Virus record (IMG/VR): IMGVR_UViG_3300030104_003298
Coordinates: 441 to 40,212 of that record
Reading direction: 5' to 3' (one strand)
DNA length: 39,772 nucleotides
Source of the DNA: a virus
Shown: piece after piece, positions 1-39,772 of the stretch
Numbering within the stretch: the stretch's first letter is position 1
Layout: every line of letters starts with the position of its first letter
The notes under the pieces: model-generated
What the model saw: only the letters and a program-made list of their open reading frames with translations
Databases searched by the model: none
What the model was told of the DNA's origin: nothing
Position numbers and translations under genes: made by a program

Positions 1-1
1 T

Positions 2-14
2 GGTCATCCGAAGG
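2..14. repeat. Terminal 13-bp direct repeat, left copy (probable cos end)
   Basis: GGTCATCCGAAGG is identical to the last 13 bases of the window. It sits just upstream of the small terminase gene, which is where lambda-like phages carry cos. A 13-base overlap is much shorter than a usual assembly k-mer, so a filled-in cohesive end or a single-cut circular genome is more likely than assembler overlap. Base 1 (t) does not match the base before the right copy. Confidence 0.6.
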
Positions 15-50
15 CTCGATATTTTTTTAGCGTGGAATTTTTGGGGTCTG

Positions 51-75
51 TTGACGACTTGACAACCCCTATACT
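51..75 (+). promoter_or_regulatory. Putative promoter of the packaging operon
   Basis: A TATACT -10-like element (70-75) lies 22 bases before the small terminase start. TTGACG (51-56) and TTGACA (59-64) lie upstream, but neither is at ideal spacing. GTTG/CAAC and GGGG/CCCC arms around position 58 give an imperfect dyad that resembles a degenerate copy of the GGGT-NN-ACCC box seen at other promoters in this genome. Weak call. Confidence 0.35.
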
Positions 76-97
76 GTAAGTGTTGACATATATGTAA

Positions 98-613
98 ATG
101 CTCTTAACTATTTCAGATTTTGCAAAGGTTAAAGGCTTGTCGCGGCAACGGGTTTCAAAGGCTGTGCAGATGGGAAAGCTAGAGGGCGCCGTTCACTACG
201 AAGGAAAGAAAAAACTTATTGACAAAGAACTAGGCTTACAGTTATGGGATCAAACGACACCTATTACGCATCAAGTTGCTATTCCTACTCAGACGAAAAA
301 AGAATTAAAGAGACAAGTTTATGAAATGGCAGCGGATGAGATACCCGATTTCAATATTTCACGTGCGAAGAAAGAGTTCTATACAGCAGAATTAGCAAGG
401 ATACAGGTAGAGCAACAAAAGAAAGAATTGATAAGTGCAAAGGAAGTTGAAAAGAAAAGTTTTGAAATGGCTGTTGGGATACGAGAAGCATTTTTAACGC
501 TACCTGATCGGGTTAGTAATTTATTCGCTAGTGAAACCGACCCTACGGCTATTGATTCAGTTATGCGTCAAGAAATTCATAGTTGTTTAGAAAGATTTGT
601 CGAGGCAGCATGA
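98..613 (+). CDS. Terminase small subunit (Nu1-like)
   Basis: Probable DNA-recognition subunit of the packaging motor. The N-terminus (residues 4-45, ISDFAKVKGLSRQRVSKAVQ onward) reads as a winged helix-turn-helix of the Nu1/MerR type, and the rest is a charged, probably coiled-coil region that should carry oligomerisation and large-subunit contacts. The length of 171 aa is close to lambda Nu1. It is the first gene after the terminal repeat, the lambda cos-Nu1-A order, and its stop overlaps the start of the large subunit (ATGA), suggesting translational coupling. No Shine-Dalgarno is visible; the ATG lies only 22 bases after the putative -10. The call rests on the HTH plus position. Confidence 0.8.
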   Translation: MLLTISDFAKVKGLSRQRVSKAVQMGKLEGAVHYEGKKKLIDKELGLQLWDQTTPITHQVAIPTQTKKELKRQVYEMAADEIPDFNISRAKKEFYTAELARIQVEQQKKELISAKEVEKKSFEMAVGIREAFLTLPDRVSNLFASETDPTAIDSVMRQEIHSCLERFVEAA

Positions 614-2490
614 ACCCATTCCAAAAAGGATTTATAGAGGGCATTATTCCACCCAAACCGATGACGGTTAGCGACTGGAGCGATAAACACAGAAGACTTT
701 CTAGTAAAGGCTCAAGCGAACCGGGGGCTTGGCGTACTTCGAGAGTTCCCTATTTAAAAGAGCCTATGAATTGTTTGTCGGTAACTAATACCGATGTTCA
801 AAGAGTTGTTGTGATGTTCGGCGCACAACTAGGTAAAACGGAAATGGGTATCAACTTCCTTCTATATACGATTGACCATTGCCCCGCCCCCATCCTTTGC
901 GTTGCTGCCTCGTTGGATATGGTCAAGAGGATGAGCCGTCAAAGGTTAGAGCCTGCCTTTGAAGAAACGCCCGTTATAAAAGCGAAGATTGCCCCGCAAA
1001 GATCAAGGGATGCAAGTAATTCAATGTTTATAAAAGAGTTCCCAAATGGGATATTGCTTTTAACAGGTAGTAACTCACCCGCCGGGCTACGTAGCGCCCC
1101 CGTGAGGTACCTCTTTATGGATGAAACGGATTCCTATCCTAGTGATGCAAGTACTTCTGGCGGGGTAAGTGAAGGCGACCCATGTGAATTAGCAATTAAG
1201 CGTACTTCGACTTTCAGCAGAAAAAAGATATTAATGACGAGTACACCAACAACAAAAGATTTTAGTCGGATTGAATCTGAATATTTAGCGTCGGATATGC
1301 GGCGTTACTGGGTTCCCTGTCCGGCCTGTAATGAATATCAGGTTTTAGTTTGGAGTCAAATGAAATGGGAAAACCGCGATGCTTCTACGGCTAAATATGA
1401 ATGTTCACATTGCGGAGAAAGATTCGACGAATCACATAAAACTTCAATGCTTAGACAAGGGGAATGGAGAGCCGAGAAACCAATGACAAGGAAAACAGCA
1501 GGGTTTCAAATGAGTTCTTTATATAGTCCGGCGGGTTGGTTAACTTGGCCCGAAATTGTCGAGGAATTTTTAAGGTCTAAAGATGATGCCCCTTTGTTTA
1601 AAACATGGGTTAACACCCGAATGGCTGAAACCTTTGACGAAAGCTATCAGTCACAATTATCAGCAGAGGCGTTATTAGAACGATGTGAAAAATATATGCC
1701 GGGAACTATTCCAGAGGACGTTTTGTTTTTGGTAATGGGGGTCGATGTGCAAGGTGGTGGGGGAACTAAAGGGGAAAGAATCGAAATTTCGACTTGGGGA
1801 ATTGCCCCAGCGGAACACATGTATTTAATACAACATGACGTCATTTTGGGTGATGCTAATCAAGGGACTGTATGGGAGGGGCTAGATGTTTTATTAACTT
1901 CTGAATGGGAGCATCCAAATGGAGGCAAATTAAAAGTTGAATGTTGCTGCATAGATACCGGCGGCCTTGCTTCTCAGGCCGTTTACAATTATTGCCGTCA
2001 ACGTCAAGGGATAGGGGTTATTGGAATCAAAGGAAGTAGCCAATCAGGCAAGCCAGCAATCGGGCGCGGTTCACGGGTTGATCTGAATTACAGGGGCAGG
2101 GCAATTAAAAAGGGTGTTGTTGTTTATATGGTTGGAACTGACACGATTAAAGATGTTTTATTTGCTCGCTTAAAGTTCAATGATAAGCTGCATTTTCACG
2201 CACAAACGACGGAAGAATATTTTAAACAGTTCACAGGTGAAAGACGTGTATTAAAGAAAAGCGGTAGAGGTACGGAATACGTTCAAAAGAAAAATCAAAA
2301 CGTAGAGGCTCTTGATTGTGCCGTGTACGCTTTTGCTGCATTGAATCATTTATATCAACGTCACCCACGCGGTAAAATCTATGAAATATTCGATAAAAAA
2401 CGCTTAAATTCGATTCATTCAGATAAAAGGCCCTTAAATGACGCTAAAATAAGTAATAAGCCTACGCAGAGTTATGTCACTAATTGGTGA
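610..2490 (+). CDS. Terminase large subunit (GpA family)
   Basis: ATPase and nuclease that cuts concatemers and pumps DNA into the prohead. Visible motifs are a Walker A-like GAQLGKT at residues 71-77, a Walker B LFMDE at about 168-172 following the SNSPAGLRSAPVRY block typical of GpA terminases, a CPAC...CSHC zinc-like pair in the middle, and a C-terminal RNase H-like nuclease beginning at VMGVDVQGG with a later CCIDTGG. I place the start at the ATG that overlaps the upstream stop (ATGA) and has a GAGG ribosome site 6 bases upstream, which gives 626 aa, close to lambda gpA. An upstream in-frame start at 583 is possible but less likely. Confidence 0.95.
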   Translation: MNPFQKGFIEGIIPPKPMTVSDWSDKHRRLSSKGSSEPGAWRTSRVPYLKEPMNCLSVTNTDVQRVVVMFGAQLGKTEMGINFLLYTIDHCPAPILCVAASLDMVKRMSRQRLEPAFEETPVIKAKIAPQRSRDASNSMFIKEFPNGILLLTGSNSPAGLRSAPVRYLFMDETDSYPSDASTSGGVSEGDPCELAIKRTSTFSRKKILMTSTPTTKDFSRIESEYLASDMRRYWVPCPACNEYQVLVWSQMKWENRDASTAKYECSHCGERFDESHKTSMLRQGEWRAEKPMTRKTAGFQMSSLYSPAGWLTWPEIVEEFLRSKDDAPLFKTWVNTRMAETFDESYQSQLSAEALLERCEKYMPGTIPEDVLFLVMGVDVQGGGGTKGERIEISTWGIAPAEHMYLIQHDVILGDANQGTVWEGLDVLLTSEWEHPNGGKLKVECCCIDTGGLASQAVYNYCRQRQGIGVIGIKGSSQSGKPAIGRGSRVDLNYRGRAIKKGVVVYMVGTDTIKDVLFARLKFNDKLHFHAQTTEEYFKQFTGERRVLKKSGRGTEYVQKKNQNVEALDCAVYAFAALNHLYQRHPRGKIYEIFDKKRLNSIHSDKRPLNDAKISNKPTQSYVTNW

Positions 2491-2495
2491 GGAAT

Positions 2496-3068
2496 ATGTG
2501 GATTTCTAAGATTCCAGCGATTGTCGCGGCGGGTACAACTATTACTTGGCGTGATGACGACACGACTGTTCCATTTGATCAACACGCTACAAGCACTGAC
2601 TGGACCCTGAAGTATTACCTAAGAAGTTCAGTCGCTGGCGCTCATACGGCAACAGCAACGGCATATAACAGCGGTTGGCAAGTCACGATCTCAGCAACCG
2701 ATAGCGCTGGTTTTGTTGAAGGTGATTGGAGTTATGAAGCTGTAATTAGTAAAGGCAGTGAAAAGTTTAGACTAGGCGAAGGGACGATTAAGGTTAAACA
2801 AAGCCTGAGTTATACAGGAACAACGCCGGGAGTAATAGAGACAAGATCACAAAACAAGATCGACCGCGACAATATCAAAGCAGCGTTAAGGAAATTCCAA
2901 GATGGAATGCAAGAATATTCAATCGGCGGACGTACTTTTAAGCGCATCAATCGGAATGATTTAGCAGCCGAGTTAGATCGATTAAACGCAATTGTTATGC
3001 GTGAAGATATAGCGGAAAAGGTTTCGCAGGGCTTAGGCAATCCAACTAGATTTTTTGTTCGTTTTTAA
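2496..3068 (+). CDS. gpW-like head-tail joining protein with extra N-terminal domain
   Basis: It lies between large terminase and portal, the place of lambda W. Residues from about 120 to the end (DRDNIKAALRKFQDGM, then SIGGRTFKRINRNDLAAELD, ending TRFFVRF) resemble gpW-type joining proteins. The first ~100 residues are instead a beta-rich segment (TDWTLKYYLRSS...GWQVTISATDSAGF...GDWSYEAVIS) like the Ig-like or BppU-type domains of phage decoration and fibre proteins. The fusion is unusual because gpW is normally only about 70 aa. The ATG at 2496 follows a TGAGGA ribosome site at rather short spacing; a TTG at 2484 in the same frame is an alternative. Three bases separate it from the portal gene. 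Confidence 0.7.
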   Translation: MWISKIPAIVAAGTTITWRDDDTTVPFDQHATSTDWTLKYYLRSSVAGAHTATATAYNSGWQVTISATDSAGFVEGDWSYEAVISKGSEKFRLGEGTIKVKQSLSYTGTTPGVIETRSQNKIDRDNIKAALRKFQDGMQEYSIGGRTFKRINRNDLAAELDRLNAIVMREDIAEKVSQGLGNPTRFFVRF

Positions 3069-3070
3069 TC

Positions 3071-4618
3071 ATGGGATTTTTTAATCAAGCTATTTCCGAC
3101 GTTTTTAAATCTGAGCCGGAAGTTAAAACAATGCCTAAGCAACTAAAGCGAAGTTATGAAGGCGGGAGGATCAGTCGTTATAACTCCCGATGGATGGCAT
3201 CAGCCAATAGCGCTGATACTGAATTACTTAGTAGCTTAGATAAATTAACAGCAAGGTCACGGCAACTATGTAGGGATAATTCTTATTGTCGTCAAGGTCA
3301 AAGGAGTTTTGCGTTAAACGTGATCGGGCAGGGCGTGAGGATGCAAGCGCAGACCCGTATGAAACGCGGGAGCAAATTAGATAAGAAAACGAATGACTTA
3401 ATAGAAGGAACATTTAAAGATTGGTGTCGATACGATTCTTGTTCGGCAAACGGTCGTGATTGTTTTGCAGATATTCAGTTAATTATTGCCAAGCAATTAT
3501 TCGAGGCGGGTGAGATTTTCGTGAGGTTAATAAAGAAACCTTTCGGGCGTTCATCAATACCTCTAGCGGTGGAATTGTTGGAGCCAGAGCAATTAGACAG
3601 CACCTACAACGGCGGCACAAAAAGTAAAAACAATACTTGGCGAATGGGAATAGAACGCGACCAATTTAATCGCGCCGTTCGTTATGCGTTTTATAAAAAG
3701 CACCCCGGCGATGATTCGTTCCCGACTCCAATGGGAATTAAAAGGCACATGCTTATTAATGCTGATGAAATAATTCATTTATTCGTGACAGATCGCGCCA
3801 GTCAGACAAGAGGCGTTTCGATGCTTGCGCCTGCGTTGGAAGCAATGCACCAATTGTCAGGTATGACCGAGGCAGTACTGATAAAGCAAAGGGCTAGTAG
3901 CGCTTTAATGGCGTTTGTTCAAACGAATGATCCTGACGGTTTAATAGGTGATGGTGAAGTCTATGAGAACGAAAGAGTTTCAACCTTTGAACCCGGAAAA
4001 TTTGTTTATCTAAATCAAAACGAGTCGATCCATGTTCCTGATCTAGATACTCCAGCGGGAGAATTTGAACCATTTAATAAAATTATTTTGCGTTCGTTAG
4101 CTAGTGGATGTGGGGTTTCTTACGAGTCAGTGAGTAAAGATTTCAGTGAAACTAATTACAGTTCTTCGCGTTTAAGTCTGTTGGAAGATAGGGATCACTA
4201 CAAGATGATTCAGAAGTATTTAGAAGAAAGATTTTTACAGCCTTTGTTTGATTTGTGGTTAGATCTTGCGGTGTTAAGTGGAAATTTAGATTTAGGTAAT
4301 TACGATTTAGATCCTGATAAATATAAAAAAGTACGTTGGTTATTTAGAGGTTGGGCCTATGTCAATCCTAAAGATGAGGTGCTCGCTGCAAAAGAGGCAG
4401 TAAAAGCAGGCTTTAAAACTCAAGCACAAGTTATAAGCGAAATGGGATCAGGAGATATAGAGGAGTTTTTACCAGCTCGGAAAAATGAAGTTGAGCAACA
4501 AGAGCAATTAGGTTTAATGTTTGATACGACTGTTAGCAGTATAAGCAATACGCCTAAACAGCAAAGTGAAGGTAATATAGATAAAAATGACTCACAGCCC
4601 AATGGAAAAGAAACGTGA
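3071..4618 (+). CDS. Portal protein (lambda family)
   Basis: Forms the dodecameric DNA channel at one capsid vertex. The 515-aa length and features fit the lambda gpB portal family: an N-terminal SRYNSRWMASANSADTELLSSLDKLTARSRQL segment, LLEPEQLDSTYNGG in the wing, HLFVTDRASQTRGVSMLAPAL in the stem region, and YESVSKDFSETNYSSSRLSLLEDRDHYK, which is strongly typical of this family. It lies directly after the gpW-like gene and its 3' end overlaps the capsid precursor gene by 32 bases, consistent with one head operon. Confidence 0.95.
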   Translation: MGFFNQAISDVFKSEPEVKTMPKQLKRSYEGGRISRYNSRWMASANSADTELLSSLDKLTARSRQLCRDNSYCRQGQRSFALNVIGQGVRMQAQTRMKRGSKLDKKTNDLIEGTFKDWCRYDSCSANGRDCFADIQLIIAKQLFEAGEIFVRLIKKPFGRSSIPLAVELLEPEQLDSTYNGGTKSKNNTWRMGIERDQFNRAVRYAFYKKHPGDDSFPTPMGIKRHMLINADEIIHLFVTDRASQTRGVSMLAPALEAMHQLSGMTEAVLIKQRASSALMAFVQTNDPDGLIGDGEVYENERVSTFEPGKFVYLNQNESIHVPDLDTPAGEFEPFNKIILRSLASGCGVSYESVSKDFSETNYSSSRLSLLEDRDHYKMIQKYLEERFLQPLFDLWLDLAVLSGNLDLGNYDLDPDKYKKVRWLFRGWAYVNPKDEVLAAKEAVKAGFKTQAQVISEMGSGDIEEFLPARKNEVEQQEQLGLMFDTTVSSISNTPKQQSEGNIDKNDSQPNGKET

Positions 4619-6563
4619 TTTAGAAAATCAAATACAACATCGATCCCAACCCGTCGAATTTGACATTAAGGAAGATCGCACAATTGAATTTAGTTTCAGT
4701 TCTGAGAAACCAGTTTATAGAGGTCAAATATTAGGTAACGAAATTCTTGATCATCGTGAAGGTGCAATTGATTTTTCACGTTTAAATGATGCGGCTCCAT
4801 TACTTTTCAACCATGACGTAAATAAACCGATTGGGGTAGTTGAAAAAGCATGGACTAAAGACAAGCGCGGTTACGCCCGTGTTCGTTTCAGCGATAATCC
4901 TTTCCCTTCTGAAGTTTATAACGATGTGAAAAGTGGGATACTTCGCGGGGTCTCAGTAGGTTATTCAGTAAACGAGACACGGGAGGAAAAGGATAAAGAA
5001 GATTTTTATCGCGTAACCTCATGGACACCTGCGGAAATATCAATCGCCGTTGTGGCTGCTGACGAGTCAATCGGAATAGGAAGAACAAAAGAAATTGATA
5101 CCAATACGTCTAAACAGCGAGAATCAAGTAATATGACAACAGAACAGCGTGAAAGCGCCGTTGCGTCTCCTGACGCGCCACATAGTAAACCTTCAGAAAC
5201 AAAAACTGAAATGACTGACACACCCGATTTGACCGTGGTGCGTGATGAAGCTTCTAAAAAAGCGGCTTCAGATGAGCGCAACCGCATTAGAGAAATTTCT
5301 GTGTTATGCGAAAGGCATCAACTAGGTAATGAGTTAAAGGAAACTCTAATTAGTGATGGTACTTCCATAGGCGAAACAAGAAAGATCGCATTAGAAAAGC
5401 TTCAAGCAAAGCCAGTTGAAACAGTCGAGCAAATCGATTCAACTGAAACTAATGACATCGGTTATAGAGGCATTGAAGATTCAATGTCATATCTTCTTTA
5501 TGGTAAGGATCATTCAAGAGGAGCCGGCGCAGCATCAGAAGTTAGTGAGGAAGTATTAAAGAGAGGCGGTGTTCAAAGAACATCTGAAAGATCTGTCTTT
5601 ATTCCTTACGGCGCATTAGCACCTAAAAACTTAAGGGCTACATATCAAACTAGTTCCTCTGGAACAGGGGGGGCATTAGTCGGAACAGACTATTTACCAG
5701 AGCGCTTTATTGAAACATTGCAGGCAACAAGTTCTGTAATGGCTATGGGCGTTACTGTTTTGCCGGGCCTAGTTGGTGACGTAAGTATCCCTAAAAGAGA
5801 CACAGACGCAACTGCTTATTGGCTTAGTACCGAAGTTACTGCAATTACTCAGAGTGAGAGCACATTCTCAAATGTGTCATTAACTCCTAAGCGTGTAGCG
5901 GCTTATTCAAAGTGGTCAATGCAGACTGAGCAACAAGCATTACCAGCAATTGAAGAGCTTTCAAGACGTAACTTGATCACAAAAATTGATCAGGCTAGGG
6001 ATCTCGCGATATTGAATGGATCGGGTAGTTCAGGGCAGCCCGAAGGCGTTTTGAATACCACTGGAATCGGAAATATTGCCCTAGGAACTAATGGAGGTTC
6101 GGTCAGTTTAAATAACTTGATCGATCTAGAAGGTGCTTTATCTGAAGACAACGCGTTAACTGGGTCTCTTGGTTACATTGCTCACAGCAAAATTATTAAC
6201 CAACTTAAAAAGGCTCGCGCAGGTGGTTCAACAACTACTGACGGCGCTTACCTATGGAATAGCAACCTACAGGACATCAGTAGAGGCAGCACACCGGGTT
6301 CAATTAATGGGTACTCAATAAGAGAAAACAACCTATTGCCAACAAACCTAACTAAGGGTTCTGCTTCAACTTGTACTCCTATTATCTTCGGTAATTTCTC
6401 CGACATTTATGTGGGTATGTGGGGCGCAGGTATAGAGGTTTCTATTAGTGAGACTGAAGACGACTTCATCAAGCTATTAACTTCCATCCGCGCAGTAACA
6501 ACGATGGATGTAGCGGTAGCTCATGCTCAAAGCTTTGCAGCGATTAAAGACGCACTTAGCTAA
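4587..6563 (+). CDS. Fused prohead protease and HK97-fold major capsid protein
   Basis: One 658-aa polyprotein. Residues ~20-165 form a U35/HK97-type prohead protease with the expected catalytic His in LLFNHD (H76) and Ser in LRGVSVGY (S123). Residues ~170-290 are charged and Ala/Glu-rich and should act as the scaffold (delta) region. Residues ~295-658 are an HK97-family major capsid domain: NLRATYQTSSSGTGGALVG, TDYLPERFIETLQATS, then YSKWSMQTEQQA, ending LTSIRAVTTMDVAVAHAQSFAAI. Protease-capsid fusions are known in other phages. Self-cleavage would release mature capsid; the site cannot be read from sequence alone. The ATG at 4587 is used; 4602 is an alternative. A strong terminator follows. 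Confidence 0.95.
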   Translation: MTHSPMEKKRDLENQIQHRSQPVEFDIKEDRTIEFSFSSEKPVYRGQILGNEILDHREGAIDFSRLNDAAPLLFNHDVNKPIGVVEKAWTKDKRGYARVRFSDNPFPSEVYNDVKSGILRGVSVGYSVNETREEKDKEDFYRVTSWTPAEISIAVVAADESIGIGRTKEIDTNTSKQRESSNMTTEQRESAVASPDAPHSKPSETKTEMTDTPDLTVVRDEASKKAASDERNRIREISVLCERHQLGNELKETLISDGTSIGETRKIALEKLQAKPVETVEQIDSTETNDIGYRGIEDSMSYLLYGKDHSRGAGAASEVSEEVLKRGGVQRTSERSVFIPYGALAPKNLRATYQTSSSGTGGALVGTDYLPERFIETLQATSSVMAMGVTVLPGLVGDVSIPKRDTDATAYWLSTEVTAITQSESTFSNVSLTPKRVAAYSKWSMQTEQQALPAIEELSRRNLITKIDQARDLAILNGSGSSGQPEGVLNTTGIGNIALGTNGGSVSLNNLIDLEGALSEDNALTGSLGYIAHSKIINQLKKARAGGSTTTDGAYLWNSNLQDISRGSTPGSINGYSIRENNLLPTNLTKGSASTCTPIIFGNFSDIYVGMWGAGIEVSISETEDDFIKLLTSIRAVTTMDVAVAHAQSFAAIKDALS

Positions 6564-6573
6564 CTAAATCGGG

Positions 6574-6598
6574 GGGGTCGGAAACGGCCCCTTTTTTT
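6574..6598 (+). terminator. Intrinsic terminator after the capsid gene
   Basis: The stem GGGGTC (6574-6579) pairs with GGCCCC (6586-6591), with one T-G wobble, around a GGAAAC loop, followed directly by seven T. It lies 10 bases after the capsid stop codon and 4 bases before the next gene. It probably thins transcription into the tail genes, giving capsid mRNA in excess. Confidence 0.85.
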
Positions 6599-6601
6599 CT
6601 T

Positions 6602-6796
6602 ATGAAAATCAAAGCATTAAAAAACACAAGCGCTAGCGGTCAATCCTTAGAGGTTGGCAAAATTTACGACGTAAGTGATAAAGACGCAGAAATATTAATT
6701 CGCATGAAAAAAGCAGAGGAATCAATTGAAGCGCCTGCGTGTCCTCCAACCCCACCAAAACCTAAAAAGGCAAAAGCAAGTGTCGATAGCGAGTGA
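6602..6796 (+). CDS. Small head-region protein
   Basis: A 64-aa protein. The first ~40 residues (MKIKALKNTSASGQSLEVGK, then IYDVSDKDAEILIRMKKAEE) match a pattern common to small proteins found after phage capsid genes, of unknown role, perhaps capsid-associated or connector-associated. The tail is Pro/Lys-rich (CPPTPPKPKKAKA). It starts 4 bases after the T-tract of the terminator with no Shine-Dalgarno, so it is probably read from transcripts that pass the terminator. Its 3' end overlaps the next gene. Confidence 0.6.
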   Translation: MKIKALKNTSASGQSLEVGKIYDVSDKDAEILIRMKKAEESIEAPACPPTPPKPKKAKASVDSE

Positions 6797-7079
6797 TTCA
6801 CTAGACGCAATTTTCAACGTTGATGAGACTTCATTGGTTAAGTCTGGAAGTATTGTTGGGCGTGGTTATTTAGATCAACCGACTTCAGTTTTGGCAGGTG
6901 GTGAAGTTTTATCGGTTGATTATGTTTTACATGTTAAAAATTCTGATTTTAGTTCTTTAAAATTTGGCGATACATTAACGGTCCAAGATTCAAATAGAAA
7001 GGATGTTAGTTATACGGTGCGAACAAATGAAGCTGATATTGATGGCCTAACCCGTCAAATTTCATTATCTAAGGTCTAA
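6780..7079 (+). CDS. Head-tail attachment / connector protein (FII-like, putative)
   Basis: A beta-rich 99-aa protein beginning VSIASDSLDAIFNVDETSLV, with GDTLTVQDSNRKDVSYTVRTNEADIDGLTRQISLSKV at the end. This resembles head-tail joining proteins of the lambda FII type, which also lie between capsid and tail-terminator genes. I take the GTG at 6780 as the start: it has AAGG upstream and overlaps the preceding gene by 17 bases. An ATG at 6726 would add 18 residues that merely re-read the previous gene in another frame. The function call rests on position and length. Confidence 0.6.
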   Translation: MSIASDSLDAIFNVDETSLVKSGSIVGRGYLDQPTSVLAGGEVLSVDYVLHVKNSDFSSLKFGDTLTVQDSNRKDVSYTVRTNEADIDGLTRQISLSKV

Positions 7080-7504
7080 TGACAACGAGACGAGAAAGCA
7101 TATTAGACGCTGTTAAGGCTGCTTTGGCTGGTACTACTTCTGTAGGTACACGAATTTATCGGTCAAGAGTAACCGCGTTAACACGGGCAGAAAGTCCAGC
7201 ATTATTAATTTCATGGACCGCAGATAACGCAAGTCAAACAACATCCTTAGCTACTCTCGATTGGACTTTAGAACTACAAATTGCGGTGATTGTTCGGGGC
7301 GATACGCCTGATGAGGTTGCTGATCCCATAGTGGAAAGCCTTCATAATAAAATCATGACTTCAACGTTAGGCGGTTATACGATGGACGTGATACCAACAG
7401 GAACTACGAACGAAAATGTTGATGCTGATCAACCTGCGGGAGTTATTACCTGTTCTTACCAGATTAAATATCGAACCTTAAATAATGATTTAGCAAGTGT
7501 CTAG
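7079..7504 (+). CDS. Tail terminator / minor tail protein U-like
   Basis: 141 aa, starting on the last base of the preceding stop codon. The pattern (MTTRRESILDAVKAALAGTT, then VGTRIYRSRVTALTRAESPALLI, then a beta segment LDWTLELQIAVIVRG and a C-terminal ITCSYQIKYRT) fits the tail-terminator family of lambda gpU, which caps the tail tube and joins it to the head. It comes immediately before the tail tube gene, as in lambda-like genomes. Confidence 0.7.
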   Translation: MTTRRESILDAVKAALAGTTSVGTRIYRSRVTALTRAESPALLISWTADNASQTTSLATLDWTLELQIAVIVRGDTPDEVADPIVESLHNKIMTSTLGGYTMDVIPTGTTNENVDADQPAGVITCSYQIKYRTLNNDLASV

Positions 7505-7526
7505 GCTTAAATAGCAAGTTTCGTTT

Positions 7527-7542
7527 AATATGTAGACATATT
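7527..7542. promoter_or_regulatory. 16-bp palindrome upstream of the tail tube gene
   Basis: AATATGT-AG-ACATATT is a perfect 7+2+7 inverted repeat ending 19 bases before the tail tube start. The two-base centre is too tight for a hairpin, so a protein operator or part of a promoter is more likely. Confidence 0.4.
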
Positions 7543-7561
7543 GTTAATTTGATTTGGTTAG

Positions 7562-8494
7562 ATGGCTGTTCTAAAGACTAAAAAGACGCTGTTAGCAGCC
7601 AAAAAAGAAAGCTCTTATGCGTCAGCGGCGACATTAGCGGGAACTGATGCAGTATTAGCAACTGAAGTTTCTATTGAACCCGTAGCGGCAACAGTTTTAG
7701 ATAGGAATACGATTGATGGAAAATTTGGCTCTAGACCTTTTATTCAGACAAATACACACGTAAGTCTAACTGCAACAATCGAAGCAACGCCATCAGGCAC
7801 AGCCGGAACCGCGCCAGACTATAAAGATCTTTTACTTGGATGTGGCTTAATAGAAACATCGACTGCAAGTCAAAATGTATATTCTCCAGAGACGAATCTA
7901 GCGACTGCTGATAGTTTGACCATTGGCGTTTATATAGATGGTTCACTACATAAAATGACAGGAGCAAGAGGAAGTTTTACATACCAAATAGAGGCAGCCG
8001 ACACACCAAAATTTGTGTTTAATTTTCTAGGTTTATATAACGCCCCAACAGCAACAGCAATATTAACTCCGACTTATGCTCAGTTAGCCCCAGTTGTTGC
8101 CAACAGTACTAATACAACTGCTTTCCAGCTTCATTCTTATGCGGGTTCAATGCAGTCATTTACCTTTGATCAAAATAACAATCTTTACTATTCAGAATTA
8201 GTTGGAAGCTCTAAAACTGTAAGGATTACGGACCGCGCAAGTTCTGGAAATGTATCTCTAGAATCGATTGGATTAGGGACAAAAAATTATTATTCAATCG
8301 TTAATTCAACAGCTACAGGAAACTTGACCCACCAACATGGTCAATCAGCAGGTTCGAAGATTACATTTACAGCAGGCCAAACACAGTTAGAAACAATTGC
8401 ACAAGCTGAAAACGAAGGTTATCAAATGTTGGATATTGGTTATAGGGCTTTGCCTAACAGTGGAAACGATGACTTTGAATTGAAGTTCCATTAA
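7562..8494 (+). CDS. Major tail tube protein
   Basis: 310 aa. It begins MAVLKTKKTLLAAKKESSYA followed by GTDAVLATEVSIEPV and a DRNTIDGKFGSRPFIQTNTHVSLTATIEATPSGTAGTAPDYKDLLLGCG block, a pattern typical of siphovirus tail tube proteins. It is larger than lambda gpV and has no clear Ig-like C-terminal domain by eye. The ATG at 7562 follows a short intergenic region that holds a palindrome, so the gene may have its own promoter, in keeping with the large amount of protein required. Confidence 0.85.
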   Translation: MAVLKTKKTLLAAKKESSYASAATLAGTDAVLATEVSIEPVAATVLDRNTIDGKFGSRPFIQTNTHVSLTATIEATPSGTAGTAPDYKDLLLGCGLIETSTASQNVYSPETNLATADSLTIGVYIDGSLHKMTGARGSFTYQIEAADTPKFVFNFLGLYNAPTATAILTPTYAQLAPVVANSTNTTAFQLHSYAGSMQSFTFDQNNNLYYSELVGSSKTVRITDRASSGNVSLESIGLGTKNYYSIVNSTATGNLTHQHGQSAGSKITFTAGQTQLETIAQAENEGYQMLDIGYRALPNSGNDDFELKFH

Positions 8495-8506
8495 AGATTG
8501 CTTTAG

Positions 8507-8534
8507 TTGTTAATTGGGTCTACCCTGATATTTA
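8507..8534 (+). promoter_or_regulatory. Promoter with GGGTCTACCC box before the tail chaperone gene
   Basis: TTGTTA (8507-8512) and TATTTA (8529-8534; GATATT is an overlapping alternative) are spaced 16 bases. The 10-bp box GGGTCTACCC (8516-8525) fills the spacer. The following TTTAGACGTA also recurs after the promoter at 24010-24037. The GTG start comes only 16 bases after the -10. Confidence 0.6.
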
Positions 8535-8550
8535 GACGTATTAAATTTAA

Positions 8551-8910
8551 GTGCCTTTAGTTCTTGGTAAATCTGATACCTATTCATGGAAGATTGAATT
8601 AAAAATCCCTATTGATAACGGCAAATATGAAAAGCAAAGTTTTTATTGTGTCTTTAAAAGAATAGAACAATCAAAGATCGAACAATATCAAAAGAAATTA
8701 ATGAATACAAAGATGGAAGTTATGTTCGAGGCCGCCCGTAAATTTGCGAAAGAAGTTGTTGTAGGTTGGAAAGATATTTTAGATCCAAATGACGAACAAA
8801 TACCTTTTACTGATGAGGCTTTTGATCAATTACTTGAAAAGCCATTAGTAGGAATAGAAATCGCAAAAACTTATATTGATTCAGTAACAGGAGAGAAAAC
8901 AAAAAACTAA
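8551..8910 (+). CDS. Tail assembly chaperone, short form (G-like)
   Basis: 119 aa, GTG start (MPLVLGKSDTYSWKIELKIP). It is positioned between tail tube and tape measure, where lambda-like phages encode the chaperone that coats the tape measure during tail assembly. It ends ...TGEKTKN at a TAA that directly follows the slippery heptamer A AAA AAC, so a share of ribosomes should shift to make the longer form. No Shine-Dalgarno is visible; the start lies very close to the probable transcription start. Confidence 0.75.
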   Translation: MPLVLGKSDTYSWKIELKIPIDNGKYEKQSFYCVFKRIEQSKIEQYQKKLMNTKMEVMFEAARKFAKEVVVGWKDILDPNDEQIPFTDEAFDQLLEKPLVGIEIAKTYIDSVTGEKTKN

Positions 8911-9236
8911 CAGGGGCGGTTGATTATATTTTTAAAAATAACAAAGAGAAAGAAGGGGATTTAGAGGCAGCGGCAAAAGCTTTCGGCGTGATATTGCCAA
9001 AGAAGACGGAAGATGATTTTTACTTATGGCCTGAACATTTAAATGCGTTTGATTTATTTATGCGATGTCAAACACAATGGCGAATTAGTGCATTAGGTCA
9101 AGTCACAGGTTTTTACTACGACTCAGTATTAGCCATAGCGAAACTATACGAGTATGATGATCTCAAGTCGGTTATAGAAGATCTGCAAATTATGGAGATC
9201 AAAGCGATTGAAATTTTGAATAAGGATAAGAAATAA
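8551..9236 (+). CDS. Tail assembly chaperone, long form made by -1 frameshift (GT-like)
   Basis: After AAC at 8905-8907 a -1 slip continues as CTA ACA GGG GCG GTT (LTGAVDYIFKNNKEKEGD...) and runs through the -1 frame to the TAA at 9234-9236, giving about 228 aa. The frame is open from before the slip site, so no separate start is required. The T-like part reads FGVILPKKTEDDFYLWPEHLNAFDLFMRCQTQWRISALGQVTGFYY, as in other chaperone extensions. The stop overlaps the tape measure ATG by one base. This covers the otherwise geneless 8911-8987. Confidence 0.8.
8889..8910 (+). promoter_or_regulatory. Programmed -1 frameshift site
   Basis: The slippery heptamer A_AAA_AAC is at 8901-8907 in the correct phase, followed at once by TAA. 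An internal Shine-Dalgarno-like AGGAGA at 8889-8894 lies about 7 bases upstream, similar to the stimulator of bacterial dnaX-type frameshifting. I see no strong downstream hairpin. Confidence 0.8.
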
Positions 9237-10897
9237 TGGCGGCTAAGTTTGACATGATAATCGCCGCGAAAACGACGGGGCAGGCTGCAATAAAAAGAAT
9301 GGGTAACTCCATGCAGGGGTTACAGGGAAGATTGAAGAATGTACGAATGGCAGCGTTAAGCGTCAACACGGCGTTTAAGGCTATGGCCTTGATATTGACG
9401 GCGGGGGCATTTACTAGAGTTGTTACAGGTGCAATCAATCAGGCTGACGCATTCGGAAAATTAAGCAGGCAAACAGGAATAGCAGCCGATAGTTTGCAGG
9501 CATACGTCAACGCTGGAAAATTAGCGGGGGTTGAACAATCAACAATCGAAAAGGGTTTAAGGCGTTTAGCTCAATCACAAAGAGAAGCGGATCAAGGAAT
9601 TAAAACGTATTCAGAAAGCTATGAAGCATTGGGGATAAGCGTTAGGGATTCAGACGGAAATTTAAAAAGTTCTGAGGTTCTCTTAGGTGATATTGCTGAG
9701 CGTTTTTCAGACATGCCAAATGGGGCAACGAAGGCGGCGTTGGCGATGGAAATATTTGGTCGATCAGGGGCGCAATTAATCCCTTTATTAAATGCAGGTC
9801 GAGAAGAATTAGAAAAGTGGAACTATGAAACGAGCGAAGGTTTTGCGGCAAATGCGGAATATTTCAACGATCAATTGACAATGTTAAGTTTTGGATTTGA
9901 TGGATTTAGGAAACAATTAGCAGACGCATTATTACCAGCCTTAAATTCAGTACTAGAAGTTTTTAGAAAGCTTTTTGAAAGTGGTAATGATTGGGAAGGG
10001 TTTTTCAAGGTCGTTGGTTTTGGCTTTAGGTCTATTGCCTTTGCAGTGATGTCAACAATTGTTGCAGTAGAAGAATTAATTCATTTGATCGGAGCGATTG
10101 GCAAAAGAGCACAAAAGATGTTCGGAATGGATACAGAAGGAATGAATGAATCAGCAGAAAAATATAGAGAAGGCGTTTTAGAAAGATTCAAAAGAAATCA
10201 AGAAGCCTTTAAAGCTATTACAACAGGACAATCAGAGGCGGGTGATGCTTATGGTTTTAATAAAGGGACAAAAGACGCGAATTTATTAGAGACGCAATTA
10301 GCGAAAACTTTTGGCGCTCAAATGAAATTAAAAATAACAAACTTTAGAGATTCAATTAAAACTGTCGGTGAAGCGATGTCAGATGTAGTAATTAAAGGAA
10401 TTAAAGGCATGGAAGATGCATTAGTTGATTTTGTAATGACTGGACAGTTGGAATTTAGAAAATTAGCAAATAGCATTATTAGAGATATGATTCGTATCGC
10501 AATACAACAGACAATTACAGCACCTTTCAGTAATTGGTTTGGCAGTTTATTTAGCGGTGGAAACACTACAACCTTGGGTATGACTCAAGGTTCATTTATG
10601 GAAAGCCAGCCTAAATTCAGAGGGCATATGGCAACTGGCGGTCATGTGGTTGGCGGGTCGTCTTATCTAGTTGGTGAGCGTGGAATGGAACTATTCACAC
10701 CAACAACGTCAGGCACTATTACCCCAAACAATCAATTAGGTAATACTTCTGTTGTTGTTAACGTAGATGCAAAAGGACAATCACAAGTACAAGGAGATCA
10801 AGGAAGAGCCCAATCTTTAGGTCGTGCAATATCAGCAGCGGTTAAACAAGAATTAGTAAAACAAAAACGACCAGGGGGCGTACTTAGCGCTGCTTAA
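9236..10897 (+). CDS. Tail tape measure protein
   Basis: 553 aa; sets tail length and probably helps DNA entry. It has an Ala/Lys-rich helical N-terminus, then GRLKNVRMAALSVNTAFKAM followed by a hydrophobic stretch (ALILTAGAFTRVVTGAI), a DAFGKLSRQTGIAADSLQAYVNAGKLAGVE block typical of tape measures, a second hydrophobic stretch (VVGFGFRSIAFAVMSTIVAVEELIHLIGAIG), and a lambda-H-type C-terminus (LEFRKLANSIIRDMIRIAIQQTIT, then GGHVVGGSSYLVGERGMELFTPTTSG). It is short for a siphovirus, predicting a tail shorter than lambda's. Confidence 0.9.
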   Translation: MAAKFDMIIAAKTTGQAAIKRMGNSMQGLQGRLKNVRMAALSVNTAFKAMALILTAGAFTRVVTGAINQADAFGKLSRQTGIAADSLQAYVNAGKLAGVEQSTIEKGLRRLAQSQREADQGIKTYSESYEALGISVRDSDGNLKSSEVLLGDIAERFSDMPNGATKAALAMEIFGRSGAQLIPLLNAGREELEKWNYETSEGFAANAEYFNDQLTMLSFGFDGFRKQLADALLPALNSVLEVFRKLFESGNDWEGFFKVVGFGFRSIAFAVMSTIVAVEELIHLIGAIGKRAQKMFGMDTEGMNESAEKYREGVLERFKRNQEAFKAITTGQSEAGDAYGFNKGTKDANLLETQLAKTFGAQMKLKITNFRDSIKTVGEAMSDVVIKGIKGMEDALVDFVMTGQLEFRKLANSIIRDMIRIAIQQTITAPFSNWFGSLFSGGNTTTLGMTQGSFMESQPKFRGHMATGGHVVGGSSYLVGERGMELFTPTTSGTITPNNQLGNTSVVVNVDAKGQSQVQGDQGRAQSLGRAISAAVKQELVKQKRPGGVLSAA

Positions 10898-10899
10898 TT

Positions 10900-11247
10900 A
10901 TGGCAACTTTCCCTACCTCACCCGCTGCAAGTTACGGGATTTCTAAAACATCAAGACCCAATCTTAAACGGGTTAAATTCGCTGATGGTTATGAAGCCAG
11001 AATTAGTTTTGGGATGAATCAAAACGCTAAGACATGGAACCCTACTTGGGAAAACATAACTGAAGCGGAGTCAGACACAATTGAAACGTTCCTTGATGCA
11101 AGAGCTTCAGACGCAGATTGCTTTACTTGGACCCCACCAAACGAATCAAGTTCTGGTGAATATATTTGCCTTGATTGGACTAAACAAATCAATATTGCAG
11201 GTTACGCAACTATTACAGCGACATTTGAAGAGGTATTTGAACCCTAA
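10900..11247 (+). CDS. Minor tail protein M-like
   Basis: 115 aa. The pattern FPTSPAASYGISKTSRPNLKRVKFADGYEARISFGMN, then TWENITEAESDTIETFLDARASDADCFTWTPP, ending YATITATFEEVFEP, matches the lambda M family of distal tail proteins. It starts 2 bases after the tape measure stop and its last base is the first base of the next start codon, in the lambda H-M-L order. Confidence 0.85.
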   Translation: MATFPTSPAASYGISKTSRPNLKRVKFADGYEARISFGMNQNAKTWNPTWENITEAESDTIETFLDARASDADCFTWTPPNESSSGEYICLDWTKQINIAGYATITATFEEVFEP

Positions 11248-11801
11248 TGGCTGTTCCTGTTAGTGAGCTACAAAATGCAAATCCAAGTTCAATTATTGAG
11301 CTTTTTATTCTTGAATTAAGTTCGACTATTCATGGAGCAAGTACTGTTTATCGTTTCCATGCTGGTACAAATCAAAACGCAAATGGGAATATTATTTTTG
11401 ACGGTCAAACTTATACAAGGATGCCCATCGAAGCTGATGGCTTTGAATATAACGGTCAGCAATTACCAAGACCAACTCTTAGAGTTAGCAACATTTTAGG
11501 AACATTTACAACGATTCTTTTAACTCTATCGATGGGGTTAGAGGGGGCAAAAGTAACAAGAAGAAGAACACTTTTAAGGTATTTAGACGCTGCTAATTTT
11601 CCTAGTAGCAATAGTCCTTACACACCTGATACGTCTGCATTATTTCCAGATGAGATTTATGTGATTGATCGCAAGTCATCAGAGACAAGAGAGATTGTTG
11701 AATTTGAACTAGCTGCAAAAATAGATGTAATGGGTGTTCGTTTACCTAAAAGACAAGTATTACCTGAAGAGTTCCCTGGCATTGGGTCGTTTTATTCATG
11801 A
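11247..11801 (+). CDS. Minor tail protein L-like
   Basis: 184 aa. MAVPVSELQNANPSSIIELF, then VYRFHAGTNQNANGNIIFDGQTYTRMPIEADGFEYNGQQLPRPTLRVSN and the region EIYVIDRKSSETREIVEFELAAKIDVMGVRLPKRQV are diagnostic of the lambda L family at the tail tip. Family members bind an iron-sulfur cluster through C-terminal cysteines, but this protein has no cysteine and ends ...LPEEFPGIGSFYS, so the cluster-binding part is missing or lost. It overlaps the K-like gene by 4 bases (ATGA). Confidence 0.85.
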   Translation: MAVPVSELQNANPSSIIELFILELSSTIHGASTVYRFHAGTNQNANGNIIFDGQTYTRMPIEADGFEYNGQQLPRPTLRVSNILGTFTTILLTLSMGLEGAKVTRRRTLLRYLDAANFPSSNSPYTPDTSALFPDEIYVIDRKSSETREIVEFELAAKIDVMGVRLPKRQVLPEEFPGIGSFYS

Positions 11802-12505
11802 CTTGGAAAGATAAAGCTTTAAATCATGCAAAGGGAGAAGATCCGTTTGAATCTTGTGGTTTATTAGTTGTTGTTAAAGGGAAAGAAACTTATTTTGCTT
11901 GTGAAAATATTGCAGAAGATCCAAAAGATATGTTTATTATTGACCCAGAAGATTGGGCAAAGGCCGAAGACACAGGAGAAGTAACAGCAGTTATTCATAG
12001 TCATCCAGTAACATCCCCAGAGCTATCGATGGCCGATAAAGTTGCTTGTGAAAAAACTAAACTTAAATGGTATGTAGTTCAGCCAAATTTAGAACAATGG
12101 GTTGAATATGAACCTTGCGGATACAAAGCACCTTTAATAGGTCGTCAATGGGTGTGGGGCGTTAATGATTGTTGGTCATTGTGCCGTGATTACTACAAAG
12201 AACATTTAGGCATAGAGTTGAAAGATTGGGATAGGCCGACAAATTCTGATGCCTTTTTAAAAGATCCTTTTTTTGATCGTTCTTTTGCTGATACTGGGTT
12301 TAGAGAATTAAGACCTGATGAGGAATTAAAAAAGAATGATTTATTATTAATGAGTATGCGTTCCCCTGGTTTAAACCATATCGGTTTATATCTTGGTGAT
12401 CAGTTGCTTTTACATCATTTGCAAAATCGTTTATCTAGTCGCGATTTATTAGATGAATGGCTACTAAAATGCACTGGTAAGAGGATTCGTTATGACTTTG
12501 CGTAA
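11798..12505 (+). CDS. Tail tip peptidase K-like (JAMM + NlpC/P60)
   Basis: 235 aa with two domains. Residues 1-105 form a JAMM/Mov34 metalloprotease: E18, the H67-S-H69-P motif, S73 and D80 (AVIHSHPVTSPELSMADK) are all present. Residues ~110-235 form an NlpC/P60 cysteine peptidase: C125 in GVNDCWSLCRDYY and H194 in GLNHIGLYLGD. The lambda K family acts in tail tip assembly and may cut peptidoglycan during infection. It is the only peptidoglycan-hydrolase-like domain I recognise in the genome. It overlaps the next gene by 14 bases. Confidence 0.9.
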   Translation: MTWKDKALNHAKGEDPFESCGLLVVVKGKETYFACENIAEDPKDMFIIDPEDWAKAEDTGEVTAVIHSHPVTSPELSMADKVACEKTKLKWYVVQPNLEQWVEYEPCGYKAPLIGRQWVWGVNDCWSLCRDYYKEHLGIELKDWDRPTNSDAFLKDPFFDRSFADTGFRELRPDEELKKNDLLLMSMRSPGLNHIGLYLGDQLLLHHLQNRLSSRDLLDEWLLKCTGKRIRYDFA

Positions 12506-13103
12506 GATAAAACTATACGGCGAATTGGCAAAGTTTGTAGGTGAGCGTGTATTAGAAGCGGAAGTATCAAATATGGCTCAGGTAATGAAATTTTTGTGCG
12601 TAAATTTTAAAGGTATAGAAAAACACATGTATGACCAGCACTATAAAGTTTCTGCTGGAAGTTGGGAGTTATCAGAAGAAGAATTGCTTTACCCAACTGG
12701 GCAGAGTGATATTTCTATTGTTCCTGTTGTCGCTGGTGCGGGTGGAAACGTTGGAAGAATTATTTTAGGCGCTGCATTAATAACTTTGGCTTTTACTACG
12801 GGCGGTGCATCTTTAGCAGGTTTATCAAGTGGGACGGCTTTTTCTAGTGCGGCGGGTTGGGCTTCTACGGCGGCTTCAGTTGGTGCGTCTTTGGTACTAA
12901 GTGGCATTAGCGGATTATTAACACCTGTTCCTTCTGTGCCTTCTTCAGAACAAGATCCGAGGCGAAGTTTTAGTTTTAGTGGTATCCAAAATACAAGTCG
13001 TGCGGGCGTTGCTGTTCCTATCGTCTATGGTTCAGAAGTCTTAGTGGGTTCTGTCGTTATTTCAGCGGCAATTGATACACAACAAATTGAGGTAGAAGCA
13101 TGA
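12492..13103 (+). CDS. Tail assembly protein I-like
   Basis: 203 aa. The first ~80 residues (KIKLYGELAKFVGERVLEAEV, then AQVMKFLCVNFKGIEKHM, then SDISIVPVVAGAGG) fit the ubiquitin-like N-terminal part of lambda gpI. The middle is a Gly/Ala-rich hydrophobic region (GRIILGAALITLAFTTGGAS), and the C-terminus (SFSFSGIQNTSRAGVAVPIVYGSEVLVGSVVISAAI) is the usual end of the family. It helps place the tip protein, is not usually found in the finished virion, and overlaps the J-like gene by 4 bases. Confidence 0.85.
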   Translation: MTLRKIKLYGELAKFVGERVLEAEVSNMAQVMKFLCVNFKGIEKHMYDQHYKVSAGSWELSEEELLYPTGQSDISIVPVVAGAGGNVGRIILGAALITLAFTTGGASLAGLSSGTAFSSAAGWASTAASVGASLVLSGISGLLTPVPSVPSSEQDPRRSFSFSGIQNTSRAGVAVPIVYGSEVLVGSVVISAAIDTQQIEVEA

Positions 13104-16100
13104 CAAATTTAGTTATTGGTTCGGGTGGCGGTGGTGGTAAAGGCGGCGGTGGCGGTGGTTCTACTTCTACCGCTAAAGATAATCTTGAATCTAAACAATT
13201 TGGTCGTGTTCTTGATCTTCTTTCAGAAGGTGAAATTGGTGGTTTAGTAGACGGTGCGAAATCAATATTTTTGAACGATACACCTTTGCAAAATGCAAAC
13301 GGTACTTTTAACTTTAAGGATGTTTCATATGCAGAAAGAACCGGTACATCGTCTCAAGCAGTTATACCTTTAACTGAAAATACAGCACAGGTTCAAAATA
13401 CAGGTTTAGGCACGATTGTTAAAAATACACCTGGAGTTAAACAATTAACTAATTCAAATATTGATGCAGTCAAAGTGACAATATCTGTTCCACAATTACA
13501 AAAAATTACTGATGATGGTGATATTGAAGGTAGTGAAATTGATTTAGAAATTGCTGTTCAATATTCAGGGGGAAGTTATCAAACTAAAGTATCTGGTGAT
13601 AATGGAAAAATAAAAGGTAGAACAGGTGATTTATATCAACGAGATTATTTGTTGAAATTAGACGGTGCGTTTCCTGTCAATATAAAAGTTACAAGGATTA
13701 CAGATGATTCAACCGATCCAAAGTTAACGAACGCGTTTCAATGGAATACTTACACAGAGATTATTTATGATTCAAGAGCTTATCCAAATTCAGCATTAGT
13801 TGGTTTAAGACTTGATGCAGAACAGTTTTCAAGTATTCCTAAGAGAACATATTTAATCAAGGGGATAAAAGTTAAAGTTCCGCACAATGCAACTGTTAGA
13901 TCTGATGGTAGTCTTGCTTATTCAGGTACATTTAATGGCACGTTAGGGGCAGCGGTAGTAACAAATGATCCAGCCTGGATTTTATTTGATTTGTTAACAA
14001 CTTATAGATATGGATTAGGTGTCGATACAACGAGTGGAACAGGTTCAACTAATACAGGTTACTTAGCCGAAGCCGACTTAGATAAATTTTCTTTTTATGC
14101 CGCTAGTGTTTACGCTAGTGCTTTAATTAGTAATGGAGCTGGAGGGACTGAACCTCGTTTTGCTTGCAATGTAAATATACAAACAGCACAAGAAGCCTAT
14201 ACCGTAATTAATCAATTATGTTCCGTATTTAGAGCTCAAGCATATTGGCAAGCGGGTTCAGTTGCATTAACACAAGATGCTCCACAAGATACAAGTTATT
14301 TATTTAGTATTGCGAATGTTTTAGAGCCAGGTTTTAATTATCAAACAAGTAGTCAAAAGAATAGAGCTACTGTTGCTGTTGTTAGATACTTTGATAATGA
14401 ATTAAGAGATTATGCTTATGAGGAAGTAAAAAGCACCGCTAATATTGCTAAATACGGGTCAATCGTTAGAAACATTGATGCTTTCGCTTGTACGAGTAGA
14501 GGTCAAGCCCGAAGATTAGGAGAATGGCTTTTATATACAGAAAACAATGAACGTGAGACTTGTTCCTTTGTTACTTCTATAGATGCAGGTGTTGTTTGTA
14601 GGCCAGGTCAAGTAATAGAAATAGCTGATGAAATGAGGGCAGGTTCTAGGAAATCAGGAAGGATAAAAAGTGCAACAACTACAGCTATCACAGTCGACGA
14701 TGCAACAGGTTTAGTAGCTTCTAATAGTCCTACTCTTTCAGCAATTCTTTCAGATGGTTCGGTTGAAACTAAACCTATAAGTAGTATTTCATCAGGTGTT
14801 GTTAATTTATCTTCTGGTTTTTCTTCTGCGCCTAATGCAAATACATTATGGGTGTATCAAAATTCAAGCATACAAACTTCTACTTGGCGTGTTGTATCAG
14901 TAGAGGAACAAGATGGTATTAATTATGCTGTAACTGCTGTTTCTTATAACTCTTCTAAATATTCAAATATTGAAAGTGGAATATCATTAACTACACGAAA
15001 TGTTACGAACTTAAATGTAGCTCCTTCTACTCCAGCGGGAATTGAAACAACAGAGTTGATTTATGAAAATTTAGGAAATGCAAGGGTAAAAATAATAGTT
15101 TCTTGGACAAATGACACTGCTAATGCATATGTCCGATTTAGATATGGAAATAATAACTGGGAGTCAAGAATTGCAGAAAAGACCAAACAGATTGAGATAT
15201 TAGATGTCGTTGCTGGAACGTATCAAATAGAAGTTTATAGCATTAGTGCTTCAGGTCTAAGGTCAGTTACTCCAGCTACTAAAACTCATACAGCGATAGG
15301 AAAAACAGCAGCACCAGCACAAGCAACAGGGGTAACATTAACGCCTATTGATCAAGATAATGCTTTACTGCAATGGAATAAAAGTTCGGAGAAAGATGTA
15401 TTACTTGGCGGCAACGTATTGATAGGGCAGTCAACTAGTGCATCCGCAAGATGGGGAGATGCGACAGAATTAGAAAATCATACTTTGCCTGGTAATGCGA
15501 CAAGTGCAATTGTTCCTTTACTACCTGGCGTTAATGCTTATTTAGTTAAATTTCAAGATGATGGGGGCCGCAAATCTCCTACACCTGGATCAAACTTATT
15601 ATCTGATTGGGAAGATACAAAGGGTGTTATCACAATGCCTTCTGTAAGTGATCGTCTTTTAGTTCAATTTGTTGATGAACATACGGCTAATTTCACAGGT
15701 AGTAAAACGAATACAGCCTATGATTCAACTTTAGATTCTTTAAGATTATCAGTTTCTAATAATGCTACTGCTGCAAGTGGAGAATATGTTTTTGCAACTT
15801 CTGTAGACCTAACTCAAGTTTATAATGTGAATTTAAAGAGAGAGTTAAATAGTTTTATTTATGCAGATGAGAATTTATGGGATAGCAAAAGCGCGTTGCT
15901 TGATACTTGGGGTTTAATAGATGATGAACTTGCTTTAACTTCTAGCGATTGTAATGCAGTTGTTTATTTTAGGGCAACAAATGATAACCCTAGTTCATCA
16001 CCAACTTGGGGTGATTGGCAACAGATAACAGGAGGATTAGTAAGGGCAAGAGGGTTACAATTCAAAGCTAAATTAACAAGTACAAACGTAGATCAAAATA

Positions 16101-16399
16101 TAGCAATCAGAAGACTTGGCGTTACTGTTGAACTTCAACCTAGAACTGAAAGCATTACGAACGCTATTACATCAGGATCAGGACCATATCAAGTTGATTT
16201 TGCTTCAGGTTTTTATGAACCTCCAAGTGTTTTCATTACGCAAGTAGGAGTAAACAGAGAGGATGGTGATTATTTTGAAATAGATAATATTACCCGCACA
16301 GGTTTTGAAGTAACATTTAGAAATACATCTAACGACAGTAGCTATGCTCGGTCATTCATCTGGGGAGCTTCTGGCTTTGGTAATCAGGTATCAGTATGA
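13100..16399 (+). CDS. Tip attachment protein J-like (host specificity)
   Basis: 1099 aa, close to lambda J. The N-terminus is Gly-rich (GSGGGGGKGGGGGGS), followed by DLLSEGEIGGLVDGAKSIFLNDTPLQN, a strong J-family hallmark, then KVPHNATVRSDGSLAYSGTFNGTL, DPAWILFDLLTTYRYGLG and the VNIQTAQEAYTVINQLCSVFRAQAYW hub region. Fibronectin-III-like segments lie at about residues 640-800 (ARVKIIVSWTNDTANAYVRFRYG), and the C-terminal ~100 residues probably contact the receptor. It overlaps both neighbours by 4 bases. Confidence 0.95.
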   Translation: MTNLVIGSGGGGGKGGGGGGSTSTAKDNLESKQFGRVLDLLSEGEIGGLVDGAKSIFLNDTPLQNANGTFNFKDVSYAERTGTSSQAVIPLTENTAQVQNTGLGTIVKNTPGVKQLTNSNIDAVKVTISVPQLQKITDDGDIEGSEIDLEIAVQYSGGSYQTKVSGDNGKIKGRTGDLYQRDYLLKLDGAFPVNIKVTRITDDSTDPKLTNAFQWNTYTEIIYDSRAYPNSALVGLRLDAEQFSSIPKRTYLIKGIKVKVPHNATVRSDGSLAYSGTFNGTLGAAVVTNDPAWILFDLLTTYRYGLGVDTTSGTGSTNTGYLAEADLDKFSFYAASVYASALISNGAGGTEPRFACNVNIQTAQEAYTVINQLCSVFRAQAYWQAGSVALTQDAPQDTSYLFSIANVLEPGFNYQTSSQKNRATVAVVRYFDNELRDYAYEEVKSTANIAKYGSIVRNIDAFACTSRGQARRLGEWLLYTENNERETCSFVTSIDAGVVCRPGQVIEIADEMRAGSRKSGRIKSATTTAITVDDATGLVASNSPTLSAILSDGSVETKPISSISSGVVNLSSGFSSAPNANTLWVYQNSSIQTSTWRVVSVEEQDGINYAVTAVSYNSSKYSNIESGISLTTRNVTNLNVAPSTPAGIETTELIYENLGNARVKIIVSWTNDTANAYVRFRYGNNNWESRIAEKTKQIEILDVVAGTYQIEVYSISASGLRSVTPATKTHTAIGKTAAPAQATGVTLTPIDQDNALLQWNKSSEKDVLLGGNVLIGQSTSASARWGDATELENHTLPGNATSAIVPLLPGVNAYLVKFQDDGGRKSPTPGSNLLSDWEDTKGVITMPSVSDRLLVQFVDEHTANFTGSKTNTAYDSTLDSLRLSVSNNATAASGEYVFATSVDLTQVYNVNLKRELNSFIYADENLWDSKSALLDTWGLIDDELALTSSDCNAVVYFRATNDNPSSSPTWGDWQQITGGLVRARGLQFKAKLTSTNVDQNIAIRRLGVTVELQPRTESITNAITSGSGPYQVDFASGFYEPPSVFITQVGVNREDGDYFEIDNITRTGFEVTFRNTSNDSSYARSFIWGASGFGNQVSV

Positions 16400-17487
16400 C
16401 TAATCTAAGAGATTACATTGTCGAAAATCTAAGCGGTTCTGGATTTAGAGCCGAGCTAAATAATATTCTGGGTGACATCCAAACTAATAATTCAGGGAGT
16501 AGTGAACCGACAACAAAGGTAGCTTATAAAACTTGGGTTGATACAACTAATAACAAATTAAAGATTAGAAATAGTGCCAATAATGGATGGATAACACTAG
16601 GTTCGTTATCTGAAAATCTTGGTTTAGCTCCAACTGAAGACCCAAACTTTACAGGTAAATCAATTACTTTACCTGCTGGTAATGATGCTAATAGACCTAG
16701 TGGCGGTGCTTTAAGTCAGGGAGATCTTAGATTAAATACACAGAGTACAAACCATCTTGAGTTTTATTCTGGTGCGGCTTGGTTAGCGTTAGCTAGTGGA
16801 GCAAAATTTGAAGCTTTTGGAAACGATATTGCTGATAATAGTGGACACGCACAGCAACAAGCAGGTTCAACGACATCACATACGTTTACGCCTGAAGCTG
16901 GAAAATCTAATTTCTTAGTAATTTGCACAGGCGGCGGCGGCGGTGCTGGTGGAGTATCAGCGCATGGTAGTGGTTATTGGGGTAGTTCAGGAGGTGGAGG
17001 TGCTGGAACGGCTATTCGTTTTTATAACAAAACAGAAATTGGTGCTTCTGCTACTTGTTCTGTTGGTGCTGGCGCGGCTGCTAGTACATCTGCCCAAACC
17101 AATGGTAATTCTGGAAGCGATAGTGTTTTCACTCCAGCAGGTACTGGCGGTATAACTATTACGGGTCAGGGTGGTGGAGGGTCTTCGGCTGGTTATAATT
17201 CCAATCTTTCAAGTCCAACAGCAGCTATAGAGATGAGTAGACCAGGTTGGCCCAATACTGGAGTAAATGGAATGATAAATATTTATGGGGAGAAAGCAGA
17301 ATTTCAAACGATTAATAACTACACAGGAACAACTGCAAGCGGTTTCAACAATCAAGATTTCAGATCATCAGGAGGTGGTACTTTTTGGGGTAAAGGTCCG
17401 GGTTGCGGCGGTGATGGCGCATGGAGTACGACAAGTGTTGCCGGAGCCGAAGGAGTAAAAGGAATTATTGTTGTTCTTAGTTGGTAA
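16396..17487 (+). CDS. Glycine-rich tail fibre protein
   Basis: 363 aa. The N-terminus (TNLRDYIVENLSGSGFRAELNNILGDIQTNNSG, then AYKTWVDTTNNKLKIRNSANNGWITLGS) is a virion-attachment region I associate with marine phage fibres. The second half is a glycine-rich domain (FLVICTGGGGGAGGVSAHGS, then GGGGAGTAIRF, ITGQGGGGSSAGY) ending IIVVLSW, like phage adhesins whose polyglycine sandwiches present variable loops. It overlaps the J-like gene by 4 bases and is followed by a weak hairpin. Confidence 0.8.
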   Translation: MTNLRDYIVENLSGSGFRAELNNILGDIQTNNSGSSEPTTKVAYKTWVDTTNNKLKIRNSANNGWITLGSLSENLGLAPTEDPNFTGKSITLPAGNDANRPSGGALSQGDLRLNTQSTNHLEFYSGAAWLALASGAKFEAFGNDIADNSGHAQQQAGSTTSHTFTPEAGKSNFLVICTGGGGGAGGVSAHGSGYWGSSGGGGAGTAIRFYNKTEIGASATCSVGAGAAASTSAQTNGNSGSDSVFTPAGTGGITITGQGGGGSSAGYNSNLSSPTAAIEMSRPGWPNTGVNGMINIYGEKAEFQTINNYTGTTASGFNNQDFRSSGGGTFWGKGPGCGGDGAWSTTSVAGAEGVKGIIVVLSW

Positions 17488-17497
17488 GACGAATAAA

Positions 17498-17521
17498 AAA
17501 TATTGAATTTCGTTAATATTT
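17498..17521 (+). terminator. Weak AT-rich hairpin between fibre genes
   Basis: AAATATT (17498-17504) and AATATTT (17515-17521) are perfect inverted arms around a 10-base loop, 11 bases after the preceding stop. All-AT stem and no T-tract, so at best a weak terminator or processing site. Confidence 0.3.
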
Positions 17522-17567
17522 CTGCGTAGGCTTTAGAATATAAAAAATGTAGAAGTTTCTGTGTTCA

Positions 17568-17900
17568 ATGGCTGTATCTCCTGGCCTATTAAACCCCGAT
17601 GTTTATAGGCGATCTGATTGGGCGCTTGAGTTTGTATTACAAGCTAATGGTAGTGCCGTTAATTTAACCAATAGTACTTTCACGGCTCAAGCATGGAACG
17701 AAAATCGGACTAAAAAATATTGTGATATGACTTGCACAATTAGTGACGCAGCAAATGGGAAGGTTCAAGTATCGATGACAGAAACTCAAACAATAACCCT
17801 TCCTGACGTTGCTTACTGGGATTTAAAAAGGACTAGCGGCACTACAACTGAATATTGGTTAACAGGAAAACTGAACGTTTTTCAGGGTTACACCTCATGA
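17568..17900 (+). CDS. Small beta-rich fibre-associated protein
   Basis: 110 aa. [30 protein letters not shown] followed by a beta-rich region ending [15 protein letters not shown] resembles the N-terminal baseplate-binding or Ig-like domains (BppU type) seen beside phage fibres. The same general fold pattern occurs at the N-terminus of the gpW-like protein at 2496. Its TGA overlaps the ATG of the long collagen-like fibre, so the two are probably translated together and may form one structure. Confidence 0.65.
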
Positions 17901-20900
17901 CAACTACAACGAGCACTTCCATGAACACAGTTACAGTCAACAGCATCGGAGCCCAAGGACCAGCCGGTTCAACTGGTCCAGCAGGGACAAGCGTTATTAA
18001 TGGAAGTAGCGCCCCCCAAAGTAGCGATGGCAATAATGGTGATTTCTTTCTTGAGACAACAAATTCAAGATTGTATGGACCTAAAGCAGGTGGGGCATGG
18101 CCTGGTAGTTACGTCTCGTTAGTAGGGCCAACGGGTTCAACTGGATCTCAAGGTTCGACTGGACCTCAAGGCGCAACAGGACCAACAGGACCCCAAGGAC
18201 CCCAAGGTAGCACTGGCAATACAGGTCCACAAGGGATTCAGGGAACGACTGGAAATACAGGTGCTACGGGTTCGGCAGGTCCACAAGGAACGCAGGGAAT
18301 CCAAGGAACACAGGGGAATACAGGTGCTACAGGTGCTTTTGGTGGTGCGACTTTTGATTATACATTTGATACTTCAACCGTTGATAGTGATCCAGGCGCA
18401 GGTAAAGCAAGATTTAACAACGCAAATATTTCATCGGCTACTCTTTTATATATAGATGATACTGATGATGGTGGTACAGATGTCCAAGCTTATTTAAGGA
18501 CCATTGATGATTCAACATCAACAATAAAAGGACATTTTAAAGTATCAAATAAAACTGATCCTAATGATTTTGCACTGTTTACAATTTCAGCAGCAACTGA
18601 AGCAACTGGGTATCACAAAGTAACTTGTGCTTATGTTTCTGGTTCGACTTCTTTTAGTGCAAGTGAAGATATTGTTTTAACTTTTGCAAGGACTGGAGAC
18701 AAAGGAGATACAGGATCAACAGGGTCAGCCGCGACTATTGCTGTAGGTTCTACAAGTACAGGAAGTGCAGGCTCTAACGCTTCTGTTGCTAATAGTGGTT
18801 CGTCTAGTGCAGCAACTTTTGACTTCACTATCCCAAGAGGTGATACGGGAGCTACTGGACCACAGGGTATTCAAGGTGCTACAGGTGCTACAGGATCACA
18901 AGGTATTCAAGGCGCAACTGGTCCCACTGGATCTACTGGGGCAACTGGTCCTACTGGAGCTGATGGTAAGACAGTTCTAAATGGTTCGGGTGCTCCTGGT
19001 TCAGGGCTAGGTGTTGATGGTGATTTTTATATTGACACAACAAACAAAGCTATTTACGGGCCAAAAGCTAGTGGGGCGTGGGGTAGCGGAACATCATATT
19101 TACAAGGAGCTACTGGAGCTACTGGCCCGCAAGGTCCGCAAGGTAATACTGGTTCTCAAGGAGCGACTGGAGCGACTGGCCCAGCTGGTCAAGATGGTGA
19201 AGGTCTTACTAATGGAGACAAAGGCGACATTACAGTTTCAGGTAGTGGTGGGAGTACTTGGACTATTGATAATAATGCGATCACTAATGCAAAAATATTA
19301 GATGACACAATTGCAGAGTCAAAGTTAGATATTCATGCAGCGCCTAGCGGAACAAATAAGTTTTTAGGTTATACATCTAACGGTATGGAATGGGCTGTAC
19401 CTCCAGACACAAACACCACATATTCTGTTGGCGATAATGGTTTAACTAAGAATAATTTTACTGATGCGTTAAAAACAAAGCTTGATGGAATCGAAACTAG
19501 TGCGACAGCAGACCAGACAGGATCAGAGATAAAAACAGCTTATGAAGCGGAATCAAATACAAATGCCTTTACAGATACAGAAAAATCAAAACTAGCAGCA
19601 ATAGAGGCTTCTGCTACAGCGGATCAAACTGATGCTGAAATAAGGGCAGCAATCGAGGCGGCTAGTGACTCCAACGTATTTACAGATGCAGATCACAGTA
19701 AATTAAATGCTATTGAAGCGAGTGCTACTGCTGATCAAACAGGCGCGGAAATAAAAACAGCTTACGAGGCTGAAAGTGATACTAATGCTTTCACTGATGC
19801 GTTAAAGACAAAACTTGATGGAGTAGAAGCCAGTGCAACGGCTGATCAAACAGGAGCAGAAATCAAGTCAGCTTATGAAGGTGAATCAAATACAAACGCA
19901 TACACGGATGCAGAAAAGACAAAATTATCAGGAATTGCTACGTCTGCAAATAACTACGCTATCTCGGCTGATTTGCTTGATGAAGATAATATGTCAACTA
20001 ACTCAGCGACTAAAGTTCCATCGCAGCAGTCGGTTAAAGCCTACGTCGACGCAAATAGTTCTGATACAACTTACACAGCCGGAACAGGGCTGCAATTATC
20101 TGGTACGCAGTTTTCTGTAACGTCTTTAGCCTTAACAACTGTCCAAGAGGCTTCAAGTCAATCAGCTCAGTTAGCACTGACAACCCAGGAAGGTGACATT
20201 GTTGTTCGGACTGATGAGAACAAGTCCTATGTAAGAAACAGTGGAACGGCTGGAACGATGGCAGATTTTACGCTGCTACGAACCCCAACTGATGCTGTTC
20301 TCTCTGTTAATGGAAATACAGGAGCGATCACATCGGCACAAATAGCGGCGGCGGTTGAAGCGGCTTCAGATTCAAATACTTTTACTGACGCAGATCATTC
20401 AAAATTAAACGCCATTGAAGCGTCAGCAACTGCCGATCAGACTGGGGCTGAAATAAAGACTGCCTATGAAGCTGAGTCAGATACTAACGCTTATACAGAT
20501 GCCGAGAAATCTAAATTAGCAGCCATTGAAGCGTCAGCGACTGGAGATCAGACAAACGCAGAAATCAGGGCTGCCGTTGAAGCTGCTACTGATAGCAATG
20601 TTTTCACAGATGCAGATCACACAAAGCTAAACGCAATAGCCGCATCTGCTAATAATTATGCAATCTCGTCTGATCTTTTAGATGAAGATGATATGTCAAC
20701 AGACTCTGCTACGAAAGTACCAAGTCAGCAATCTGTTAAAGCGTTCTCGTCTAATGCAACTAATTTAACTTCGGGTACTGTTGCAGCAGCTAGGGTTGCA
20801 ACTTTAAATCAAAATACAACAGGATCAGCAGGCTCTTGTACAGGCAATGCGGCAACGGCAACGAGCGCGACTACTGCCACAAATGCCAATCATATTTCTG

Positions 20901-21355
20901 TAGCAGATAACGAAAGCACAAACGAAAACAATTTAATTCCTTTTATTGAAGATGCATCAGCTACTGGGAATGTAGGTTTAGAAAGTGATGGTGATTTTCA
21001 TTACAACCCCAGTACAGGAAAAGTCACGGCTACAACCTTTACTGATGCACAAGGCCCTGTAAGATCAATCCCGCAAAATTCACAATCAGGGGCTTATACG
21101 TTGGTAGCTGCCGATACTGGAAAACATATTTTAGCTAGTGGAAATATCACTTGGACAGATAACACTTTTTCAGCGGGTCAAGCTGTGACCATCGTGAATA
21201 ATACGGGTGGAGATTTAACAATAACTAAGGGAACAAATATGTATAACATCGCAGACGCTAGCAACGCAAATCGTACTTTAGGAACGCGAGGTATTGCGAC
21301 CTTATTATTTACTGCTGCTGATACTTGCTATATCTCAGGCTCACCACTGAGTTAA
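17897..21355 (+). CDS. Long collagen-like tail fibre
   Basis: 1152 aa from the ATG that overlaps the upstream stop (ATGA); an in-frame start at 17855 would merely re-read the previous gene. Gly-X-Y collagen-like runs lie at about residues 77-148 and again at nt 18837-18968 and 19104-19200. A ~40-residue module with GDF(Y/F)...T(N/T)..YGPKA.GAW occurs twice between them. The centre has two blocks of ~33-residue repeats around [20 protein letters not shown] and FTDA..(S/T)KL..IE, each block ending NNYAIS.DLLDED.MST. The C-terminus ([18 protein letters not shown]-like) is a compact beta domain. Such trimeric fibres bind host surface structures. Confidence 0.9.
19455..20745 (+). repeat. Coding repeats in the long fibre (~99-bp units, two blocks)
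   Basis: Imperfect ~33-codon units at 19455-20055 and 20341-20745. Protein sequence is conserved better than DNA: synonymous codons vary between units, so they look like old repeats kept under protein selection. Each block ends with the same PSQQSVKA segment. Confidence 0.8.
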
Positions 21356-21396
21356 AAAATGTACCTACTAACTAACAAACACGGAGGTTATTAAAC

Positions 21397-23973
21397 ATGT
21401 CCATTCAAATGATGCTTTTAGGTGTAGGTGCAAAGGCAGATCCTATATATGTTGATCAAGTATTTAATAATTACGTTTATACAGGCTCTAGTTCAGCACA
21501 GACTTTTGATGTCGGAATTGACTTGGCTAATGAAGGTGGTTTGGTTTGGAATAAGTATAGAGAGATGAATAGCCCAAATATTTTCATTGACACTGAAAGA
21601 GGTAAAACAAAGATTTTAAAAACTGATTCAACTGATGCCGAATCAACCTACAGTACAGCTATAACTTCCTTCAATAATAATGGTTTTTCAGTTGGGGGTG
21701 GTAATGCTTGGACTAATTTTAATTCCAGTTATACCCATTTTAATTGGATCTGGAGGAAAGCTCCAGGGTTTTGCGATATTGTTAAATACACAGGAAATTC
21801 TACTAATCGTGAAATAGCCCATTCACTTAAGGCAAACGTAGGGATGATGATAATTAAAGGTACTGACTCTACAAGTAGCTGGTATGTATGGCATAGAGAT
21901 TTTGGAGATACAGATTCAGATCAATATAATTATCGTTTACGTTTAAGTCATACAAATAGTCGAGATTCGGGAATGTCAACAGTGTGGTATCAAAACCCTA
22001 CGTCTACACATTTCTCAGTTGGAACAAATGGAGCGTGTAACAATAACGGTTCTGAATATATCTGCTACCTATTCGCAGGAGGTGAAAGCAACGCCAGCGA
22101 AGCAAGGTCTGTTGATTTTGACGGAAATGATTATTTAAGTCTTGCTAGTAGTGCTGACTTTAATATGGGTTCAGGTGACTTTACTTTGGAAGGTTGGGTA
22201 AAATGGGATACGGTTTCTGGTGTAAGAGTTGTTTTGAATGGTAGAGGTCTTAATAGCTCTGGTGGGCCAGTTATATATTCAAATGGTACTAACTTAGTAT
22301 TTGGTGGTGGAGCGTCAATTACTGCCAGTGGTGTTCTTAATAAGGGACAGTGGTATCACGTTGCAGGGACAAAAAGCGGTAGTACTTCAAGGTTGTTTTT
22401 AAATGGTAATCTTGTAGGCACTTCAACTGCTTCATATTCATATTCGGCTGATACTCCATTTGTGATTGGCAATTCTCATGCTAACGAATATTTTGACGGA
22501 AAAGTAAGTAATGCACGAGTAGTCAAAGGAACAGCAGTTTATACATCATCATTCAAGCCACCAACAGAACCATTAACGAACATAAGCGGTACTGTCCTTT
22601 TATGCTGTAACAACTCATCTACTACAGGTAAAACAGTTGGTCCTACGATCACCGCTAATGGAGATCCAACAGCAAGCACAGATAGCCCCTTCGATGACCC
22701 TGGGAATTTTGTCTTTGGTGAAAATAGTGATAGTAATGCAATTAAGACTGGATCGTACGTTGGAACAGGTTCAGCAGGTTTAGTTGTAAATGTCGGGTGG
22801 GAGCCTCAGATTCTCATGATAAAAAGGATTGATTCTGGAGGTGATTGGTATACGTATGATTCTGCTAGAGGTGTCGTTACTGATGGGGATGATGCAGTTT
22901 TAAGAGCTAACTCAAGTAATGTAGAAGCAGATGCGGATCATATTGAATTTACGCCAACTGGTTTTAATTTAACTAGTACAAGTAGTGGCGTAAACAGTGA
23001 TGGAGGTAAATGGCTCTACATTGCGGTTAGACGTCCAGATGGATACGTTGGCAAGCTTTACGGTGCAGGGGAAGGAACGAGTGTATTCGCCATGGATACG
23101 GGTAATAGTAGTGCAACTATTCCTACCTTTGATAGTGGATTCCCTGTTGACTTCATGATCCGTAAAAACTATCAGTCTACTGTTCAATGGACTTCTGGAT
23201 CAAGACTTACTGGACTATCACGGTTAGCACCAAATGAAAATTATGTTGAGGTCTCTGATTCTACTGTTACTTGGGATAGCAATGTTGGTTGGGGATCAAC
23301 GGAACAAGGAACTGCTCTTATTTCGCATATGTGGAAACGCCACACTGGGATGGATTTGGTGGCTTACAAAGGGGACGGAGTCACTACAGGTAGACAAATA
23401 CCGCACTCATTGAATAAAACGATTGAGATGATGTGGGTAAAGAATAGAGATGCTTCTAAGGATTGGGTTGTTTATCACCATCAAGTTAATGGCGGAACAA
23501 ATCCTGAGCAGTACATAATGAAACTTAATACCGATGGTGGTCAGCATGGTACTTCTTCTCGTTGGAAAGATACCGCCCCGACAGACAAAGCCTTTACTGT
23601 TGGAGGAAGAGATGAAGTTAATGAAGACGGTGAGAATTTTATAGCCGTGCTCTTCGCCAGCGTTGACAAAATCAGTTCTGTTGGTGGATATGCTGGATCA
23701 AGCGGTAATGTCTCCGTGACCACAGGTTTCCAACCTAGATTTATTCTTATTAAAAGGACTAACAGTACTGGTCAATGGGCTCTCTTTGATACGGTAAGAG
23801 GGCTAACTAGCTCTGGATCAAATGGTGATTACGTAATCTATTTAAATCAAACTTGGTCACAACAAGCGGAAGGAACTTACATAGACTTATCATCAACAGG
23901 CTTTACAGTTACCAGTGATTGGGCCGGAATTAACGCAGCATCTAATGATTACATTTACTATGCTCACTCTTAG
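21397..23973 (+). CDS. Large tail fibre/adhesin with LamG-like domain
   Basis: 858 aa with a clear GGAGG ribosome site 11 bases before the ATG. Residues ~240-400 form a LamG/concanavalin-like lectin domain (VDFDGNDYLSLASSADFNMG, FTLEGWVKWD, GQWYHVAGTKSGSTSRLFLNG). Around it are repeated beta modules: a (P)QILMIKRI/FILIKRT...W..(Y/F)D..RG unit appears at least twice, and a DIVKYTGN.../DLVAYKGDG...REI/QIPHSL unit twice, patterns I recall from marine cyanophage fibres. Probable glycan-binding adhesin, the last virion gene of the rightward operon. Confidence 0.85.
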   Translation: MSIQMMLLGVGAKADPIYVDQVFNNYVYTGSSSAQTFDVGIDLANEGGLVWNKYREMNSPNIFIDTERGKTKILKTDSTDAESTYSTAITSFNNNGFSVGGGNAWTNFNSSYTHFNWIWRKAPGFCDIVKYTGNSTNREIAHSLKANVGMMIIKGTDSTSSWYVWHRDFGDTDSDQYNYRLRLSHTNSRDSGMSTVWYQNPTSTHFSVGTNGACNNNGSEYICYLFAGGESNASEARSVDFDGNDYLSLASSADFNMGSGDFTLEGWVKWDTVSGVRVVLNGRGLNSSGGPVIYSNGTNLVFGGGASITASGVLNKGQWYHVAGTKSGSTSRLFLNGNLVGTSTASYSYSADTPFVIGNSHANEYFDGKVSNARVVKGTAVYTSSFKPPTEPLTNISGTVLLCCNNSSTTGKTVGPTITANGDPTASTDSPFDDPGNFVFGENSDSNAIKTGSYVGTGSAGLVVNVGWEPQILMIKRIDSGGDWYTYDSARGVVTDGDDAVLRANSSNVEADADHIEFTPTGFNLTSTSSGVNSDGGKWLYIAVRRPDGYVGKLYGAGEGTSVFAMDTGNSSATIPTFDSGFPVDFMIRKNYQSTVQWTSGSRLTGLSRLAPNENYVEVSDSTVTWDSNVGWGSTEQGTALISHMWKRHTGMDLVAYKGDGVTTGRQIPHSLNKTIEMMWVKNRDASKDWVVYHHQVNGGTNPEQYIMKLNTDGGQHGTSSRWKDTAPTDKAFTVGGRDEVNEDGENFIAVLFASVDKISSVGGYAGSSGNVSVTTGFQPRFILIKRTNSTGQWALFDTVRGLTSSGSNGDYVIYLNQTWSQQAEGTYIDLSSTGFTVTSDWAGINAASNDYIYYAHS

Positions 23974-24009
23974 TGCTGGCCGAACAACTTAGCAATAGCA
24001 TTTACTACT

Positions 24010-24037
24010 TTGACATATTGGGGGTTGACTCTATACT
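24010..24037 (+). promoter_or_regulatory. Sigma-70-like promoter with GGGTTGACTC box
   Basis: TTGACA (24010-24015), 16-base spacer, TATACT (24032-24037). The box GGGTTGACTC (24022-24031) abuts the -10. The following TTAGACGTA is shared with the promoter at 8507-8534. It drives the three-gene membrane cassette; the TTG start follows 22 bases later. Confidence 0.75.
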
Positions 24038-24059
24038 TAGACGTAGAAGCAAAAATTAA

Positions 24060-24254
24060 TTGATTAGGATTTTAACGTTTGTCAATAGTGGGGTCTTAAT
24101 TGCCTTCATTGCTGGCGGGGCTTTTGTTTTCTCACAACGAACAAAGTTTGTGAACAATATGCTTTTTACGATTCAGGATCAGGTGATTGAGAATATACAA
24201 AGCAGCATTAAACCACAATTACCAAAGGCAACAGGTAATGTCCTCCCGTTCTGA
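24060..24254 (+). CDS. Small single-pass membrane protein
   Basis: 64 aa with a TTG start. One membrane helix at residues ~6-24 (TFVNSGVLIAFIAGGAFVF) is followed by a short amphipathic part ending IQSSIKPQLPKATGNVLPF. The layout (membrane anchor, QVIENIQSSIKPQLP, Gly/Pro-rich end) resembles small proteins I recall from marine cyanophages, but no function is established. It opens a three-gene rightward set right after its promoter and overlaps the next gene. It could be a holin-like lysis protein; nothing in the sequence proves that. Confidence 0.55.
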   Translation: MIRILTFVNSGVLIAFIAGGAFVFSQRTKFVNNMLFTIQDQVIENIQSSIKPQLPKATGNVLPF

Positions 24255-24777
24255 GTTTCCTTTTTTAAGTATCCTTTTAGGGGTTGGTTTAATTGGTACA
24301 AATTTCTATAGTTTAGGGTTGCTATCAAAATCAGGAGGTTCAGTCCCATTCGATTTAGCTCGATTGAATACAACTGAAAATAGCGCTAGTCAATTGCGTT
24401 ATAAAAAGAATGGAGAAGATTTAGATTTAACAATCACGCATAACATGCACCAACCTAAGACTGTCTTGTTTTCTAGCGATACGACTAAGAGCAAATGGAA
24501 TGGGAAACAAGATATTAGTTATGTAAGGCGTGAATATGTCCCCCACGTACCGACAGAGAAAAGACAAGAGATAGACATGAAGTGTTTAGAAGCTTCTATC
24601 ACTGGAAAGAATAACGGTGGTCTTGTAGGAGCTGGAGTTGCTACGGCGGCGGGTGCATCAAAACTTTCTAACGTACCGATTATTGGATTTTTATTAGAGC
24701 CTTTTGCTAGAAATAGAGCGCAAAAAATAGGTCAAGACATCGGGTCAAGCTTGGGCAAAGATTTATCTGATTGTTAG
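24238..24777 (+). CDS. Membrane-anchored protein of unknown function
   Basis: 179 aa from the ATG at 24238 (an upstream in-frame start at 24187 would lie in the previous gene). Residues ~6-28 (EFPFLSILLGVGLIGTNFYSLGLL) form a membrane helix, then a soluble part (NGEDLDLTITHNMHQPKTVL), a mid Cys (MKCLEASI), a Gly/Ala-rich second hydrophobic patch (GGLVGAGVATAAGASKL...PIIGFLLEPF), and a C-terminal Cys as the last residue. The paired cysteines suggest an exported or periplasmic domain. Co-transcribed with its neighbours; I do not recognise the family. Confidence 0.6.
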   Translation: MSSRSEFPFLSILLGVGLIGTNFYSLGLLSKSGGSVPFDLARLNTTENSASQLRYKKNGEDLDLTITHNMHQPKTVLFSSDTTKSKWNGKQDISYVRREYVPHVPTEKRQEIDMKCLEASITGKNNGGLVGAGVATAAGASKLSNVPIIGFLLEPFARNRAQKIGQDIGSSLGKDLSDC

Positions 24778-25667
24778 TGGAAATTAAAGAGATAGGAATA
24801 AATCAACCTCGTATTCCTGATATAGCTGTTTTGCCAATAAGAAATAATATCCCTTCAGTTGAACGATTAACTTTTAATTTCCCAAAGCCAATTATTGATC
24901 TTCCTTGTGTAGAAGCTAGAGAAAATTTTTCAACAAAAGAAGTTTTTAATTTTGATAAAGGAAGTTATTCAAGCTTTTGTGATTTTAAATTTGGATCTTT
25001 TAACCCTCCTATCTTGACCCCTTCAGTTGTAAATAAATTATCTGATGAACAAAAAGATAAAATAAATGAAGATTTAAAAAAGCAATTTGAAGAACAAGAA
25101 AGGGAAAATATTAAATCTATGAGTGATGAATTGTCAGAAATGACAGAGAAGGAAACTAAAGCTGAAACAGTAAAAAAAGATAGTAAAAAAGATCAAAAAA
25201 CTAATGTGCCGAAGAATCTTAACCTTGATGCAATCAACAAAAAAGAATTACAATTAGCTTTAAATACTTCTTTTGATTGTCCTCCTATTGATGCTTTGCC
25301 TATTGGAGCATTAGGACCACAACAAACTAAAAGAGTTAAGGCATATGTAAGAGATGTAGAAGGCGAATGTCAAACAGTTTGGCAAAATATAAGCATCGGA
25401 GAATTAGCCCAAAATTTCACGCCCCCAGGTTCTCAGGTTCTTTCTGTGGCTGCCACAACTTTTGTATCTGCAACCGTAGTTTTAGCTGCTAAGCCTGCAA
25501 GTTCAATCCTTCTTAAGATAATTAAACCAGCTACTAAAAAAATCGCAAAAAAAATATTTAAGCTGATAGGTAAAAAAGAAAAAGTACAAAGTTATAATGA
25601 TAGAAAACTAGCTCAAAGAGATAAGAATAGGGCTGTTATGGCTTTACGTCGTTCTCTAAAGGGCTAA
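24777..25667 (+). CDS. Membrane-associated protein of unknown function
   Basis: About 296 aa from GTG at 24777, which shares a base with the upstream stop; TTG at 24771 is an alternative. The N-terminal half has scattered cysteines (LPCVEAR, SSFCDFKFGSF). Residues ~95-150 are a charged Lys/Glu coiled-coil-like stretch. A Cys-containing segment (SFDCPPIDALPIGALGPQQTKRVKAYVRDVEGECQTVWQNISI) follows, then a hydrophobic helix near residue 225-245 (VLSVAATTFVSATVVLAAKPA) and a very basic tail. Its 3' end overlaps the leftward cassette by 32 bases, tail to tail, with no terminator between. Function unknown. Confidence 0.6.
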   Translation: MEIKEIGINQPRIPDIAVLPIRNNIPSVERLTFNFPKPIIDLPCVEARENFSTKEVFNFDKGSYSSFCDFKFGSFNPPILTPSVVNKLSDEQKDKINEDLKKQFEEQERENIKSMSDELSEMTEKETKAETVKKDSKKDQKTNVPKNLNLDAINKKELQLALNTSFDCPPIDALPIGALGPQQTKRVKAYVRDVEGECQTVWQNISIGELAQNFTPPGSQVLSVAATTFVSATVVLAAKPASSILLKIIKPATKKIAKKIFKLIGKKEKVQSYNDRKLAQRDKNRAVMALRRSLKG

Positions 25668-26292
25668 TACTGTGCTGGTGTTGAGGGAGGCTATTAGGAG
25701 GCAATCCTAGAGAAACATCTGAGCAGATAGCCGCAAACTTACCTGTAATAATTACACCTTCTGAAAGTAAACTTTTACAATGTTTTATTCTGCCTAATTC
25801 ATAACTAATTCTTTGATCTGCGATTCTATTTTCCCAAAATTGCACTTGTTTCGCTGCAAGTTTTCGACACAACTTTTGAGCGCGTCTATCTAGTGGAATA
25901 TTCCAAGAAAGGCTTATTCCTGGTGTAATTGCAAATGAATCCTTTTGTCCTGTTGCTGCATATCTTTCACCAATTAATTGTGATGGGTTGTCTGGATCTC
26001 CATCCTCATTTGCATCTATATTAGAAAATAAATATTGTGGACTTGTTTCGTTAAATGGTCTAGTGAAACTCATATTAGTTGAGATATAGGGCTGAACGGC
26101 AAGGGTTTCACCCTGACAAACAACACCATTGCCATATTGATTTTGAAACTGACGAGTGGGCATATTCATCACCCCAATATTTGAAATACTTCCCGATACA
26201 TTAGAGGTAGGAGCCGATGTTGAACTATAGTTATCTGCTGAAACTGGGGTGCATATTAAAGCAAAAAGCAGAGGTGTAAATTTATAGTTCAC
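25636..26292 (-). CDS. Exported protein, cyanophage-type secreted family
   Basis: 218 aa, GTG start overlapping the upstream TGA. Signal peptide of ~19 residues (MNYKFTPLLFALICTPVSA, cleavage likely before DN). The mature part has QYGNGVVCQGETLAVQPYIS, then ATGQKDSFAITPGISLSWNIPLDRRAQKLCRKLAAKQ, IADQRISYELGRIKHCKSLLSEGV, AAICSDV and an ending with HQHSIS. This order of four cysteines and the QKD...IPLD...C..A..Q motif matches what I recall of secreted proteins in marine cyanophages and picocyanobacteria. The role is unknown: perhaps envelope or lysis. Last gene of the four-gene leftward operon. Confidence 0.6.
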   Translation of the reverse strand: MNYKFTPLLFALICTPVSADNYSSTSAPTSNVSGSISNIGVMNMPTRQFQNQYGNGVVCQGETLAVQPYISTNMSFTRPFNETSPQYLFSNIDANEDGDPDNPSQLIGERYAATGQKDSFAITPGISLSWNIPLDRRAQKLCRKLAAKQVQFWENRIADQRISYELGRIKHCKSLLSEGVIITGKFAAICSDVSLGLPPNSLPQHQHSISPLENDVKP

Positions 26293-26720
26293 TGACTAAA
26301 TGTGCTAATACTTGTGCTAATAGATGTTGTCGTTGTTGTACGGTCTAGTTCTAAAACAGAAGTCAATCCTGGCTGACTAATTGTTTCCATATATTGCATA
26401 TTCGCCCCTGGGATTGTTTGTTTGAATAATGGTTTATTTGCCAGGTCTATTCCTGTCCATGTACTTGTTACATTGTTAATAGTATTTTCACTAATTGTTT
26501 TATATGTAGGGCTGATTACTTGATTTGCTGAAACAGGCTCAATATTTAAACCTGACACGCTCCAAGTTGACCCCGTTGAATAAGAATAAACCTTTTGAAT
26601 TTCCCTTACTGTCTGGGTGCTTTCTGTGGTCACATTAGATTGACCTTGTACGAAATTGCTTATTACTGGTACTGCCTTTACAGGGTGTGAAAGTAAAAGT
26701 AAAAGCAGTAATCTTTTCAC
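26289..26720 (-). CDS. Exported Thr/Ser-rich protein
   Basis: About 143 aa. I prefer the GTG at 26720, which overlaps the upstream TAG and gives MKRLLLLLLLSHPVKA, a clean signal peptide; TTG at 26726 would add two residues. The mature part is rich in Thr, Ser and Val (NVTTESTQTVREIQKVYSYSTG, TENTINN-like repeats, TTTTTSISTSISTFSQ end), with no cysteine, suggesting a beta-structured surface or assembly protein. Middle gene of an operon whose starts and stops all overlap. Function unknown. Confidence 0.55.
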   Translation of the reverse strand: MKRLLLLLLLSHPVKAVPVISNFVQGQSNVTTESTQTVREIQKVYSYSTGSTWSVSGLNIEPVSANQVISPTYKTISENTINNVTSTWTGIDLANKPLFKQTIPGANMQYMETISQPGLTSVLELDRTTTTTSISTSISTFSQ

Positions 26721-27229
26721 TACCAATCGCCTACGGTTAGCTCAGTTGAGATAGAAGCAATAGCACTGGTTCCAGCCCCTCCAGCAACGACGGCGGCAGT
26801 TGTGCCTGTTACTGTCCCCGCCAAGGTAGATTTTACGCCCCCAGATTGTGAGATGACATTAGAAAAAGCTGGAAGATCTACTAGCAAACCATCGCTAGAA
26901 ACATCTACACCTGCATTAACGGCATTAACATTATCGCCAAGGGTAAAGCTAACTGCTACTGAAGTCGGCTGGCCTGCTGTGGTCTGAGCAATGGTAGGAG
27001 CTGCCAGTGTTGCACTAGTGGCATTCTCTGCAAGTGTTAGACCTCCCAAAGATGATGCCGTGACACCATTTGTGGAAAGGCTGTAAGAACTAGCCCCACG
27101 GGTGGAATTTGTTAGAGCGTTGTCAACTGTTAACTGAACGCTGTTTACTGTTTTCATCCTTAAGCCATTAGCACCGACAGGGGTGGCAGCGGCTAGGAGC
27201 AAAGCAAAGGGGATTAGTAGTCGTTTCAT
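26720..27229 (-). CDS. Exported Ala/Thr/Val-rich protein
   Basis: 169 aa. Signal peptide MKRLLIPFALLLAAATPVGA, cleavage before NG. The mature part is Ala/Thr/Ser/Val-rich and low in charge (MKTVNSVQLTVDNALTNSTRGASSYS, ATLAAPTIAQTTAGQPTSVAVSFTLGDNV, TAAVVAGGAGTSAIASIS). It resembles small exported beta proteins I recall from cyanophage genomes; a filament-forming or matrix-like role is only a guess. The ATG overlaps the upstream TGA (ATGA). Its base composition is visibly more GC-rich than the neighbouring genes. Confidence 0.55.
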   Translation of the reverse strand: MKRLLIPFALLLAAATPVGANGLRMKTVNSVQLTVDNALTNSTRGASSYSLSTNGVTASSLGGLTLAENATSATLAAPTIAQTTAGQPTSVAVSFTLGDNVNAVNAGVDVSSDGLLVDLPAFSNVISQSGGVKSTLAGTVTGTTAAVVAGGAGTSAIASISTELTVGDW

Positions 27230-27684
27230 GATTGTTCAAGACGGCCTGTCTGTAAATTAATTTCTTTACCTGTTACTTTATCAATTTTTGGTTTATCTCC
27301 TGTAAGCGTTATATCATTTTTTACTCTTACTATTGTTGTATCACCTAAAATTTCTTGTAATTCTGCTTTGACACTTTTTCCATTACCCGCAGCGCCTTTT
27401 TCACCCTTTTGAGTTATATTTGCGCCAAAGGTTGAACTAAGTCCGACAAATATTGAAGCTATGAAAGTTGGATCTATTTTTTGTTGAGGGATACCAAGTT
27501 TACTAAGGTCTAAGTATGAAAGGCTTAACATCAAAGTGGCCCACGTCAACAATACCAACCTCACCCCTAAACCGACATATTCAAACTGTTCGTCGCGATC
27601 AGGTATCTTTTCCTGAATTTTTTGCATTAGATTTTTCTTTTCTTCTTTCTTGTCCTCTGTTTTCTTTGTTGCTTGTTCAGTCAT
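27226..27684 (-). CDS. Membrane protein, first gene of the leftward exported-protein operon
   Basis: 152 aa. A charged N-terminal ~35 residues (MTEQATKKTEDKKEEKKNLM) are followed by one or two membrane helices (VGLGVRLVLLTWATLMLSLSYLDL; FIASIFVGLSSTFGANI) and a soluble tail (GEKGAAGNGKSVKAELQEILGDTTIVRVKND...). A holin-like or scaffold role would fit, but no family is recognised. It has its own divergent promoter and leads the four-gene operon 27684 to 25636, in which every junction overlaps by 1 to 4 bases. Confidence 0.55.
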   Translation of the reverse strand: MTEQATKKTEDKKEEKKNLMQKIQEKIPDRDEQFEYVGLGVRLVLLTWATLMLSLSYLDLSKLGIPQQKIDPTFIASIFVGLSSTFGANITQKGEKGAAGNGKSVKAELQEILGDTTIVRVKNDITLTGDKPKIDKVTGKEINLQTGRLEQS

Positions 27685-27740
27685 AGACGTTTACTTGCTA
27701 TTTATACGTATTACCATACTAAAGCTAATTGTTATTGCTA
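27685..27740. promoter_or_regulatory. Divergent promoter region
   Basis: Leftward: TTAGCT, 16 bases, TATAAA. Rightward: TTGCTA with CATACT/TACTAA. The two overlap around the palindrome ATACGTAT, so both directions may be controlled together. There is no GGGT-NN-ACCC box in the 56 bases, although GAGTCAACCC (one mismatch) lies at 27743-27752, inside the next gene. Confidence 0.5.
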
Positions 27741-27914
27741 ATGAGTCAACCCTTGTCCATCTGGGAGAACGCAGCCAGAGCAAAACTTTGCGAAGATATG
27801 TATTGGCTTGATCAACGCGATTCACCTAATCATCCACATACAGGCACGTTCACAGGATTGTGGAAAGAATTAGAAATTAGGAATAAGTGGAACAAATTGC
27901 TAGGTAACAGATGA
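27741..27914 (+). CDS. Small hypothetical protein
   Basis: 57 aa from ATG 27741 (a TTG at 27729 would add four residues): MSQPLSIWENAARAKLCEDMYWLDQRDSPNHPHTGTFTGLWKELEIRNKW... No recognised family; Trp-rich and soluble. Its TGA overlaps the ATG of the next small gene, which argues that both are real and translated together. Confidence 0.55.
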   Translation: MSQPLSIWENAARAKLCEDMYWLDQRDSPNHPHTGTFTGLWKELEIRNKWNKLLGNR

Positions 27915-28093
27915 ATGAAGTTATAGCCGCCTGTATTGGCGCAGTAGTCTCTATTTTCTTATTCACCCTTAGCATTATTGTTAACAGGAAAGATAAGGAC
28001 GTAAGGGCTTTATTTAAAAAAGTCGATCTATTACAGCAGAAAGTAGCAGCGCTTGAAGGGACACAAAGAAACAAGAATTGGCGTAATCGGTAG
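27911..28093 (+). CDS. Small membrane protein with coiled coil (possible lysis accessory)
   Basis: 60 aa. An N-terminal membrane helix (VIAACIGAVVSIFLFTLSIIV, residues 4-24) is followed by a basic turn and a short coiled coil (VRALFKKVDLLQQKVAALEG). The anchor-plus-coiled-coil layout is seen in holin-accessory and spanin-like proteins, so a lysis role is possible but unproven. Coupled to the upstream gene by a 4-base overlap. Confidence 0.55.
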   Translation: MNEVIAACIGAVVSIFLFTLSIIVNRKDKDVRALFKKVDLLQQKVAALEGTQRNKNWRNR

Positions 28094-28098
28094 ACACT

Positions 28099-28135
28099 AA
28101 AAAACCCCCGGCGTCCTCTACGAAACCAGAGGTTT
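28099..28135 (-). terminator. Possible leftward terminator
   Basis: Read on the - strand, a CCTCT/AGAGG hairpin with an 8-base loop is followed by CGCCGGGGG and six T. The T-tract is about 10 bases from the stem, so this is not canonical. A run of six C (minus strand) about 40 bases upstream could pair with the GGGGG to form a longer structure. Confidence 0.35.
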
Positions 28136-28195
28136 AATAGCTTCCATTTACTTAACTGCTAATACTTGAAAAGGGGGGTAAACAACAAAATTATT

Positions 28196-28390
28196 CTACT
28201 TAAGATCCGACATTTCTTCATTGATGTATCTAGAGACATAAATAGCCTTTGCATGATGAGCTGATATACCTGTAAGTTTTCTTAGCTCACGACAAGACAT
28301 ATACATTGCATTGCGTCGCCATGCTTCAATTCTATTTGTAGGGGATCTATAAACAAAGCCTGAACCTAACCAATCTAAAAAGGGACGCAT
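28196..28390 (-). CDS. Small hypothetical protein
   Basis: 64 aa: MRPFLDWLGSGFVYRSPTNR, then IEAWRRNAMYMSCRELRKLTGISAHHAKAIYVSRYINEE. The C-terminal part is helical with an HTH-like feel (CRELRKLTGISAHHAKAIYV), so a small DNA-binding protein is possible. It has a good promoter of its own upstream. No close family recognised. Confidence 0.5.
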   Translation of the reverse strand: MRPFLDWLGSGFVYRSPTNRIEAWRRNAMYMSCRELRKLTGISAHHAKAIYVSRYINEEMSDLK

Positions 28391-28414
28391 TGAAATTACT
28401 TTGCTTGCATATTA

Positions 28415-28441
28415 ATTATATTAAAGCTATCTTTTTGTTAA
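28415..28441 (-). promoter_or_regulatory. Leftward promoter of the 64-aa gene
   Basis: On the - strand: TTAACA (28441-28436), 15-base spacer, TATAAT (28420-28415), a perfect -10. It points at the gene starting at 28390. Confidence 0.55.
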
Positions 28442-28444
28442 TTC

Positions 28445-28508
28445 CCATCACCGACCCCGCTTTGTTCACGGGGTTATTTTTTGTTTATAAATAATTGTCG
28501 GGTGATGG
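28445..28508. repeat. Inverted repeat enclosing the terminator
   Basis: CCATCACCGA (28445-28454) and TCGGGTGATGG (28498-28508) are complementary except for one extra base and flank the terminator hairpin, so the RNA could fold as a long stem with an internal hairpin. Confidence 0.5.
28454..28482 (+). terminator. Rightward intrinsic terminator
   Basis: ACCCCG (28454-28459) pairs with CGGGGT (28469-28474) around a 9-base loop, followed by TATTTTTTGTTT. The T-rich tail shows it works on the + strand. The nearest + gene ends at 28093, so either a long 3' UTR or an unannotated + strand RNA ends here. Confidence 0.65.
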
Positions 28509-28514
28509 ATAATA

Positions 28515-28706
28515 TTAAGCGTTAGCCCATCGTCTAGCAGTAGAGGAACTTACCCCATACTTTTCGCCAATTTGTTTCCACGTATAACCCCATGATCTCA
28601 TTTTGTTAATTGTTGTATGGCGTGACTCGCAGGCCCACCAAAGAACAACGAAAGGAAGAACAAGCAAGGCGCAAAGCCATGCCATAACGCACGTTAAAGA
28701 TGTCAT
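28515..28706 (-). CDS. Membrane-anchored helix-turn-helix protein (putative)
   Basis: 63 aa. Residues 5-26 (TCVMAWLCALLVLPFVVLWWAC) are a strong membrane helix; residues 36-63 (MRSWGYTWKQIGEKYGVSSSTARRWANA) are a clear helix-turn-helix. A 63-residue protein with both is unusual. The gene lies downstream of a promoter with the GGGT box. Caution: the opposite strand over the hydrophobic part reads as a basic 21-residue peptide (RRPTKEQRKEEQARRKAMP) of a kind found in phage HTH proteins, so the locus may be rearranged and only the HTH part genuine. Confidence 0.45.
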   Translation of the reverse strand: MTSLTCVMAWLCALLVLPFVVLWWACESRHTTINKMRSWGYTWKQIGEKYGVSSSTARRWANA

Positions 28707-28768
28707 TGATTTAAAAAACTTGTGTATATCGGTGGTACGTCAACAAACGCAGCGCGACCGATTTAATA

Positions 28769-28797
28769 AATATATCAGGGGTAGACCCTATAAGCAA
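28769..28797 (-). promoter_or_regulatory. Leftward promoter with GGGTCTACCC box
   Basis: On the - strand: TTGCTT (28797-28792), 17-base spacer, TATATT (28774-28769). The spacer holds GGGTCTACCC (28788-28779). It drives the 63-aa HTH gene, separating it from the methyltransferase gene that ends at 28803. Confidence 0.7.
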
Positions 28798-28802
28798 TAG
28801 GT

Positions 28803-29537
28803 CTAATTAGGAACAGTAAGTTTTTCTAAATCTAAAACCCTTTGCAGTGGTATCGCTGCAACTTGAGGAACGATGGAATTTCCTAGCGCTTTAGTTCTGT
28901 GTATCCAATTGGATAGCCCATCGCCTCCTCTAACCAACACGGGTTCACTTTTGTATTGTCGCCAATTTGGGTTAAGACGTCGGGCAGGACTTTTGGGCCA
29001 TATAGTTCGTTCCATTTCTTTGAGCTTCGGCCTTTGTAGTCCCTCGCGACTGGGGTAGGCAACAAGCCAAAATCTGTCTCTTTTATGGCAGGCGCCCAAA
29101 GCACTTGCCGGAATGCAGACATATTCCGAGTTATACCCTGCCTCGGCCAAGTTTCCGAGAACGATTCCAAGTCCTCTAGAAAGGATTGCTGACACGTTTT
29201 CCAAGACGACGTATCGCGGCTGTAATAAGCAAATGACTCTATAGAGTTCGTACCACAAACCAGATTCTGAAGTCTCTGTGATCCCTTCGCGCTTGCCCGC
29301 GTTTGAGATTGATTGGCAAGGAAATCCCCCACAAATAACGTCTGCTGAATATGGTTCTGGGTTGTAGGTTCTGATGTCATGGAATTGTTCGACATGGGGC
29401 CAATGCTTTTTTAATACCTTTTGACAAAATGGTTCACATTCGACAAATGCAACTGTTTTAAATCCTCCTACTAATTTTTCGGCGCTATAGCTAAAACCGC
29501 CTATACCGCTAAAGGTGTCGATAAGTCTAAGCGTCAT
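28803..29537 (-). CDS. dcm: DNA cytosine-C5 methyltransferase
   Basis: 244 aa. It transfers a methyl group from SAM to cytosine in a DNA target. Motif I is DTFSGIGGFS (residues 7-16), motif IV is GGFPCQS with catalytic C74, motif VI is ENV (113-115), motif VIII region is GACHKRDRFWLVAY (149-161), and motif X is KALGNSIVPQ near the C-terminus. The target-recognition region between VIII and X is very short. With no restriction endonuclease nearby, it is probably an orphan enzyme that protects phage DNA from host restriction or affects packaging or regulation. It overlaps rusA by 4 bases and contains a second long frame (next entry). Confidence 0.93.
   Translation of the reverse strand: MTLRLIDTFSGIGGFSYSAEKLVGGFKTVAFVECEPFCQKVLKKHWPHVEQFHDIRTYNPEPYSADVICGGFPCQSISNAGKREGITETSESGLWYELYRVICLLQPRYVVLENVSAILSRGLGIVLGNLAEAGYNSEYVCIPASALGACHKRDRFWLVAYPSREGLQRPKLKEMERTIWPKSPARRLNPNWRQYKSEPVLVRGGDGLSNWIHRTKALGNSIVPQVAAIPLQRVLDLEKLTVPN
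28883..29395 (-). CDS. Overprinted ORF inside dcm, phage methylase-linked family
   Basis: 170 aa, same strand as dcm, +1 frame, wholly inside it. It carries family-like signatures: SFAYYSRDTSSWKTCQQSFL, LESFSETWPRQGITRN, FGLLPTPVARDYKGR and, at the end, NPCWLEEAMGYPIGYTELKR. I recall proteins with the order RDTSSWKT, (S)ETWPR.GM.RNG, GLLPTP.A.D.KG, LNP.(W/F)VE.(L/M)MG(F/Y)P.GWT encoded as separate genes beside phage dcm genes. Here the LLPTP motif is read from the same bases as Dcm's HKRDRFWLVAYP, and MGYPIGYTELK from the same bases as GDGLSNWIHRTKAL. No Shine-Dalgarno precedes 29395, so expression is unproven. Confidence 0.6.
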   Translation of the reverse strand: MSNNSMTSEPTTQNHIQQTLFVGDFLANQSQTRASAKGSQRLQNLVCGTNSIESFAYYSRDTSSWKTCQQSFLEDLESFSETWPRQGITRNMSAFRQVLWAPAIKETDFGLLPTPVARDYKGRSSKKWNELYGPKVLPDVLTQIGDNTKVNPCWLEEAMGYPIGYTELKR

Positions 29538-29962
29538 GGTTGACTACTTAGCGTGATAGATGCCCCCGGACTTTCCCCTGTTTCGCAATATCTTTTACTT
29601 GCTATCCAATGAATAATCTGTGAATCATCCCTTACTAATCCTGATTGTTGTATCGAGTCACCTATTGATCTAATTAATTTATCCGTATCACTTTTAGTCG
29701 TTTTATATCTAGGGGCAGCAGGCCTCAATGTCCCTTTAGTTCCGTAATGGGATTTAGGACGCATAAAGCGAAACTCACAAGAGACACTAAACGCACAATC
29801 AATATTCCAATCCTTTGGTTTAGCTGCTATTAAATAAGTCATCACATCCTGTCGCCAAGATTTCAATTCTTTATCGTTGCTATACATCACCCCAAAGGCA
29901 GTACGTTTTAAACTGCCCTGCGCTACAGGTACACCAACAACATCAACACTAATTATTTTCAT
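29534..29962 (-). CDS. rusA: RusA-family Holliday junction resolvase
   Basis: 142 aa. It cuts Holliday junctions during phage recombination and replication. The conserved acidic residues sit in KSDTDKLIRSIGDSI (D92, D94) and GLVRDDSQI (D113), with the same spacing as D70, D72 and D91 of E. coli RusA. The N-terminal VPVAQGSLKR and a central RFMRPKSHYG are also usual. A GGAGG ribosome site lies 4 bases before the ATG. It works with the RecB-like nuclease and the ERF protein encoded elsewhere in this genome. Confidence 0.92.
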   Translation of the reverse strand: MKIISVDVVGVPVAQGSLKRTAFGVMYSNDKELKSWRQDVMTYLIAAKPKDWNIDCAFSVSCEFRFMRPKSHYGTKGTLRPAAPRYKTTKSDTDKLIRSIGDSIQQSGLVRDDSQIIHWIASKRYCETGESPGASITLSSQP

Positions 29963-30041
29963 CTTTCCTCCATTCCTTGATTAATTTCTGTAGTTCAGTA
30001 ATTCGCTTTTCAGCGGCTTCTATCTTTTCTTTATTTGTCAA
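29949..30041 (-). CDS. 30-aa coiled-coil protein with TTG start
   Basis: Sequence MTNKEKIEAAEKRITELQKL followed by IKEWRKDENN: a single heptad-type helix. The TTG at 30041 has a strong GGAGGA Shine-Dalgarno with 6-base spacing, and the frame bridges its neighbours exactly, overlapping the upstream gene's 3' end by 11 bases and the rusA start by 14. Small but well supported as a translated frame; function unknown. Confidence 0.6.
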   Translation of the reverse strand: MTNKEKIEAAEKRITELQKLIKEWRKDENN

Positions 30042-30375
30042 AGCTGATCCTCCAATAACTCTTAGTTTCAAGCTTGACTGCTTTATTGTTTAAAACTTCT
30101 AGTTCCTTTTTCTGGTCAATTTCTGTTTTATAAATTTCTTCCTGTTTCGTTAATTCTTCTGAGAATTGATATTTTTGCGTTGTTTGAAGCCTATTAGCTG
30201 TAACTCCATGAGATTTAAAAATCCCTTTAATGCGTCCATCCTTTCTATGCTCTTCTAATTCATCTTTAAGAACAGATTCGGCAATAGTTAATGCTCTGAT
30301 CTCTTGTTTAACCTTTACTAATTTAGAAAGGATTCGTTCAGGGGAATTTAAAAGTTCGCTATCTAAGGGGATCAT
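30031..30375 (-). CDS. Coiled-coil hypothetical protein
   Basis: 114 aa, charged, helical throughout (RILSKLVKVKQEIRALTIAESVLKDELEEH; TKQEEIYKTEIDQKKELEVLNNKAVKLE). The end (KSYWRISFDK) and the mid KSHGVTANRLQTTQKYQF hint at a phage accessory protein of the recombination module, perhaps a nuclease partner, but no family is recognised. It overlaps the preceding gene by 17 bases and lies inside the leftward operon. Confidence 0.55.
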   Translation of the reverse strand: MIPLDSELLNSPERILSKLVKVKQEIRALTIAESVLKDELEEHRKDGRIKGIFKSHGVTANRLQTTQKYQFSEELTKQEEIYKTEIDQKKELEVLNNKAVKLETKSYWRISFDK

Positions 30376-30583
30376 CGTAAGGAATTTCGGGGAATTTGGT
30401 TAAATCGTTTTGCTCGTTGTTTTGTTTATTAGGCAGGTGGTAATTGTATTCAGCTATGTAACGGGCATTACTAAGGATCAAAGGATCATCGAAATTTTTT
30501 AACCACTCTTGAGTTTTTTTTTCCTCTTCTTCAAAATCTTCCATAGCTTCTAGCTTGATAGTCCTGATCGGTTCCTTAATCAT
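30359..30583 (-). CDS. Small acidic hypothetical protein
   Basis: 74 aa: MIKEPIRTIKLEAMEDFEEE, then KKTQEWLKNFDDPLILSNARYIAEYNYHLPNK, ending PEIPYDDPLR. I start it at ATG 30583, which overlaps the stop of the 50-aa gene by 8 bases. Extending the same frame to 30742 would add a Leu/Arg/Phe-rich segment that looks like out-of-frame reading of that upstream gene. Function unknown. Confidence 0.55.
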   Translation of the reverse strand: MIKEPIRTIKLEAMEDFEEEEKKTQEWLKNFDDPLILSNARYIAEYNYHLPNKQNNEQNDLTKFPEIPYDDPLR

Positions 30584-30728
30584 AGGCCTGCGTAGAAACA
30601 GTAACTGTATCAACAGTAAAGACCGCCGGATCAGGATAAGAACTAACGCTATTGGTAAGAGAATTAACCCCGAAAAGAATAGGAACAGAGACCGCCAAAA
30701 GGATGATGGCTTTTGTAAGTTCGTACAT
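30576..30728 (-). CDS. 50-aa exported or membrane protein
   Basis: MYELTKAIILLAVSVPILFG followed by VNSLTNSVSSYPDPAVFTVDTVTVSTQAYD. Hydrophobic N-terminal segment (residues 6-21) and a Thr/Val-rich polar tail. Its codons and residues look natural, unlike the overlapping frame that begins at 30742. The ATG lies 21 bases after the -10 of the box-bearing promoter, with no Shine-Dalgarno. Function unknown. Confidence 0.5.
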   Translation of the reverse strand: MYELTKAIILLAVSVPILFGVNSLTNSVSSYPDPAVFTVDTVTVSTQAYD

Positions 30729-30749
30729 TGTTTTTGTTTCATTAGTTAA

Positions 30750-30778
30750 ATAGTGGCATGGGTTGACCCTTTGTGCAA
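30750..30778 (-). promoter_or_regulatory. Leftward promoter with GGGTCAACCC box
   Basis: On the - strand: TTGCAC (30778-30773), 17-base spacer, CACTAT (30755-30750; ACTATT is an alternative at 18). The spacer holds GGGTCAACCC (30769-30760). It would restart transcription for the rusA-dcm part of the leftward operon. Confidence 0.55.
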
Positions 30779-30780
30779 GC

Positions 30781-31107
30781 CTACGTAGAAGAAGTAAGAC
30801 GAGGAAATAAAACTTCTGCTGATCGACCTGACTTTGTAGCTCTTTTTATCTTTTTATTTAATTTGAACATCGGGCTAATCTTTCCCATCTTTACCAGCTC
30901 ATTACAGCGCCCGCAAATTGTGGCAGTTGGGATTTCAAGTTCAACCGATAGTTCATCCCTTGTCATTCCATTACTTGATTTATTTATGGCATTTAATACC
31001 AGTTCTTGTAATGGGCCGATATGCTCTTGAATTTGGATTGCCGCCTCAATAGAAGTATCAGTTCTGTTATGTGGGGCAGTTTGATCGAATAGGGAAATTT
31101 GGTTCAT
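30781..31107 (-). CDS. Winged-helix DNA-binding protein
   Basis: 108 aa. MNQISLFDQTAPHNRTDTSIEAAIQIQEHIGPLQELVLNAIN is a common opening of small phage proteins (a FD...RTDTS.EAA motif), followed by a winged helix: GMTRDELSVELEIPTATICGRCNELVKMGKI with a wing and LNKKIKRATKSGRSAEV. Such genes lie among recombination and replication genes; the role may be regulatory or in replication. It starts 2 bases after the nuclease stop. Confidence 0.7.
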   Translation of the reverse strand: MNQISLFDQTAPHNRTDTSIEAAIQIQEHIGPLQELVLNAINKSSNGMTRDELSVELEIPTATICGRCNELVKMGKISPMFKLNKKIKRATKSGRSAEVLFPRLTSST

Positions 31108-31108
31108 T

Positions 31109-31792
31109 TTAAAAAGCGTGTAGTTCTCGTTGTTTGTCGAAATAAGCTCGACGGGCTAATTGGTAGTCGCCTCTGCAACGTTCAATATCTGGGATGGTTT
31201 TATAAATCACTTGCCTTTGAGTCGAATAAACGATCATCGCTTTATCTATCGAAATTTCAGGATGATTGATATATAAAAGATCGATATAGCCGCCTAATTG
31301 TTTTGAATGTGAGCTACTAGGTTTTGACCATTTACCTTTAGCCTCATCAAATTTTTCTTCAAATGTTTTTAAATCAATTAAAATGACTTCTTCTGTTTCG
31401 TTGTTATAGAAAAGGCCGTCGAGTTTTCCAGCTATCCAAAATTTACGGTCAACTAATTCATGCTCTAAAGCAATTGGGGTTAGCTGTTTCCATAAAGGAT
31501 CATCAATCAAGATCGAAATCCATTCAGAATAAGGGCTTGAATTACCGGGGTGTCCTGTTTCTAAAAAGCGATTCCAACAAAGGTGAATGTGATCGCCTCT
31601 TTCCATCGCTGCTGTTTTTCCCTCCCATAAAGAAGAACTACCACGGCAAACTGTCGACACTGATAGCGGAACTATCCTCTGATGTTTTTTGCAAAAATAC
31701 TTGTGATCCTTCTCTCGAAACAGAAGGTTCGGATCTGGGGGAAGTCGCAAAGTCTCGTTCTTCTGTAACTTTGATTTCGTGAATAGGTTCAT
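31109..31792 (-). CDS. PD-(D/E)XK nuclease, RecB/Cas4-like
   Basis: 227 aa. Visible active-site signature: GDHIH (H68), E110/E112 in IALEHELVD, D125 in AGKLDGLF, D140-L-K142 in ILIDLKT, and Q165 in SKQLGGYID, the RecB/Cas4 type. Phage proteins of this kind supply the 5'-3' exonuclease of a two-component recombination system, with the ERF protein at 34131 as partner. The N-terminal HKYF...VPLSVSTV block is also family-like, so the ATG at 31792 is probably right even though it makes the gene overlap the upstream one by 155 bases. Confidence 0.85.
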   Translation of the reverse strand: MNLFTKSKLQKNETLRLPPDPNLLFREKDHKYFCKKHQRIVPLSVSTVCRGSSSLWEGKTAAMERGDHIHLCWNRFLETGHPGNSSPYSEWISILIDDPLWKQLTPIALEHELVDRKFWIAGKLDGLFYNNETEEVILIDLKTFEEKFDEAKGKWSKPSSSHSKQLGGYIDLLYINHPEISIDKAMIVYSTQRQVIYKTIPDIERCRGDYQLARRAYFDKQRELHAF

Positions 31793-31997
31793 CAGGATGT
31801 TCTCTTAATAGATTTCTGTGAGGTTTCATAAAGCAAGCGGTTCCGTGATCACTAACAGGTACATTCCTTAGGCTCTGTTTCCTCCAATACCTTGAATCGG
31901 GTGACTCGGTGTCTAAATCTTCAAGAGTCCAATAACCCTTAGAAATGCCATCACGTAGCGTCTTGATTGTTGATGCAAGATCAAAAGCTTTATCCAT
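31638..31997 (-). CDS. Hypothetical protein overlapping the nuclease gene
   Basis: 119 aa. The first ~75 residues (MDKAFDLASTIKTLRDGISK, GYWTLEDLDTESPDSRYWRK) look like a genuine small phage protein; the GYWTLEDLD motif recalls cyanobacterial phage genes. The last ~50 residues (VTEERDFATSPRSEPSVSREGSQVFL...) are Ser/Glu-rich and disordered, and are read from bases that also encode the nuclease N-terminus in another frame. Its start overlaps the upstream gene's stop by 8 bases. Function unknown. Confidence 0.6.
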   Translation of the reverse strand: MDKAFDLASTIKTLRDGISKGYWTLEDLDTESPDSRYWRKQSLRNVPVSDHGTACFMKPHRNLLREHPDEPIHEIKVTEERDFATSPRSEPSVSREGSQVFLQKTSEDSSAISVDSLPW

Positions 31998-32640
31998 TTA
32001 AAAGCGATTGCATAACGGGGTTAGTTGTTGGCCCTTTGTCGCCATAAAAATCTGAAGCCTTATAAACTTTTCGACTTGGGTGTAAATTATCATCTTCCTG
32101 TTTCTGCTTATCGTTAGCAATGTTAGACGCATAACGAACAGCGTTTGCGTGAGTAATAGAAGTCCAACCGTTTGCGGTTGCTTGTGCAATTTGATTTAAA
32201 GCAGTATGCCGCCCAAAATCTTTTTCAATTTTTTCTATTTGATTAAACAAATAATTTGCAGCGTGTTCTGTTTTAGGTGCATTTTTTTTTCTACCCTCTT
32301 TCCAGAAAGTAGTTAAATCACCTTGACACCAATCAAGAACATCAGGGACAACGAATTGATAACGCTTAGTTTTAGTTTCCTTTCTCTCTCCTTTTCTCCC
32401 CTTATGAACGTTCGCTTCGCTCTCGTTCAACCCCTCTTTTTCTCTCTCAATCCTTTCCTCGTTAAGTGTTGGTTGGTGATGGGGGGATTGTAAGGGGGGA
32501 AGAGTCAAGCCTGCAACCTCCCCTTTGTCGTGTATCTCTAGTACAAGTGCAATAAACCCTGATGTTGACAAGTATCTAGGCTTCTTTGCCTCCATACTGT
32601 TATATACATCAGCGTCTAATTTGATACTCATGGTATCCAT
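31990..32640 (-). CDS. Putative replication/DNA-binding protein with RHH-like N-terminus
   Basis: 216 aa, first gene of the leftward operon; AAGAGG lies 7 bases before the ATG. Residues 4-40 (MSIKLDADVYNSMEAKKPRYLSTSGFIALVLE) resemble a ribbon-helix-helix. A charged linker (~60-95, EREKEGLNESEANVHKGRKGERKETKTK) follows, then a helical C-terminal domain (FWKEGRKKNAPKTEHAANYLFNQIEKIEKDFG, IAQATANGWTSITHANAVRY) like the C-terminal part of some phage replication initiators. No helicase or primase motif. Replication initiation is the best guess. Confidence 0.55.
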   Translation of the reverse strand: MDTMSIKLDADVYNSMEAKKPRYLSTSGFIALVLEIHDKGEVAGLTLPPLQSPHHQPTLNEERIEREKEGLNESEANVHKGRKGERKETKTKRYQFVVPDVLDWCQGDLTTFWKEGRKKNAPKTEHAANYLFNQIEKIEKDFGRHTALNQIAQATANGWTSITHANAVRYASNIANDKQKQEDDNLHPSRKVYKASDFYGDKGPTTNPVMQSLLNG

Positions 32641-32692
32641 TAAGTAGCCTCTTAGTATGCTGGCAGTAGAAAATTAGCTGACTTTAGGGCGT

Positions 32693-32698
32693 TGTCAA
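32693..32698 (-). promoter_or_regulatory. Putative -35 of the leftward DNA-metabolism operon
   Basis: TTGACA on the - strand, 53 bases before the 32640 start. The -10 at 17 bases would be AATTTT, which is poor, so activation may be required. Confidence 0.35.
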
Positions 32699-32720
32699 TA
32701 CGCTAACGAAGTAGAACATT

Positions 32721-32749
32721 TTAACAATATGTAACGTTAATGTTATAAT
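32721..32749 (+). promoter_or_regulatory. Rightward promoter with AT palindrome, control region
   Basis: TTAACA (32721-32726), exactly 17 bases, TATAAT (32744-32749). The spacer has the palindrome TAACGTTA (32732-32739) flanked by TAACA and TGTTA arms, a likely operator. With the divergent leftward genes this resembles a phage early switch. Confidence 0.65.
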
Positions 32750-32779
32750 TGATGTGACCCATAGCGGAGGCAAAAGCCA

Positions 32780-32941
32780 ATGCACAATGAGGCCGAATAC
32801 TTTACATCTGTTAATTCAACTAAAGAATCTTTAAGGACTTGCGAAATAGATATATTCGAGGTAGCGGCTGAAATTCTAGAAGAAAATAAAAGGCTGCGTA
32901 TGCACATTAAGGAGCTAACTAATACGCAACGTAATCTCTAA
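32780..32941 (+). CDS. 53-aa coiled-coil protein of the control region
   Basis: MHNEAEYFTSVNSTKESLRT, CEIDIFEVAAEILEENKRLRMHIKELTNTQRNL. A heptad pattern in the second half suggests a small leucine-zipper-like dimer; no HTH. GGAGG lies 10 bases upstream of the ATG. It sits alone behind the strongest promoter of the genome, the position of a small early regulator, but no function can be assigned. Confidence 0.55.
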   Translation: MHNEAEYFTSVNSTKESLRTCEIDIFEVAAEILEENKRLRMHIKELTNTQRNL

Positions 32942-32993
32942 TACATAGTGACTGACTAGAAAATATATTAGTTCTACTTAAGTAATAACCCCC

Positions 32994-33022
32994 TTGCATT
33001 TAGGGTTGACCCCTTCTATATT
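32994..33022 (+). promoter_or_regulatory. Regulator promoter with GGGTTGACCC box
   Basis: TTGCAT (32994-32999), 17-base spacer, TATATT (33017-33022); the spacer holds GGGTTGACCC (33003-33012). It drives the XRE-type regulator, which suggests autoregulation. Confidence 0.7.
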
Positions 33023-33054
33023 TGTCCCATACGTTCCTCTATTAACCTTTTCTG

Positions 33055-33816
33055 ATGCCTACGCATACGCCACAAAGATCAGAACAATTGAAACAAGGTT
33101 TACAAAATGCAGCATTATTAGTACGCAGAGGCAGAGAATTAAATAACCTATCTCAGCAAAATATTCACGTACTTTGTCAAATATTAGGAATTAATCTGTA
33201 TAACTCCCAGATCTCACATATAGAACAAGCCAAATTAGTTCTAAAGCCTGCGACCTTTCTTGAATTAGAGAAATTAAATTTTGCTATTGATGATAAAAAA
33301 AATATCCCACCAACTCAAAAAGATTTTAATAAGGATGTACGCGAGAAATTTTTACAAGCAACACCCTATTTAAATTGTGACGGTCAAGTTTCTGATGCCA
33401 CAGATTTTTTCCGTATCTTTGTCGGTATTGATGAACTACATAAATCCTACTTAACAAAAGGCGTTGAAATGACGGAAGAAATGGCGCATAGATGCAGTGT
33501 TTATGATCGAAATATTTTCAGGGGATTCTGCGAAGATAAAATGCTTGACCGTGGCGAGGCATGGAAAGAAATGTTACCTGAAATTGAAAAAGTTATGCCT
33601 CAGAAGAAACAGCGTGAACACTTCCGTTTGATTTGTGCGGGGTTAGAAGAATGGACATTACCTGAAATTAAGTCTTATACAAAGAACGGAACGATTGAAG
33701 TTTGTCCTGTTAATCAAATGTTTTCAAAAGTAATGAAAAGAAAGATGCCTGATTGCATGACCGTTTGGACAAAAGGCGATCAAATTAAATACAGTCAGTT
33801 GCAGCCTTTGCGCTAA
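33055..33816 (+). CDS. XRE-type regulator, candidate lysogeny repressor
   Basis: 253 aa. Residues ~20-75 (LVRRGRELNNLSQQNIHVLC, then INLYNSQISHIEQAKLVLKPATFLELEKLN) read as a divergent XRE helix-turn-helix. The rest (SDATDFFRIFVGIDELHKSYL, FRGFCEDKMLDRGEAWKEMLPEIEKVMP, FRLICAGLEEWTLPEIKSYTK) is a helical domain I do not recognise. It has no LexA-type Ser-Lys peptidase, so induction by RecA cleavage is unlikely. The position beside the divergent control region and the box in its own promoter make it the best repressor candidate; unproven. Confidence 0.6.
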   Translation: MPTHTPQRSEQLKQGLQNAALLVRRGRELNNLSQQNIHVLCQILGINLYNSQISHIEQAKLVLKPATFLELEKLNFAIDDKKNIPPTQKDFNKDVREKFLQATPYLNCDGQVSDATDFFRIFVGIDELHKSYLTKGVEMTEEMAHRCSVYDRNIFRGFCEDKMLDRGEAWKEMLPEIEKVMPQKKQREHFRLICAGLEEWTLPEIKSYTKNGTIEVCPVNQMFSKVMKRKMPDCMTVWTKGDQIKYSQLQPLR

Positions 33817-33874
33817 CGAATGTATTAACAGTATCTTTATTCAAGCGTATGTAATATTTAATTGCTATTCATAC

Positions 33875-33903
33875 TTGACGGGTAGACCCCGCCTCGTTAT
33901 AAG
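33875..33903 (+). promoter_or_regulatory. ERF operon promoter with GGGTAGACCC box
   Basis: TTGACG (33875-33880), 17-base spacer, TATAAG (33898-33903); GGGTAGACCC at 33880-33889 overlaps the last base of the -35 and runs into the spacer. It drives the 33931-35279 recombination operon. Confidence 0.7.
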
Positions 33904-33930
33904 TAGTAAGAACTTCGATAATCATTCTCA

Positions 33931-34131
33931 TTGAGCCATGATCCTTCCCATTCACAGATCGAGTCAATAACCGAATCAACCGCCAACATAGTGGAAACAG
34001 CATTGGATTCTGTAAATATGTTGATTGATAAAGTTGATTTAAAAAACCTTTCAGGTGAACAAAAAGTCCAGCTCAAAAGCTGGCATCAAAGCCTTCAACA
34101 AGCTTCAACCGTTATTAGGAGGCCTGCTTAA
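33931..34131 (+). CDS. Small helical protein upstream of ERF
   Basis: 66 aa, TTG start: MSHDPSHSQIESITESTANI, VETALDSVNMLIDKVDLKNLSGEQKVQLKSWHQSLQQASTVIRRP. Amphipathic helices throughout. The stop shares its last base with the ATG of the ERF gene, suggesting coupled translation and a joint role, for instance as an ERF accessory. Family not recognised. Confidence 0.5.
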   Translation: MSHDPSHSQIESITESTANIVETALDSVNMLIDKVDLKNLSGEQKVQLKSWHQSLQQASTVIRRPA

Positions 34132-34817
34132 TGTCAGGCGAATTAACAAAAGCTCACGGGCAGTTCTTAAAAGATGTAGGAACTATCCACAAAGAGGCAA
34201 AGGCTCAATATGGGCAATTTGCAGATCTAGCTGGAATACTTAGCGTTGTTAATCCAAAGCTTGTTAAAAATGGATTATCAGTTCATCAGACTTTTAGATT
34301 TACTGATTCAAATCAACAGGTTTTAATTACACATCTGCATCATGTAAGCGGTGAATGTATTACATCAGAAGTATTGATGCCCATTAATCAAGGGCGTAAC
34401 CCTCTTCACGACTGGGGAGGCGCGGTTTCGTATTGTCGAAGATATTCTTTATTAGCAATTCTTGGATTACAGGCAGGCATAGAGGAAGACGATGGAGATC
34501 ACGCCGACGATACAAATTCTGTACCTAAGCCTTTATCTGTCGATCCAGTTAATACGCCTAAGCAGAAAAAGGAACAGCCGTTAAAATCTGATGTAATACC
34601 AGAAGCACTTTCTAAATCTGAAAGGATGGCGCTAATTAACGAAATTACAAAATATGCAACGTCAAAGGATGAACGCGACTCAAAAATATTTAATGATTTA
34701 GAAAATTACTGCCTTAAGAATTTCCCCTTTCCCGCTGGTGAAAAATTTAGCGATCACATACAGGAAAAACGTCATGGGGTGATCATTAACGATTTCTTGA
34801 GGCCTTACAGAAAGTGA
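34131..34817 (+). CDS. erf: ERF-family single-strand annealing protein
   Basis: 228 aa. The N-terminal ~120 residues carry the ERF hallmarks: EAKAQYGQFADLAGILSVVNPKLVKNGLSVHQTF, then TSEVLMPINQGRNPLHDWGGAVSYCRRYSLLAILGLQAG. ERF proteins form rings and anneal complementary single strands in phage recombination; here the partner exonuclease is probably the RecB-like protein at 31109. An acidic linker (EEDDGDHADD) is followed by a variable C-terminal domain. A GGAGG-like AGGAGGCC precedes the ATG. Overlaps the next gene by 4 bases (GTGA). Confidence 0.88.
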   Translation: MSGELTKAHGQFLKDVGTIHKEAKAQYGQFADLAGILSVVNPKLVKNGLSVHQTFRFTDSNQQVLITHLHHVSGECITSEVLMPINQGRNPLHDWGGAVSYCRRYSLLAILGLQAGIEEDDGDHADDTNSVPKPLSVDPVNTPKQKKEQPLKSDVIPEALSKSERMALINEITKYATSKDERDSKIFNDLENYCLKNFPFPAGEKFSDHIQEKRHGVIINDFLRPYRK

Positions 34818-35050
34818 AAAAGATTTCTAAAAGCCTATTTGCTGATAATGATGAAAGACCTGATTGTTGTACTACAGAAGAATGGAAAAACCGTTTTCGT
34901 ATTTCAGCAAAACTTGGTCAGATTAATTACAGAAGCGCTTTTATCTTTTTCACCCGTAACGGCTGGTCATGGTCATCAGGAATTAACAACCTGATCGCAA
35001 CACACCCCGAAATTCAACAAATCCAAAAGGAGCTACAAAACGATGCCTAG
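34814..35050 (+). CDS. Hypothetical protein of the ERF operon
   Basis: 78 aa, GTG start in a GTGA overlap: MKKISKSLFADNDERPDCCT, TEEWKNRFRISAKLGQINYRSAFIFFTRNGWSWSSGINN. Not recognised. It is co-transcribed between an annealing protein and an SSB-like protein and overlaps the next gene by 8 bases, so a recombination accessory role is likely. Confidence 0.5.
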   Translation: MKKISKSLFADNDERPDCCTTEEWKNRFRISAKLGQINYRSAFIFFTRNGWSWSSGINNLIATHPEIQQIQKELQNDA

Positions 35051-35279
35051 AGAAAACCAAGAAAAACTTTCCGGCCTTTGGCTAAACGAAACCAAAAACG
35101 GTCAAAAGTATTTTTCAGGAAAAAACGACGGTTTTAAATACACCATTTTTAAGAATGGTTTTAAAGAGAAAGACAGTCAGCCCGATTACATCCTTTACCG
35201 GGAACCTGTAGAAGAACAAAACGGCGTTAAGTGGGATGGTTCGCCAAGAGTTCCAGAAACAAACGAATTACCGTTTTAA
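35043..35279 (+). CDS. Small SSB-like protein (putative)
   Basis: 78 aa: LSGLWLNETKNGQKYFSGKN, then FKYTIFKNGFKEKDSQPDYILY, ending PETNELPF. The strand pattern is like compact OB-fold or DUF736-type proteins, and the last residues resemble the acidic C-terminal tip (DDDIPF type) with which SSB recruits partners. As the last gene of the ERF operon, a single-strand binding role fits. Tentative. Confidence 0.5.
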   Translation: MPRENQEKLSGLWLNETKNGQKYFSGKNDGFKYTIFKNGFKEKDSQPDYILYREPVEEQNGVKWDGSPRVPETNELPF

Positions 35280-35296
35280 CAGGGTTCTTGCTTTCC

Positions 35297-35316
35297 CTAG
35301 ATTACGCCTAGATTAC
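35297..35316 (+). repeat. Left pair of CTAGATTAC repeats (integrase arm sites)
   Basis: CTAGATTAC at 35297-35305 and 35308-35316, 11 bases apart (start to start), on the left of the tRNA-derived core. The same pair with the same spacing occurs on the right (35484-35503). Confidence 0.75.
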
Positions 35317-35346
35317 AAGCAAAAAACCAATTCCTTGAAAACCCAA

Positions 35347-35390
35347 TCGGGGCGACAGGATTCGAACCTGCGACCTAGTGCTCCCAAAGC
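35347..35390 (-). other. attP: attP core: 3' half of tRNA-Pro(TGG)
   Basis: On the - strand the block reads GCTTTGGGAGC (anticodon loop with TGG), then GTCGCAGG-TTCGAAT-CCTGTCGC (T arm), then CCCCGA (acceptor 3' strand). The 5' half of a tRNA is missing, so this is not a functional gene but the identity block that would restore the host tRNA-Pro after integration. Confidence 0.85.
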
Positions 35391-35450
35391 GAACACCCTA
35401 ACCCCTGCTGTAACTGCTTTTTCAAGCTATAACTAGCTCCTGTATCCCTA

Positions 35451-35479
35451 TTGACTATCGTTTAATACTGGGCAATACT
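35451..35479 (+). promoter_or_regulatory. Integrase promoter
   Basis: TTGACT (35451-35456), 17 bases, AATACT (35474-35479). The right-hand arm sites lie between this -10 and the integrase start, so bound integrase could repress its own gene. Confidence 0.55.
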
Positions 35480-35483
35480 TACA

Positions 35484-35503
35484 CTAGATTACAGCTAGAT
35501 TAC
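35484..35503 (+). repeat. Right pair of CTAGATTAC repeats (integrase arm sites)
   Basis: CTAGATTAC at 35484-35492 and 35495-35503, same 11-base period and same orientation as the left pair; the second ends 1 base before the integrase start codon. Confidence 0.75.
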
Positions 35504-35504
35504 A

Positions 35505-36722
35505 TTGCCAAAACTTAAGCGTAAATCAGGTGATTGGGCAGAATACTTTCAACGCGGTATTAAAGAGATTGGTCAAGGTTGGTCTGTTGTAGACCATAGA
35601 GGAAAAGTACTGTTATTTTTTAGACCTAAAGGGGCAAAACCTCAATCAGTAAAATTAGATTTCCTATGGGAGCGCGGCGCAAGTAAAGACGCAGAAATCA
35701 GAATTAGAAAGATTTATAACCTTACCCTTGAGGGGCATGATTTAAAAACCGCCTCAAAGATAGCGTCTGGTAATGCCCCCAAAATTGAACGGGATTGGTC
35801 ACTGTGTTTAAAGAACTTCGAGCAATACAAAACAGAACACGAAAACGCTATTACTCAAAAGACATTTGACCACGATTACAAAAGCGTAACAACTGATTCT
35901 GTTCAATTATTAGAATCTAAAAATCCACCAACTAACCCCGCTGATTTAATTGATTTAGTAATCCGTAAATGGCCCCCCGGAACACCAACAAGAAAACGCC
36001 GAACTAATAACCTTTGCCAATTCCTTGAATATTGCGTTACTAGGGAAAACGCTCCCGCCTCTTGGCTACCTCCTACAAATAGACAAATACATATAGGAAG
36101 AAAAGCAGCTAAATCAAAAACACAAAAAAAAGACCCTATTACAGATCAAGAAATACTAAATCTAATTGAACAAATACAAGCAACCGCCGCCGGGGTGAAA
36201 TGGGCCAATGCCTTAAAACTAATTGCAGAATATGGCCTTCGACCTGTTGAAATTAAATACCTTCATGTAAAAACAGATAACAAAACGAATGAAGAATATC
36301 TTTGGTGTTCATACGAAAAACGTTCAGGGGGAGGAATTACAAAACCTAGAAGATTAGAGCCTTTACCAATAGAAAACACCCAATGGAATTTATTACCTTT
36401 ATTAAAAATTGGTCGTCTTGAATTACCTTCTTTAACTGCTAAAGGTAACGGCGTTGCTGAATCAATCCGTAAATATTTAGAGCGTCGTTCGTGTTGGGCT
36501 TCTCTAAAAGCAAAGGTCGAATCAAGAAACGAACAATTGGGCACATATTCGTTTAGACATTCTTACAGCGTAAGAGGACATAGCAAATACGGAATTGATA
36601 GCGGGGCAATGTCTAATTCAATGGGTCACTCGCTGGAATGCCACTTAAGAGAATATCCATTTGCAACAACATCAACAACTGAATCAACATTTAAGAAGGC
36701 TAGAAGTTTGATTATTGACTGA
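35505..36722 (+). CDS. int: Tyrosine integrase
   Basis: 405 aa, TTG start (no ATG upstream or nearby; no Shine-Dalgarno). It recombines attP with a host tRNA-Pro gene. Residues ~90-185 form a core-binding SAM-like domain. The catalytic domain shows R246 in EYGLRPVEI, R351 in YSFRHSYS, H375 in SMGHSLECH, and the nucleophile Y384 in LREYPF. The first His of the usual HxxR is Tyr here (Y348), which I associate with integrases of marine picocyanobacterial elements. The 3' end overlaps the leftward helicase by 39 bases. Confidence 0.93.
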   Translation: MPKLKRKSGDWAEYFQRGIKEIGQGWSVVDHRGKVLLFFRPKGAKPQSVKLDFLWERGASKDAEIRIRKIYNLTLEGHDLKTASKIASGNAPKIERDWSLCLKNFEQYKTEHENAITQKTFDHDYKSVTTDSVQLLESKNPPTNPADLIDLVIRKWPPGTPTRKRRTNNLCQFLEYCVTRENAPASWLPPTNRQIHIGRKAAKSKTQKKDPITDQEILNLIEQIQATAAGVKWANALKLIAEYGLRPVEIKYLHVKTDNKTNEEYLWCSYEKRSGGGITKPRRLEPLPIENTQWNLLPLLKIGRLELPSLTAKGNGVAESIRKYLERRSCWASLKAKVESRNEQLGTYSFRHSYSVRGHSKYGIDSGAMSNSMGHSLECHLREYPFATTSTTESTFKKARSLIID

Positions 36723-38474
36723 TAATTCTTTTTTAAATTTAGTAATTATTCTTCTGGCAGTATAATTTTTAAAAATCCATTCCTGATTGTAGCCTGCCCT
36801 GAAATAAGCTTTACTAGCAATATTAATAAATTCATCCATTAAATTACGCTTGTTAAAGCTAATACTTTTTATGCGTTTGCGTTGTTTCTCACCATGTAAT
36901 AATTTTCCATTCGATAAATAATCAATTCCAGTGTCATCAAAAACAATAGGAATATATTTATTTTCAAAATCGCAATATTCATCCCAATTACTTCTATAAT
37001 TTAAAAAACCTACAATTACACATGAACTAGGTTTATTTTGCTCTCTGTAATAAATTAAGTTATCTCCTATTTCTAATGTTTGTATTTCATTTCTACCAAA
37101 GTGGTTATATCTTTCTAGTGTAATTTCACCTTTAAATTTGCATTTATATTCTCTAGTGAAATCTCTTAATTTATTTATGCAATTGTTAGAAAAATTTGTT
37201 TGGGAATATAAAGATTGATTATAATTTTCTTTAATAGTTTTTTCTTTGTCTTCTATATTTTTTGCTAATTCTTGCAATTCTCCTTCGATTTCGATTAATT
37301 CTTTTTTTGACAGTTCAAAACCACATTCAGGGCATGACTTGGCAAATTGAAAAACATGATTACATTTTTGACATGTTCTGACTAATGGTTTTTTTCTTTT
37401 TGATCCATAGGGTATTTCCTCTTCTAATTTCCATTCTCTTCTTTCATCAACGAAACCATGCGTAATTGTATTATTTACATGATCTAAAACTATGGCTGTT
37501 TTATTCTCTCGCGGTCTTAAAATTCTTCCTACTTGTTGCCTGTACAAAGATTCACTATTAGTAGGACGTAAAAGAATTGCGCCTTCAACACAAGGTAAAT
37601 CTGTACCCTCGCTAATTACATCAATTGAAACAACAACATGAATTATATTATTTTTAAGATCATCTAATATTTTATCTCTTTCATTTTGCAGAGTATCGCC
37701 AGTTAGTAATGCTGCTTTTATTCCTTCTGAAAGAAATCTCTCAAGAATTGCCTGAGCGTGAGGAATGTCTACACAAAAAACAACAGTAGGTTTATTTAAT
37801 AAATACTTTTTGTAATGACTAACAGCATTACCTGTAATAACTTTGTCTTTTACTAGATTTGCAATATCTTTTTTTAAGTAATCATTTCTTTTAAGTTTAA
37901 AATTAGAAAAATCTAGCTTATGAGGTGAGGCGTAAACTTTGTGTTTACATAAATAACCTTTATTAACTAAATCAATAACGTCAGGGCCATTTATTAAAAC
38001 GTCAAAATAATCTTTTAAAGATTTGCCATCTAACCTAGTAGGCGTGGCGGTTACTCCGATTCGTATTGATTTCTTGTAGTGATTAACGACATCGCTCCAC
38101 GTTTTCGCGGCTACATGATGTGCTTCGTCAAAAATAATATAATCAGGTATAAATTTTAAATTATGCATACGTCTAGAGAGCGTATAAACAGATGCAACTT
38201 GCAATGAATTATTTACTGAAGGATAAGAGGGGGCTATTACTCCATATTTAGTATTCATTTCGTCTAATTTTTGACAGGCTTGTTTAACCAGTTCCCTTCT
38301 ATGCACCAATATCAATACTTTTTTGTTTTGTTTGATTAGATATTTACTTAATTCCGTAAAAACAATAGTTTTGCCTGCGCCTGTGGGTAATACAAGTAAT
38401 GGCGCTTTCTTTCCGCTGGATAATGCATCTTTGATTTCCTTTAATGCGTCTTGTTGATACTCTCTTAATTCCAT
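36684..38474 (-). CDS. SF2 DEAH-box helicase with zinc ribbon
   Basis: 596 aa. ATP-dependent DNA helicase of the UvrB/SSL2-like kind: Walker A LPTGAGKT (29-36), DEAH (117-120), TATPTR (143-148), ISEGTDLPCVEGAILLRPT (motif V) and QQVGRILR (motif VI, 314-321). A four-cysteine zinc ribbon follows (C369, C372, C382, C385), then a coiled coil and a ~200-residue C-terminal domain I do not recognise. The DNA is visibly more AT-rich than the flanking genes, and the gene runs against its neighbours, as expected for an inserted accessory gene. It could serve phage replication or be an anti-competitor function. Confidence 0.88.
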   Translation of the reverse strand: MELREYQQDALKEIKDALSSGKKAPLLVLPTGAGKTIVFTELSKYLIKQNKKVLILVHRRELVKQACQKLDEMNTKYGVIAPSYPSVNNSLQVASVYTLSRRMHNLKFIPDYIIFDEAHHVAAKTWSDVVNHYKKSIRIGVTATPTRLDGKSLKDYFDVLINGPDVIDLVNKGYLCKHKVYASPHKLDFSNFKLKRNDYLKKDIANLVKDKVITGNAVSHYKKYLLNKPTVVFCVDIPHAQAILERFLSEGIKAALLTGDTLQNERDKILDDLKNNIIHVVVSIDVISEGTDLPCVEGAILLRPTNSESLYRQQVGRILRPRENKTAIVLDHVNNTITHGFVDERREWKLEEEIPYGSKRKKPLVRTCQKCNHVFQFAKSCPECGFELSKKELIEIEGELQELAKNIEDKEKTIKENYNQSLYSQTNFSNNCINKLRDFTREYKCKFKGEITLERYNHFGRNEIQTLEIGDNLIYYREQNKPSSCVIVGFLNYRSNWDEYCDFENKYIPIVFDDTGIDYLSNGKLLHGEKQRKRIKSISFNKRNLMDEFINIASKAYFRAGYNQEWIFKNYTARRIITKFKKELSVNNQTSSLLKC

Positions 38475-38529
38475 GTTTGCTATATCTGCTTATGCATAGT
38501 AAGCTATTACCAACTGTCGGTCAATAGTA

Positions 38530-38739
38530 ATGGCTATTAAATGGGTAACACAAGTAGAAGCATGTGAGGCTTTTTGCCTTAGCAAGTCCTCTATTCAAAA
38601 ATTACGCAACAAAGATAAAATCTTAGTAATTGGAAAGCATTACAGAAGAAAAACACCAACATCAAAAGTGCTTTTATATAACCTAGAAGCTTGCGACAAA
38701 ACCCTTTCTAAACTTTGTTCAACCCCGCTAGAAGCCTAA
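38530..38739 (+). CDS. Excisionase-like small HTH protein
   Basis: 69 aa: AIKWVTQVEACEAFCLSKSS, IQKLRNKDKILVIGKHYRRKTPTSKVLLYNLEACDKTL. A MerR/Xis-type winged helix-turn-helix with the usual GKHYRR wing. With an integrase nearby, excisionase is the most likely role, although the helicase gene lies between. It diverges from the helicase with only 55 bases between starts. Confidence 0.65.
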   Translation: MAIKWVTQVEACEAFCLSKSSIQKLRNKDKILVIGKHYRRKTPTSKVLLYNLEACDKTLSKLCSTPLEA

Positions 38740-38772
38740 TTGCTAGACTTAGTACGTTAAGACAGTAAGACA

Positions 38773-38964
38773 ATGGAAAAATATTTTGATTCGGATCAAT
38801 GGCGAAGGATATTTGTAAGCTTTTCAGCAGATAGCCCAGAGAACACAATTGGTATTGAAATTCTGAGACAACATATTTACGAACATCAAAAAGACCTACT
38901 CACAGAAAACGCTACTTGGTATAAGCACTTTTCACGTAACCCTTATAACCCCTATTTACGATGA
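38773..38964 (+). CDS. Small hypothetical protein
   Basis: 63 aa: MEKYFDSDQWRRIFVSFSAD, SPENTIGIEILRQHIYEHQKDLLTENATWYKHFSRNPYNPYLR. Not recognised. It overlaps the next gene by 4 bases (ATGA), so the two are probably co-translated. Confidence 0.5.
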   Translation: MEKYFDSDQWRRIFVSFSADSPENTIGIEILRQHIYEHQKDLLTENATWYKHFSRNPYNPYLR

Positions 38965-39716
38965 AATTAGATGTTCGGAGCAATTTGCCTCAAGGCATCA
39001 AATGGACAAATGCTCATACAAAAGAGCTTCCATTTTCGATTGCTCAAGCTTTAACAGCTACATCAAAAGGTCTTTCATCTATACCCGAATCGAAAAATAA
39101 ATCAATCATTTCTGACTTAAGACGTTTAGCAAAACAGAAATTAGATAGACCCACAAAAGGAATACAAGACGGTTGGTTTGCTACAACTGCAAGGAAGACA
39201 GATTTAAAAACAGTTATTAAACCAAAGGGGAAATTTGCAGGGCGTGACGGTGGAATAAAGGGCTGGAATAGATCACGTTATTTTGTAGGCAACATAAGGG
39301 GCGGTGACAGACCTAGCAAATGGATAGAGCTAGAAGCAAAGCAATTAGGCACACTACCTAGCAACGTTGATTTAGTACCAACGCATAACATTGATAGAGA
39401 TCGATTTGGCAACCCTAAACGCGGTCAAGTAAAAACATTATTTAAAAATGTAGGAAGTGGTAAGACATTCATAGGTAAACCAGAGGGAACCTCACGCCCT
39501 TACGGTATATACAAGGTTAAAGGTTCAGGCTTGGAGGCTAAATTCATTACTAAAGATTCAACTAACTACCCGGCACCATTAGCAGGTTTAGAAAGCAAAG
39601 TACACGCAAGAGCAAGAATGGTATTCGGTAAGTATTTAAAGATGAGATTAAAAGCTAACGTTGATCAAGCCACAAAAAAAGGTAAGGCAGATTTGAGAAC
39701 AGGTCTGTTTCGTTGA
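38961..39716 (+). CDS. Putative tail completion protein (Z-like)
   Basis: 251 aa. MKLDVRSNLPQGIKWTNAHTKELPFSIAQALTATSKGL fits the N-terminal pattern of phage proteins in which (K)(Q/E)(I/L)PFA.AKALT.TAK occurs, often annotated as minor tail protein Z or tail completion. The middle (GGIKGWNRSRYFVGNIRGGDRP) and basic C-terminus are less clear. It lies just before the terminal region, away from the main tail genes, so the assignment is tentative. Confidence 0.45.
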   Translation: MKLDVRSNLPQGIKWTNAHTKELPFSIAQALTATSKGLSSIPESKNKSIISDLRRLAKQKLDRPTKGIQDGWFATTARKTDLKTVIKPKGKFAGRDGGIKGWNRSRYFVGNIRGGDRPSKWIELEAKQLGTLPSNVDLVPTHNIDRDRFGNPKRGQVKTLFKNVGSGKTFIGKPEGTSRPYGIYKVKGSGLEAKFITKDSTNYPAPLAGLESKVHARARMVFGKYLKMRLKANVDQATKKGKADLRTGLFR

Positions 39717-39772
39717 GATCCCTTGATATAACTGGGTCCTTCTGGGGAGAAAGCCCGTGGGTCATCCGAAGG
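39717..39772. other. Terminal region with right copy of the 13-bp repeat (probable cos)
   Basis: Non-coding. It ends with GGTCATCCGAAGG (39760-39772), the same as 2-14. A CCTTC (39738-39742) near CGAAGG makes an imperfect dyad of ~35 bases, and GGGTCC/GGGTCA occur nearby. Together with bases 1-97 this gives ~150 non-coding bases ahead of the terminase genes, the position of cosN/cosB in lambda. Confidence 0.55.

Follow-up and report, generated by a model that had tools for sequence, protein, structure and literature searches.

The cytosine methyltransferase (Dcm) region of the DNA studied here very probably encodes a heterodimeric DNA (cytosine-5) methyltransferase whose two subunits are read from overlapping frames of the same bases, an arrangement of the M.EcoHK31I kind. 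We call the product of the Dcm frame alpha and that of the +1 frame beta. Motif IX of the enzyme lies in beta, the structural model of alpha contains no small domain, and the nesting of one frame within the other is conserved. The window, that is, the whole stretch of DNA analysed, is a 39.8-kb part of a 40,212-base virus record and belongs to a lambda-like siphophage with an integrase.

Two overlapping frames in a phage methyltransferase gene

Alpha is a C5-methyltransferase of 244 aa, and the 170-aa frame that the first-pass annotation had reported inside it, on the same strand and in the +1 phase, is indeed present, counting its 170 codons from the first ATG (Table 1). The peptide pairs quoted there from the two frames were also accurate: HKRDRFWLVAYP in the Dcm frame against KETDFGLLPTP in the other, and GDGLSNWIHRTKAL against MGYPIGYTELK. 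Codons of beta are composed as (d2,d3,d1') of the alpha codons, each third position of Dcm becoming a second position in the +1 frame. A megablast search of the window gene against phages returned no match. Elsewhere in the window, positions 28080-28160 (ggcgtaatcggtagacac) look like the 5' portion of a tRNA-Leu and may be left over from an attachment site; ARAGORN called no tRNA anywhere in the window.

Table 1. Features of the dual-frame methyltransferase region and its neighbour (positions in the window).
Feature	Position	Strand	Evidence
Alpha, C5-methyltransferase catalytic (large) domain, motifs I-VIII and X	28803..29537	-	PF00145, phrog_363, AlphaFold2, M.HhaI alignment
Alpha motif I (DTFSGIGGF, AdoMet binding)	29493..29519	-	sequence; F9, G11, G13, G14 invariant in alignment A6
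Alpha motif IV (GGFPCQ, catalytic Cys74)	29313..29330	-	sequence; C74 invariant in alignment A6
Alpha motif VI (ENV)	29193..29201	-	sequence; E113, N114 invariant in alignment A6
Alpha motif VIII (HKRDRFWLV)	29061..29087	-	sequence; R153, R155 invariant in alignment A6
Alpha linker at the usual target-recognition domain site, predicted disordered	28893..29051	-	pLDDT; dNN/dSN 1.02 in relatives
Alpha motif X (KALGNSIVPQVAAIPLQRVLDL)	28815..28892	-	sequence; G219, N220 nearly invariant (A6); helix 224-241 pLDDT about 94
Beta, 170 codons from first ATG; stop TAG inside alpha's ALG codons	28883..29395	-	phrog_1008, shuffle tests, selection ratios
Beta from probable start, the second ATG (MTSEPTTQNHIQ...)	28883..29380	-	start inferred; ATG recurs in marine clade
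Beta region with one LLPTPVARDYKG element, proposed target-recognition region	28952..29080	-	dNN/dNS 0.53 (0.45-0.62) in relatives
Beta motif IX (VNPCWLEEAMGYPIGYTEL)	28892..28948	-	hhalign; C-terminal helix pLDDT about 80-86
RusA-like Holliday junction resolvase, neighbour of alpha	29534..29962	-	PF05866 E 1e-13, phrog_140 E 1e-24

Alpha is incomplete as a canonical single chain

Alpha matches the methyltransferase profile PF00145 with an E value of 7e-38 (131 bits, gathering cut-off 22), the match spanning only positions 2-182 of the 324 in the profile, and it matches phrog_363 at E 1e-63. The AlphaFold2 model of alpha has a mean pLDDT of 85, with residues 1-160 at about 87-98 and the motif X helix at about 94, and 216 of the 327 residues of M.HhaI could be aligned to it (Z 24.7). 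Roughly residues 162-219, where the small domain of a C5-methyltransferase normally sits, are disordered in this model (pLDDT about 43-64). Since the profile match stops at 182 of 324, the linker is disordered and motif IX is found in the other frame, alpha is incomplete as a single chain: between motifs VIII and X it has neither a target-recognition domain nor motif IX.

Beta carries the missing motif IX

The +1 product had been read at first pass as a phage protein family, and a search of the 170-aa translation against phage proteins bore this out, phrog_1008 matching at E 2.9e-22 over residues 5-127; phrog_26627 matched weakly over residues 146-169. We equate phrog_1008 with the beta family (96 of 96 aligned beta members match it); its label is 'DNA methyltransferase', and the overlapping dcm frame goes unmentioned. 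Beta matched nothing in Pfam and nothing meaningful in NCBIfam, its profile gave no relevant match among PDB sequences, and an HNH match was sought in 96 beta proteins and found in 0.

In an hhalign comparison, the C-terminus of beta aligned with the motif IX segment found in single-frame Dcms of actinophages (probability 94%, E 1.1e-7). The first-pass annotation had recognised neither the precedent of M.EcoHK31I nor the presence in the +1 product of the motif IX that alpha lacks. Between motifs VIII and IX, beta proteins of relatives hold 0-6 LPTP elements, about 33 aa apart. The segment of beta lying over motifs IV-VIII resembles no methyltransferase segment; as it has no Dcm-like counterpart, the earlier proposal that the frame arose by overprinting of dcm fits. 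Modelled alone with AlphaFold2, beta gives a poor model (pLDDT 60), whose low confidence may fit an obligate partner but would also allow disorder.

Both frames are under purifying selection

The selection test used 61 independent pairs of relatives, with changes classed by their effect in each frame. For beta, dNN/dNS was 0.62 (0.56-0.69) inside the overlap versus 0.99 (0.87-1.12) in Dcm codons outside it, and dSN/dSS was 0.44 (0.38-0.53) inside versus 0.86 (0.68-1.15) outside. The +2 frame showed no such signal, with dNN/dNS of about 1.5 both inside and outside the overlap. Both frames are under purifying selection, which for the +1 product is confined to the overlap. A test of this kind, for a conserved +1 ORF and for selection within the overlap, had been suggested at first pass, and the constraint appears where that suggestion placed it. 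The earlier view that both products are still made fits this evidence, from which we infer that beta is translated.

Constraint is distributed unevenly along the overlap. Across motifs IV-VIII the constraint is strong on alpha (dNN/dSN 0.31) and mild on beta, whose dNN/dNS there is 0.77 (0.70-0.85). Past motif VIII, in the linker, dNN/dNS shows constraint on beta at 0.53 (0.45-0.62), and dNN/dSN, at 1.02 (0.94-1.11), shows none on alpha. The dNS/dSS of alpha in this linker is about 0.57, on few sites, so that alpha is weakly constrained there and not certainly free. Both frames are constrained over the last 24 codons of beta (0.52 and 0.61), and the N-terminal extension of beta found in Pseudomonas and Acinetobacter gave dNN/dNS of 0.82 (0.61-1.10). 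The combination of weak constraint on alpha with clear constraint on beta between motifs VIII and IX suggests that beta holds the target-recognition region.

The nested frame is widespread and occurs in three architectures

A scan of the genome collection, for which alignment A1 was too diverse, found 71 loci in Proteobacteria, Firmicutes, Verrucomicrobia, Desulfovibrio relatives, Nitrospirota, Elusimicrobia, Parcubacteria and others. The family profile recovered the +1 frame in nearly all 71, within the Dcm ORF and in phase +1, with one exception. Of 246 Enterobacteriaceae species genomes, 19 have matches to phrog_1008, nested in phase +1 wherever this was checked; the same nesting is seen in phages and plasmids of Leptospira, Nostoc, Acinetobacter, Bacteroides, Stenotrophomonas and mycobacteria. 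In all, the nested family is present in phages, prophages and plasmids of at least ten phyla.

The first-pass annotation had described the family as a separate neighbour of dcm. This description did not hold: wherever the position could be checked, the frame was nested in the Dcm ORF in phase +1, and no free-standing beta homologue was found among the phages, plasmids, viral contigs and genomes examined. The one exception in the genome collection (L196), a candidate for a free-standing beta, was rejected as a deletion remnant with C-terminal parts of both frames.

A quick unrooted tree of the catalytic domain places the canonical Dcms, except for one long-branched fragment, in a single group with good support. 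One beta-positive row lies at the base of the canonical group and the other beta-positive genes fall outside it, a topology that would be compatible with a single origin of the beta-bearing Dcms.

Three architectures can be distinguished. Type 1, to which the window belongs, has motifs I-VIII and X in alpha and motif IX in beta. The alpha of type 2 (Rabbitrun, Magnar, Darolandstone and B22) is full-length, with its own motif IX; in the type 2 actinophage Dcms with their own IX and X (L007, L047, L055 and L056), the +1 frame beats all synonymous shuffles. Type 3, seen in Arthrobacter phage ArV1 and Mycobacterium phage Krili, has an alpha that ends after motif VIII and a beta with IX and X. The ArV1 (L008:906-2376) and Krili (L046:1122-2073) loci each consist of two overlapping genes, both annotated as methylase, in an M.AquI-like split.

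Several further observations concern individual loci. The near-identical mycobacteriophages XFactor and OwlsT2W (L002 and L003) have opposite frames annotated at one and the same locus, beta in one phage and alpha in the other. An E. coli PT62 prophage apparently has two dual-frame cytosine methyltransferases about 2 kb apart (L276:1-525 and 2497-3234), and in this example PGAP annotates alpha only. A second, diverged subfamily of dual-frame Dcms, with the sequence HFFAGIGGW... and with beta ending in LNPAxSxWLMGFPxEW, is common in Enterobacteriaceae genomes (L277-L302). In the metagenomic relatives L036, L037, L040 and L041, the alpha frame carries a frameshift, stop or deletion, either real or an assembly error.

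These data bear on a different reading of the overlap, in which overprinting of dcm gave rise to a distinct protein, beta, with a regulatory or counter-defence role, and alpha works alone with a minimal small domain. The beta segment over motifs IV-VIII, unlike that of any methyltransferase, and the lack of Pfam or relevant PDB sequence matches would suit such a protein. However, the C-terminus of beta corresponds to a canonical motif IX segment, the alpha model is without a folded small domain, and in ArV1 and Krili it is beta that has motifs IX and X while alpha has neither; M.EcoHK31I provides a precedent for motifs divided between two polypeptides, and beta was not found apart from Dcm in the loci checked. 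We therefore regard a separate protein as unlikely and favour two subunits of one methyltransferase.

Beta probably starts within alpha

The second ATG of beta (29380; MTSEP...) recurs across the marine clade as MTS, MTTS or MKTS, and the first ATG does not. As the first ATG is absent in several relatives, the second is the likely conserved start, and the start has been corrected to 29380. The first-pass annotation had noted no clear ribosome site, in agreement with our finding that no Shine-Dalgarno-like sequence is seen upstream of the likely beta start in the window; such a sequence precedes the likely start in 8 of 138 loci. An ATG near the beta core is present in 138 of 154 cases versus 118 in shuffles, which is only a modest excess. 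Neither the Shine-Dalgarno count nor the conservation of start codons is convincing as proof of internal initiation.

Internal initiation of beta nevertheless fits better than frameshifting, which had been put forward at first pass. According to the latter idea, a programmed frameshift near motif VIII would join alpha to beta as one chain, with no separate start for beta. It would agree with the position of the useful parts of beta downstream of motif VIII, with the lack of a good ribosome-binding site, and with the change of frame of the C-terminal part between lineages in types 2 and 3. The +1 frame is, however, constrained well upstream of any useful shift point, in the segment before motif VIII where its dNN/dNS is given above, and constraint so far upstream would be needless for a shift downstream. 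Moreover, type 1 would require a return to the alpha frame for motif X, and M.EcoHK31I is made as two polypeptides. On these grounds a frameshift is quite unlikely, and separate initiation of beta within alpha is preferred.

The +1 frame exceeds chance and shadow conservation

Given the (d2,d3,d1') relation between the frames, conserved Dcm residues alone make the other frame look conserved, and a control is needed. In the window gene, 0.15% of within-gene synonymous shuffles left the +1 frame as open as it is, and 0 of 2000 codon resamplings from the phage's codon usage did so. Each of 21 related Dcm genes has an open +1 frame, of 175-278 codons, and this openness was never reproduced by codon resampling (2000 each) and was reached in 0 to 1% of synonymous shuffles.

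The beta profile was scored at 138 loci outside its seed list, although a few, among them L009 from the record that contains the window, nearly duplicate a seed. The mean score was 176 bits for the real genes versus 58 bits for synonymous shuffles, which puts the share of shadow in the raw similarity at roughly one third. The real score was reached by any of 20 shuffles in 0 of the 138 loci, and openness of the +1 frame had P < 0.05 in 120 of the 138. As a further control, 58 unrelated canonical Dcm genes from bacterial genomes gave beta scores near zero (median -1), and their open-frame probabilities were spread evenly from 0.02 to 1, as expected by chance; nine beta-positive genes were clearly separate from them. 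The claim made at first pass, that matches along the frame are hard to explain by chance, is upheld by both the shuffles and the canonical controls.

A non-coding shadow, forced on the +1 frame by Dcm codons and then annotated by gene callers, is highly improbable, for although shuffled Dcm genes still score about 58 bits against the beta profile, the scores of the real genes are three times as high and were matched by shuffles at none of the 138 loci, openness is significant at most of them, the selection ratios differ inside and outside the overlap, and the 58 canonical Dcms have no such frame. A +1 frame that merely shadows Dcm conservation was accordingly rejected on the shuffles, the selection ratios and the canonical genes.

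A proposed two-subunit enzyme and its implications

In the mechanism that we propose, alpha would supply the large domain, with AdoMet binding, the catalytic Cys and motif X. Beta, translated separately from an internal start within alpha, would supply the small domain, that is, motif IX and a putative target-recognition region with the LPTP elements. The two would bind as a heterodimer and then methylate DNA. Because neither frame is a complete canonical enzyme, both products should have to assemble for methylation to take place.

Parts of the first-pass interpretation survive in this scheme, namely two families sharing the same bases and a +1 frame under selection; the separate neighbour does not, and frameshifting is disfavoured. 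Beyond the window, we lean towards the view that a widespread class of cytosine methyltransferases of phages and prophages, in at least ten phyla, moved its target-recognition region and motif IX into the +1 frame of the gene for its catalytic subunit, perhaps once and long ago, and that Pfam, NCBIfam and PGAP have missed it. The modular LPTP elements would then change specificity where alpha is nearly free to vary.

To our knowledge, it is rare outside small viruses for two frames on one strand to overlap at length with strong evidence that selection acts on each. In the present case, two halves of one enzyme apparently share bases, in an arrangement that appears old and common, as in the 19 Enterobacteriaceae species genomes mentioned above. 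With no model for beta in Pfam or NCBIfam, and with PGAP annotating alpha only in the E. coli example, many prophage 'DNA cytosine methyltransferases' are probably half-enzymes in the records. Cloning or recoding such genes from their annotation would destroy the partner subunit. The model also predicts which of the two subunits sets DNA specificity.

Comparison with known systems

A literature search, partial in coverage, for accounts of such an overlap at the level of a family returned nothing beyond mentions of M.EcoHK31I and M.AquI, plus the ShiLan domain, which is unrelated. The kind of enzyme is already known; within this partial coverage, its breadth, the missing annotation and the placing of target recognition in an overlapping frame appear, provisionally, to be unreported.

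The ShiLan domain is an out-of-frame HNH endonuclease that overlaps phage methylase genes (PMC11855218). It shares with beta the property of being an out-of-frame overlapping protein inside a phage methylase gene. However, the ShiLan type is a homing insertion that brings along an HNH protein, whereas beta is no insertion, has no HNH match and overlaps catalytic motifs.

M.AquI alpha/beta (CYCGRG) is a C5-methyltransferase split in the variable region between motifs VIII and IX (PMC3404938). Its small subunit holds motif X together with IX, whereas in the window motif X is in alpha; the type 3 phages ArV1 and Krili, with motif X beside IX in beta, are closer to M.AquI than the window is.

The nearest likeness is to M.EcoHK31I, whose small-subunit gene of 176 codons reportedly lies, in another frame, within a large-subunit gene of 309 codons. 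A nested small gene in another frame, in phase +1, is what the window would have in common with that reported layout. M.EcoHK31I (YGGCCR; Lee, Kam and Shaw 1995, cited in PMC3404938) is a two-polypeptide C5-methyltransferase; its large polypeptide holds motifs I-VIII and X, its small one holds motif IX, and its predicted target-recognition domain has been assigned to the large subunit (PMC3404938). The window shares this split of motifs, the likeness being one of motif layout. M.EcoHK31I is part of a restriction-modification system, whereas the window gene belongs to a phage and has no recognised restriction enzyme beside it. Finally, the predicted target recognition of M.EcoHK31I is placed in the large subunit, whereas selection and structure in the window favour beta, the small subunit, for this role.
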